A DNA stretch of 64,000 bases, taken from positions 13,565,827-13,629,826 of the forward strand of contig CM026551.1 of assembly GCA_015143295.1 (NCBI GenBank). Reading direction: 5' to 3'. Positions 1 to 64,000 of the stretch are shown here, in pieces. Within the stretch, counting starts at the first letter, position 1; the number at the start of each line of letters is the position of its first letter. The notes below the pieces were generated by a model. The model saw nothing but the letters and a program-made list of their open reading frames with translations, made no database searches and had not been told where the DNA came from. Made by a program: the position numbers and the translations under genes. The stretch is from Tetracentron sinense. Lineage: Eukaryota; Streptophyta; Magnoliopsida; Trochodendrales; Trochodendraceae.

Positions 1-236
1 TTTAACAATCTAAACTTGATTTTTACAAAAAAAAAAAATTAACCTTATGGTTAAGAAATTTTAACCCTGCCGTTAATTTTTAAAAAATATAATTTATAAA
101 ATCAAGGGTTAGATTGTTGAACCTTAAGATTAGCAAATCTTAACCATGGTTAATAGGAATTAAAAAGGACACGTGTTGACTTATGGGTGCAATTGAACTC
201 TCCTTGAATTCAATCGCGATTGTCTGTGATTTGATC
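1..236. mobile_element. Foldback-type repeat, cut by window edge
   Basis: It has complementary arms (AACCTTATGGTTAAG, TTAACCATGGTTAATAGG) and the tail GGACACGTGTTGAC. The arm is the same kind as in the foldback elements at 7946 and 13835. The tail after 128 matches the repeat unit at 3901 and 4012. Confidence 0.5.
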
Positions 237-341
237 TCATCCCCTTTGGGGCCGAGGACTCAGTACAAGTATGGGCACAGTGGCGTTTGCTAGGCCTATT
301 TGTATTAACCTAACTTAACTCCTCATTAACTTATTACTAAG

Positions 342-460
342 CCTTTTGTAAAGATGTGTTGGACCCAAGTCTCGTAAGCCCATGTGTGTGTTGGCCTGAC
401 CCTTTTGTTAAGATGTGTTGGACTTAAGTCTCATAAGCCCATGTGTGTGTTGGCCTATTG
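342..460. repeat. 59-bp tandem repeat, two copies
   Basis: Units start CCTTTTGTAAAGATGTGTTG (342) and CCTTTTGTTAAGATGTGTTG (401). A TGTGTGTTG run follows at 455-480. Confidence 0.8.
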
Positions 461-555
461 TGTGTTGTGTGTTGTGTGTTTGCCATTAAGTAAAAATAAA
501 AATTACTACTAACCATTTTTTTTAAAAAAAAAAACTACAATGACAGAAGGCTCAG

Positions 556-679
556 AAAAATATCACAAAAGGTCACCAATATGAGAATGAAAATAGTGAA
601 AAGATATAAAACTACATAAAAATATCACAAAAGGTCACCAATATGAGAATGAAAATAGTGAAAAGATATAAAACTACAT
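556..679. repeat. 62-bp perfect tandem duplication
   Basis: 556-617 and 618-679 are identical (AAAAATATCACAAAAGGTCA..AAACTACAT). Perfect identity points to a recent event. Confidence 0.9.
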
Positions 680-1095
680 ACTATCAAAGGGAGATAAAAA
701 AAAAATACATACTATTAAAGGGATGTAGTCTCTCTCAATAGAGAGGATTTGAGATCCATTCTTCTTCTTAGGTGATAACTAGCTAGAACTCCAATCTTCA
801 ATGCTAACCACTAATTCTATATACCAAAAGCCAACCAGAAGAGGAATTCTTCAACCAAAAATGACCCAACTATTTTGATAGTAATTACTAAGAATACAGT
901 TATTTTTTTATTCATAAAGAGAGAAAAGAGGAGATAGGACAATGTACATAACTAGTATAAATCGTGCCGGCCACATTGTCATTAAGGGACATGTGTTACA
1001 ATCTATCAAAGAAAAAAAACCATTAAGTTGATTCTTACTGATAGAGATAGACACGGGAGCAAAAACAATCAGCTTAAAAGGAGATTTTAGGTCGC
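680..1095. other. No gene seen
   Basis: AT-rich sequence with no supported coding frame. It may be the outer part of the LTR-like region that follows. Confidence 0.4.
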
Positions 1096-2633
1096 TTGAT
1101 CAGAAGTCACATGCTTGTTGCCACGTTACCAAAACCAACATGCTCACCAATTTTGTCCTGTCTAATCCAACGGCTTAAAGATCTCCTGGATCACATGTCT
1201 AATTCCCTATGGCGGTCATCGGCAACGCCTCACAGAACGATTCTGAAATGCACACATGTACCTCTAGTTAGTGGCCCCCGACAATACCTCAAGGCCAATG
1301 ATGATATCACGCACATGTACCTCTAATTAACGACTCTGGCAACAACTCAAGGTCAATGGTGAAATCGTACGTTGTTCACAAAGTTAAGTCTCCTATTAGG
1401 CTAACAATTATAATAGTGTAGCATAAATAAAGATGTTATATCTTCTCTGCTATGTCGTCTCATACCACACATAGCGGGGTCGATCTAACTCATGTTATTA
1501 ACCAAGATAAGCTAGTTATATCATCCCCGCTATAGTTTTATGGCGTCCTATATTACCACATCAAGAGGGATCTAACTAAGCTGAATAAGGTCTATAAAAT
1601 TTAAGCAATTCACTCAAGCATGCATGACAAATTGATTATCATAAGAAATAACATTGATAAGAGATGATGACAAGATAATGAAATAAAGTTAAGCATGTAT
1701 ATCCCTTTAATTAATAAGGAAAAACGTGGTTTAATAGAAGAGATCTAACATGCATAGTCTCTAAGTTCCAACTTAATGAAAAATTCAACAAAAACTACCG
1801 CTTACGATCAATCGCAGGAATACATACGATTGATCTCAACCTAAAAATGACCGGCAATCGATCACTCTGCGTCGATGATCGATCGCCTCTGGTGGTCGGC
1901 GATCGATTGCTGGTGATGGGCAATCGATTGCCCAAACCCAGGGATCGATCATCCATCCCGAATTTGTAGAAAACCCAGTTTTCATGTTCCCAAAACTTCT
2001 AACTTTTATCCACTTCCTCCATACTTCAATTCCAAACATTCATACACCCATTAACAACATTAAAACAATCCTAGAATGTAATTTAAGGATTTATGGTGTT
2101 TTACACATAATTCAATCCTATGAATCTAAGTTTTCAAATGAGAAAGAATCCCTAAAATCTACCAAACCATTTTAACTCAACCTGGATCATAAGTGAACAT
2201 TTATTACAACAATTACAACAATTAATACTACACAACAAGATCTTGAGCTCCTTTAAGCAAAAACTTTCAATCTTGAGCATTGAATCTCCTTCTTCAAGCT
2301 TCAATATCTAAAACCCTAACTTCCTCATCTTTCTCCCTTTTTCCTCAAAACTTTCTCTCTAAGATTAGGTTTTCTAACAATGAGAGATTGGGTTATCCTT
2401 ATCTTTTTATACTAAAACTTATTTATGTGCTTTTACCCAAATACTCTTGTTTAAGGTGTTTGGTTATACCTTAAGCTAAACTAAAGTGTGTTATGCTAAT
2501 TTTAGATTATTCCACCTAATATCATTATTTTCTTATGGCCAAACAATACACAAGAATATTACTAAAATACCCATAATTAAAAAATTATGAAAATGCCCTT
2601 AACATTTAAATTTAGAAATTCAGAATCGCTACA
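1096..2633 (-). mobile_element. LTR-like fossil, probably gypsy-type
   Basis: The right end reads GAATCGCTACA, so on the - strand it begins TGTAGCGATTC as an LTR would. It holds several GATCGATCGCC-type motifs (1855-1950), as do the two solo LTRs at 8666 and 18136. The left end was not located, and no target duplication was confirmed. Confidence 0.4.
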
Positions 2634-3795
2634 CCTTTTAAGCTAATTTTTTATCACTTCCTCAAGGGTGAACTTCATCAATTTTTTTGGATAGACCCTA
2701 ATACCTTTCACATGTCCCTCAATCGACAATGTGTACTATAATTGAAAGTAGGTGTGTTGTCTTGTCACCTCCTCTCTCTCTCTCTTCTAACCGTAAATAT
2801 AAAAGAGAGAACAGTTGTTGTCGACCAACTTTCTCATTCCGAGAATGTCCATCATAAAACATGTTATTTACTTCTTACACCACCAATATCCTTAACATTT
2901 TTGTTCTATATCTTTACTGTCACCGATCGTTGAAGAACACCGCTCACCAAACCAATCTCAAATTGCCAGCGAGATTTTAGGGGATTGTGATAAAATGGAT
3001 AAATAGAAAGATAAGAAGGATAGAGAGAGAATGTAAAGGGAGATTTAAGGGAATTGTGATAAGGGGTAGGGAGTGTAGAATTTTTTTTTTAAAAACACAA
3101 CCAGGTAGAGAGTGTAGAATTGTGATAAGGGGTAGAGAGGGAATTGTGATAAAATGAATTTTTTTTTTAAAACACAAACAGCAAATGAGCTAATTATTAC
3201 ATAGAATTTTCCTATGTAGGTAAATGATATCCATCATCAAAAAAAAAAAAAAAAATACATTTCACATTCCATTTATTTTAAGGAAAATGTTGGTTCCCTT
3301 TGATAGCATGTTGCTGCCATGTCCTTTTAGGTATGTTTGGTTGCCGAGAAAATAGGTGAAAACATTAAAAGAAAAAAAACAAGTGTCTCATTTTTTTTTG
3401 TTGATGTTGGCTCAATTAAGAAAAATGAAATTTAGACTATTTACTCCCCCTATTGGCATCCTTTTAGGGTGACCATAGGTTTCAATTAGGGTTTGGATGG
3501 CTCATACACTAAACAATATGCCATTTTAGCCTTGTCCGGACAACTCATACCCTCTTGCTATGTTAGTTGTTCTTAGCTATAGGTTCTCATGGGTTGGGTT
3601 TGTGTTGGCTATGTCAAACCAGGGGAAAGCGTTTTTGTTTGTTCATCACTTCACTATTCTTAGCTGTTGGTTCTCATGGGCCGGGTTTGTGTTGGCAAAA
3701 GTTGATTTGGATGCAACCTATTAAGGTAGACCCACGGGTTGAAAAGCGAGGGCTTAAAGTCTGGCCTACGTCTGTTATATTCGTTTGGTTTGGAT
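2634..3795. repeat. Spacer with purine-rich and direct repeats
   Basis: 2985-3180 has repeated GGGAATTGTGATAA and GGTAGAGAGTGTAGAATT blocks. 3568-3605 and 3655-3692 are a direct repeat (TCTTAGCT..TTCTCATGGG). No gene is supported. Confidence 0.5.
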
Positions 3796-3803
3796 ATATA
3801 TAT

Positions 3804-4296
3804 ACTAGCGGGTGGCACGTGCGATGCATGTGAGAGCGAGGGGAAGGAGTTAACGACACCCGATTGAACTCGCTAGTAGCATGTGCAATGCACATGAAAG
3901 CGAGGGAAAGGACTTAACCACAGTTAATAGGAATTAAAAAGGGCACGTGTTAACCTATGGGTGTGATTGAACTCTCCCCGAGGTCAATCGCGATTGGTTG
4001 TGATTCTAAGAGCAAGGTAAAGGAGTTAACCACAGTTAATAGGACTCAAAAGGGGCACGTGTTTACCTATGGGTGTGACTGAACTCTCCCCGAGGTCAAT
4101 CACGATTGGCTTGTGATTCTAAATAGATATATGGCAAGGGATAGTTTAGGAATTAAAGTAAAATATTAAATCAAAGGCAAGGGTAGTTTGGGAATTAAAG
4201 TAAAACATTAAATCAATGTTTTGTTTTTATATAAAGGTACTTTGGGAATTTCGAAAAAATCATCTATACATGCCTCTTACATTATAATAGTAAAGA
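3804..4296 (-). mobile_element. Non-autonomous Helitron-like element
   Basis: On the - strand it begins TCTTTACTATTATAATG and ends with a GC-rich, partly self-pairing segment followed by CTAG at an A/T junction. These are the usual Helitron ends. Inside are two 112-bp direct repeats (from about 3901 and 4012). A second 3'-end-like sequence (CTACTAGCGAG on the - strand) lies at about 3862-3890. No protein is encoded. Confidence 0.6.
3901..4124. repeat. 112-bp direct repeat, two copies
   Basis: Units share AACCACAGTTAATAGG, GGGCACGTGTT, CTATGGGTGTGA, CTCTCCCCGAGGTCAATC and TTGTGATTCTAA. A third diverged copy is at 128-235. Confidence 0.85.
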
Positions 4297-4301
4297 TATA
4301 T

Positions 4302-4890
4302 ACTAGTAAAAGTTCACATGCTTTGCACATATAATTTTTTCATTATTAAAATATAATTTAGAAAAAATATATATTTTTTAATATATTTTCATTAGACATC
4401 ACGTTACTCTTTTTATATTAAATAATTTTTTAATATAATATAATATTTATATAAATATAATTAAGTAATTAAATTTAATATTTATTATATTAATTTAATT
4501 TTCATATTAGAAAAATTATTTATCTTTTCTTGGTTGCTCCCCGGGTGCCAATCCAGAATTTCTATGGTTTTTCTCATAAGGGTCGATCAATCGAAGTATA
4601 GAAATTATAGGAATATACTATTCATGGTTGTCTTCCCAAAAATATGGTAATCCCAAACCAACTCTCATTTTCGAGAGACTCTTTCTATAGAAATAAAATT
4701 CTTCCATAACATATGGTAGAGTCCTAAATTAACTCTTTTTAAGATTCTTCCCTAATATAGTAGAGTCTTAAACCAACTCTCTTTTAATAATGAGTCTCAT
4801 ATAATATTAAATAGTAACTTAATTAAAGTTTGGTTATATTATAAGTTATGTATTAAATAAACTAAGTTAAAAGATATTTACGTCCGAATA
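4302..4890 (-). mobile_element. Second Helitron-like 3' end and AT-rich body
   Basis: ACTAG at 4302-4306 is followed by AAAAGTTCACATGCTTTGCA; on the - strand this reads as a Helitron 3' end. It lies 6 bases from the 5' end of the previous element, head to tail. The 5' end is not located; the rest is AT-rich without genes. Confidence 0.4.
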
Positions 4891-4892
4891 AA

Positions 4893-5410
4893 CAGGGGCC
4901 GGAGCCAGGAATTTTTCATTGGGGGGGCTGAAATACACGCTTGGGGGTTCGGGGCGTAGCCCCCGAGAAATTTTTTTTTTGGGTAATTTTTTTATTTTGA
5001 GAATTTTTTTCCCGGTAATGTTCTTGAGGTCACCACATATCCCTATTGATACCCCTTAACTGTGGTTAAGATTTAATCACCTATCTTTGGTTTTTTTTAA
5101 AAATATCAATTTTTTTTCAAACCATAGTTAAAATTCACTAACTCCTAAGGTTAAAAAAATTTAATACTTTTTTTCTAAAATCAAAGATAAGTAAGTGAAT
5201 CCTAAGAGTTGGTGAATTTTAACCATAGTTAAGAGATGTCAATAGGATATGTGCGACCTAAAGGGCATAACCGGACTCAATTGGAGGGCCCACCATATAT
5301 ATGGCAAAAAAATTGGGGGGGGGGGGGGGACTATATAATATTACATAAAAATTTGGGGGGGAGTGGGGTAAGTAAAGTTTTAAATACTCCTTGTACTTTT
5401 ATTAGTAGAA
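4893..5410 (+). mobile_element. hAT-type element end with nested foldback repeat
   Basis: CAGGGGCCGGAGCCAGG at 4893 is a hAT-type terminal repeat; GGGGTTCGGGGCGTAGCCCC follows. A foldback repeat at about 5005-5290 (CCTTAACTGTGGTTAAG / TTAACCATAGTTAAG arms) lies inside. A 15-base G run is at 5315-5329. The right end is not defined. Confidence 0.5.
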
Positions 5411-5429
5411 TGATATAGCAACTCGGGGT

Positions 5430-6148
5430 GTCTAGTTAGGTGTCAATGGGTAAGGTCAGCCTGGCCCGAAAAAAGCCCATCCATTACCAATATTATAGGC
5501 CCTTGGGCTAGGGCCGGGCTCAATTTTTAGGCCCATATTAATATGGGTTGGGCTAGGGCTTAGCTACTTAAAGTCAGGGCCCGGACCAGCCCGGTATATA
5601 TACATAGTGCTTATTATACACATATATAGTATATATTATAATACATAATAAATAATACAAAACATCTAATACATCCAATACTTGTGTCATTATAACATAC
5701 TAATTTTAATATTATGTTTAATGCCATCCCAACTCATTTGTCATATTACCATAGTAAAATTTTATAATAAAATATCAAAAAATTAGAGAAACCAATGTGT
5801 TACACAATGTTACACATTGCATGCAATGTTATGTAAGTTGGTTTTTGTTTTATTATTTTTCAATTTTTGTTTCATTCTATTATTTATTTTTATTATAAAT
5901 ATTAATATATCATATAATATTTATATTTTACACACATATATATACACTTAAATATACTCATTATTGGGTAAAGATGGTCCAGCCCAAGCCCGGCCCTGTT
6001 AATTATAATGCCCACCCCAGTCCGGCGCCCCGACTAAAAAAATGAGTAGGGCTTGGGCTTATATATATATCAAACCCATTAAAAATCGGCCTAGCCGAGC
6101 CCAATCCAAGCCCAGTCTAGCTCGACCCATTGACAGCCCTATTCCAAC
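5430..6148. mobile_element. hAT-like MITE rich in GGCCCGGGCTT-type sequence
   Basis: Ends are TAGGTGTCAATGGGTAAGG and CCCATTGACAGCCCTA. GGCCCGGCCC/GGGCTTGGGC-rich inverted arms surround an AT-rich centre. This is a common plant hAT-MITE layout. No matching 8-bp target duplication was seen. Confidence 0.55.
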
Positions 6149-6430
6149 ACTTCGGGTTCGGATTATTATAACAGCTTATTTGATATTTAATCGCTTATGC
6201 ATGAATTATATCCTATCATAGGTATTTATGTAATAACCGATTATAGAAATAACTAGTGTTTCCATAATCTTACCAAAAGTGATTATTGTGGAGTATAATT
6301 GCTTACTACCGGTGAAATTCAAGCAGATGAGTTGACATGTGGCAATTGCAGAGAGGTTTGAGGACACATGGCAGCTCCAAATTAATTTGAGGTTTGTGTG
6401 ACCCGTAGATCAATCTCTTGATTTCCCTGA
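6149..6430. other. No gene seen
   Basis: AT-rich spacer without a recognisable feature. Confidence 0.4.
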
Positions 6431-6632
6431 CCCTCTCTACTTCTAATTCCTACATCCCACTCCAACCCCTCTCGATTTGTTACGTCTGAGAGGAGAAATC
6501 CCATTTAAATCTCCTAATTTATCTCCCACGCCCTCTCTACTTCTAATTTCTACATCATTACTCTCCATTCCCTGTCCATTTGTGACGTCTAAGAGAAGGG
6601 AAATCCCTTTGAAATCTCATAATTTATCTCCC
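6431..6632. repeat. 100-bp tandem duplication
   Basis: Units begin CCCTCTCTACTTCTAATT at 6431 and 6531. Both contain TGACGTCT- or TACGTCTGAGAG-like and AATTTATCTCCC blocks. Confidence 0.8.
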
Positions 6633-7936
6633 CCACTAACTTAACTAAGGGAAATACTTTCTGAAACGTTTGTCTAAGCCATGCGAATAGACACAAAACA
6701 ATACCTCCCTTCCCTATCCCATTGATATTGAGAATTAGATAAATGGAGAATTGACTTGAAAATCTTCATTAGAGGAGTTTTAGAGAGAGAGAGTGAAACA
6801 ATTTGTCTTCCTCAATGCATTGCAACTCTTGGCATTCCTTCTAAATTCAAATATTGAGACTTATAAAAGAGAGGATGCATAGATCAGAATCCAAAGCTCC
6901 GTTTGGATTGGTTCTTTTTGTGGAAGATTAGGAATTTAGGCTTTGACAAGATTTGTGAGATCGAGACATTGAAGGTCAGTCGTTCCATAGATGATCACAA
7001 TAGATTACAAATTCCCTAGTACTCCTCTACGAGATTTTTTTTTAGATCACTTGCAAGATTGTATTTCAAACTACAGCCTTTTGGCACTGAGAACTTTCAA
7101 TACCAAAAGACCATGTTGCCATGGAATCTCATAGGTGGCCAATTGACTGTGTAAAGTTACTTTAAAGGCTACAACATAACTTTGAATTTATGATTTTGGT
7201 TAATTTTATGCTTCCCTCTCCTCACTAGCACGAAACCCTCTCTCTCCTCGGTTTGCCTTTTCAAATTTTATTCAACCTCTCTAATTAATATTAACATTTA
7301 TTGAAAGAAAAAAATGTGAAAGAGAAAAAAAAACATAAAGTCGTGAGAAAGTTGCCCAAAACCCTCCTAATTTCTCTCTCTTCATTCCCAACGAAACCCC
7401 CCTCTCACCATTCCTTTCGGAGGCGAGGTCGGAGACTTGGCAAGCCCATATTTGGATGCAGAAGAGGTGAAAATGACAAAGCAGCCGGAGATGCAAGACC
7501 AGGTTGGATCAGAAGATCAGATTCTCTCGAGGCAGATGATACATGATGGGTGCCGATTCAAAAGAAGTTTTGCATCTTGGAGATTTCAAGAGATGAATGG
7601 CAGGTGATCTGGAGATAGGATTGAAGATGGTGTTTGAGAGATGCGAGTGCTGGAGCTCATCAACTCCAGATTAACTTTAATAGGAATTGCTTGGGTTAGG
7701 ATATGTAAACAAACTGTTGATATTTTTTAAAAATGCAAAAATTGTTGATTGAATATTTATACAATCAGAGCAAATCTGAGATTTTCCTTTGTTAATTTTG
7801 TAGATGTTAATATATTATGCCTTATATATGACTAAGGTTGTGCCTAAAAAATATATCTTCTTTGTCTTGCTAACATATTAATCACTCATACATGATCTTC
7901 CTTTTGTTTATTTTATTATTATTTTTTCTCACACAA
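6633..7936. other. No gene supported
   Basis: Short open frames at about 7300-7540 on both strands overlap each other and have no recognisable family, so neither is called. Confidence 0.4.
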
Positions 7937-7945
7937 TTGAATATA

Positions 7946-8310
7946 GGCACCTATTCCTCTCCAGTTGTAACCGGTTTTACCAAAACCGGTTACACCCCTG
8001 AGGCGGCCACATGTCCCTTTTGACACCTTTTAACTATGGTTAATGTTCACTCACCCTTAAGGTTCACCCAACTATCCTTGGTTTTTATAAAAAATATTTA
8101 AAAAATTTGTTAACCGTTGTTACAATTTACCAACTCCTAGGGTTAATTTATTTTAAATATTTTTTTCTAAAAACCAAATATAAGTGGGTGAACCCTAGTG
8201 CTAGGTGAATCTTAACCACAGTTAAGAGGTGTAAAAATGGATATGTGGTGACCACAGGGGAGTAACCGGTTTTTGACAAAACCGGTTACAACTGGAGAAG
8301 ATCACCAGTC
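7946..8310. mobile_element. Foldback Mutator-like MITE with 9-bp target duplication
   Basis: Direct 9-bp copies TTGAATATA flank it (7937-7945 and 8311-8319). The 365-bp element is nearly self-complementary along its length. Each end also carries its own palindrome: GTAACCGGTTTT..AAAACCGGTTAC on both sides. A 9-bp target duplication is the Mutator-superfamily hallmark. No coding sequence. Confidence 0.85.
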
Positions 8311-8319
8311 TTGAATATA

Positions 8320-8660
8320 TGTTTAATTTAGCCATCAAAGTTAGAACTCTTGGCTGTATCGTTATTGATTGTTTGGTTGATATGACTTCTTGGGTGTTAC
8401 TTTAACAGTAGTTAGTTTCATGGGCTCCAACCTTAAGTAGGATGATCAAGTGCACATGTGTTTTCTATACTAATACAGCCGATTGACTCTCTGTATGAAG
8501 GTGGGTATGCAAAAACTTGTGTTCAAATTTTGCTCTAGAATTTCACGTAGAAATAAATATTTTTGGAGACCTCTACGTGACGATGAAGATAATTTTTTTG
8601 GTTCAAAGAAGGTATTATTTCTTTCATATTATTAGAATAAAAATATTTGTAACTCTAAAT
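8320..8660. other. No gene seen
   Basis: AT-rich spacer between the foldback MITE and the solo LTR. Nothing recognised. Confidence 0.4.
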
Positions 8661-8665
8661 GGTTA

Positions 8666-10804
8666 TGTAGAACCCCGAATTTATTACTCTTGATATTTGT
8701 GATGATTATTAAATTTTACGGAAACTTGTGTTTAAAATTAATGTGATCAAAGCTTATAAATGTTAAGTGAAACGTATTGATTTTAAAACCCAAATAAATC
8801 ATATAATTTAGGACATTTTTAGAGTTAAATTACATGAAAAGAAATAAAGACAAAAGTAGTAAAAGAGTTTATAAAAAATTGGATCGGCGCTCCGGCCGAT
8901 CGATCGCCGACCGGCGGCGATCGATCGCCCACAATGCCGTTTTGGTGATGGTTTGCGTGATTTTTCGATTTTTAGAGTCCCTAGGGCTCCCTACACTATA
9001 AATACTCCTTATAATCGTGGGTTGAGGGTTTCTAAGGCTTTCTAAACCTAAAAGAGAGAAATAGAAGATGATTTTGAGAGATTCAAGAGGAGAGATCAAA
9101 GGTTTGCAAGAAAAAATAGTGAAAAGACTTATATCAATCTCATTCGCAAGCGCTTGATCGTAGGGAAGCGATTGAGAGAAATAAATATAACTTCCTTCCT
9201 ATCAATATGATGATTTGGTTATAAATATGATAAAAATGATAGATTTAAAGTAAAAAAAAATAAGATTAAGCATGATTGTGATATGTCAATTCCTTATTAA
9301 AGATAGATATGAAGTTTAGAGAAAGTTTTATTATGATTTTATTATAAAAGAGAGATATGATTTTACTATGAAAGAGGAATATGATGCTTAGATATATTGC
9401 ATTATGATTTTATTACGAAAGATGAATGTGATATTTTAAGATGTTTCGTGATAATTTTTATTGTAGAAGTTAATTGTGATACGAAAGATGTTCTTATGAT
9501 TTTGTTTTTCATATTAAGAAGGGGAAAGAGAATGATCTTGTGGTATATGGATGATGGAGAATGGAAGAAGATATGATGGTTGAAATTGATGAAACAATTA
9601 TGAATTTGCTTTGAAATTTTGATGTGCTATGAAACTAGGGTTTTGTGAGATTAATTTTATTAAAATTATCTATTGAAAATTGAGGCATGATAGATAAAAT
9701 TATTTCTTATTTTATTGTCGAAAATTTGATAGATTTATGTTCTATATTGATCAGTTTATGAGAAATCTTGCATGTTTAAATTGGTGCATGATTTACACTC
9801 ATCATTATTTCACTCACACTTATTCACGAAATTAAATATGAATAAGCATGATAATAAGCAAGATAATAAGTATTATGCAAGTATACAAGGACACAAGTAT
9901 GACTGTATGATTGAGTTTTGCACTGACCGAGTACTTACAAGCCTAAGATCAAGGCAAGACAACCCGTATACACCGGTTAATGTGTAGACAAGTCGTATAC
10001 ACAAAATAATGTGTAGACAAACCGTATACACCTGTTAATGTGTAGACAAGCTGTATGCACCGGATAATGTGTAAACCGTGTGATACCTCTGAAAGTAGGG
10101 TATATGTTAATCTCTACCCAATATATGGGGTAGAGTTATTTTAAGTCATTGCACTTACATGTTGTTGAATATATTCACAAACAAGAAAGATAAGTGAGAT
10201 AAACAAGATAAACAAGTACAAGTGAGCACGTATAAGAATTGAATTTGAATTATGCTTCTGCACTCTGAATTGTTTATATATTTACATGTCATGTTGAATT
10301 CTAAATTATGTTAATATTAATTGTTGTTATATTGTTAGTTAGGAGTTTATATATACACGGGGTAACTTGTTACTCAGCCGATGACTTTTGTTATCGGCAG
10401 GTTCTAGGTTTGATATCTATGCCCCAGGATCTTAGGAAGAGTACAAGGAAGAACCAGCAGGTGATTATCCCGATGATGAATGAAATTTGGACTGTTGGCC
10501 ATTTCCAGGAAATTAATTATTAGTATTTGATTTGGAGTTAAGACATTGTAATAAACTTAATGTTGGATTTATGGTTAGATTGAATTGATAGATGTGAATC
10601 AGGATGAATGATTTAAATTATAAATTTTGGTTTAGTTTTTATTTCAGATATTAGACTTAGATCATAATTTATTTAAAGAAAAATTTTCAAGTTCATGTTT
10701 TTAGAATTGTTTTAAATGCTTTATAAACAGGAAGATATGAAAGTGATGGTTAAGTCACGTGTCAAAGTCTCACACTAAGTTAGGTGAGATTTTGGGGCGC
10801 GACA
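8666..10804 (+). mobile_element. Solo LTR, gypsy-type family (copy A)
   Basis: A 2139-bp segment begins TGTAGAACCCCGAA and ends GGGGCGCGACA, flanked by perfect 5-bp copies GGTTA (8661-8665, 10805-10809). It contains a TATA box (8997-9004), GATCGATCGCC motifs (8895-8932) and a 29-bp tandem repeat (9965-10077). No internal region or second LTR is present, so it is a solo LTR. The Ty3/gypsy assignment is from the terminal sequences only. The intact duplication suggests a fairly recent insertion. Confidence 0.88.
9965..10077 (+). repeat. 29-bp tandem repeat inside solo LTR A
   Basis: Four units of the type CGTATACACCGGTTAATG + TGTAGACAAGT. The same array occurs in reverse orientation in solo LTR B at about 18870-18965. 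Confidence 0.85.
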
Positions 10805-10809
10805 GGTTA

Positions 10810-11849
10810 TAATGACGTTTATGACTTATTCTTTCTTATATGATCAGCAACACGGACTTGAAAACACAATTACATATTGTGTTATTTGATTAATTAATGT
10901 TTTTCGTGCTTTTAACTCATGAAATACATATTTTTTTTTTGATTAGCGACACAGTTTGGATACACAATTACATGGGATGTGATGTTATTTAATTTCTTGA
11001 ATTTTTTTCAGCAATTTGTGGTTCAATTTCAGTAGAATCATATTATAAATCTCTATATCTAATATTTACTTAATTAAAATTATTTTATTTTATATTTTAG
11101 TACTTTGTTATATTTTTTTTTGGGAAGTATATATCTAGAGAGAGTTTTGTTATAGCTTAATTATCTCAAGCTTTGTCACTTAATAGTAATTTCATTAGTT
11201 TCTAATTTTGGTTTTGTGCATAGAAAGTTACGGATGTCATAAAAAAAAAAAAGGATGAAGTGCTATAGTCATTTGGATGGGACGAAAACAAAAGGAAAAG
11301 GGAAATGGTAATTCTTATACACGAATCTTGTGTTGTAGAACAAATTTTAATTCTTCGTATTGAAATGGGCTTAGATTATATCTAAACTCGCAATTTATAA
11401 AGAAAATCAGATGTCCGTAAAGGATTAAAGTGTCACTCTATAATTGCTTTATGGGCTATTTATTTTATATGCACTGTTTCATATATCCTGCCACATTTGG
11501 TAGTAGGCTCTACTACATGTCTTCATGCACCTTAAGTCATGCTTCAGCATCTCAGGTCATAAACAAGTAGATTGGAACACCTTCTTCTTACATACATGAG
11601 GGGTCGGAGTATTTTTAATATTTTGTTTTATAAAAAATTCTTTTGTTGTTATGATTTTTTATTTTGGTTTCATTTCAGTTTTTGTCTCGTGCATCGCACC
11701 AGCTACTTGCTACTATTATATGCTAGAGAGAAAACAGTTCACATTCTCCTCCTTATGCCACCTAAGCATATCATTCTTGGCTTCGGATTCTCTCTAGCGC
11801 ATGCCAGAGAGGTGCTCTCAGGCTTCCACACTTAAGCGACAAGTGGCGG
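10810..11849. other. Spacer; possible Helitron end at about 11690
   Basis: GTGCATCGCACC followed by TTGCTACTA at 11690-11712 resembles a worn Helitron 3' end. Nothing else is recognised. Confidence 0.3.
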
Positions 11850-11986
11850 GAGAAGTCATTTCATTTCTCCCCTAATTTTTGACTTCTCCCCATTTGATAT
11901 ATCTACCAATTTATCTCACCATTTTATCACTGTGTCAAATAAAGGCTTGAAAAGTTAAAATCATGGGGCCCATGAAATGACTTCTC
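11850..11986. mobile_element. Small MITE
   Basis: Ends are inverted copies: GAGAAGTCATTTCAT and ATGAAATGACTTCTC. The length is 137 bp; the family is not assigned. Confidence 0.55.
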
Positions 11987-11989
11987 AAG

Positions 11990-13834
11990 CCAATTGGCGC
12001 TTCATGTGTGGTGGCTCGAGAGCACGTCTCTGGCATGGGCTAGAGAGAGTCCGCAGCCATCATTCTTTTGTGAAGCCAGATAGGCATGTTCTTCATTCAT
12101 CCGGACACCTAAGCAAAACAGTGGGACCCACCACTCCCTCAATCCTTTTATCTTTCATTCCCACCCTATTAATGCCCCCGTTCACACACACGTTTCAAAA
12201 GTCTAGGGAGTGGGACCCACCTATTTCTTTTTCATTTCTTCTCTAACGCTTCCAACTCTCTTCGTAATCTAACACTTCCACTCTTGATAACGTTTCCGAA
12301 TCTTCCACTCCACCTCCCTCTCATCATCTCCTATAAATGGATTCAAGTTCTTGATAAATTGCAATGGCTATGAAGGCCAAGAAGAAGCCCGTAGTAAGGA
12401 AAGCACATGCGGAGAAGAAGCTGAATATGGGGATCAGAGAGGCTCCCATTGAATAGTCGTTTCATCTTCCAACAAAAGTCTTTCCATTGAAGAAATCAAG
12501 TGTCTTCTCCCTTCGACACCACGCTTCGAAATTGGAGAAAGACCCATCCCCTTTCCGACGACACTTTGAAAGACCCATCAAGTGTCTTCGCTTTATGTAT
12601 TGCAACCATTAGAATGGAAAGTTAAAGAACATTTTCGACTTCAAGGATTTGGAGTGTTTAAACCCAAACCCTCTGCACAGAGCAAGAGATGCATTGCATA
12701 GCCAGGAAACTATAACAGTAAAACTCAACGCCAAACCCTTGTCCCATTACAATCACTTGCACTCCCAGACACCGGAGAACTACTTTCCCATTGGAAGAAG
12801 TTGGTGAAGCATAGATGGAGCACTCCCATCAAGGTTCAAGAAATTGGAATCTGAGTGAAAATTCACCACTACTGTGCCATGCTCAAGACGAAGCTGCTCT
12901 GCAGAGCTTCAAGAAATTATCCATGTAGGTGCCAAAGCTTGTGAGGGAAGATGCCTTCACCATCATAAGGATTGATAAAGAGGATGTCATAGATATTGGT
13001 TGTGTACGTGAGATATATATTATTGTTTCATGAACCAATTTTTTTCTCCACTTTCATCTCTCTCTCTCTCTCTCTTCTTCTTCTTCTTCTTCTTCTTTGA
13101 ATCAATCCATTGAAACGAAGCTTTGGAGATGGAAATATATGGTGTGGTGCAAAGAGAGAGGTGCATGACTGCTCGAGTTTTAACTGGGTATTCCTGTTTT
13201 GAAGCCTACATGAAATGCTTCAATTGGATTTTTTTATATTCTTATTCATAGAAATTGATTAATAAATATTATTTTTGGACATGTATACCCATTGAAATGT
13301 TTCGTTCCCAAAGTGAAATGGATTTTGTTTTGTCATTGTAATGAACTTCAACTCCTTCCTCTCTTCTATGCATATGGAAGTGAGATTCCAATGCTTTTGT
13401 CTTTTTTAAATGTTGTATTGTTTGTTTTTTCTTTCCATAAATAAAGTTTTCAGTTAGATAATTAAATCAATAAGATTGAAGAAATATCTATTTTTTCAGA
13501 ATTAGCTTCTATTTTAATTTAACCTTTTAAATTTTCTCTCTAAGGATTTCACCATGTTGAGTCGCAAGGAAAGCTTCTGCCTTTAATATATTAGCATTGC
13601 ACAGGGTCTATGCTAAATGCTTCAGCCTCTTCCGGGCCCAATGCAGCTCCCTCCGCTCCTGCTCTAAAGTGATTACAACATCATTCAAAAAACACAATGA
13701 TAAACAGTTTGATGCAGTAGCTTTTATATTTAGCTCTTTTTTATTAATTATTTTCTTTTGTTTCCTTGCATTGCCATACAAATTATTTTTTGTCATAAAA
13801 AATATCTAAATATCAATGATACCATTAATCATAG
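11990..13834 (+). other. Unassigned, gene-like leader and short lysine-rich frame
   Basis: After a CT/CCACC-rich stretch, the ATG at 12364 opens a frame of about 30 codons starting MAMKAKKKPVVRKAHAEKK. The frames that follow are closed, including a piece reading VREDAFTIIRIDKEDVIDIG near 12945-13005. I do not recognise a family; it may be a decayed gene or a non-coding transcript. A CT/TTC microsatellite lies at 13060-13097. Confidence 0.3.
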
Positions 13835-14227
13835 GGCAGCAAATCCTCTCCGGTGATAACCGGATTTTGCAAATCCGGTTATCACCCCTAGAGGTCACCA
13901 CGTGTCTCCTTTGACACCCATTAACCATGGGTAAGGTTCACCCACCTATTTTTTGTTTTCTTTTAAAAATAATAATTCTTTTTTTAAAATTAAAAAACTG
14001 TTTTTAATATTAAAAGTTTTTTAATATTAAAAAAACTCTAAAAACAGTTTTTTTATTTTAAAAAAAGAATTATTATTTTTTAAAAAAAACCAAAAATAGG
14101 TGGGTGAACCCTAGGGTTGGGTGAACCTTACCCACGGTTAAGGGGTGTCAAAGGAGACACGTGGTGACCTCTAGGGGTGATAACCGGATTTACAAAATCC
14201 GGTTATCACCGGAGAGGATTTGACGCC
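13835..14227. mobile_element. Foldback Mutator-like MITE with 9-bp target duplication
   Basis: Direct copies TAATCATAG flank it (13826-13834, 14228-14236). The 393-bp element is almost one perfect hairpin. Each end has a further palindrome: GATAACCGGATTT..AAATCCGGTTATC. It is in the same family as 7946-8310, sharing the arm with CACGTG, TTAACC and CCCTAGGG. Confidence 0.9.
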
Positions 14228-14239
14228 TAATCATAGCAA

Positions 14240-15040
14240 TTAGGCCCGTACATGTAAGGACGTGTCAAGAATGAGTGTTTTTTTAACCGTTGCAACACAA
14301 TTGTCATATGGTTAAAAATGTAAGTTCATTTATAAATGATTTGTAAAAAAGACTGCAATTATAGATGGGCATTTTGTGACATTTACAATTTATTGTTGGC
14401 TATCTTGATGATTCCTTCTTTTTTGTTTCACTATTCCGTGCATGGCATGGGTTTTCCTAGTAGTCTTTATGTGCAAAAGTGTTGAAAAGCTCTTCTTAAG
14501 AAAAGAAATCAAAACTTACCAAAAAAAAAGAAAAGAAATCAAAGCTAATTAAGGGGAACTGAACACCAAAATATGAGTGTTTTTTTCCCCCAATAATGGA
14601 AGACAACCATAGATGGTATCACCAACAAACAAAACAAAGCAATTAAAAGTAAGACAATTTCAACTAATCAACTTACAAAATTCCTCGATACATCATAGCT
14701 AGCTTGGCCGAGCTGTGACATCTGTTGTGCAAGGGATATTGAGCAAAATTATTATTTTGTTAACCCTAACACCTACTATATTGGTATTGATGTGTCACTT
14801 TTTTTTTTTCCTTCCAGTTGATCTCTTCCTCTTCTCTTTTTTAAGTCTTCCAAAATATGAGTGAAACCAATGTTGCTCAGTGTTGATACTTTTTATTTAA
14901 ACCATGGAAACAAATTATCCTTTGTATATTCATAAACACATATATTGAGATGGATGAATTAGTTTCTTATTTCCTTTTTAGCTTTTATATACAAGGATAT
15001 ACAAAGAGAGACAATTTAGTTGTCTGATGTTGTGTTTGCT
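14240..15040. other. No gene seen
   Basis: AT-rich spacer without a supported frame or recognised repeat. Confidence 0.4.
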
Positions 15041-15042
15041 TA

Positions 15043-15592
15043 GAGGGTGTTTGACAACAATACTGTAAGCTTAATTAGTATTTTTTTTTTTATAAATAAG
15101 CACTTTTTGTAAATAAACACTTATAATAAGTAGATATTTTTTTGAAGCTACTTATTTATAAGTATTTTTTTGGGCTCTTAGGTGGCATTTGCTAACACTA
15201 GTCTAAAAAGAAGTACTTATATGAAAATTATGCTTAGTTAGACTTTAGATTGTTTAGTTAAAGGTTAATTGCATGTCTACATTTTAGAGATTTTAGGGGT
15301 AAAAACCTCTACTTTAAAAAGTAGCTATGGAACTACTTTTTAAAGTATAGGTTTTTACCTTTAAATTTTTTAAAATGTAGACATGCAATTAACCTTCAAC
15401 TTTATAATCTAAAGTCCAACTAAGCATAATTTTCAAATGAACACTTCTTTTAAGACTAGTGTTAGCAAACACCACCTTAATTACTTTTATTTATTGCTTA
15501 TCTATTTTTACCAAACAAACTTATTTATAAATAAATACTTATTTTCATGAATAAGTAAATAAGTACTTATAATAGTGTTGTCAAACGCCCTT
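15043..15592. mobile_element. Tourist-like MITE (outer element)
   Basis: Ends GAGGGTGTTTGACAACA and TGTTGTCAAACGCCCTT are inverted, with TTA on both sides (15040-15042, 15593-15595). A TTA duplication and GGG..TTTG ends fit PIF/Harbinger Tourist MITEs. Another MITE is inserted near its centre. Confidence 0.6.
15181..15476. mobile_element. Tourist-like MITE nested in the previous one
   Basis: Ends GGTGGCATTTGCTAACAC and GTGTTAGCAAACACCACC are flanked by TTA on both sides. The whole 296 bp folds as a hairpin. A second family member is at 51413-51696. Confidence 0.75.
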
Positions 15593-15599
15593 TTAAACT

Positions 15600-16706
15600 T
15601 TTGGAGTTCTGCAATGGATAATTATGAATTTATTGTATTAAAGAGATCTATAAATAGAATAATTTCTTATCATCTTCAAATTCATTTTGTAATAAATTTT
15701 ACATTTCTTACAAAAAAAAATAAATTTCACTACCTTTCTGGTTAAATCTACAAAATTTACTATCTTTCAAGTAAACCAATTAAAATGTTCAATATTTATT
15801 CAAAATTAATATTAATATATTATTTTTAGGGTGCTGCTACGAGCACACCAATATTTACTTAATGAACACTATTAAAATTTATTTTTATTTTTTATAAAGT
15901 TTTAATCTATGTGCACCCATACCCCACATCTCTAAGCCCTCTTCTAAAAACTCCGTCTCCTTCTAAGATCAAACTCACGAAGCTCCTCTTACCTTACCTT
16001 TAGAGAATGTTAAAAAAACATAAGCTATTGTAAGTTTTTACTCGTCTTATTAACCTTAAATCATTGGTTTTTTTTTTCTTTTCTTTAAATCATAGGTTCA
16101 TCATTATTCTTCAATTTTTCTCATCCTACTAACCTTGAAATTCTAGGCTTTTTACTGTTCTTCAATCTTCATTGGAACTTTAGTTGAGTTTGGGTCACGA
16201 AAAGGTAATGATTCATTAATGTATAATTAGAAAATTTATATGTACTTACCTCGTGACGTGCTCGTAGAATTTGTTACCTTTTAATGGTGTACAATTAATA
16301 AGTAATATATTTGGTGTCTAGTCAGACATCAGGGAAGAGATCCAAAAAATCCCCCACCCACCATGTTGTGCTCTTTTTCTCTTAGCAGGCTAATACTTTT
16401 GCTCACAGGCTTGCTTGCCATAACTTGGGGACGAGTATTGCTAGAAATTTTCAACCTCAATTTTTAATTCTCTGGCAATGTAGAACTATTCTGGCATCCA
16501 GGAGATCTCAATCTGTTTTAAGACTCCCTAATGTACTTGTATTTTTATTGACATTTTCATGCATCATACGATCTTCTTGCTAATGTATCTTTATGATTAT
16601 GTAAAAATTATTGTAAGCACGAAATTAACTAACAAGGTCTACAAAATCCATTAACCTCGAGAAATAAATTTCTTAAAATATTATTTTTTAACAATAATAA
16701 TAATCA
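15600..16706. other. No gene seen
   Basis: AT-rich spacer. GGGTGCTGCTACGAGCACACC near 15829 resembles sequences at about 16257 and 63950 but no element could be bounded. Confidence 0.35.
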
Positions 16707-16873
16707 GAGCAATGCTACATTTAACTTTCCGGTTGTCCACTCTCCGATTGTCTTTCTTATTAAGAAGACAAAATAAAAGTAATGGAACCCAAAAAAAAAG
16801 TGTCATACTATTTTGTCTAGTTGTATAAAAATAAGGGAGAGTGAGCAGCTGAAAAGTAGATGTAGCATTGCTC
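16707..16873. mobile_element. Small MITE with GAGCAATGCTAC ends
   Basis: Inverted ends GAGCAATGCTACATTTA and AGATGTAGCATTGCTC; 167 bp. A half copy of the same family occurs at about 44880-44958 (GACAACCGGAAAGTGG, TTAGCATTACTC). Confidence 0.65.
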
Positions 16874-17157
16874 AAAATAATTAAAGGGTGGTGTTAGGTG
16901 CACCCCAAGATATTATGAGTACACCTCATTTTTTATTTTATTTTGCCATATCAGTTTTCCCTACGATTAATAACTACACCCCACAATCATTATGGGGGTG
17001 TCGTTCTCCTTCTTCCTCTCACATATCGTTCTCCTTCTTCCTCCCTACAGGTTCATCATCGGGTCATTTGAATCACTTGCTCATGCGGTTGACAGTGGTG
17101 CATTACCACCAACTAGTTTAAGTAATGTCCTATGTAGCCAGCACCTGCACCAACAGG

Positions 17158-17325
17158 AGCTCCAGTTGAGTAGTCAACCGGAGCAACCTAAAATTTGCCT
17201 TGGAAAGTGATAGTTTAGTAATTATAACACAAAAGATGGGTGTTTTTTAACATAACATTTTTTCCATAAATACCCTTTCCCAAGGCAAAAATTAGGTTGC
17301 TGAGGTTGACTATTCAACCGGAGTT
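17158..17325. mobile_element. MITE close to the SDRB promoter
   Basis: About 45-bp inverted ends (AGCTCCAGTTGAGTAGTCAA / TTGACTATTCAACCGGAGTT, each with an ACCTAA..TTTGCCTTGG block). It ends 216 bases before the ATG of SDRB. The family is not assigned. Confidence 0.65.
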
Positions 17326-17498
17326 ATTCTCATTAAAATATCCTAAAAATAACTTAGATAATCTCTTATCAATCGAGTGGCAACCAAAAAGGATTACAGC
17401 TATAAGTGCTTATTGAAAACAGCGTTTTTCATTATAATTGCTTATGACTACAAATAAGGAGCTACAATTCATGAAACAAGGCGGAGACTCTGAGAGAG

Positions 17499-17541
17499 AT
17501 AGAGAGAGAGAAGAAGAAGAAGAAGAAGAAGAAGATCTTCA
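17499..17541 (+). promoter_or_regulatory. GA-rich leader of SDRB
   Basis: A GA/GAA purine run leads directly to the ATG, as is common in plant 5' untranslated regions. No convincing TATA box was identified upstream, and the transcription start is not known. Confidence 0.35.
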
Positions 17542-17727
17542 ATGGAGTCTCCGTTCAATTCAGATATTCTGAAAGGGAAGGTCGCTCTTTTGACGGGAGG
17601 AGGGTCTGGAATCGGATTCGAGATTTCCAGTGAGTTCGGTAAACACGGCGCCTTGGTTGCGATCATGGGCCGACGCAAACACGTCCTAGACTCTGCAGTA
17701 GCCACTCTCCAATCGCAAGGAATTCGG
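17542..17727 (+). CDS. SDRB: SDRB exon 1
   Basis: This exon encodes residues 1-62, including the dinucleotide-binding motif TGGGSGIG. It ends CGG|GTATTC in phase 0. Reading on past the GT gives a short non-homologous tail, so the donor is placed by homology and by joining to exon 2. Confidence 0.93.
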
Positions 17728-20700
17728 GTATTCTATCCCATTTTCTGTAATTTCTAGTTTCTAAGATGATTTACTCATCTGGATTTCTTTCATTCTCTGT
17801 GTTTCTAAAAATTTTGGCCTTTTTTCGTCTGTGTTTTCTTGTTTCTGATTTTTTTAATATAAATTTTGGTGTTCTTTGTCTCAGAATTGGCGGTTTAATT
17901 TGCATTTCTTTGTGGGTATTTCAAAAAATTCAGTCTTTATTATTATTATTTTATCATGAAGTATTGATTTTGATTCATTTTCTCAATTGGATTTTTCTTT
18001 CCGATGTTAAATGACCTTGCTTGGTCACCTAATTAAGCATCTGAGCTTAATTATATACTGAGAAATTGGGGTATTAGGTTAATCAAGCAAGTCAACTGCT
18101 TGGTTTTTTGGACAGAGCAGATCTTAATTTATAATTGTCGCGCCCCAAAATCCCACCTAACTTAATGTAAGACTTTGGCATGTGACTTAATCATTAACTT
18201 CCTGTCATAAAGCATTTAAGGCAATTCTAAAACATGAACCTAAAAATTTTCTCTTCAAATAAATACTAATCAAGTCTAATATCTGAAATAAATGCTAAAA
18301 CATCATAATTAATTAAAATCATCCCCTATGAGTCCCCAATCGTAAATTCAAACTAACCATAAATCTATAATTAAGTCTATCACAATGTCTAAACTCCAAA
18401 ATCCAAAATACTAGTAATCTAATGTCCAATATATGGCCAGCAATCCAAATTCCATTCCCCCTCAGGGTAATCACCTACTGGCTCTTCCTGCTCCTCCTCG
18501 TACTCTTCCTCTTCCCAAGGTCCTGGAGCACAGATACTAAAACTAGAACCTGCCGACAACAACAGTCATCGGCTGAGTAACAAGTTACCCAACGTATATA
18601 TAAAATCCTATCTAACAAGATAACGATATTTAATATAAACATGGTTTAAGATTCAACATAACACGTAAACATATAACAATTCAGAGTGCAGAAGCATAAT
18701 TCAATTTCGATTCTTACACATGATCACTTGTGCTTATTTATCTTGTTTATCTTACTTATTTTCTTGTTCGTGAATTTATCCAACAACATGCAAATGCAAT
18801 AACTTAATATAATTCTACCCCATATATTGGGTAGAGACTAACATATACCCTACTTTCCGTGGTACTACACGATATACACATTATCCGGTGCATACGGCTT
18901 GTTTACACATTATCCGGTGTATACGGCTTGTCTACACATTCGCCGGTGTATATGGCTGGTCTTGCCTTGATCATAGGCTTGTGGGTACTCGGTTAGTGCA
19001 AAACTCAATCATGTATAATGCTTGTGTCCTTGTATACTTGCATGATACTTGTCATCTTGTTTATTCTCATGTTTGTTCATATCTAAATTTCGTGAACCAG
19101 TGTGAGTGAAATAATAATGATTGCAAATCATGCATACATTTAAACATGTAGGAGTTCTCATAAATGATCAATATAAAACATAGATTTATCAAATAAAATA
19201 AGGGACAATTTTATTTATCGTGTCTAAATTTTCAATACACAATTATAATCAAATAAATCTCACAGATCCCTAATTTTTATAATACATCATAATCTCAAGC
19301 AAACTTATAATAGTTTCATTAATTATAAACATCATCCCCTTCCTCCATTTTCATCGTCCATACACTACAAAATCATTCTCTTTCCCTTTGTTGATATAAA
19401 ATTAAATCATGAAGAACATCTCTCACATACTAGTTTTCACAAGGAAATTACAACTTAGATCACTTTCTATACATCATACATACTTTCCCTAAGAAAATCA
19501 TGATTTAAAATTCTCTAACATCAAGTATAAATTTTCTAAGAGAAAACATGGTTTTTACATCACAAAGTCATCACATATATTTTCCATAAGAAAATCCTGG
19601 TATAAACATCATAAGATCATCATATTTATTTTCCATAATAGATTGAAACATTACAAACATGTTTACTCTTATTGTTCTTGCTTTAGATCTATCATGTTCA
19701 TCATATTTATATCAAAAATCCTTATATTGATAGGAAGGAAGTCATATTTACCTCTCTCGATCGTTTCTCTACGATCACGCGCTTGCGAATGGGATTGATC
19801 TAAACTTTTTCACCCTTCTTTCTTGCAAAACATTTGATCCCTCCTCTTGAATCTCTCAAAAATCCCTTCTCTCACTCTCTTTTAGGTCTAAAAAGTTTTA
19901 GAAACCCTCAACCCACGAGTATAAGGGGTATTTATAGTGTTAGGAGCACTAGGGACTCCACAAGTCGGAAAATCGCGCAAAAAGAAGCCCAAAACGGCGT
20001 TTTTGGCAATCAATCGCCTCCAGGGGCGATCGATCGCCGCCGGTGGGCGATCGATCGGCGGTGACGCCGAATTTTTTTTAAAACTCTTTTGCTACTTTTT
20101 GCCCATCTTTCTTTTCATGTAATTAAACCTCAAAAACGACTTGAATTTAGTGTTTTATTTAAGTTTTAAAATCACTACTTTTCGCATTAAATTTATAGGC
20201 TTAAATATATTAAAGTTAAACACACATTTCCATAGCATTTAATAAATATCACAATTATTAAGAATAATAAATTCGGAGTTCTACAATAATCATTTTTTTA
20301 TGGGGACATAGTCCAACATACATTTCTCATATGTCTTGCAACCATAACAACTAGGAGGACTTGTTTAGCCATTATGCTTTAGACCATTTTTTTTGAAGTT
20401 TTTCACATTTCAAAAATTTTCGGGGACCCTCTGATGTCCTTTTACTTCTACAGTGTTTGCTTCATCTTGCTTGCTGATATAAGTCAATTAGCCCATATTG
20501 ATGGGTGTGTGGCACTGTGATACCCCCTGGAATTATGCCATAGTATTGTGAGAGGAATTTATATAAGAAACATGAATCTGATCTACGCTATAATTTGCAT
20601 GAAATTGTGAGCTTATGTTGTTTTGAATCATCCCAGTGACATGCTTGATTGCCGAGGTTCCCATGATCATTTTCGTGGAGTGTTATTTATCTACAGGGAC

Positions 20701-23700
20701 GGAGCCACATGGGGTCCAGGAGCAGCCCCCCCTCAAATTTGAGGTTTTTTCTTTTTAGTGTCAATATAGGCAGCCTGGGAGCAAGGGCGAAGCCGGGTGG
20801 CGGTGGGGGCTCTAAGCCTACCCTTAAATCTGGAAAAATGCTTGACTTACCCGCGGTTTCCATCATGTAACCAAATGGCCAGTCCTCATTAGTCCACGCT
20901 CCACTATTTAGCACTCACAAACTATGGTTAAGATTCACTCACCCCTAGAGTTAAGCAATCTAACCTTGTTTTTTAGAAAAAATTGACAAAAATCTTAACT
21001 TTATTTTAGTTAAGCTTAAACAGGGTTAAAGGACTATTAAAAGGGACACAAGGACACGGTGATAAGTTAAGCAGTGGACCTTAGGGTCCGCTAATCACTG
21101 GTCAAAAATATATTCTTTACAAACGGACAAAGAGACGAAATGGCCTACTAACTTGGCCCTAAATTTTTTATCCGGGGGCTCCGCCCCCGAACCCCCACAC
21201 CTTATTGTTAGCCCCCCCCCTCCCGGGAATGAAATCCTGGCTCCACCCCTATTTATCTATGATGTATGAATGCAAGCTTTTGCTATGAGGCTTTGTCAAA
21301 ATTGTTAGCCCAAGAGTTGTAACCTCTAGTCTAGGGCAGAACCAAGACAGGATGATGGAGCAAGGATAAAACCAGTATGATTGTCATGGAGTGCTTGTTG
21401 GTCTTGACTAATTTTGTAGTCTCAAGCAGAGCAACTTTAATGAGTTGGATCTGATTTCATGGTATTAATTATTAAGTTTGAAATCAGAATAGAAATTTAA
21501 ACTGTACATAATGTTTGGGTAAATATAAAGTGCATGTTTTACGAGAACGTGTAGGACTTAGTCTTTGAATAACTGGAGTCAGATTCGAAGCCTACAAACC
21601 CATTCTCAAGTGAAGTTTCAAGTATTCAAACCTGGGTGGTAAAGCTGGACCATAATAGAGTTACAGAAGTTGTCGCCTGAAAGAGGAATTTATGGAGAGT
21701 AGGTGGAACAGCAAGCTTCATGCAACTATTGGTGGCATTACAAGAAAGGAAATCCTTTAGAATATTTTAGTACAACGAGAAATCATAATTAGTGGGGGTT
21801 CAACAATTGAAATATCAACGGATTCTATCTGGTACAAAACATGAGAGCAAGATACAAATATACACCCTATTGGACCTCCTGTTCTTACTTGAGAGTTGAG
21901 ACCAAAAGCAAAAATTAGTCAGCATGCAATTAGTTACGAGTTATGTCAGTGATTATTGGTATTTCGTCGATGTTTATATGTTCCATTCTTTTTCCCTGAT
22001 CATGAGAGGCTGTTATGTTTAGGTAAAAATTGTATAATACAGGCTAATGTTTTGCCTCCTAACTTAGTCTGTTATAAGAATATATCCCCTGGTGTTGTTA
22101 TAGGCATTTGTCTACAATTAGGAAAAAACTAAAACTAGGTACATGATTCTTCACTCTTCAGATAATAAGGCAAAATGAACGACTGGGTTTATGGACCCTT
22201 TTGGCAAACAAACATAGGCACGGTGATGACTGCAGTTTTATTTTGTTACTTTACACTTTAATTCCTTGCAAATTCGATGCTTAACTACTATTTTCATTTT
22301 ACCTTTGCAATGTTGTTTCACAGAATTGTTTTGTGAAATTATGACATGCTGATTCTTGTGAGTGAATTTTGAATATGATCCTCTTATGTACTTAAATATA
22401 CCTACTGGTAAATCACGTTCACATATGCAACTGCATCGTGAGATAAACAAACATTTTGACAACATTACATTCCCCCTCATGCTTTTTTTTTTTATAGATT
22501 TATTATTTAAATTTTGTGTAGGTCAATAAGATTTTCATTTTCAGTATTGTAGTATTATTTGATATGCTGCTGATTAACAGGACATTTATGTCTTTTTTAT
22601 GATGTCAGAATTGCGTTCTGTTTTATCTATGTTGCAGGCTATTGGGCTTGAGGGAGATGTTCGCAAGCAGGATGATGCAATCAGAGTTCTGGAATCAACT
22701 ATTAAGCATTTTGGCAGGCTTGACATTCTTGTAAATGCTGCAGCTGGCAATTTTCTTGTGTCCGCAGAGGATTTATCCCCTAATGGGTTCCGTACAGGTT
22801 GTGTCTAGACAGGCATAAAGAGATAGTTGGCATGCTATGCTTTTAACTTTTTATCCAACCATGGTCTTTGAAATTCTATGAATAGAACTTGAGGCAATCA
22901 TGCCTTGTACCTCAATAGTTTGATTAGACCTATATTTGAGCTGAGCTGAGCTTGGTCAAGCTTAAGCTCAGCTTGAACATGCTCAAGCTTGGCTTGAGCT
23001 TGGCTCAAGCTTGATTCGAGATCGAATGTTCAGCCTCGAACTTGGCTCGAACAAGCTTGACCGAGCTCTAGCTTGAACTTGATTGAAGCCGAGCTGAGCT
23101 AGTTTGGCTCAAGCTTGTTTCAAATTTGAGGGCTATTTTGGTTAATTTTACATATTTTAATAAAAGCATTTATTATTAAGTTACAATACAATAAAGTACA
23201 CAAATTGAATAAATTTTATAAGTGTCAGTCTAAAGAGTAGATAATTAAGGTTAGGATTTTTTGCTTTTGACTTTTTGACTTCCTTTTTATATTATTATCT
23301 CTTTGTCTTATTTATTATAAGTTACAAAGAGTAGAAAGAGTACCTTCCAAAAAAAAAAAGTTACAAAGAGTAGAAATATTGAAACCCTAGTTTCTTGTAT
23401 GAAGAGAAGAGAAAGAGGAAGAGGGAGAAGAGAAAGAATAAGTATATTTGTTGGATATACTCTTGTATCCTTTTTATATTATTATAAAAACCTTGTAAGG
23501 TCATAAGTACCTTCACGAATGTGTAAACATGTGCATTTTAATTAACATAACAAATTATGGGCTTAATAACTTAGGCCAATTACAACACCCCCCTCAAATG
23601 GGGCATAGATGTCCAACATGCCTAGCTTGCCATGAATATAGTGATGTAGATTAGAAGCAACTGCTTAAGTATGTCAACTAACTGATCATTTGCTTGAGTC

Positions 23701-26700
23701 TTGACAAATTGAAGTCTAATTGTTCCTTTTTTTATCGGTACAAAAGTCTAATTGTTCATGAAGCCACCTTTTCATGAATGAAATATTTATCAATCTCGAT
23801 ATGCTTTGTTCAATCCAATTTTTCTGAATGATAAAAAATAGGAAGGGAGGATCAGTCCCTTAATCTTTTCTCTCCAATTTTTCTCACTTCTATTGTTCTC
23901 TTCTTCCTCTTTCCTCTAGGGTTTCACTTTCTACTACTCCTATTGAGTTGACATTTATGTTGCTAATTTAGTTTTCCAGAATGAGAGGATTTCCCCCCTA
24001 ATGGGTTTCATGCAGGTTATCTCCACAAATGCGCGTAGAGATGATTCACATTCTATGCATTTGACTGTTGATCAAACCAGTCTTTGAAATTTTATAAATA
24101 GAATTTAAAGCACATCATGCACTATACCTCAACAGTTTGATCCTTTTCACAACTAAGTTGAGATATATATTGTTAATTTAGTTTTCTGAAAATCTTCTTG
24201 AGCTATCAATACATCCAGAAGTTAGCAAAGTTGATGCATCTCAATTCTACTAAAAATCAAGTCTTTCTGGATATTAAACAACATAAAACATATAAAGAAA
24301 TTACAAAATATTATAAAAATGGGCCGAATAAGAGTGTCTTTTTTATTGAACCTTTGAGTGATCAGAAAGGAAAAGAAAATTATGGCCCACTTTTATGAAG
24401 CTTTTGTAAGTTAACCCTTTAACTTAAAAGATAAAAAATAAAACAAAGAAAGAAAGAAAGAGAGATATTGTAACTTGTTAGACTTACTGAATCAATTGAT
24501 TCTTGAGTTAATTGACAACTCACTTGAGTCTCAACACAAATTGACTTTTAGGTCCACCATTCAACTCCAGATAGGATCATAGATAAGTTGAGTAGATGAG
24601 TTTTTTAGACCATCGAAAGACAGCTCTAACATGCTGTTAAGCCCAGTTTATTTCTTGAGAGGCTTTGAATTAAATGCATTTCTTTCTAATCAATCTCTGC
24701 AGTAATGGACATTGATTCTGTTGGCACGTTTACAATGTGCCATGAAGCCCTTAAGTATCTTAAGAAAGGAGGACAAGGAAGGAGCCCTTCTAGTGGTGGA
24801 ATGATATTGAACATAAGTGCGACTTTGCACTATACAGCATCTTGGTATCAAATCCATGTATCTGCTGCCAAGGTTTGTGAACACATGTTCTAGTTGTATC
24901 TTCTTTTCTTTTAGACTTCTTTACAATGTTTCCTTTTCAACAGGCGGCTGTTGATAGCATTACAAGGAGCTTGGCTCTGGAGTGGGGCACTGATTATGAT
25001 ATCAGAGTCAATGGGATTGCACCAGGCCCCATTGAAGATACTGCTGGTATGAATAAACTCGCACCTGAGGAGATAAAGAGCAAAGCCGAAGAGTACATGC
25101 CTCTATATAAAGTGGGCGAGAAATGGGATATTGCTATGGCTGCTCTCTACCTTGCATCAGATGCAGGTTGGTAATTTTTTGTGTGTCTTCAATTATGAAT
25201 CTTTAGTTTCTATTTTCATGGTGTAGTTTCATAGATGTATTACTTCAAACTGTTCTTCCACAATATTCTGATTAATGAATGCTAGGTTTAGGGTTTTGGA
25301 GGGAAGGAGAAGAAAAAAAAAGAGAGAAATTGGGAGAGAATAAAATGGACGGATTAGTCCACACTCTTGGACATCAATCCCTATTATTAATTCTTAATGA
25401 TGCTAATTCTTATTTCATACATGAGAAATAAAGAGAATTACAAGCATGTCACTACTAAGGACTGAAAATGAAATAAACTATTATACTAAAGGTTAAACAT
25501 GAAATTAACTATTTTTCACAATATTCCCCCTCAAGCTGGAGCATAGATTTTGATCATGCCTAGCTTGATTAATATTTATTGGGTCCGAGACAGTTCAAGA
25601 GCTTTGTTAAAGATTCGCAAGTTGCTGAGAGGTGCAAATAAACGGAGTAGAGAGTAGTCTAGAACTAACTTTCTCTCGAATAAAGTGAATGTCCAATTCA
25701 CTGTGCTTATTGCACTCATGATGACTGAGTTGATGCACTGGGTGTACTCCTGCGCTACAAGCTGAACATTATAGCATTCACTACTACAGCCAACCCAATG
25801 CTTAATGGTATAAATACACTTGCAGCCTACTTTCCTTTTTCTTAGAGGAAGATTCTTGGTACCATTCCTCTGTAGAACATTCATTTCTTGAATCATAGCT
25901 TTCTCATTAAGTACAGAATGTGTCATGGTAACAAATCAAAGGGAGGAAAGAAATGCTTGCTACAAAGAGAGATTGTTTGATATGAGACAAACTAAGAAAT
26001 TGGGTGAGGATTAGTAGAACTTTACTTGCCTTTATGAGCAGTAGGTAAATAAGAAGAAATAGACAATACAAAAAATGGAAGAACCAAGAATTGAGAGTCA
26101 AAATGAGTACCTTAAGGCGAAGAAGCTGTGGCAGAGGGTCAGTGATCCCATAAGGCAGTTTCTTGTCTTCACATATAGGCTATTACCTCTTTAGAAGGAG
26201 CTCTAGTAGAGGAAACATCTGTAGAAACAAGAACAAGAAGCACGGGTCAAGGTCGATGTCGGTCTAAACTTCGGTCGCCAAGGAAGTTGACACGTATCGT
26301 GGAAGTTTAAGTAAGTCCAAAGAAATCATGTAAAATTTAGACCAACACAAAAAAAACTTAGGAAACGTTAAGTTAGGAAACATTAAGGAAGTTAGAAATC
26401 TACGATGATACTTTAGGAATTGAATACATAAGCATAAATGCACATCTAGAATTCATTACATAACAAAATGCAAGCATGTATAACATCAAATGTGAAAATC
26501 ATGTCAAATGACATTTGTTGTCTTAACTGTGAAGCCAAATATGCACGATTGAGTGTTTTATACAACAATACATCCCAAAAGAAAGAGAAATATGACAAGA
26601 TAACACCCTTCATAACTCATAACTATATAGAGCTCTAATGTGACTCGAAGTCATTATCCCTATCTCTATGAGGAGGCTGGCCAAGTTGCTGCTCTAGGTA

Positions 26701-29700
26701 ATAGCAATATTGAGCCCACGACATATAATTGTGGTACCACCGGTTATACTCTCGAATATAAGCATACAATCTAGATATCAAAACCTTAAATTCAATGAAT
26801 TAAATAAGAAATGATTGAATAAAGTAAATTACATACATGATACAAGCTCAATACCACATTGAGCTTTGTACCAGTTCAAATTGTGTGGGCTCAGGAACTA
26901 AATAAAGTGATACATTATAAGTGACCCAAACATATTGACAATAATATGGTAAACTCATGTGTACGTGATATGTGGATTGGGTACATATGTATGTATGCGA
27001 GTTGTGGTCCTTGTGGAATCTGTTCATAAATGTCACTCAATGTTCGGGACTGAGCATGTAGTGACCCAACTTCATATAGAAGCCAATGTGTGAAATAATT
27101 TTACCAGTCTTTTGTGTTTTAATAATATTTTGACATACTAAAATTATGATCCCTAAGATTCAAAGAAAGCCTTGTAATTTTTTTTATCGATAAACAAGAC
27201 ACAAACAATTATATATATATATATATATATATCAAAAGAAAGAAATACTATCAAAAGTTTATTAAGAAGTAAACACACACAAAGGAAAGCCGCTAAATCC
27301 TAAACAAAAAGAAGAGCATACAAACCACTCCTTGCAATTTGGAAGTTGAAATTTAACCCAGACAACTAAAAACTGAATTTTAGCATTGAACTTTAGATTT
27401 TGATTCTTTTGAAATTTAAATTTGACAATATTTTTAATGAATTTAAATGGGGGTTACCTAGCATATGCTTATAAATTTTTGTAAAACTTGAAAGTAAGCA
27501 TTTTTTGTTGAACTGTTAGTTGACTTTTTGACCATGTAGATGAAAATATTTTTGAAGACTAAAATATAATTTTTCTTTATGGACTTTTGGGTTTTAGTAA
27601 TGTTATGTTATAGTAAAATTAATGAAATTTTAAGATTTGAGAAATACCTTAGCATTTGAAAGCTGAAATTTTGACCTTATCCTCAACAAGCGAATTGTTC
27701 TTGAACTGGAATTTGACTTTTTATTCTTTTGAAATTTGTATCTAGGATAGTTTTTATTGAATTCAAATGGGGGTATGACTTTATTTACAAATAAATTTCT
27801 TAAGTAAGTGAAAGTAATGTTGTAAATAGGCTTTTAGTGTAAATGGAAGGAGAAAGGTTAGTAAACTTATTACTGCATTTTTTAAATCTTGACAGATATA
27901 TACCAAAGTTATACGAAATCGTATGACAAATTGATAATTATCGAAACGTTTCAGGAAATCATGTAATAGTTATATTTCTAGGGGTTTAGCTTCGGACACC
28001 ATCGAAACCGACACATTTCAGCCGAAGTTGACCAAAACATATGATTTTTGACACCTTGGCATCAATATAATAGAAAGAGAATGAGATAGTGGAAAGAAAT
28101 AAGAAGTATCTTCAATGAACGTAATATCCATGGAATAAATTTTTTTGAGACACGGGATCAAAACATCAATATCCTTTATGAAGGTTCGAATATCCAGCAT
28201 AAAAAAAAAACAATGAATGGGAGCACCGAAAACTTCGGGAATAATAGAAACACCGGATCATTGGCTTTCAGGATTTGAAAAGGGGACTTATCTTGAAGAA
28301 TATGAGAGGGCATGAGCTTAATTAGATAATATGCCGTAAAACCAACCATTGACTAATAAGATTTAGGCACATTCAGGCCACAAAGGAAGGATTGAGTCAC
28401 CTCTAACTAAGAGATGACGATTCTTATGCTCTGCAACTCCATTTTGTGAAGAGTATTGGGGCCAGACATCTGATGCTCATTTTAATTTTCTTGAAAATAG
28501 TTCAGAAGTGAATGAGAAATGTATCTGCCTTAGTGATGCGATCGAATAGTATGACTATTATGGCCTAATTGATTCAGAATCATCTTGTGGAAAATATGAA
28601 AAAATGTGATTCCTCATCCTTAGATTTCAACAAATATGCCTATGTCGAACAAGAGCATACATTAATAAAAGTGACAGTACGAAAAGCCATCTACTGAAGT
28701 AAAAGTTGAAGGAATACATTAGAGTGAACAATAGAAAACAAAATATCACTTTTGTTCATATTAAATGATAAATAGTCCTAACATGTTAGGATAATTAACA
28801 CATTTCACACTATAAAGGGATTTTACTCTAAGTAGAATTAAAATTTAAAAGTAGGAAAAATATGACTTAAAAAAAATCATCTTTCACGTACCTCATCCTC
28901 CCAGCCAAGGATCTCCACTAAGTATGAGATAGAATGGAATTCTACCGATATAAGGCGAGGGATCATCCTAGCGTTTCCCCTTGACTTTTATCTTTGCCGC
29001 TACTAAGTCGGACAATGCTAGTGTAGAAGGATTCACCTCTAATAGTCCTCCATAGATTGCTCCAATCTTAGAAAGAACTGATGGAATACATAGATGAAAC
29101 AGTATTGCTTTTAGAGCTAGCTACTATGATTTGAAGAGCTCGGTGTAGGAAAGCATTCGCCGCTGGCCATCATCTATGAAATCCAAGGTTTTAAATTCGG
29201 TGTCGGTGTAAACTTCGGTCACTAGGGAAGTGGAAACATTTTGAAGAAGTTTAAGGAAGTCCAAGGAAACAATGTAACAATTAAGGAAATGCTGAAAATA
29301 TGAAGGAAATATTGAAAATCTAAGATGAAATTTTAGAGAATTAATAACTAAGCATAAATACACATCAATAACTCATTACATAACAAAATAGAAGCATGCA
29401 TAGTATCTAGTTTAAGAATCATGTGAAGTAACTTGCGTTGTTTGAAACTATAAAGCCAAATATGCATATAAATGGGTATTTATATGATAATACATTTATA
29501 AAATGAGATATATCACAATATAACACTTGAAACTCTCAAATCATGAGTTTGACTCATAGCTACATAGAGCTCTAATATGCCTCAAAGTCATCGTTTGTGT
29601 TTTGACTAATGGGTTTACGAAGTTGTTGCTCTGGTAATTGCAGTATTGAGCTCAAGACATGTAACTCTGGTAGCAACTGGTATTCTCCTAAATGTATTGC

Positions 29701-32700
29701 TCTTACAGTCGAGCATTAATACCCACGACATCCCTAATTATGGGTAATTTGGGTGATGAGCTCCACTACAATCATGTAAAAAGGCCGAGTCTTGCTCATA
29801 ATTAGTGTTACAAATCGTTATCGGGTTTTTATCAGTCAATATTTTTCTAGGGAAAGTTTCAAATCTAATTTATTTTTGGTATTTCTTGCCTAAATCTCGA
29901 CAATGATTAAAAAAAATATATTAAAATTACAAACAATAGTAATAAATATCACTAAGTTATAAATTCATAAAACCAACGACATTGTGTATTTTTCACGATT
30001 TTTTGAAAAATTGGCTAAATCTCGCGATATTAAACATGATAAAAAGAGAAAATTAGTTTTCTCATGAGGTTTCTAAAATATTGCGATGAAAACGGAGTTT
30101 TAAACTTTTAATGTTTTTCATAGGTTTTCTCGGGGGATATTGAGTATTTTTCAGAAAATTTGTAACAATGCTTGTGAACATCAAAATTTACCGCTCTTCC
30201 TCCCCTCTCAACTCTAAGTGTCGAGGTAAGGTCCGAGAGTAGAGGAATAACGCTAAATTTATTTTAAGAGTCGCCACCTACTTAGGGGAAGTAGGATCCC
30301 GAGATAATCCAAATAAGGGGGTCTACGGTCCAGAGTAGTCTAGGTAAGAGATCCCTTTAGGTCCTAGGGAAGGGGTTAGGCACCCCAGGACCTCCATCCA
30401 ATGATGGTAACCTACTCATTAGGTCCAAATCAAACATTTAAAAATCACTTAACATTTCCTAAATAATTATTAATTTTGCTAATCGAATACAAATCAAAAT
30501 GGGGTGTAAAAAAGTTTATTTTTGGTTGGGGTCGAACCCTGATTGGGCTGCCTACTTATCCGGTTAGTCGGAATCAGACCCTCATAGTAGTTCGGGGGTC
30601 CGTGACTGTTTTTATACTCGTTTCGGAGTGTGGTCACTTCCAACTCAATGTTGAGTTAGGGGATGTGAAGTGGAATGAGATTTATGAATCTCACTCCGGG
30701 AGATGGCAGCGTAGCTAGGTGCTCGCGGGGGAGCTCTAGGGGGCGTTCATTTATTAGGGTAAGTCTTTTTTGCATTTTGTGGGATTTTAAATGTTTTTGT
30801 TATTTTGTATTTTTTTGATTTTTTTGTATTTTAATTTTGGCGAGTTTTAACTAGTCAAGGCTATCCTAAGTGCCCAAGGTAGGCAAAAGGAAAATAAAGT
30901 CTAAATGATTTTAATTATCTTAAAGGCAAAGAGCAGGGCGGATCGAGCGGCCTTAAACCAAAAGAGGCTATGGTTTAAATACGGACCCTGCTCTAGGTCC
31001 CAATGGAGGATAGACCAGTACCTTTAAGTTATTTTAGTCTTTTTTATATTTTTTGATTTTTTTGTAGGACTAACTAACGGGGTGGGCCACTTATTTAGGG
31101 TTAATAAAAAAAATGAAAACTATCTAAGTGCCAATGTAAGCATAATAGGAAAAGAAAAATCGCGGCCTATCCCTATTGCACATACATGGATAATATATAC
31201 ATACACAACAAAATAGATGGGCCCCAAGGGAAAGTTAATGGGCCAAGGCCCATTGACCACTAATGGTCAATTGGCTTTGGTCCACTATCATTCTATACCA
31301 AAATGGTTCTAGGGGCTCATGGGCCTCAATTTTCTAACATATGGCCTGCCCAAGGGACCAAGGGATTCAAATTTCCCACTCAAATTGTGAACATTATACT
31401 ACATAAAATAAATAAAAAGAAGGGAAAAGATATACCTGCGCGGGTTGTGAGGGAAGTTAATGATGGTGGTGGCTGCTCTGATGATCCGAAGGAAGATAGA
31501 TGGAGATATTCCCACAACAAAACAATCCCCAGAACAAGGGATTACAACAATAAAATAAACAAAATAATAAAACAAACTGCACGTGATGAGAAGCCCGATC
31601 AGAGAGCTACTGGCCGAAGAAGACGATGATGTCGCTGGATCTCAACAGAGTTGAAACAGGCGAATGGAAAGGGAAGGAATCTCGCCGGATAGAGAAAACC
31701 ACCGGACTGGTATGGAAGTTGTCGGAAGTCTGGTTTGATCAGAGGAAAAAATCGCAACCAAATAAATGAATAATAAATCTAAATCTACAACAAACGAGGA
31801 GATGGATGCGAGAAACCACCTGTTCGACGAAGGCCGGAGCTAATAGAGGATTGAACCGAATATGTCGATCCACTAGATTAACGCTGAACTCGCCGGGGAA
31901 GATGGACGACTCGAGGATGAGGCTTGTCACCGGAGATGGGGATTGCCGCTGCAAATGGGTTCCGGCGATCTAGATCTGAGCAAGAGGACTGAGATGAAAA
32001 GCGAAATTAAAGAGAGAAGAAAACCTGGATCTAGAAACTTCAGATCTAAGGCCTAGATCTAGAAATTTCAGATCTAGAGGGACTGAGAACAAGAAAACTG
32101 ATGAAATTACCTGAGAGAAACGATCGGTGAGCTGTAGACGCCGGATAAGAGCCAGTGATGATCGGCGATTAACTGAAACCGGAATCTATACTGATTTAGG
32201 ATATTTACAGAACACAAAAATAAAAAAATAAAATAAAATCAATAAGATCAAAGATCCAAAAGAGGAAGAAGAAAGGAGGAGAAAAACGGAGGAAAGAAGA
32301 TATGTTACCTGATGAACGAGAGGACGAAGAGTTGGCCGGAGGAGATGGGTTGAACTCAATTGATATGCTGTAGCTGGGACTGGAGCTTGAAGACGACGAG
32401 ATTAGAATGAATCTGACCGTTGATTTCCATGAGAAGAGCACGCGTTCGCCGGCGACAATCGGTGGTTGAAATGAAGCTGCTGCCGGCGAGAAGAGAGAAG
32501 AACTGGAGTGAGAGCGGTAACTCTCCCAATAACTGAGCCCGAGTGAAAAGAATAGGGTTTTAAACCTATACTGTTGGTTTTTATAAGGGGCATATGGGCT
32601 TTGGGCCTGAAGACAAGTTCGGATGCTGGACTTGGATTCCGAAAGGAGTTGATTTCAGAGCATGGGCTGTGTGCTTTAAAGTCATATTCCTTAGAGGATT

Positions 32701-35700
32701 AAGCTTGGGCTTGGGGGTTTTGACTCGGATTTGGGCTTGGGGGTTTTGACTCGGATTTTGTCTTAGAAACGTGGTGAGTCACGTGAATTGGGCCCTTGGC
32801 CAAGGACTTACATGGGGTTTCTCCTCCTCTCTTTCCCTACTAAAATGGAAAAAATAAAATAAAATAAAAATGAGTAAAATTAAATAAATAAAAAAAAAAA
32901 TAATAATAATAATAAGATAAAATAAAAGGTAAACAAGGTTTTAGGGGTGTAAAAATGGGGTGTTCACAATGCTTATAACCAAGACTATCAATAGTGCTAT
33001 GTTCATATGCCCCATAGCCATGATTATAGGGTCCCATTCATTATCCTGATAAATGAGTAAGACCATTTGCCTAATTATTTTATGATTTATAACTAATTAT
33101 AATATTTTAGAATAAATTTATTTTTCAAGAAAATTCACTCCCAACTTCTAGCTCGTTAAAGAATAATAGCAGTATAGCACTAATTAATACAAATATATAG
33201 ATATAAACTACATATTTTTTAAATTAGTGTAGTATGTATAATAAAAAAATATCTCTAATTAATTTTAAAAATAAAAAAAATCCTGAAAAAGAATAATAAT
33301 CCAATAGTTACATCTTGAGGGTTAACATTGAGGCTTAAATCTCATAAGGCTCACCCTTAAAGTGTGAGGCTCACATGAGCCACATGCCTCACCCTTTGAG
33401 GCTCGCTTTGTGTTTGAGGCGTGTTCCTTTTACAGTGAGTCAATGACAAATAAATAAGGTTCTAGCCACATATATAGACAATTTTATTTTTTTTGTCTTT
33501 CTCTATTTTATTATTTGTTTAAATTAACACAATTTATTACATTTAACGTATTTAGGCTTTTTAATGCATTTTGGGTCTATTTCACACTAATTTCCCTAGT
33601 AGACATTGAAAAGATTTGGAGCCACTAGCCTACACTGTAGTTCACGACTTTTTGTAATTGTTTATAGGAATCCAAAATCTAACACATGAATTGATGATTT
33701 TTTTTTAAGTTAGAAAAGCCACTTAGTGGGGGAGGGGGGTTTGGCATGGACCCTTACTAGTTTATTAATAAAAATTAAGAAAGTACAACCAAGAGGGGGG
33801 CATAAACCTTACCTCAAACACAACATACTATCAAGAACTAGACACCCTCTAGCTAGGGGTGATACTCGAGCCAAGTAGTGGGGTGTTCAAGCTCGGCTCG
33901 CTAAATTTTACTATTGTTCGAGCTTGGCTCAAACTCGGTTAAAAATAATTACTAGCGTTCGAACTCGGCTCGTGATCGGCTCGTGAAAACATAAACGAGC
34001 TCGAGCTTAGCTTGGCTCGGGTTGGAAGGGTTGCAAAGGGGTGATACTCAAGCCAAACCAAGCGGAGCCTTTACCTATCATGTTTTTTTGAAACAACTCA
34101 GCTCGACTCGTTTGCAAATGATTTATTGGAGATTAAACTCGGTTCAGCCCGAGCTCGAGCCTAATGATATATAATATAAAATTAATTTTTCTTTAAAAAA
34201 AAATTTCTTTTTTAAAATGTTATTGAGGCAAGCCGAATAAGTGAGTGGCCAACTCGGCTGGTCTTTCTCATCTAGTCTAGTCGAGCTGAGAAGGGGAGCC
34301 GAATAGGTGAGTGGCGTCTTTCTCATCAAGTTGAGCCAACTCGTTTGTTCCTCTTTCCATTCTCAAGATTTCTTTTATAGTCACACCTTCACACACTACC
34401 TTTCTTTTAACCGATGTGGGACTATAATTGGTCCCACATCACACTTTTGTTTTTGGTTAACAAAGAACACCACAAGGCTCAAGGCATTACTGTGGTTGTG
34501 TGTGTGACACACCCCACACACAACACCCACACCTACACACACATGGTCACACGGTCACCCACACCCACACGGTCACCCACACCCACATGGTCACACCCAC
34601 ACACACAACACACTCACCCACACCATACTCACCTTAATGAACCGAACTTTTGTCGAGCCGAGTAAGGGTGTGTTCAAGCTCAGCTCGTTTACTAAACGAG
34701 CTAGAAAATAGTGTTCAAGTTCGGCTCGTTTACTAAATAAACGAACGATGCTCGAGCTTTTACCAAGCCGAGCCCGAATAGTTCACGAACATTTTGTTCA
34801 ATAACCACCCCTACCTTTAGCTTGTTTGGGAAGAAACTTCCTATTAAGAAAGACCTCATTATGTTGAGAAGTACAAGCCTCCTTCGGCAGAATGTTAGTC
34901 ACATTGTTTTCTCTAAAAGTATAGACAAACACGAAATCACACTTCTCTTTGAGCTTCATAATAGATTTCCACTCATACCAAATAATCTAAGGCCGATTGA
35001 CTACCCCAATTTATGTCATCAAGAGATATGGGAGAGTCACTCTCAATAATGACTTTCTGAAGGCACAACTCAACACATATTAATTTCCACAATCATATTA
35101 TTCGAAACCCCATAAAATTTTGAGAATGCACCATAAAATATACCCTGGTGATTTCTAATAATATCACCTCCTCCACTTAACCCTGGATTTCCTCTTGATG
35201 CCTCATCGGTATTCAGTTTGAACCAACTTGGGGTTGATTTAAACCACTTAGTGAAAATATGCTTTTATATAATGGAAGAGCCATATTCAGCCAAAAAAAA
35301 AATCAACAAGGTTGCGGTCCATAAAAGAGACCTCCCTTTTAACATTCCAAATTTTTGAGGAGATTTTTATCCAATCAATCACTTTCCTCTTAACTAATAA
35401 TGCAGTACACCTTTTTATCATCAAACCTGCAAGCATCCCTCATCCGCCTTTCAATATGTACATAAACAAAAAAGTAATTTAAATTTCATCTTTTGATTGC
35501 TTCACTTAAATTTATTCTCTTTTATGGTTTTCTAGGCAAGGCGTTGACGGCATTGCTTAGGCAATGCCTGGGCGACCAAAATTTACTTTTTAAAATTAGA
35601 AATATTTTGGGAGGGTTTGCCTAGATCAAGATTAGGCGATAAGGTTCCTGGCTAGGATAGGCGATGACATAGACACATGGTTTAAAAAAAGGCCGAAACC

Positions 35701-38700
35701 ATTACGTAAAGCCCGTTACATAAAGGTTTCGGTGACTTCCGATACCCGATACCGTACCTTTACCCCTTTATCCCGAAGCAAAACTGTAACGCCCGAAACC
35801 GTTATGTAACGGGCGTTACGCCTGATACGTAAAAGTTTCAGTTGTAGGACTGGGTTTTGAAAATCCCTGAACTCATTCTAAAACCTCATTTTTGCTTCCT
35901 CTCTTCTTCTCTACCTATTCTTAGTACATTTTTTTTCTTAAAATCTTTTTTTTTTTGTTAATTAACAACTTGATTTGAGGTTTAATTCATAGATTTGAAG
36001 GAAATCCAAGGCATGTTCTTTATTTCGGGCATAGTTACCAAGTCGTGAAGCGAAAACGAGAAGCGAAGCAAAAGCGAGAAGTGGGAAGTGAAGCTCAAAA
36101 AATCCTTAAGAAACGGGAAGCGAGAAATAAATATAGGTGCATCGTTCTCATTATGTTAGGATGACCAATCATACCTTAAATTTATTTTATATGAGATATT
36201 TGTGGAGAAGTAGGTGCCTTAGAGTCTTAGGTTTCAATTCAACGATACTTGCCTAGGATATATGTCGTAGGCTTTAGACTCAGGTCTACCCCATTATTTC
36301 CTAAATAGGAAATTCATAACCCCCTTGACAACTAAATGAGAAGCGAGTGGAAGCGAGTCTGGGAAACGAGCTTCCTAAGAAGCGAGTGGAAGCGAGTCTG
36401 GGAAACGAGCTTCCTAAGAAGCGAGTTTCCCACCTTGTACATAGCTTCCCGGCAACTATGATTTCAGGTATATTTCAACCCTCAACCCATCTAATTTTCT
36501 TATTTCTAAATTTTGAGCTAGTATCTTGTTACTCATTTATTATATATATATATATATTTTTTGTTTCTATATATTGGAATTTTTTGGATTTTTTTAAGCA
36601 AAAAAGAAAAAAAAATAAGTAAAGGCCTAAATCGTTACGTAACGGCGTTACGTAAAGGTTTCGGCTGTGTCCGTTACGGTGTCCGAAACCCTCTTTTTAA
36701 ACCATGCTTAAACATGCATCTTGAGGTTCTAACGCACGCTTACGGATTTTAATACATTGAATATTACATTATCGATAAAAAAATATATATATACATTGAA
36801 TATTACATATGGTTAAGCAGAGGGTTCCTGTGCATGACATGGGTGAGTGCCATGAGGCACACTTGGTCATCATCTAGACAAAGGTCCTTTGGGCCATTCC
36901 ATGGGCCAACTGGAACCCAAAATTTATGCAATATGGTGATGTTAAAATCACCACAGCTGAATAATGAACAGATGCAAAATGTTACACCCAGTATCGTTTT
37001 GAGTATGTTGACAATTGGACTCTGCTTATAATTTAAGGGGTCTTAGTACACTACAATACTTGCTTCCTTACAAATTGATTGTCAACCCCCACATGTTGGG
37101 GTCTTTGTAGAACACTTGATCGCAACAATTGAAGGGGAACTTCGATTATCAAACTAAAATTTTACAGTAGCAGTTTGTACATACATGACTCACTCATTAA
37201 TTGCTGCTGAAATGATTTCAATGAATCAGAATGCCATACCGGTACTTCGTTTCAGCACTATAATGTGAAACAATGTTGTAGTTTTGGCTTTTCTGTTGAT
37301 TCTCTTATATATGTATGTCCTAATCTGTGAGTCTACGATGTTGTGTTGATTGAGTAATTTGAAGATATATAGCATATTCTGTGGACAATGGATTGCTTTA
37401 TGTGTATTTAGGTATTTGGTAATAAGCGATTTAGGAGGTTATTTCCTATCTGTTGCATGAGTTTACTTGTTGAATTGGTAAGGAAGCATAATAAGGTCTG
37501 GTTTAAGTCGAGTACACGAGAATCCCTATAAGTTGCGTAACTAGAGTTGTCCTGAAGTTTCCTGTAATCCTCCATAACCTTCAATTTTTCATAACCAATA
37601 GTTTGCAGCCGAGCATTAAAAAAAATGCCCTATGTTGGTTGGTGACTGTTCATAAGATTTATTTTCGTTCTGATACTGAACTAATCTTTTTTGTGTATTG
37701 AATCAGTGTTTCCAATTACAACTATATCTTCAATATTAACAAACAGATAGAGAATAAGTTGAAGGCATTTATGTCTTGGTGTTTCATAAATAAAGGGTCA
37801 TTATTTCAGATTTCTTAGAATCCTGCTGAGTTGGAACTATTGATTGTTGCATTGAGCTTGACAAATCACACCAGGAGTAAGTCTCGGCGATGCTTCTCCC
37901 TTTCCTGTTTTCAATCCTCTGCAGGCTTACGATGCCATTAGTGTGAACCAGCCTGTGAGGATTGAGGAATTTCCATGTTTTCTTACCAATCAAAAAAGAA
38001 ATCCATGTTTTCCTCCTCTAGAGAAGATTCACATGAAAGAAGGCATTCGTAATATTTGGAACAAGTCCTAATTTTTTTAAAATGTTATACCAATGATACT
38101 TTCTGATGGTTTCATTTTTCCATGGTGAAAGTCTCCTAAAGAGCAATTACGTAAAAGTGTAACATATTGGTATTAAAATTTCTTGATTCCTTTCACCATC
38201 ATGTCAGGTATTTTATCAAAATCCAAGGATTATTTGAAGCCTTTACCCTTTAAAAATATGCACATCAAGAAAACATGAGTGAGAGATGATCTTCTCTTTT
38301 GTTTCTTAATTTAATTAATGAAAGCAGAAAACGGTTGTAACAAACTAGGAACAGCATTTCCTTTGCGTGATTTGATGTGAAGTTCTAGGTAGAATCTCCT
38401 GCCTGGTCTGACCTGGTTTTGGGACTTTTTTCTTTTCTTTTACTAGAAATCATTGTCAGGTATTAATTTAAGAGTCGGCTCCATAATCCTAACCGTTTAT
38501 AACTAACCACTAAGGGTCAGGATTTGAGTTGGCTTATTTTGTCTTTTCTAATGCCACATCAGCTCTAATCCTAACCGTTTAATAATTGAGATAAACGGTT
38601 AGGATTTGGAAGTACACTTTGGGAGTATCCCTAAATTAATTCTTAATTTAATTTCAAGGATTATTTGAAGCCTTAACCAAAAAAAAAAAAGAAAACATGA

Positions 38701-40064
38701 GAGAGAATATTCTCTTTTGTTTTTATACTTATTCAATTGTGATAGCAGAGAACTTGTAACAAACTAGGAACAATATTTCCTTTGCATGATCTGATGTGAA
38801 GCTCTAGGTTGAGTTCCATGCCTGGCTCTGAATTGGATTTAGGACTTTTTTCTGTGTTTTAAACTAAAAATCATCAAGAAGTGAGAAATATATATGAGAA
38901 TTAAATAACTCACATCACAAAATTTTACAAAAGTACATCAGATCATAGCAGAATTTGGTTATTTTTTACGTTGTGTGAAATACTGAATAATACCATGATT
39001 TTGCAGGATTCTTTTAATAGCCAATTTACGATGCTATTTGTTGTTCTTATACTAAATGAAAAATCAGTTATGTATTCTATATAAACTCTTCATTGGTTTT
39101 GAACTTGAATGAAAAATCTTTCCTAATCTCATCAGTTTTCTATTTTTCTGTTTGAACTCAAATTATTTTCTTCTACTTAGGAAACACGTCCACTTCCTAA
39201 TCTTCTCAGTTTTCTGCATCTATTGCATTTATTTTTTATTGGGTAACGGGGGGGTGTCCCAAACCCTTCAAGGCAAGGACTAATCCCTTTGGGTATATGC
39301 ACCGACCCGCTCCGAATTTTCCCTACGGACACCAGGGTAAGTCGAGGGGAGTTGAACACACTACCACAGGGACCAAACCCGGTATGCTAGCCTACTGCAC
39401 CAACCCCTGGTGGATAAATTAACATTGTATTTAGCCATTGAGGAATTGCGAATAAATCAGGTTGTTGGACTTCTAGATGAGTTAACGATCTTTCTTTGGT
39501 AATTTTGTCAAAGCCCCATCGGCATTTCAATTATTTCATTTCTTTTTGCATGTGACGGTGTTGTATTGCAGTGCTGTAAACTGCACTGCCTTTTCAAGCT
39601 TACCTTAAGTTTCATGCTTTCAACCGATTCCGGTGATAGGCACTACACTAATAATACACTACCAGATCCTGTTCTCATCTTGTATATTATTTCTACTTTA
39701 TGAAAGATGATCAAATGTACTCTTGTATGATAGATCTGCTTGCGAGACTGATTCTCAGTTGCTCTACATGATTTCCTGACTTTCTGGTGCATTTATTAAT
39801 TTATACTGAGAGTGCTTTGTTTGTCTTCACCGGACCACCCTCGTATTGATATTTACTTGTTGGCCAGCTCAAGTGAATAGAATCTCATTTATTTACTTAA
39901 TCTGTGAAGGTAAATACATCAATGGAACCACACTTATCATTGATGGAGGACTTTGGTTGAGCCGGCCCCGCCATATGCCGAAAGAGGCAGTGAAACAACT
40001 CTCTAGAGCCGTGGAAAGGAGGTCTAGAAAAGCACCCGTCGGGGTTCCGGCCAGCAAGCTGTAA
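17542..40064 (+). CDS. SDRB: Peroxisomal 2,4-dienoyl-CoA reductase, SDR family (whole gene, 5 coding exons)
   Basis: Five exons (17542-17727, 22638-22797, 24703-24872, 24944-25166, 39910-40064) join to 894 bases, 297 residues plus stop. All introns are GT..AG and every junction keeps frame. The product is a classical short-chain dehydrogenase: the cofactor motif TGGGSGIG is at residues 18-25, GRRK follows strand 2, NAAAG is at 95-99, NISATLHYTASWYQ and a downstream K lie in exon 3, and PGPI is in exon 4. The C-terminus SKL is a PTS1 peroxisomal signal. Length and sequence match Arabidopsis SDRB (At3g12800) as I know it. The family reduces 2,4-dienoyl-CoA with NADPH during beta-oxidation of unsaturated fatty acids. 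The start is the first ATG after a GA-rich leader and matches the family N-terminus. The gene is unusual only in its introns (4.9, 1.9, 0.07 and 14.7 kb), three of which are filled with transposons. No lesion is seen in the coding sequence. Confidence 0.95.
18136..20285 (-). mobile_element. Solo LTR, same family as copy A (copy B), in SDRB intron 1
   Basis: On the - strand it begins TGTAGAACTCCGAA and ends GGGGCGCGACA. Perfect 5-bp copies ATAAT flank it (18131-18135, 20286-20290). Length is 2150 bp. It has the same landmarks as copy A: TATA box (about 19930-19940), GATCGATCGCC motifs (20027-20060) and the tandem array (18870-18965). No internal region is present. Orientation is opposite to the host gene. 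Confidence 0.88.
20694..21251. mobile_element. Non-autonomous hAT element in SDRB intron 1
   Basis: Ends CAGGGACGGAGCCA and TGGCTCCACCCCTA are inverted. The 8-bp copies TTTATCTA flank it (20686-20693, 21252-21259), as expected for hAT. A foldback repeat lies inside at about 20877-21104. Confidence 0.85.
20877..21104. mobile_element. Foldback repeat nested in the hAT element
   Basis: Inner arms AACTATGGTTAAG / TTAAGCTTAAACAGGGTTAA match the foldback family. The outer part has GTGGACCTTAGGGTCC and CACTGGTC, resembling the copy at 54652. No target duplication was confirmed. Confidence 0.55.
21260..22637 (+). other. Remainder of SDRB intron 1
   Basis: Intron sequence without a recognised repeat or gene, leading to the acceptor TTGCAG. 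Confidence 0.5.
22638..22797 (+). CDS. SDRB: SDRB exon 2
   Basis: The exon starts after TTGCAG with AIGLEGDVRKQ and contains NAAAGNF, the conserved SDR motif that holds the central sheet and cofactor. It ends in phase 1 (ACA G|GT). Confidence 0.93.
22928..23130. repeat. Degenerate GAGCTTG/CAAGCTC-rich repeat in SDRB intron 2
   Basis: Repeated GAGCTTGG, CAAGCTTG and CTCGAAC words in both senses. This type of sequence forms the ends of plant hAT MITEs such as 33854-34813. Ends were not defined. Confidence 0.5.
23390..23850 (-). mobile_element. Ty1/copia fossil: LTR plus end of pol
   Basis: On the - strand the right part gives the typical copia RNase H end (TKHIEIDKYFIHEKV) and the stretch before the polypurine tract. 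The left part (about 23390-23585) looks like the 3' LTR. The element is broken and most of it is absent. It lies in SDRB intron 2. Confidence 0.6.
23980..24145 (+). repeat. Worn duplicate of the end of SDRB exon 2 and its donor side
   Basis: GAGAGGATTT, CCTAATGGGTTTC and CAGGTT, followed by TCTTTGAAATTTTATAAATA and CCTCAACAGTTTGAT, match 22763-22925 (exon 2 end plus intron start). It is a pseudo-exon inside intron 2, 1.2 kb downstream of the source. Confidence 0.75.
24703..24872 (+). CDS. SDRB: SDRB exon 3
   Basis: The exon starts after CTGCAG, completing a valine codon, and encodes MDIDSVGTF through the active-site segment with YTASWYQIHVSAAK. It ends AAG|GTTTGT in phase 0. Confidence 0.93.
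24944..25166 (+). CDS. SDRB: SDRB exon 4
   Basis: The exon starts after CAACAG with AAVDSITRSLALEW and includes VNGIAPGPI, typical of the SDR loop after strand 6. It ends GCA G|GTTGG in phase 1, followed by the 14.7-kb intron. Exons 3 and 4 are separated by only 71 bases. Confidence 0.93.
26240..28040. mobile_element. DNA element (hAT-like) inserted in the copia fossil
   Basis: Left end region GGTCGATGTCGGTCTAAACT; right end region AACCGACACATTTCAGCCG. Internal sequence (CTCTAATGTGACTCGAAGTC and following) is shared with 29560-29720. Clean target duplications were not found, so the class is inferred. Confidence 0.45.
27209..27233. repeat. (AT)n microsatellite
   Basis: About 12 AT repeats in intron 4. 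Confidence 0.9.
28701..29184. other. Unassigned intron sequence
   Basis: No open frame longer than a shadow. It may be further retrotransposon sequence, but no domain is recognisable. Confidence 0.35.
29185..30172. mobile_element. Second copy of the CGGTGTCGG-type DNA element (left part)
   Basis: It starts AAGGTTTTAAATTCGGTGTC and runs parallel to 26240-26790. The solo LTR-like element at 30173 is inserted in it, and it probably resumes at 32974; its right end is not located. Confidence 0.45.
30173..32968 (-). mobile_element. Long LTR-type element without internal genes (solo LTR or similar)
   Basis: Ends TGTGAACA and TGTTCACA are inverted TG..CA ends; 5-bp copies ATGCT flank it (30168-30172, 32969-32973). 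Length 2796 bp. GAGTCGCCACCTACTTAG and TCGAACCCTGATTGGGCTGC resemble plant gypsy (Tat-type) LTR sequence. On the - strand a TATA-like CTTATAAAAACC near 32575-32590 is followed by leader-like sequence, so the element probably points left. Small open frames inside have no known domain. No second LTR is visible. Confidence 0.6.
32876..32925. repeat. A-rich / (TAA)n low-complexity tract
   Basis: A TAAATAAAA-type and TAA repeat tract near the right end of the LTR element. Confidence 0.7.
33854..34813. mobile_element. Non-autonomous hAT element inserted in the LINE
   Basis: Ends TAGGGGTG and CACCCCTA; near-identical 8-bp copies CCTCTAGC (33846-33853) and CCTTTAGC (34814-34821). Subterminal GAGCTCGAGC and GGCTCG words are repeated in both senses. 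A CACAC/GGTCACCCACA low-complexity block lies at 34500-34625. No transposase. Confidence 0.8.
34500..34625. repeat. CACA-rich tandem block inside the hAT element
   Basis: Repeats of CACACCCACA and GGTCACCCACACCCACA type. Frames through it are threonine/histidine/proline-rich shadows. Confidence 0.75.
35461..35675. other. Spacer with GCCT/AGGC repeats
   Basis: GGCAAGGCG, GCTTAGGCAATGCC and GATTAGGCGAT words suggest a worn DNA-element end. It cannot be bounded. Confidence 0.3.
35676..36704. mobile_element. hAT-like element rich in CGTTACGTAACG, with a nested element
   Basis: Ends ATGGTTTAAAAAAAGG and CTCTTTTTAAACCAT are inverted. Both flanks carry ACGTAACGG/CCGTTACG and GAAACC words. The element 36030-36460 lies inside. 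No clear target duplication. Confidence 0.55.
36030..36460. mobile_element. hAT-like MITE nested in the previous element
   Basis: Ends CATAGTTACC and GGCAACTATG; 8-bp copies ATTTCGGG (36022-36029) and ATTTCAGG (36461-36468). A 38-bp unit AGCGAGTGGAAGCGAGTCTG.. is duplicated in tandem (about 36336-36420). A relative is at 52209-52531. Confidence 0.7.
36705..38218 (+). other. Intron 4 sequence, nothing recognised
   Basis: No supported frame or repeat boundary. It may be part of the original intron. Confidence 0.4.
38219..38880. repeat. 235-bp direct repeat split by an insertion
   Basis: 38219-38460 and 38655-38880 match (AAGGATTATTTGAAGCC, AACAAACTAGGAACA, TTTCCTTTGC). Between them, 38461-38654 contains inverted AATCCTAACCGTTT / AAACGGTTAGGATT, a probable MITE. 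Confidence 0.75.
39231..39412 (-). mobile_element. tRNA-derived SINE
   Basis: On the - strand it starts CCACCAGGGGTTGGTGC with A box TGGTGCAGTAGG. About 30 bases later comes B box GTTCAACTCC. It ends GTTACCCAATAAAAAA, an A-rich tail. It lies 0.5 kb before SDRB exon 5. Confidence 0.7.
39910..40064 (+). CDS. SDRB: SDRB exon 5 (C-terminus with SKL)
   Basis: The exon starts after TGTGAAG, a weak acceptor with few pyrimidines, and completes a glycine codon. It reads GKYINGTTLIIDGGLW to a C-terminal PASKL and stop TAA. The match to the family C-terminus is close, so the exon is real despite lying 14.7 kb from exon 4. Confidence 0.92.
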
Positions 40065-40174
40065 CAAGTCATTGAAGCATATCATATATCGAATTGATGT
40101 CCACCTATTCACAGTGAAAATTCTATCACAGTGAAAATTCTATATGCATTTAAGATGTTATTGTTACTATTATA

Positions 40175-40180
40175 AATAAA
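40175..40180 (+). terminator. Candidate poly(A) signal of SDRB
   Basis: AATAAA lies 111 bases after the stop codon, a usual distance. There is no transcript evidence here. Confidence 0.35.
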
Positions 40181-42489
40181 ACAATTCAAGGTAGGACTTG
40201 ATGGGAAAATAGTTGAATGTTTCCCAATAAGGTTTTCTCAATGAAATCCAAGTTGCAGTTATTACATCCTCTCCTAATCTTTCTAGCAAGTGTTACTGAA
40301 TTGTGAATGGTTCTTCTTCCACTAGTTCTGTAACCTTTAAAGAATAGTCGGTTACAGTCTCAGAATGTGTGCTGTACTGGTTACTTGGAGAAGAGCCTGA
40401 GTATTTATAGGTTATATAACTCAAAGTAAAGTTTGGCTCATAAACCTCAAACAACATTGAGGTTTTGCCAAAGCTTTAACCAGTTTTTATCACCAAGCTA
40501 CATATTGATACCTCCCTTCATTTTATAGTTAACAACTTTCAATAAAAAGGTACGAATGAGAAATTTTATTCTCCAAAAAAAAAATTTGGTTAAGTAACCC
40601 AACTTAAACCAAAAAAAAAAAAAAGTAACCCAACTCATCAAAAGTAGATTAATATGTTACAAGAATAAGAAAAATATTTGTTACAAAAAAAGAACAAGAA
40701 TAATATAAAGTGGGGTATTATCACTATATGCCCACTATCATCATCAAAATTCCAAATATTAACCTAAATCTAGAACAGGAGGGTGTCACTACCCCATAGA
40801 AATGATTCGGACTGTTCAGGTTGACCCAGTTGACAATCAAGCTGATGCCATATTTTTGTCTTAAAAAAATGGTTAGGAGGTATACTACATGATATGCAGT
40901 CATCTATAAAAACAAATTTGAAAAGGAAATCATTAACGAGGATGAGGAGTGCCATATTTTTCCAAAGTCTCACTGTAAACCAATTAATTAAAAAGACAGA
41001 AAGCATGTTCAATTAATTGAACATTTAAGAAACCTGCATAATTAGTTACATTTCAAAGAAAAGAAAATATTTCCCATTAATTCAAAGAGGAAACCCTGTG
41101 CAATTTCTCTAGCCCAAAATTAGTTGTTCCCCCCGTAGGGCAACCAAGTGCCGATTGGTATCATGGTATGAAAATAGTAGTTTAGATTTGAGGGCCACCT
41201 TTTTTTTTCTTATGTTTTTCAGAGAAATTTGCAAGTAATCCAGCCAAAAAATGATGTCTAAAATGCAAGCAGAAAGTGATTATGTTTTTTCAGCTCATCT
41301 GGATTTCAAAGAACTACTATAAATTATCTAGTATAATCAACAAAGAACTAGATCTTATGGTATACAATAGAAAGAACTAGATCTTATGGTATACAATTCC
41401 ATCAACCAGAACCATAAAACTCTTATGGTATACAATTCCATCAACCAGAAACCATAAAACTCGTACATGAAGATTGAATTGGAAAGAGAAAGGGGTACTC
41501 CTTAACTCTCCATATCTAGTAGCAGCTCTAGTTACAATATACAATTATACTAACCAAAGAAACAATACGAACCTACTGTTGGGAGAGAAAAAAAAATCAC
41601 TGCTATTTTCTGCTTCTATGGTTAGACTACATCACAACATGAAACCTTAAACTCTAAAAAATTCAAACACAAATATGGGAAGATTGTAAAGTGAAGAACG
41701 GGAAAAAAAATGGGGGTAGGGGACTCAACTCTCCGAAACTATAAGTAGAAAGCAAGCATAACACAAACAACAAGAAGAAACAAACCAACGAAACAACAAC
41801 TATCATTGCTATTTTCTGTTTCCAAGGTTACAGACTACATCAAAACATGAAACCTTAAACTCTAAAAAACTCGTTAAAACAAATAATGGAAGATTGTAAA
41901 GTACAAAAAAAAACAGAAAAAAATAATAAAATAAAATGGGGGTGGTGATTCAAGTTCAACTCTTTGAAACTAGAAGTAGAAAGCAAGCATAACAAGAACA
42001 ACAATAAGTAACAAACCAAAGAAACAAAATCACTGCCCCTTTATGTTTCTTTGTTAACAGAAGTTCCTAGGCTTGCCATCCTTTTCCATGATGGGTTTTA
42101 AACCCCAAGAACTGCCCCCTAGTGTAGAATGCCCTTAACCACCATTCCATGGGGTCTTTTTATAATGCATGCCACAAACCAACTACCACCTAATTTTTGT
42201 TTTTCTGGTAGAACAACTACCTAATTTAATCTACTAATAATAATTCTCATAAACCAACATAAGATCTAATTTGGTACTACTCAAAAATTCTCACAAACCA
42301 ACACATTTCCAGCATTCATGAGAAGAAAAAAAAACCCTACTAATTTAAACAACAAAATTAAGAAAACAGAAGGATTTCTTCAGTTTTTATTGCAAAAGCA
42401 GAGATAAAAACAAACACATACCCATTGAACAGATTTCTCATTTTACAGAATCACATGATAAAACCAGTACAGACATAATCTTCCCCTCC
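40181..42489. repeat. Spacer and likely 3' region of the membrane-protein gene, with tandem duplications
   Basis: 41598-41802 and 41803-42030 are a diverged tandem pair of about 205-225 bp (TGCTATTTTCTG, ACATGAAACCTTAAACTCTA, AGAAAGCAAGCATAAC). 41338-41462 has short repeats of TCTTATGGTATACAATTCCA. No gene is supported. Confidence 0.6.
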
Positions 42490-43452
42490 TCAGATTTCCA
42501 AGTTCTCCATCTGAATACTACTCTTCAGAGGCACATACTCTCCCAGATACCCACCAAGATGATCATGCAGAGCACTTTTATCAATCCCCTGATGATGATA
42601 ACTCTTGCAGACATAGTAAAACACACTCTGGACCAAAAATCCAACCAAATTCACAATCACCAACACCCCAACCAAGAACCCACCAACCACAATCCTCACA
42701 AGCACCCCATTATCCTCCCCACCATGAACCACAACCGATCCAAAAACACCCCCAATTCCCCCACAAATCAACAGATAGCAAAAAACAAGAACCCCAGCCA
42801 TCTGGGTCTTCCCCTTCAACAATTCCCGACTCTTCCTCATCGCGGCCACCCCGTAAACCGGTTCGAGAACCGAAACGACACTAGCCAAGTGCCACAGAGC
42901 AGTAATGTAGACATGAACAACGAGAAAGAGCACAAAAATGATGACGAGGGAGAAGAGAAACAGAATTGGGTTCCGAGTATCGACAGAAATGATGAGAACG
43001 AGAAGCGAGGCAACGAAGACGAGATTATAGATGACCATCAACAGAGAAACATAGAGAAAGGTAACAAAGAGGCGTTTGAAGACGGAGGGAATTGCAGAGA
43101 GAGTAGAAGTGAAAGAGACGGGTTTGGAGGTGTAGAGAGAGGCGACGGTGAAGACGACGGCAGCTGTGGAGAGGAGAGAGAAAGCGAAGAGGAAGATGAG
43201 GTAGCAGAACTGGTAGACCAAAAGGAGAGTCCATTCATGGTGGATTTGAGGGTTTGAAGGAGACTGGTTTTCGATTTGGGTGAGAAGAGGGTGGGTGAAA
43301 AGCGAGTGGGCAAGAATTGCAAAAGAGAGAGGGAAAATTAGGGTTAGGGTTATGAGATAGAAGGTTTTGGGAGATGATCTTGGGATTGAGATTGATTCCT
43401 TGAGGATCTCTGTTAGGGTTAGGAATTGAAGTTGTTCAGGAGCTAGATCCAT
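42490..43452 (-). CDS. Six-helix membrane protein of the plant PABP1-B-binding / At4g19950-like family
   Basis: This single-exon gene encodes 320 residues. Hydrophobic segments lie at about 31-52, 75-106, 128-156, 162-190, 219-242 and 251-281, giving six predicted membrane helices. A cytosolic-looking N-terminus of 30 residues (MDLAPEQLQFLTLTEIL) precedes them, and the conserved tail with YYVCKSYHHQ and LGGYLGEYVPLKSS follows. I recognise the family as the plant proteins usually annotated 'polyadenylate-binding protein 1-B-binding protein' or 'transmembrane protein' (Arabidopsis At4g19950, At5g44860). The biochemical function is not established, and the PABP label should not be read as function. 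The start is the ATG right after a CT-repeat leader, and the length equals the usual family length. The reading frame is intact, and the long + strand frame opposite it is a shadow. Confidence 0.9.
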   Translation of the reverse strand: MDLAPEQLQFLTLTEILKESISIPRSSPKTFYLITLTLIFPLSFAILAHSLFTHPLLTQIENQSPSNPQIHHEWTLLLVYQFCYLIFLFAFSLLSTAAVVFTVASLYTSKPVSFTSTLSAIPSVFKRLFVTFLYVSLLMVIYNLVFVASLLVLIISVDTRNPILFLFSLVIIFVLFLVVHVYITALWHLASVVSVLEPVYGVAAMRKSRELLKGKTQMAGVLVFCYLLICGGIGGVFGSVVVHGGEDNGVLVRIVVGGFLVGVLVIVNLVGFLVQSVFYYVCKSYHHQGIDKSALHDHLGGYLGEYVPLKSSIQMENLEI

Positions 43453-43457
43453 GAAGA

Positions 43458-43487
43458 GCGAGAGAGAGAGAGAGAGAGAGAGAGAAA
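43458..43487. repeat. (GA)n microsatellite in the 5' leader of the membrane-protein gene
   Basis: A GA dinucleotide run of about 28 bases ends a few bases upstream of the - strand ATG, so it reads CT in the transcript. CT-rich leaders are common in plants. Confidence 0.8.
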
Positions 43488-43710
43488 GCTGAGATGTTGA
43501 TTAATTGCCAGCTAATGAAAACTAGAGAGATATGAGCCTAAAATGAATGAATATTTGTGGCTTGGGGTTTTGGGGTCTGTTTGCTTGTTGTTGACGGTAA
43601 CATGAGGTGGATGGTTGAGTGGGTTAAGTATTTATTATTATTATTATTTATTTTTAGAGAACCGGGTTCCGCAACCCCTCGGGTGGTGGTCCACCCGTGG
43701 GAGAGTGGTC

Positions 43711-44103
43711 AGCGTGGTATTTTCTCACGTGGAATAGATACTAACCCTAACTGACCAGTAAAGTGCAAAAAAATAAGGGGTCAAAGGTGAGCGTGGTATT
43801 TCCTCACCTAGAATAGATACTAACTCTAACTGACCAGTAAAGTGCAAAAAAATATGGGGTCAAAGGTGAGCGTGATGTTTCCTCACCTGAAATAGATACT
43901 AACCCTAGATGACCAGGAAAGTGCAAAAAAATAAGGGGTCAGAGGTGAGCATGGTGTTTCCTCACCTGGAATAGATACTAACCCTAACGGATCAGTAAAG
44001 TGAAAAAACATTAAAGGGGCAGAGGTGAGCATGGTATTTCCTCACCAGGAATAGATACTATCTCCAACTGATTAGTAAAGTACCAAAAAAAATAGAAAAA
44101 ATT
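43711..44103. repeat. 79-bp minisatellite, five copies, upstream of the membrane-protein gene
   Basis: Units begin at 43711, 43790, 43869, 43948 and 44028 (spacing 79, 79, 79, 80) with AGCGTGGTAT or close variants. Each contains CTCAC, GAATAGATACTA and CAGTAAAGTGCAAAAA. The array lies 260-650 bases upstream of the ATG, in the likely promoter. The last unit is the most diverged. Confidence 0.9.
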
Positions 44104-45180
44104 AGCAATACATAAACTATGATAGTCAACATATCAAATCAGAATTGAATTCAATCCGATTAAACCGGATCTTGATCCTATTATAGATTCATCAGATATG
44201 GATTCAGATCAATAGCGACCCAATTCAATTGCATTATATATATTTATATAATTTTGTAAATATATTAGTAATGTTTAGATTTTTTTAATTAAATATTAAT
44301 TTTAGGACATTAATATTAATTGCATTGAATTGGGATCTTTATTAAATAATATCATTGGAATTTGCATTGAAGTTAGAGCTTGTTTTGCTATGAGGAGCGT
44401 TTTTGGTATTATAATTTTTTTTATATAAATAATCCATCTTATCAGCATTTACAGTCATTGATTTTCTTTAAATAAAAACTTATATGAGGTATAGAAATAA
44501 AGAATAACTAGTATGCAACTCATGCGATGCACAGAAACATTGAAAGAAAAATGAGTAAAAGACATCAGAAAATAATGGAGCTTATCCAAAACAACAATTG
44601 ATTTTAAAATCAAATGTAACAGAACAAATGTATATATATAATAAATGACCAAAAAAATAAAATATCAATAAAATTTGTAAAACAAACTAAACAAATTATT
44701 CATTTATAAACTATATAACATTTATCAAATCCACCAAAGAGTCTATTAGCAATTTCACGGATAAATGGACTTTACAAATTATTTAATAAAAAATGAATTC
44801 CTTCAACCATTAAAAGCTAATATTTATAAAATTTTCGCCTAAATTCCTTGGTTGGAAAGCAATAGCAGATGAAGGACATATCTGTCATACCATTTTGTCT
44901 TATTATATGAAAATAGGGGAGAGTGGACAACCGGAAAGTGGACTTAGCATTACTCATATCCCTTATTGTCAATGCCTTTGAAAAATTAAAAGAATAAATT
45001 ACTTATTCTATTTTCCAGTTAAAGATTCCACACCACGCAAAAAAGAGTTAACTTACCAACCAATTTCTTACAAAATAATCCTAATACTCTAGTTGAGATG
45101 GGACCTGCCCGGCAGCTTTGAGAACTAACGAAAGCCCTCTCTATTGTAGGCTTTAGAGAGCTAACAGACCTAGACCTAAT
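44104..45180. other. Spacer with possible Helitron end and half MITE
   Basis: ACTAGTATGCAACTCATGCG at 44508-44527 reads on the - strand as a Helitron-like 3' end (GCATGAGTTGCATACTAGT). 44880-44958 is a half copy of the 16707 MITE family. No gene. Confidence 0.4.
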
Positions 45181-46860
45181 CAGGCTGTAAAGGATGAACG
45201 GTTGGATTGTACCTACACATCTCTACACGAAAGTAATACTGGATGGGTGGCAATTTTTTCCCTGTCCTTGGTGTACACAAATCTATTACCTAATACTGAT
45301 ACAAAATGTTTTATCCTCTTCTCATTTTGCCACATCAGCTTTTCACCATTTCCCCAAAACCATCTTACCTAACTTTCCAAGCCATCACGTCCATTCACAC
45401 CAACACCTCCTTCCAACCAAATTTCTTAAGCGGTGGCAGTCCCAAGGATGGGGAGGCCTATGTGACGGATCGGGAGGGTTTTTAGGAACAATGGTTTCCT
45501 CTTTTACTCGGCTTTCTATCATTTCTCTCTCTCTTCCTCTAAATATCAAACGTTTGGGAACCATGCACCGTTTTCAAGGCAACCGTTTATCTCTCTCTCT
45601 TCAAAGTTCAAGCATCCGACACTCCTTTTGAGTATGCTGTTAACTAAATGGCACCGTCTCAAACTAAAAGTTACAACGGTTCCTCTTGCAACAACGGTTC
45701 CTCTTCAAATAGTATAATACACCCCCTTGAATTAAATGAAAATCCATTTCTGTATTGGACTCGGAGCTCCAGTTGTATGTGTACATATTGCAGGCGTTTG
45801 CATGTGCCATTTGATAGAAGTGTATCTATTGCCAAACGAGAAAATGCTACAAGTAATCATATGTACAATACATTGCCATAAATTATTAGTCTAATTTTTA
45901 TTTTATTTTTTTATCATGTTGCTTTCAGGAATATAGGATTAAATTGTTTCATTCACTAACTATTATGAGGAACGGATCAATGATGGGTGTTTTGCCAGGA
46001 AGCTATCATAGCAATAATGCATGGTTTATGTCTTCTGATCAATGCTAACAACCTCCAAAATTTTGAAGGTTTTTACATTTGATGCTCATTTGGTCCCGTG
46101 ATTTTTTGCATTTAAAGGGCTTTTGTATGAGACAATTAAGCGGTTTTTTCCATTTAATCAACATGATAGCTTTTGTAATGCGGCAAATAAGCATTTAAGC
46201 TTGCTGACTTGCACCAATATTCATGCTTACTATGGTGTCATTTTGGATGTCCTTTGGGTTTATGGAAAATTTACAACACATGATTGTAAATGGCTCTCTA
46301 CGAAATGCATTAAGATTGAATGAAATGTACAATGACCTTTTGTGGTACTTTTCTTCTATATTTCTCTATGTCGTCTTGGATGGCCCTGGATTCCGTCGCA
46401 ACAATTACAATACATGGTTAATTGCACTCTATGAAATGCATTACAAATGAATGAAAGGTATTGTCACATTCCATGGTTCTCTTCTTCTATCTTTTTCCTT
46501 TTAAATACTGATCTGATCTTACCATCCCTCACGATAGTGCACCACGTACATGGAAGAAAATCATATGACAGTTCTCCTGGAAAGTTACAAGAAATTGTTG
46601 GCTATTCAGTATTCAAGCAATCTTTGTTGTTGCATATGCCGGAGGGGCATTTAGAGTTTTAGACTACCTATGCTATAAATTGTTGTCCAGATGTAGATGT
46701 ACAAGTGATGCACCTTATTTACTATCACGACGGTTCAATCTGTGCGCCAAATGAATTAATCATTAGATCATAAAGTTCTCATAAAGAAATCTACTCATTA
46801 TCCTATTATCATGCTTTGATTATAAAAAAAAACATGTATCATGCTTTCTTCCTCACAAGT
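45181..46860 (+). other. Unassigned region with several short open frames
   Basis: Frames at 45194-45631, 45648-45881 and 46123-46323 have no family I recognise. 46270-46345 and 46400-46480 are a diverged direct repeat (AATGCATTA, TTCTTCTAT). It could be a captured or decayed gene; no function is suggested. Confidence 0.3.
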
Positions 46861-46867
46861 ATTTAGC

Positions 46868-47135
46868 TATCTTATTGGCTTAGGCAACTTAGTTATAGAG
46901 AGTTATTATTTGCACATTTTTTCCTCCAATAGAGTATGGCAATAATGGACCCAGATTACAATTTCCTCATGTAGCAGGACCAATACTTTTGTAGTATTCT
47001 TTTAAGATAATACATAATTAACAATGCCATCTTATTGGCTTAGGCAACGTAGTTATAGAGAGTTATTATTTGCACATTTTTTCCTCTAATAATAGAGTAT
47101 GGCATGAGTGGACCCAAAATATAATGTCCTCATAA
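46868..47135. repeat. Direct repeat of about 107 bp, spacing 160
   Basis: 46868 and 47028 start CATCTTATTGGCTTAGGCAA-type units, both with TAGAGAGTTATTATTTGCAC. Confidence 0.8.
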
Positions 47136-47221
47136 TTAACAATGCCTTTTATATTGCCTCCTTTTTTTTGTTGATAAATTTGTCAAAATCATATCATTTC
47201 TTCTTATTATTATTATTATTG

Positions 47222-47250
47222 TCCTTTACATCGCACGGGCTCTTTGCTAG
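47222..47250 (+). mobile_element. Helitron-like 3' end
   Basis: ACATCGCACGGGCTCTTTGC followed by CTAGTA is a typical plant Helitron 3' terminus. The matching 5' end was not located, so what the element carries is unknown. Confidence 0.5.
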
Positions 47251-47799
47251 TAAACTTCTATAATAAAAAAAAAGCAAACGACTTATTTTATTCTCATTTA
47301 CGAAAGAAATGGAGGAGCAATTTTTGTTTATTAAAGCAAACGCCAAATGAGAGAGAGAGAATGGAGACTGCTATATTCCTGTCCTTGGTGTGGATCCGGC
47401 TCCTCTGCTCGACTGAGGGTGCTGAGATCCTTGCAAGACACGTCGCCAATTTAAGATCCAACGGTGGAAAATGGGTCCATCAAAATTCGGGGAAAAAATG
47501 GGCGGCAAACCCAAACCTCCGAGTGAATACTCCCTGGCTTTCGAATTAGAAGGGAACAAAGCCCCAAATGGTATGTTAGGTTAACGAAGAAGAAAGAATC
47601 CATTCCGGCGACGAGATCTACAGGAGTTCCGATGTCCCTCGAAGTGTTCTCTTGAGTCTCAAACAGCCTCTGAGGTATCATTCAGTAACTTCATTTATTT
47701 AAAAAAAATAAAAAATTCCAACTGTGAATGGAGAGCACCATCTTCTGGTGAATGTGGTGGGTTTGATCTTCTTTCATGAAGAGCATCATCATGCCCATG
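47251..47799. other. Sequence before the desaturase relic
   Basis: Open frames on both strands at 47371-47681 have no known domain. It is not the missing 5' part of the desaturase by homology. Confidence 0.35.
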
Positions 47800-48139
47800 G
47801 TGGGTCGGGATCATGTTCAGCAGCGACTTGTTTGTGCCTAATGAGAAGAAAAATGTGATTACCTCCACCGCATGCTGGACGACAATGGCTGCACTGCTTG
47901 TGGGGTTGTCCTTTATAATGGGTCTCATCCAAATGCTTAAGCTCTACGGTATTCTCTACTGGGTATATTTAGTGTTATGTGCTTATTTAGTGGGTGTGTA
48001 AATTGGTAGTTATCAGGAGTGGTTTATTGTAGTGGGTAGTTTTATAACTTACTTTTGTGTCTATTTAAAAGTTGTAATCCTGTATTTTGGAAAATTAACA
48101 AATGAATGAATATGAGTTTCTTTCGAAAGAGAGATTTGG

Positions 48140-48780
48140 GAGGTGTTGGACTCTCTCGAATGAGCCCAAAAGGTGTAGATCTCCCTTTAATGAGATCTAA
48201 TTCTATCCCCTTCTCATTTAATTTCACTTTTTTATTTGGGAAGAGAAAGAGGCACGTAACATTTAGTTTCTTAATTGTTGACTGTATTTCCTTGGCATTT
48301 GGAAGAATTCCTGATAGTTTCTCTTCTCTGATCCTGTAATTTTCTCACTTGAATTTTCTTCTAATTGTAGGTCTTTGTCATGTGGTTGGATTTGACTTAC
48401 TTGCATCACCATGGTCATGAGCAAAAGCTTCCCTGGTACCATGGAAAAGTATGTATGTTGAATGTCTTACCTAGATTTTTTGTTCAAACATTCTCCATAT
48501 TTGATGAGAATTTCAAAAATTTGGAAAGAATATGCCCATGGAAATCTGGTTTGAGTATCCATGCTTAGCTATGATAATGACGCCTTAGACATCCAAACAG
48601 AGAAATAAGTATAAATTTGAAGAGGTTTATCTTGGTAGGCTAGGTTAAAGCTTGTGTTTTGCATTTTGTTTAAAATACTAATTTCTTCTTCTTTTTGTAT
48701 TGAGCAGGACTGGAATTACCTAAGGGGGAGGGCTTACGACGCTTGATCGGGACTACAGATGGATTAATAACATCCATCAT
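48140..48780 (+). repeat. Tandem segmental duplication inside the desaturase relic, copy 1
   Basis: This copy is nearly identical to 49541-50270, covering intron sequence, exon b, the next intron and the start of exon c. It breaks off within exon c after CATCATGATAT. Confidence 0.9.
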
Positions 48781-49540
48781 GATATATGTACTGTATGGAG
48801 GTCCTCAGAAAAGCTTTGGTGAATGTGACAGGTTTATTTTACACATTTTCATGAGCTGATGAAATACATGCATGGGCAGTGTGAATCATGGGCGAGAGAA
48901 CATTAATAAGAATACAGAAAGGATCTTTCACTGTTTTCCCCTATGTTGCATTGGTATGGATCTGTGTCAGAATCTGACATATGTATGGAGTGTTGGATAT
49001 TTGCTGTATTTTAAGAAATGGGATTTATGGATTTGATTGTGTATATTTTAAATAATGCAACATATACTTGTTTAATACAATAATAGGGTTTATAATGGAC
49101 TCCACAATGGAATATCTTATGATTTGTATCATATATCTACAGACAATGCTAGAAAGGAATGTAATAGCGATATTTGCCACTAGAAACTCTGCACATGAGG
49201 AAGCAAAACTTATAATTTATAGTCGGCCTGAAAAACCTTAATTTATACTGCGCGAGAAACGGAAGAAAAAGTAAAAGAGAATCCAAAAATCACACCAGAG
49301 AATCCATGCAATACAGGTTTTGCCCATGTACATCTTCAAAATTTTCCTTCACGTATTTTGGACTAGAGATGGAAACTAATGAGATTTTCAGGACAACTTG
49401 ATCATGAGGTAAGTAAATAAAAAAGCAAATGAGAACAACTAGAAACCAGTGTTTTAAAAGCATGTAAGGCTTACGCCTCGAGGCTCGCCTCGATTTCATT
49501 GCTGTAGATGAAATGAATAAATGAATAAATACGAGCCCAA
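48781..49540 (+). other. Sequence between the two duplicated desaturase segments
   Basis: No exon is recognised. AGTGTTTTAAAAGCATG and GCCTCGAGGCTCGCCTCG at 49450-49492 look like the end of a hAT-type repeat, next to the start of copy 2. Confidence 0.4.
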
Positions 49541-50270
49541 AAGGTGTTGGACTCTCTCGAATGAGCCCAAAAGGTGTAGATCTCCCTTTAATGAGATCTA
49601 ATTCTATCCCCTTCTCATTTAATTTCACTTTTTTATTTGGGAAGAGAAAGAGGCACGTAACATTTAGTTTCTTAATTGTTGACTGTATTTCCTTGGCATT
49701 TGGAAGAATTCCTGATAGTTTCTCTTCTCTGATCCTGTAATTTTCTCACTTGAATTTTCTTCTAATTTTAGGTCTTTGTCATGTGGTTGGATTTGGTGAC
49801 TTACTTGCATCACTATGGTCATGAGCAAAAGCTTCCCTAGTACCGTGGAAAAGTATGTATGTCTCTTTGTTCAAAAGAAAAAATAGATGTGGGACTCGAT
49901 CTCACAACTGGCACGGTAGCCGGGGTTTTTTCTTTTCCTCGTCCGGAATGCAGGCCACTGTTTTTTGTTCAAACATTCTCCATATTTGATGAGAATTTCA
50001 AAAATTTGGAAAGAATATGCCCATGGAAATCTGGTTTGAGTATCCATGCTTAGCTACAATAATGACGCCTTAGACATCCAAACAGAGAAATAAGTATAAA
50101 TTTGAAGAGGTTTATCTTGGTAGGCCAGGTTAAAGCTTGTGTTTTGCATTTTGTTTAAAATGCTGATTTCTTCTTCTTTTTGTATTGAGCAGGACTGGAA
50201 TTACCTAAGGGGGAGGACTTACGACGCTTGATCGGGACTACAGATGGATTAATAACATCCATCATGATAT
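49541..50270 (+). repeat. Tandem segmental duplication inside the desaturase relic, copy 2
   Basis: Offset from copy 1 is 1401 bases at exon b and 1485 at exon c. The difference is an extra stretch at 49870-49965. This copy continues into the complete end of exon c and the final exon. Confidence 0.9.
49870..49965 (-). mobile_element. Short insertion with a tRNA-like B box (possible SINE fragment)
   Basis: Present only in copy 2 of the duplicated segment. On the - strand it contains GATCGAGTCC, which fits the pol III B box GWTCRANNC. It is too short to be a whole SINE. Confidence 0.35.
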
Positions 50271-50780
50271 TGGTACCCATGTGATACATCATCTCTTCCC
50301 TCAAATTCCACACTATCACTTAGTAGAATCAGTGAGTATCTCATTCATTGGAAACTAATGACTGAATAGGCAATTGCAAGAAGTGTTTCATTAAGAACTG
50401 TCTCTTATGGTTTGTTACCATCTTCTTGTAGACGGAGGCAGCTAAGCCCATGCTAGGAAAATTCTACCGAGAGCCAAAGATATTCGGACCTCTACCTTTT
50501 TACCTAATTGGAAGTCTAATAAGAAGCATGAAACAGGACCATTACGTTAATGACACAGGGGACATTGTCTACTACCAAACCAACCCTCAGCTATCTATTT
50601 CTTCTCAGGGTAAATCAGCTTGAAGCCTTGAAGGTGTGTAGCTGAATTTCTTGGAGATAAAACCATCCACCATAAATTCTTACTTCTCAAAGTCCCTGCT
50701 ACCCATCAAATTTCTTGATTTGGTGCCACTGCACCAAACTTCTTACCAAAGAACTGAGGAACGATATTTTGGATGCAGCT

Positions 50781-50838
50781 CCTCTCTCTCTCTCTTTTTT
50801 TTTGTGTATTTTTCCTACTTCCCCTCTCTCTCTCTCTG
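50781..50838 (+). promoter_or_regulatory. CT-rich stretch before the S-acyltransferase start
   Basis: Two CT runs flank a T run about 50-105 bases before the ATG. This resembles a plant pyrimidine patch or 5' leader. Whether it still drives transcription is unknown. Confidence 0.3.
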
Positions 50839-51412
50839 CGTTTGAGGTCTCTGTGGGATTGAGCCTGCCAAATCATTTCTGCAGTTATGGCGAGGCGCCA
50901 TAGATGGCAACTTCCCGCTCACACGTTTCAGGTGTGGCCTTCTCTTGTCTGGTTGACTTCATTTCATTCTCTCTTTTTAAAATTCTGAGTAGGGTTGCTC
51001 AAATCACTAATTCCATGTTTTCTCTGGCTGAATTTTAATCGGTTTGGAGAGTAGCGTAGAAATATACTTGATGGTATCTGTTAAATTATTTCCACTAGGT
51101 TTAATCCATGGTTTTGTTTCTGTTGTTTTCTTTATTTGGTCAATAACTTCAAATTTAACTCATTGTACATTTATTTGTTTCCTTGTCTAGTTTTAAGGCT
51201 TATTCTCGATAACTTGCCTCTGTTTCTCCTGCCTTGTTAAAATCTAGTGTTGCGCCAATTTTTTTTTGGATTATAAATATGCAGACTGATGGTATTGCTT
51301 GGTTTAGTTTAACAATTTATTTTGTTCATCATTATCGTGATTGTTTTGGTTATAGGATTATAGGGTTATTTGATTAATTCATATTTTTACTTCATTCAAT
51401 TAGGTGTCGTTT

Positions 51413-51696
51413 GCTAACACTAATATAAATACGTAGAGCTTATTTGAAAATTATGTGCTTAGTTGGACTTTGGATTGTTAAATTGAAGGTTAATTGGATG
51501 TCTCCATCTCTTTGAAGTAGAGATTTTAGAGGTAAAAACCTCTACTTTAAAAAGTAGCTCATAACTACTTTTTTTTTTAGAGGTAATACCCTTACTTCAA
51601 AAAGATGTAGACATCCAATTAACCTATCTAAAGTCCAACTAAGCACAATTTTTAAATAAACTCTACCTATTTAGATTAGTGTTACCAAACGCCACC
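51413..51696. mobile_element. Tourist-like MITE in acyltransferase intron 1
   Basis: Ends GGTGTCGTTTGCTAACAC and GTGTTACCAAACGCCACC, TTA on both sides (51410-51412, 51697-51699). Same family as 15181-15476, including the AGGTAAAAACCTCTACTTTA core. Confidence 0.75.
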
Positions 51697-51767
51697 TTAT
51701 TATTATGATTTTTTATGGGGGTGTTTGGTGGTGGGGTGAAAGGGAGGGAGAGGGGGAGAGAAATATT

Positions 51768-52043
51768 TATGCCTCTTTTTTTAATCAGTAATCACCATAT
51801 ATATAAAATCTAGAAAAGGAGGGAAATATAGTTCAAGGTTCACAAATAGTAAACCACAGGAGCAGATAAGGAAAGAAACACAGCCATTAGAAGCCCCAAG
51901 GGTTCCCCCCCTGCCCCCTTAACGGAAGCCTAATCATGCCCATGCCTGGATCCGGGAATGGTCAAGGATGTATCCTCAAACACCCTCCAATTTTTCTCTT
52001 TCCAAAGGGCCCAAGGAAGGAAACGCCAAAATACAGTTCAAGG
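51768..52043 (-). mobile_element. LINE 3' end fragment
   Basis: On the - strand it reads LPWALWKERNWRVFED, the usual end of a plant LINE ORF2, then a short 3' end and an A run (plus-strand T run at about 51776-51782). Only the last 0.28 kb is present. Confidence 0.65.
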
Positions 52044-52208
52044 TATGTTTATGCCTTATAATATCATTAAGGTATTTTTAAGTTTAATGGAAGTATATTC
52101 CATTCATTGATAATATCTTGCTGTGATTTCTTTACATTTGTAATGCATAGATGATGTTGGCCTATTGTTTGGATTAGCTCAAATGGTTTGCCAATTGTGT
52201 TTTTTAGG

Positions 52209-52531
52209 CATAGATACCAAAGCGGCAAGCAAAAACGAGCAACAAAGCGAAAAAGAGAAGCGGGAAACGAGGCTAAAAAATCCTTAAGAAATGGGTAGCG
52301 AGAAATGAGATATAGTGTCTTATTCTCATTATATTAGGATTTAGGATGGCCAGTCATACTGTATATTTTATCTTACATGAGATATTTGTGCCCTAAGTTT
52401 TAGACTCGCGTCTATCACATCACTTCATACATACATAGCCCCGTTTGACAACAAAACATGGCATGATGGAAACGAGCTTCTTGGGAAGCGAGCATCCTGC
52501 CTTGTACATATATAGTTTCCCTGCAACTATA
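52209..52531. mobile_element. hAT-like MITE, relative of 36030-36460
   Basis: Starts CATAGATACCAAAGCGG, ends CTGCAACTATA; shares AATCCTTAAGAAA, GAGATATTTGTG and CCTTGTACATA with 36030-36460. Imperfect 8-bp flanks TTTTTAGG and GTTTTAGG. Confidence 0.65.
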
Positions 52532-53082
52532 GTTTTAGGAATATGAAATTATTCTTTTTCTTCCTTTCTTGAATTTATCATTAGAAAGTAGTGGCCAAAT
52601 AGAATTAACAGGTATGATTGATTTTAATTGGGTACCTTAGCTATAAGGGAAGTATACTATAGCTTTGTCTCTCATTTTAAAAAGGGTACGGCTTCAAATC
52701 GCACATAATTAAATGGGCCTAAGACTCATCTTCAACCATGCACCTTATCCCTCAACATAATTCATAGATGTGCATCATTGTGTAGTGCTGCATCCAAGAC
52801 CCACAGATATTGCATTGCTGATCATCAAACTCAATGTTGTGATCCATAGAGGATGGAAGTGCGATGCCATGTATAAGTTTGTATTTAATGAACTGTATTT
52901 CTTCTATCAAATTACAAAATTATCATCACACACTCTAATCTCTCTTAAATGTATTGCAGGCTTTACATAAAATAATCTCTCTTTCTTTCTCCGTAGGTGA
53001 CGTGAATCTTTAAAACATTAGCTTCCACACCTAAAAAAATTATCATGTATGATGTATCTGATGTGGATTTTTTTAAATGAAT

Positions 53083-53083
53083 T

Positions 53084-53128
<45 letters not shown>

Positions 53129-53129
53129 G
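53083..53129. repeat. (CT)n(AT)n compound microsatellite
   Basis: About 12 CT then about 11 AT repeats, in intron 1 of the acyltransferase relic. Confidence 0.9.
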
Positions 53130-54651
53130 ATATCATCAACATGACTTGGCTTTGGTTCATCTAATAGATTTCAGAGGTTTACCATTAATATGTTCTATAT
53201 TTGAGTTGTGTTTTGCAGTTCTTGTTATCTATCAAGGTGCTAACTGTTATTTGTCACTTTTGCGCAATCCTATATGGCTTCTGAATCGTTCAAATTGTGG
53301 ACTTCTTTAAGCTTTTGTATTTTCTTTAGTACACTTGTTTTTCCTATTTCTTAATTTTTGTTTGTTAGCGGGTAGGGACTGATAGTACCTTTCCGGTTGT
53401 TCTTATATTGGACAGGTTGTTGCAATTACTGTTTTCTGCTTTCTAGTTGTTGCATTCTACGCTTTCTTCACTCCTTTTCTTGGTGGCTACATCTTGGAGT
53501 ATGCTTTGATCGCTACGTACACGCCTGTGGTACTTGAGCTTTCCTAAACTAATATATCTAGGATTGTGTTGTTTTTTCTGATACAAAGATCCTGCCTTTT
53601 ATTTTCCTTTGTGTTTTCATTATTGTTTTGGCATGACAGGCACTCCTTGTTTTTGTTCTTTATGTCCGGTGTACAGAATTAACCCTGCCGATTCAGGGAC
53701 TTTGTCAAGATTCGATTGTGGGTTTACGAATAAACCCAATGCAAAATTTAGAATATCAGCTATGGATATACCCCGAATCTTCAGTGAAATTGGCACTGGG
53801 ATTCATTCTTCTCCATCATCAACTTCTAGAAGCTCCATAGCAGCCAACTCCTGTAAGAAAGGTTCAGTTGGAGAAGCTGGGAGAGAGGACATTCCTATAG
53901 GACCTGCAAGTAGATCATCATCTTGTTTTATCATAGGACTCTTCTGTGCATTATTTGTAAATGAGGATTGCTGCAAACATGGAGGGCCCACTGAGCAACA
54001 AACTGCTGGTGAAAATTCCTTATTCTGTACATTATGCAATGCTGAGGTAGTGGTCCATGACATTTTTTCCCCTATATAGTTGATTAATTAAATATATGAG
54101 TGGTAAAAATGTTTTAAAGTCTCCATTTGTATCTTTTGCATTCACGTCCCACTGTAATTCTGCAAAGTTGCATTTCTCGAATTTTTCGACTCACATAGCA
54201 TACAAGGTCCTAAATTTTAATATTTTTTTTAACCCCTCCGACTGTCTGATCCCTAGTGTGCCATCTATCATTCACTGAGTGGTTTGGTAGTATGGTTTTA
54301 AATTGCAGCCAAATTTCGGTTTTTGGCAGCCCTGGGAAATTTCCCCCACGTTATTATATTTTTTTTTGTACAAATTCTTTGACCATTTTCACATTTTTTG
54401 CCCGAGATATTAATCCATCTCAGTTATTAGCTTGCAAAATGTTGGTCAATTTATTCCTCTTATTTGAATTGGTTGTGGCCCTCATTAGCCCAAATCAACT
54501 CAAAACCAGTATGATAAGCTGCGCAGAACGTGTGGGGAGCCTTTTCTCGGGAGAAAGCACGGAATAGGTATTTTCTTTCGATTTTTTAAATCTTGAATTT
54601 AATATAACTCCGTTAGAGTTTAGAATTGATTGGTATTTTAAGGGAAATGGA

Positions 54652-54913
54652 AGATGGACCCTAGGGTCAGCTTAGAAGCTGACCCCAGGATCTCATTGGT
54701 TCACGCCCCCTTCTTATCACCCATCAACTGTGGTTAGGATTCACTCACCCCCTAGGGTTAAGCATTCTAACCATGGATTTTAGAAAAACAAAAAAACCAA
54801 ATTATTAATTCCAATTTAGTTAAGCTTAACCATGGTTAAGGAGGTCTTAAAAGGGACAAGTGGACACTGTGGTCAGCTTAGAAGAGGACCCTGGAGTCCT
54901 CTTCTCAGGACTC
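54652..54913. mobile_element. Foldback MITE in acyltransferase intron 3
   Basis: Inner arms AACTGTGGTTAGG / TTAACCATGGTTAAGG as in the foldback family. The left end has GGTCAGCTTAGAAGCTGACC and GGACCCTAGGGTC, both self-pairing. The right end has GGTCAGCTTAGAAG and GGACCCTGGAGTCC. No target duplication confirmed. Confidence 0.65.
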
Positions 54914-55280
54914 TAATTTAGTGGTAAAAATACCCTTTTCTAATTATTTCTAGTAAAAATTTAAATTAAGATTAATTTCTGATTTCAAAAGTACAAAATA
55001 TTAGGCTTATTAATATGCCAACTAAGATGAAAATTTGGTATATTATGTATGTTTGGCTGATCTATCGATGACTCAATGTGTATGGAATTGCTTTAATTTT
55101 GATTTTAAAAAATACAAACTTTAATTATTTACAATGAAAGTCAATTAGTTGGATACAATTTGTACACATGGAGAAGCAATACTTTTGCCATCCTATTCAG
55201 GGAAAAAATGATGACTTCGATCTTCCGCACAACTCGATGTGAATCTGATGTAACTCTTGTTGTCATGTTGTGGAGTGGAG

Positions 55281-55887
55281 CAAGGTTTTGAATGTCGATA
55301 TCTTCAGGATATGTCGCACCTTAGGAAAAAATATATCTCGGGATATATCGTTAATATCGCACATCGAGGGAAAATGGGAAAAATATGAAAATTTTCAATG
55401 AAACTTCAGAAAATGTTAAAATATATGTTAATACACATTTGAGAGTAAAAAAAAATAACAATGTACATAAGAGATGCAATGAGAAGAGAGACAAAGATTT
55501 GCACCGACGACAATGTTTGATTGACACACTAATTATGCAAAACGCATTCTAATTTGAAGAAAATTCTTACCTTTTGGAAAATTTCGCCCGAGGTAGTGCA
55601 AATGGAGTGCATTTTGACTCTAAATGTAGGTACAAAATGAGTGATTTCTTAAGAAAATGAAAAAATCCCTAAAATTCCTCCAAAATCTCTCAAATCCTTC
55701 ATCTTTGGTTGATATATCTTCCTTTAATAGAGTAAGGGGTGAAATATCTCTAACTTATAAAGATATTTCGTAAATATCAGAGATATTTAGAGATATTTTG
55801 TAATAAAAGAAAACACATCTAAGTATTTTTTTTTTACCCTGTGATATCGGGGATATATGAGAAATATCGAGGATATTTCAAACCATG
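55281..55887. mobile_element. Non-autonomous hAT element in acyltransferase intron 3
   Basis: Ends CAAGGTTTTGAATGTCG and GATATTTCAAACCATG are inverted; perfect 8-bp copies GAGTGGAG flank it (55273-55280, 55888-55895). GATATATCG-type words fill both ends. No transposase. Confidence 0.85.
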
Positions 55888-55895
55888 GAGTGGAG

Positions 55896-56944
55896 TGAGT
55901 CCTATCACCTATGTACTTAGCTTCGGTCTATTTTTTTTAATGAGTATTGAGTGTATTGAATAGTTGTGTATGTATATTCATCTCTAATTATGAAATACCA
56001 TTGCCAAAGCTTATCTTTGCTTCATTCTAAATGCATCTCTTATATAATTTTTTTTTTTCATTTTTCATCCTTAAGTATGTACATTTTTTGAAGTTTCAAT
56101 GAAATAAAATTTTCCTAATTTTTTCCACAAATGACAAAAAAAATTCTTCATGTAAAAAATGTATTGTGATATTTTCGGTGAAATTTCTTAATTTGATTTG
56201 CAAAATTTCCCGCGAAATTAAAAATGAAAACCTTGGTTGTTGGGAGGGGGAAGAGAATGTAGAAAAGTGGAGATAAATGAAGTTCTCTATGAAAGCTTGA
56301 ATATGATAAACCTGGATGCTGGTGAACTTATTAGAGTTTCTTGATCTTACCTTCTCTATGTCAACAGAGCTGAATAGTTTATTTTATTTTTTATTATCAA
56401 GTGGCTTTGCTTTTGTTTGGTCCAAATTTATATGGATTGAAGGTGGTGTAATAGAAGTGGTGATTTGTCTCAATCAGGAGAGTTTCTTAATTGGTATTCT
56501 AGCTTGTAGTATTCGCGATTGATTTGTATGCACCATTTTCATGTAGTCCAGAATTAAAGTGCTAAACTTGATGCTGAGGTCCCCACAGAATTGGGCTTTC
56601 CTTAAAGTTGTGGTTTTGATATATAGTAATTGTTCTATATCAAGATTATAACCTCTTCCAAATTTGATACTTGTGCCCTTTCCTTTTCTGGTTTTGATAT
56701 GTGGTCTGCTCTTCATGTTGCATCTCTTGCGTCAAAATTTTGAAGGAAAAATAATATTAAAGAAAATCTTTGAAAGGCCTACTACTGCACAACTTTTCTA
56801 TTATGGTCTGTGTATCCATTTTCTAATTGAAGTATTGTCTGAACTTGTATGACACAAACCCATGTATATGATCTTGCAGGATAAAATCTTATTCTTATTC
56901 TTCTTTTATATATTATTATTTATGAATATTTTTCATTCTTGCAG
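55896..56944 (+). other. Rest of acyltransferase intron 3
   Basis: No element could be bounded. AAAATTTCCCGCGAAATT near 56205 and AACCTTGGTT near 56232 suggest an old hAT end. Confidence 0.35.
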
Positions 56945-58070
56945 GTGCGCAAGTTCAGTAAACACTGTAGAAGTTGTGATAAATGGTTAGATGGATTTGA
57001 TCACCATTGTCCGGTATATAATTAGTGCTCCCCTAAAACAAGCATCCAGATTATCTTTTAGTTGGCTGAGGGTTGAAAATTTTATTAGAGGAAATTAACC
57101 TTATATGTTCCATGTGTGCAGTGGCTTAAGAATTGTGTGGGGAGAAAGAATTATATAACTTTTATATCTCTTATGGCTACAAGTCTTATTTGGGTATGCA
57201 TTGAAGGGCTACTGTTATTAAGGACGTTAATATTGGGGCCTAGTAATGATGGCCCTTGTTCCTTGTTTTTTTTTTTCATTTTTGTTTCAGTTTGTTATTG
57301 AAGCTGGAGTCGGAATTGCTGTCCTAGTGCATTGCTTTGTTGATAAAAAGGACATGGAGGACCAAATTATTGAGAGGCTGGGCAATGGTTTCTCCCGTGC
57401 CCCATTTGAAACTGTTGTGGTAATACTTATGTCAAATACCTGAAATAAAAAGTACTGGACAAATCCATGTATGACATTCTGCAGATACAGGCAGTATTTG
57501 ATGGGTCCAGCCCAGGAGAATTCTTATGTTAATGTGAAATTTTTTTCTTCTGCGGGCAATATGTTCTGCGGTTTCATTACTAGCTTGTGAGCATTTGGTC
57601 CAACTTTTCTTTTTCCACATGATACTGATCAGAAAGGTCATCCAGAAAATCTGGTGTTTTTTTCAGTTTCATTACACAGAAAAGAATTAAAAAAGAGAAA
57701 ACAATTAAAACAGCAGTCTGAATGTTTTGACTCGACCTTCGTTTTATTTTTTGTTGCTCTTTTTATCGTCATCAGGGTATTACGACCTATGAGTACATTG
57801 TGGTAATGAGAGCCATGAACGAGGCATCTGCAGGAGAATCTGTAGACGAGGAAATGCCAAATGTTCTCTACTCTCCAACAGGGTCTGCTACAACTGGATT
57901 AAGTGGTGGACGTTCTCTAGCCCTGCAGTATAAGGAGGCATGGTGTACCCCTCCAAGAATATTTGTGGATTATCAGGTATAATATTTCAGAATACTCTTA
58001 GGGTCCCTTCTTTTGTTGAGATTTATAAAGCTTGGCACTTTTTACTTTATCATGGTAAAATAATTATTTT

Positions 58071-58143
58071 TTCAAATAATAGTGTTCAGAGAATATGAAG
58101 TTGAGAGACTCAACTTCATATTTTCCGAACACTATTATTTGAA
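58071..58143. repeat. 73-bp near-perfect hairpin in acyltransferase intron 8
   Basis: Arms TTCAAATAATAGTGTTC.. and ..GAACACTATTATTTGAA pair over about 35 bases, with mismatches only near CAGAGAA/TTTTCCG, around a 3-base loop. It may be a minimal MITE or a small-RNA precursor. Confidence 0.8.
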
Positions 58144-59975
58144 AGAGTGACTATTTGACAATTAATTTCTACACAATCAATTTGATCACAATTGATTTTT
58201 GGCTAATAAAATCTAATCCAAATGCCCCATCAAGGTTTCTAATAAAATCATTTCTTACTATCATGAGATTTCAAGTCAATCACTTCTCGTGAAATTTGAA
58301 ATCATTTGTTTTGCTGCATTTGAAGTCTTATGGGAATTGCAACCTAAGAGATGAAAAGCCCAATGCATCTAGTTCTCAAAAGAAAATGGATTTTGTCAAA
58401 TGACAAAACTTGCAAAGAGTAGGACTTTATAAGTCTCACCAAAAGAACGGACCCATAATGAAAAAATTTCAAGGTTCTCAGGAGGGAGAGTGGAAAGATA
58501 GCCTTGGCTTGATACACATGCAAGGGAATAATAGCATCATTTGATGGGTCTGAAGTATAAGACCCATATAAGATATCCACCTGATTGAATCAAACTAAGC
58601 ATCCAATCTATAGCATTTATTTGGACTGGTAGAACAAATAATGTTGAGTGTACAGATCATGTGACTAATGTCATCTGATCAAAATCCTTTTTTGACATAA
58701 ATTTCCCAGGTGGAACTTTTGACCAGTGGATCCTGCCCCTGCATGTTGTGAGCCATGGGGGTATGAGAATCACTATGCAGTAGGTGGACATCCTTCTGGT
58801 CTAGCCTTCTTGTCTTGAAATTAAACGTTTGTGTACTCTGTACAAGCTTAGTCTTTTTGTTGAGCAATACTAATTGGCAACTGGTTGTATCAGGACGAAG
58901 TTATTCCGCAATTGGAGCCTGGAATGATTCCATCAAGGGTTGATCCAAATGCTACTGGATTTGCAGAAAGGGGAAGCAAGTTGCCTAAAAGGCCTGTCCG
59001 GATCAGTGCTTGGAAGCTTGCTAAGTTGGATTCAAACGAGGCCATGAGAGCTGCAATCAAAGCCAGGGTGTCATCCTCTGTTCTCCGGCCAGTAGGTAAC
59101 CGCAGTTTGCCAAATCTAGATTTTAGCTCCATTGGAAACATGAGTGGAAGAAGCAGTATGAGTACTGAAATGGGAGGAAATAAAGAGACCAAGAATGAGC
59201 TGAGACTTCTCCTTTGAGAAATTCCTATGCACCAAGCCAAGGTAGCCAAGATGATTATGAAACCGGGACTCAAAGTGTGAGCAGCTTCAGCAGTTCAAGC
59301 CATGTTCATGAGTCAGTCTCCCTGAGTCTTCTCCCGCTAGAGCCCCACGCAGTTCCTTTTAATCCCGCCAATGCAATTTCCCGCTTTGTTACTTTTCGGC
59401 CCTTAACTACTGCTAGAGCAACTTTCCCTAATCTCATCACCCCGACATTTCAGTCTACTACTTCAGGATTCAATGACAAGTTCGTGCAAAAGGGAAGAAG
59501 TTTTGATCCTTTGTTGTTACCGGCTGCACCTACTCTTCTTAGAGATGCTAAATGGACTTCTGTCATCTGGGACCAAGAAGCTGGTAGGTATATGTCAGTC
59601 CCCATATCAGCTAGGACCACTGAATCTGCTTCAGAGGTCTGGATTAAATTTTCGTAGCAAGTTGGGGTAACAAATCCCAATACAGAAACAAGCAGTTATA
59701 CTAGAAGGCCTATTGATCCACCTCAAGAATGTTCTTCTGGTGTAAAAGCTTCAGCACAACAATTGGAGAAGCTGATGTACACAGGAGAGTCTATTTTCTT
59801 CGGTGGCCCTCTTTTAAAGCATCCCAGCTAAGAATAGTTTAAGAAATCAGAAGAGTACGAGCGAGACCGGAAAACAAGAGCATGTCATCTAACTAGCCTC
59901 GGGAAGCTAGTGACAGTAAGGCTGCGGCTTCAAACCAGCTTCCTGTGTTCATCCCACCAACATTTTCAAAATATT

Positions 59976-61299
59976 TTGGGATTGTTTATCTTATTACGAT
60001 GAATACACCCAAATTGTGATGAAGTTATGTCTCCATCAGTTTTCGGAAATGATGAGGGATGAAGGCTATACAGCTCAAGAAACTTGGGACGTTTTTAACT
60101 CATTAAAATTGTGATCCAAAATTGCAGCAAAAGCAACTTGAGCTTGATTTTTGGGCATCTTCTCAAGGATGGAATTGTTTTAATTACATGTCTGAGGTCA
60201 ACAGTAGATTAACTAATGTGAGCCAGATGATTAGATTAACTCTTGGAAACCAGATGATGATCCAAAGAATTCTGCAATTTTGTGCTGGCAAAAAGTTTTC
60301 ATCTGAAACCACTGTAACTTCTCTTTGGACCAGCTTCTTGTTGCATTTCGCAGGTAGATTAAGAAAATGGTTTTCAAACACATTGTAGACCACCACCCAT
60401 CCAAGCTAATTGGCCACCACACAAATACCCAGGTAAACAAAAGCTGTATTTCTCACCAATTCGTTGATCTGTATCCTTCACAGTTGGAGTCAGGGAAAAA
60501 AAATTTGCACTGCAATTGTTAAACTAGCTCTTCTTAGCACTTCATTTTTCACAGGGGTTTAATCACAATAAATTGCAGGATCCATGGTGCCGGATCTTTG
60601 GGAAGTCATCTAGTACTTGGCAGCTTGGTGAGCTACCATAGTTCCGGTTGCAAGACCTACACCTAAATTTGGATGAAAATTAGTAATCTATACTGTGACA
60701 TCTCTCTTTGATCTCCATTCTAAGATTTGTGATGTCACATCATCACTTGATGGGAGCTATAAATATCATCTCTTAACACCCCCTGCTTCTCTCTCCATTC
60801 TTATCTCTCTACCAAGTCCCAAGATGAATTGCAATGAGGGGTACCAAAACCTCTATTAATGGATTTACTAATAATTAAAAGTTATTTTAATTAGGTTCCT
60901 TTTCATTATTATCATTTTTCTTAATTTTTTTTGTGCACACCGTGCATCACACGAGTATTTGCTAGTATTATTATATAATAATACTTTTTAACATACAATA
61001 AATAAGTTTAGGAGATAACAATAAAAAAGAAAGTATAGTTGAGAAAATAAAACAAAAACTTAACCCTAACTCTCAACTTCTCGACAAAGGACTATCCTCA
61101 AATCTAATTTTATGCATGATTATATCAATTTTGTGTACTTTCCTGTTTTCTAATTTAATAATAAAAACATTTATTAAAATAACATAAAATTGATAAAAAT
61201 AACCCTAAATTTTGAATCAAGTTTCAGCCAAACTCGGGCTTGATCAAACTTGTTCAATCCAAGTTTGAGCCAAAAAAAAGTTTTCCCCACCTTCTCCTC
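59976..61299. other. Unassigned region; possible Helitron end at about 60945
   Basis: A frame at 60122-60388 has no family I recognise. CCGTGCATCACACGAGTATT + TGCTAGTA at 60939-60966 resembles a Helitron 3' end. No gene is supported. Confidence 0.35.
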
Positions 61300-62496
61300 C
61301 ATTAACATCTTCCTTTCTTACTTTTTTCTTACTTCACCATGACTGTTATGGAGTTAAAAACTCATGTTGCTAGTCTTACAACTCAGGTGGCAACTTTAGC
61401 AACTAGCATACAAGAATTGATACATGAGAGTCAAGACCAGAGGCGAACCAATGAGACCATTTTACAAACACTCCAAACGTTGGTGGCCACTCATCCCGAG
61501 CAACGCATTATTCTAAACCCGCAAGGCACGACTATTCAGAGGCAAAACCCTGCGTATTGATTTTCCTAAGTTTGCTGGTGATGACCCTGAAGGTTGGGTA
61601 TTCCAGGTTGAACAATATCACAACCTTAATGGAGTTAGTGATGATCAGAAAGTCCCTTTAGTCGTTGTTCATCTCCAAGGCAATGCAATTGCTTGGTATC
61701 GTTGGATTCGTCAATTCCTTGGTTTACTATCTTGACAGCAATTTTCAAGGGCGATTTGCACCCGTTTTAATGTTTTCCTAACTTTCCTGTTTTCTAGTCT
61801 TGATTTGGCCTTGTGTGAAGAGGAGACTATTAATGCCACTACGGCTTATTCTACGTCTAAAGGATCTTCTCAATCATCTTTAAGGGCTATAGTGGTCCAA
61901 TCTATCTCCAAGCCTATTGCTTCTACCGCTACGTTACCACCCTGTGTAGAACGTCTTTCTTGGGCTGAACAGAAAGAGCGCCGTGAAAAAGGGCTTTGTT
62001 TTAACTGTGAGGAAGCTTATAAATCAGGCCATCATTGTCAAAAGCCACAACTTTTATTGTTGGATGGGACACTTCGATGAGGTTGATTCTGTGTTCCCAC
62101 AATTGTCAATTCATTCTGCCGGATAGGATTCTTTGCCCTTGGAAAGATCACTCGATTGAGGAAGCGACTTGGGAGGACTACCAGACTTTTCGCGTTCGCT
62201 TTCCAAAATTTTAGGCTTGAGGACAAGCCCTATTTCAAGAGGCGTAGGATGTTAGGAAACTGTTCTACTATTAGCAAGTCCCTTATTTTAGTAAGAGTTG
62301 TTTGCTTATTTTAGGATGTTCTATTTTCTTATTTAGTAAGAGTTGTATGCTCATAGTCCTATAAAAGGATTCCATTGTAATCGTTGAAGGTATCAATCAA
62401 AATACTCAATTCGTTGGTGGCTAATCCCCAATCAAAGGATTTCTTGGTGGTTGATCTCCAATCAAAATATCGTGAATTAGGTTCAGGACCCTATCA
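61300..62496 (+). mobile_element. Ty3/gypsy fossil: gag, zinc knuckle, end of pol and 3' LTR
   Basis: Parts seen in order: gag N-terminal coiled region (61339-61557), capsid-like stretch with DFPKFAGDDPEGW (about 61558-61730), zinc knuckle CFNCEEAYKSGHHC (about 61999-62040), the end of pol with a chromodomain-like SIEEATWEDYQTF (about 62152-62190), and a 3' LTR 62250-62496 (TGTTAGGAAA..CCCTATCA). The copy is broken, and most of pol and the 5' LTR are not here. This arrangement fits a chromovirus-type gypsy element. Confidence 0.75.
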
Positions 62497-64000
62497 GAAG
62501 GATAGTCATGAAAAGTTCAAGAGGTTCTCTTGTAGAAGGAGAAAACACGCATAGTGGCTAATTTCTTGGCAACTCGAACTAACTAGAACCATAAATTATT
62601 GCAAAAGTTTAAATCTTCAAAAGCTAAAAGCAACCCAAACTTTCAAAATGAACCCCAGACGGGTAGGAAGGTGATTTGACTCAGATTTTGATTTGCTTGA
62701 CTTGGCACGGTGGAGCCCGCCCAACAAACAAAGACACCCAGAATCTTTGTCGAAAAACTAGCTCTCCCTCCTCCTTGTAAGGAACACGTTGTGAGATTTC
62801 CTCTCCAATGTTTCCTCATAGTCCTCCTTTTGTTAATATCAAAGGAATTTTCACAATCCAAGGATGAATTTCCTCTCCAATGTTTTTTTTCTTGCCATTA
62901 AAAACACATTTTCTTTATTTGGAAACCTCTTCTCTAGATGATAAGAAAAGTTAGACATGGCCATTAAAAACACATTTTCTTTATTTGGAAAGCAATGCTT
63001 GCCCCATTGGTAATGCCCCATTGGTAATCTTGCAAGCAACCTCAACAGGAGCATCTTCTTGTTATGCAGCATCTCTCCTATGTTTACTACTACACACTAG
63101 ACACTTCTTCTTCCCCCGTGTCTCCGCCCAAAGATTCCAACGATCACTACTGGTCAAAAACTTTAACAACACCATCCCACATTACGCCCCACAGATAACT
63201 TGAAACTTAGAATGAAACATGTCATTGCCACAACATTGCTTTCTCATGAGATCCTCTTCTCCTTAGATAACACGGAGAGCGGAGCGGCAATAGTAGAGAT
63301 TGGCTGAAAATTATCAAAGAAAGGGAACGTGCATGAGAAGTTTCCAGGCTTTCTCATTCTTTATTTAGGGGGGTGTACAACATATAGAAGAAGTGCACAT
63401 AAAGATCATGTGCATGCCTGTGTGTGGTGGGATACATGTTGAACCAATGCTTTGTGTTTATAGTATGGACTTGTAATGAGTGAAAAGGTTTGTGCTGCAC
63501 CGACTGTTTATTTAAGATTTGATCTTCAATCAAAGACCTAATTTGTGAGACAGTGGATTACGGAATAAACATGGTTTTTAGGGAATGAACTTGGTTTTTA
63601 AGGAATGAACTTGGTTTTTCAGAAGGTTTCGGATACAATCTTGAGGGATGTGATTAATAGGAACTTGAGTGAAGAGAAGAGCGGGTTTTTGGATTCAAGG
63701 ATGTGGAGTTCAATAATCTACTAAGCAATTTTGAGGATGAATCGGGAGAGCCTTATGTATTTGTTCTAAAGATTGTTTTGAGTCGTCGGGGCAAAGTCAT
63801 AGGATCCTTTGGCTCGAGATGGAGGAAGAAGTTTGGTGTATAGCTAAAAACGTATAAATAATTTTTTTTTGCTTTTTGGTGTGCTCTTAGAGTATGCTAC
63901 ATTTAATGGTTTATAATCAGTAAATTTTAAATTTGGTGTGCAGGAAGAAAATGTTGGTGTGCTCGTAGTACCATATATATATATATATATGGTGTTTTTT
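62497..64000. other. Unassigned spacer with short repeats
   Basis: 62897-62922 and 62961-62992 repeat GCCATTAAAAACACATTTTC. 63565-63620 repeats GAATGAACTTGGTTTTT. An AT run is at 63972-63991. No gene supported; short frames at 62710-63200 lack any family. Confidence 0.4.

Follow-up and report, generated by a model that had tools for sequence, protein, structure and literature searches.

We found that E1 and E2, two short elements in the window (the whole 64,000-nucleotide stretch of Tetracentron sinense DNA that was analysed), belong to different subfamilies (D and A, respectively) of a large group of MULE-like MITEs rather than being copies of one family, and the changes in their terminal hairpins suggest that an intact hairpin aids the spread of such elements. 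The reading we favor, at a probability of about one half, is that the hairpin is kept for mobilisation in amplifying lineages and decays freely in inserted copies. The interpretation given in a preliminary description of these elements is partly supported.

The two elements and their relatives

The features on which the analysis rests are as follows.

7946..8310, no strand: E1, foldback MITE, subfamily D
7937..7945, no strand: E1 left 9-bp target duplication TTGAATATA, exact
8311..8319, no strand: E1 right 9-bp target duplication TTGAATATA, exact
7966..7994: E1 left-end hairpin, with loop ACC between arms 7966-7978 and 7982-7994
8262..8289: E1 right-end hairpin, formed by arms 8262-8273 and 8278-8289
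13835..14227, no strand: E2, foldback MITE, subfamily A
13826..13834, no strand: E2 left 9-bp target duplication TAATCATAG, exact
14228..14236, no strand: E2 right 9-bp target duplication TAATCATAG, exact
13852..13886: E2 left-end hairpin, 16-bp stem, loop TGC
14176..14210: E2 right-end hairpin, 16-bp stem
1..245, no strand: right-hand portion of a family J MITE, its right border approximate
189-217: hairpin of this family J copy, degraded (9/200 shuffles fold equally well)
5012..5278, no strand: body of a subfamily E-like MITE, matching positions 42-318 of an E copy at 81%, ends worn
20885..21092, no strand: family H, a more distant relative, inside a longer repeat
54642..54913, no strand: family I MITE with the shared core motifs, 9-bp duplication absent from this copy
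54664-54685 and 54880-54905: unlike end hairpins of the family I MITE (1 and 2 of 200 shuffles fold equally well)

The anatomy first described was borne out: perfect 9-bp duplications flank both elements, both are self-complementary, and each terminus is a palindrome. E1 (365 bp) has foldback arms of 130 nt at 77% identity and a DNA folding z-score of -17.6; E2 (393 bp) has arms of 117 and 75 nt, each at 93%, and a z-score of -30.8, and for neither did any of 100 shuffles fold equally well. All four end hairpins are perfect, with loops of 3-4 nt and, in E1, stems of 13 bp (left) and 12 bp (right); 0/200 shuffles folded as well at any end. The ends are built alike, with an outer ~8-30 bases, the hairpin, a similar subterminal block (AGGTCACCACGTGTC-like) and then the foldback body. 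Relatives of E1 lie at 41 places with 90-100% identity (E1 counted, two partial; 40 scored of 6363 candidates) and those of E2 at 39 further places with 87-90% (40 scored of 3116 candidates).

Both elements are best regarded as non-autonomous foldback MITEs of MULE type, given the 9-bp duplication, and we infer a MULE transposase as the enzyme that moves them. The elements resemble MULE-derived MITEs in their 9-bp duplication and in being short, non-coding and of high copy number, and foldback transposons in having long inverted repeats over most of their length. None of the five open reading frames of at least 150 aa in the window overlaps E1 or E2, and searches with the end patterns gave 364 and 614 matches, as opposed to 2 and 52 with controls. 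In 38 rows that represent 37 distinct copies, one element occurring twice, 21 copies have exact duplications of at least 9 bp no more than one base from the ends, three more have them offset by 2-3 bases, four more have 9 bp with one mismatch, and nine have none. Exact 9-bp duplications were present in 5/6 B, C and E copies, in 4/11 family I sequences (right end not located in three) and in 2/8 J copies. Helitrons, which make no target duplication and have a hairpin at the 3' end only, are ruled out by the target duplications and the hairpins at both ends; Stowaway and Tourist MITEs, with their 2-bp TA or 3-bp TAA/TTA duplications, are ruled out by the 9-bp duplications.

At least 150 PF10551 hits were obtained in the genome, and among the matches listed none was a PF10551 gene enclosed by hairpin ends. 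No transposase partner was found when 142 MULE-domain hits were compared with 274 end or element places, a comparison from which eight MULE hits on unplaced contigs were left out; two pairs lay at most 12 kb apart where a simple estimate predicts 0.8, and these two neighbors are unconvincing as autonomous partners, the nearer end facing away from the gene. Repeats with a TAACCGGGGTT/AACCCCGGTTA hairpin were excluded from the family; they lie in another repeat, which lacks clear inverted ends. For two C-type ends that run into other DNA (L073 and L074), no right end to match was present over 5-7 kb; the right end met near them belongs to a distinct B element that has a duplication of its own. 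One hairpin-pattern search returned a few long-loop relatives among mostly unrelated matches.

FARE elements of Arabidopsis, now placed among MULEs, are likewise foldback elements, both of whose ends carry long palindromic repeats. They are named in the available part of the MuTAnT paper (PMC4486113), whose subject, a short MULE-type element of Medicago truncatula, has near full-length inverted repeats of modules and folds back; unlike E1 and E2, MuTAnT targets TA microsatellites, and that part describes no separate end hairpins or matched arm changes. Tm1, a Mutator/Foldback element of root-knot nematodes, shares 9-bp duplications, composite inverted repeats and MITE-like members, but 13-15 bp tandem units make up most of its inverted repeats, and its histone hairpin sits between those repeats rather than at the ends (PMC3169594, as far as available).

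Covariation between subfamilies and decay within them

E1 and E2 are only ~69% identical in a self-comparison of the window, so the difference between their arms is one between subfamilies and not recent mutation. The TTTT/AAAA versus ATTT/AAAT difference is present in all four arms, as reported; the elements differ further at stem pairs 1, 3, 4 and 5, which the preliminary description did not list. Pairing is kept at pairs 5 and 13, compensated at both ends, and fails for pair 4 at the right end of E1 (T/T there, compensated at the left end only); pairs 1 and 3 are uncompensated.

When subfamilies A-E were compared (seven rows, 16 stem pairs), six pairs had changes in both arms (15 cells of this kind), five of them staying paired in every row and the sixth, pair 4, being unpaired in D right ends; pairs 1 and 3 change on one side only. 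Stem cells were 89.3% paired, as compared to 26.5-43.8% with one arm slid by 1-3 columns, and the covariation score was reached by 0/500 shuffles, the count of both-side-changed pairs by 16/500; further pair types showed no excess over shuffles (279/500). These fixed differences rest on a small number of lineages, and the majority strings were picked by the analyst. Family J shares this layout, and at the 5/12 stem pairs where it departs from E the changes are all matched; with J added (six rows, inner 12 pairs), 10/12 pairs vary on both sides and 72/72 cells are paired, against 20-47% in slid controls. Subfamily-specific pairs occur at both ends of three B copies and of the sole two-ended C copy. 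Of two E copies, one has them at both ends and the other has a worn right end. The folding shuffles and covariation controls exclude a chance origin of the hairpins and their matching, as the preliminary description had argued for the arm changes. A precedent exists in the 3' stem-loop of Drosophila DINE-1, in which the stem sequence varies among species while pairing is kept, and for which the authors propose compensatory mutations; DINE-1 is a different type of element that inserts between TT dinucleotides, with no 9-bp duplication described in the available part of that report (PMC2374699).

One could instead envision the dyad as a protein-binding site, each arm read as a half-site by a domain of the transposase, so that four arms stay alike and the hairpin never forms. 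The core TAACCGG/CCGGTTA is variant in only 1/7 rows of the A-E comparison, and the arms of E1 match across its ends where the flanks do not, both as this would predict. However, J has other letters at five of the seven core positions, the inner pairs are variable among subfamilies and yet change in matched fashion, and the hairpins of family I differ between its ends, an observation that also shows matching between ends not to be general; we consider this explanation unlikely.

Inside subfamilies the picture is reversed. With 23/200 listed ends dropped (length off or an extra C) and two more unassigned, only 2/92 changed pairs in subfamilies A-D were compensated (0.4 expected by chance): 0/28 in A, B and C copies together and 2/64 in D copies (0.37 expected, p 0.053). 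Matched changes were seen in two D ends: a G-C to C-G change at C2:10541632, a copy whose other end has CCGG in its single intact arm, and a G-C to T-A change at C2:4870381. Private changes in J, with one of 16 ends dropped, were compensated in 2/35 (0.67 expected, p 0.14); J single changes also show an excess of wobble (23/32), for which shared subfamily changes may account. Fixed differences (six compensated, three not) thus contrast with changes within subfamilies (2/92; Fisher p ~2e-6, or 3e-5 with pair 4 scored as failed). Uncompensated arm changes in other copies, named at the outset as evidence against the proposed explanation, are thus what copies show after insertion, whereas in the lineages that founded subfamilies arm changes are mostly matched. 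Continuous hairpin repair in all copies is unsupported, private changes being rarely compensated. In 28 subfamily A copies (E2, or L009, left out, as was L038, the same element as L027), 8/1512 non-CpG stem sites had changed versus 35/4019 in nearby flanks (p 0.23), while the AT-rich middle changed faster than stems (101/4778, p 7e-6). Because stems changed more slowly than the middle, fully free stem decay is not proven.

Possible copying within a hairpin or between ends

The preliminary description had also proposed that one end is copied onto the other. This misfits E1, where none of 24 arm positions differs between ends, whereas 3/4 loop positions, 7/12 of the outermost bases and 19/87 of the inner flank do (arms versus inner flank, p 0.011), and the comparison of ends excludes such copying there. 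With the adjoining nine bases joined to the arms, a step taken after the alignment was inspected, the contrast is 0/33 versus 26/99 elsewhere (p 0.0003). End-to-end copying may have taken place in other lineages, for example in L091, a copy with flanks of the left type at both ends. The same observations bear on a founder effect alone, under which subfamilies descend from single founding copies whose ends match by chance, the element being a near-perfect palindrome from one inverted duplication. The outer arms of E2 are 93% self-complementary and its ends therefore match, but a founder effect explains neither the pairing within one end nor the identical arms of E1, whose ends have diverged, and we regard it as very improbable.

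Template switching within one hairpin is possible. A polymerase that switches template in the hairpin, in the course of transposition or repair, would rewrite one arm from the other, making matched changes in one step and leaving the hairpin self-maintaining without selection. In the available part of PMC8794818, template switching is described as mending stems and able to invert loops, CTTG and GNRA loops being enriched; such mutations predict matched stem changes with loop inversion and were demonstrated in RNA genes, not transposon ends. In the inward direction from its end, the right loop of E1 reads GTCA, which is exactly inverted (reverse-complemented) relative to TGAC, the common subfamily D loop. 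Among the 100 listed of 105 ends with intact arms, 88 loops were TGAC, nine GTCA, two TGAA and one TTAC, with none changed at two or three of the four positions (the search pattern admitted 16 loops); eight of the nine GTCA loops are in E1 or its listed copies of 90-100% identity, of which at least five others have TGAC. Because the E1 loop exactly inverts the usual one, hairpin-templated rewriting probably occurred at least once. The slight excess of private compensated pairs in D and J fits templated correction, as do the two matched D ends, and the loops CTTG and GGGA of E-subfamily ends recall those enriched in PMC8794818. As a full explanation, however, this seems doubtful: copies show hardly any correction, the inversion GCA of the loop TGC was absent from 92 A, B and C ends of normal length, and in the absence of selection one would expect changes in source lineages to be mostly uncompensated unless correction occurred only during transposition. 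PMC8794818 itself, in the part available, describes its case for maintenance as circumstantial and full inversion of a loop as very rare. One GCC loop occurs beside 28 GGC among the A, B and C ends, where inversion is undecidable.

A hairpin probably kept for mobilisation

Under the reading we favor, the intact hairpin would most likely be a cis feature required for mobilisation, whether through its structure or through its arms as a matching pair of half-sites. New copies would come only from copies that keep the hairpin, so subfamily founders would be hairpin-intact sources whose arm changes are mostly matched, some of them probably made in a single step by hairpin-templated copying; after insertion, copies would be unconstrained and their decay uncompensated. 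Recognition of cut-and-paste transposons is usually ascribed to end sequence. It is a tentative and rather improbable extension that in this MULE lineage the terminal hairpin is a cis signal as structure rather than as sequence, read extruded or single-stranded during transposition, its place kept from one related family to the next while its sequence turns over by matched or templated changes. End hairpins that stay paired while changing, set against uncompensated dead copies, constitute a natural experiment on selection for DNA structure, and many copies with known ends offer a clean setting in which to weigh hairpin-templated mutation against selection.

Elements, target duplications and neighbouring repeats

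The analysis centres on two elements:
7946-8310: E1, a foldback MITE of subfamily D
13835-14227: E2, a foldback MITE of subfamily A

Consistent with the preliminary description, both have exact 9-bp target duplications, a foldback structure and a perfect hairpin at each end. MULEs produce nine-base duplications and long inverted repeats. In the genome searched (1.16 Gb in 1479 contigs, with C1-C24 at 33-65 Mb each; its size and the kinds of element in it suggest a plant), E1 has at least 41 occurrences at 90-100% identity, counting E1 itself and two partial ones (40 of 6363 candidates scored), and E2 in at least 39 places besides its own at 87-90% identity (40 of 3116 scored); these copy counts are lower bounds. 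By our own reading of the rows, 21 of 37 distinct copies carry an exact duplication of at least 9 bp within one base of the ends, three carry one offset by 2-3 bases and four one with a single mismatch, while nine have no exact, offset or one-mismatch duplication. Almost full-length inverted repeats are described for MULE-type elements in PMC4486113, and 9-bp duplications with composite inverted repeats in PMC3169594.

Other repeats lie in the same window:
8657-10812 and 18129-20295: the two arms of a 2.2-kb inverted repeat; they share 77% identity and enclose E2 in a spacer of about 7.3 kb
9957-10073 and 18875-18962: a 29-bp tandem repeat common to both arms, in opposite orientation
48141-48791 and 49542-50276: two pairs of direct repeats of 316-321 bp each, at 97-98% identity

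No exact 8-11 bp duplication was found at the ends of the inverted repeat. The direct pairs suggest that a duplication took place recently, or that they mark both ends of a recent insertion.

Stem pairs between subfamilies and within copies

A pattern fixing only the hairpin flanks gave 364 matches (control 2) and a D-type pattern 614 (control 52), with 100 ends listed for each. Hairpin arms sort into subfamilies A (the E2 type), B, C and D (the E1 type), to which a third pattern (35 matches, control 6) added E. Among seven majority rows representing A-E, both sides changed at pairs 4, 5, 13, 14, 15 and 16 of the 16-bp stem. Watson-Crick pairing holds throughout at pairs 13-16, and pair 5 shows a single wobble; pair 4 has two wobbles and lacks pairing in the D right row. 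At pairs 1 and 3 the change is one-sided, and L081 is the one row in which pair 9 is broken. None of 500 shuffles of these rows reached the covariation score and 16 of 500 reached the number of both-side-changed pairs; for further pair types, 279 of 500 reached the observed value. The subfamily pairs stand at both ends of three B copies, of the two-ended C copy (with one private break) and of one of two E copies, the other being worn at its right end. A palindromic pattern whose only restriction at pair 14 was to exclude T from one arm and A from the opposite arm gave 646 matches (control 6); among 50 listed places, which are mostly E relatives with five of an unrelated F repeat and thus not independent, pairs 14, 13, 15 and 16 are complementary in 46, 45, 43 and 25, respectively.

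Two C-type hairpin ends (L073 and L074, with L082 and L083) run into unrelated DNA after about 100 bp, and no matching right end lies within 5-7 kb of L073 or L074; longer elements, captured sequence and broken copies are possible explanations. A separate repeat with a TAACCGG hairpin (L096-L099) has the inner arm GGTT/AACC (AGTT/AACC in L099), as against ACTC/GAGT in subfamily E, and no clear inverted ends.

Scored against its own subfamily consensus (175 of the 200 listed flank- and D-pattern ends were used), the individual copy presents a different picture. No compensation was found among 28 changed pairs in A, B and C ends, and 2 of 64 were compensated in D ends (0.37 expected by chance, p = 0.053). 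Uncompensated arm changes in other copies, which the preliminary description named as a refuting observation, are thus what inserted copies show, unlike the lineages that founded the subfamilies. Among whole fetched copies, which overlap with the 175-end set, none of the 15 stem changes in 28 A copies and neither of the 2 in eight D copies was compensated; in the related family J, compensation was seen at 2 of 35 changed pairs (0.67 expected; 15 of 16 ends). A stems decay like their flanks yet more slowly than the AT-rich middle: non-CpG changes number 8/1512 in stems and 35/4019 in nearby flanks (p = 0.23), CpG sites changed at 7/280 and 6/224, and the middle changed at 101/4778 (p = 7e-6 versus stem). 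The contrast between fixed differences (six compensated, three not) and private changes in copies is strong (p about 2e-6, or 3e-5 counting pair 4 as failed), the fixed differences coming from rows chosen by the analyst and from few lineages.

Because dead copies lose pairing, constant repair of, or selection on, inserted copies is not needed as an explanation. We favour selection that keeps the hairpin or dyad intact and would act on copies as they transpose.

Arms and loops at the two ends

Comparing the left and right ends of the E1-type consensus gives 7 differences in the 12 outermost positions, none in the next nine, none in the 24 arm positions, 3 in the four loop columns and 19 in the 87 inner positions. 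Copying of whole ends from each other, as previously proposed, does not fit E1 because loop and flanks would have been carried along; the identical arms therefore point to constraint acting on the arms. The original interpretation is thus partly right: matched change holds between subfamilies, but inserted copies decay without compensation and end copying does not account for E1. At the left end of the A-type copy L087, the outermost bases are replaced by GATAACCGGATTTGGCAAATCC, which resembles its own hairpin sequence, like what a template jump would give.

Alternatively, the arms could be rewritten in connection with transposition instead of being selected, and the loop gives a hint that hairpin-templated change is possible. 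The D right-end loop is most often TGAC (20 of the 31 listed D matches that are normal-length right-type ends), and GTCA, found in E1 and close relatives, is its exact reverse complement. Eight fetched E1-type copies have GTCA (six), GTCC (one) or an extra A (one), and none has TGAC; with 16 loops allowed, 100 listed of 105 matches comprised TGAC 88, GTCA 9, TGAA 2 and TTAC 1. Eight of the nine GTCA ends are in E1 or listed E1 copies, 93-100% identical, and TGAC occurs in at least five other listed E1 copies, 91-93% identical. GTCA could derive from TGAC by a single inversion or, alternatively, by deletion, substitution and insertion. Loop inversion is a template-switching footprint and very rare, according to PMC8794818; no inverted TGC loop was found among 92 A, B and C ends, so loop flips are rare. 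As the inversion suggests that hairpin templating can occur, selection on the hairpin and templated rewriting may both operate.

Related families and the role of the hairpin

Core matches within the window revealed further families, among them J, where 2 of 8 fetched copies have 9-bp duplications, and I, where 4 of 11 sequences do. The J consensus has a 12-bp stem, GCGATTGAACTC/GAGTTCAATCGC, positioned as in A-E, with a similar subterminal block after it. In an alignment running outward from the loop, J and E differ at 5 of 12 pairs, all matched; across A-E and J, in an alignment that presumes corresponding hairpins, both sides vary at 10 of 12 pairs and 72 of 72 cells are paired. A J-like repeat also lies in the window:
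3899-4122: tandem pair of 112-bp units that resemble the end region of J and carry a GATTGA-CTC/GAG-TCAATC hairpin

A hairpin near each end occurs in every family with resolved ends (A-E, I and J, not H). Because I carries different hairpins at its ends (GGGTCAGCTT-AG-AAGCTGACCC on the left, a AGAAGAGGACCC-type stem on the right), end-to-end identity is not general. If a protein read the dyad, the sequence should be fixed and the ends alike; A-E largely conform to this and I departs from it.

A literature search listed foldback MULEs, template switching and the DINE-1 stem; among the papers listed, with few subscription papers covered, there was no report of matched changes in MULE-type MITE end hairpins. 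In DINE-1, PMC2374699 describes 3' stem pairing kept among species. The E1/E2 group gives a testable claim on structure at transposon ends.
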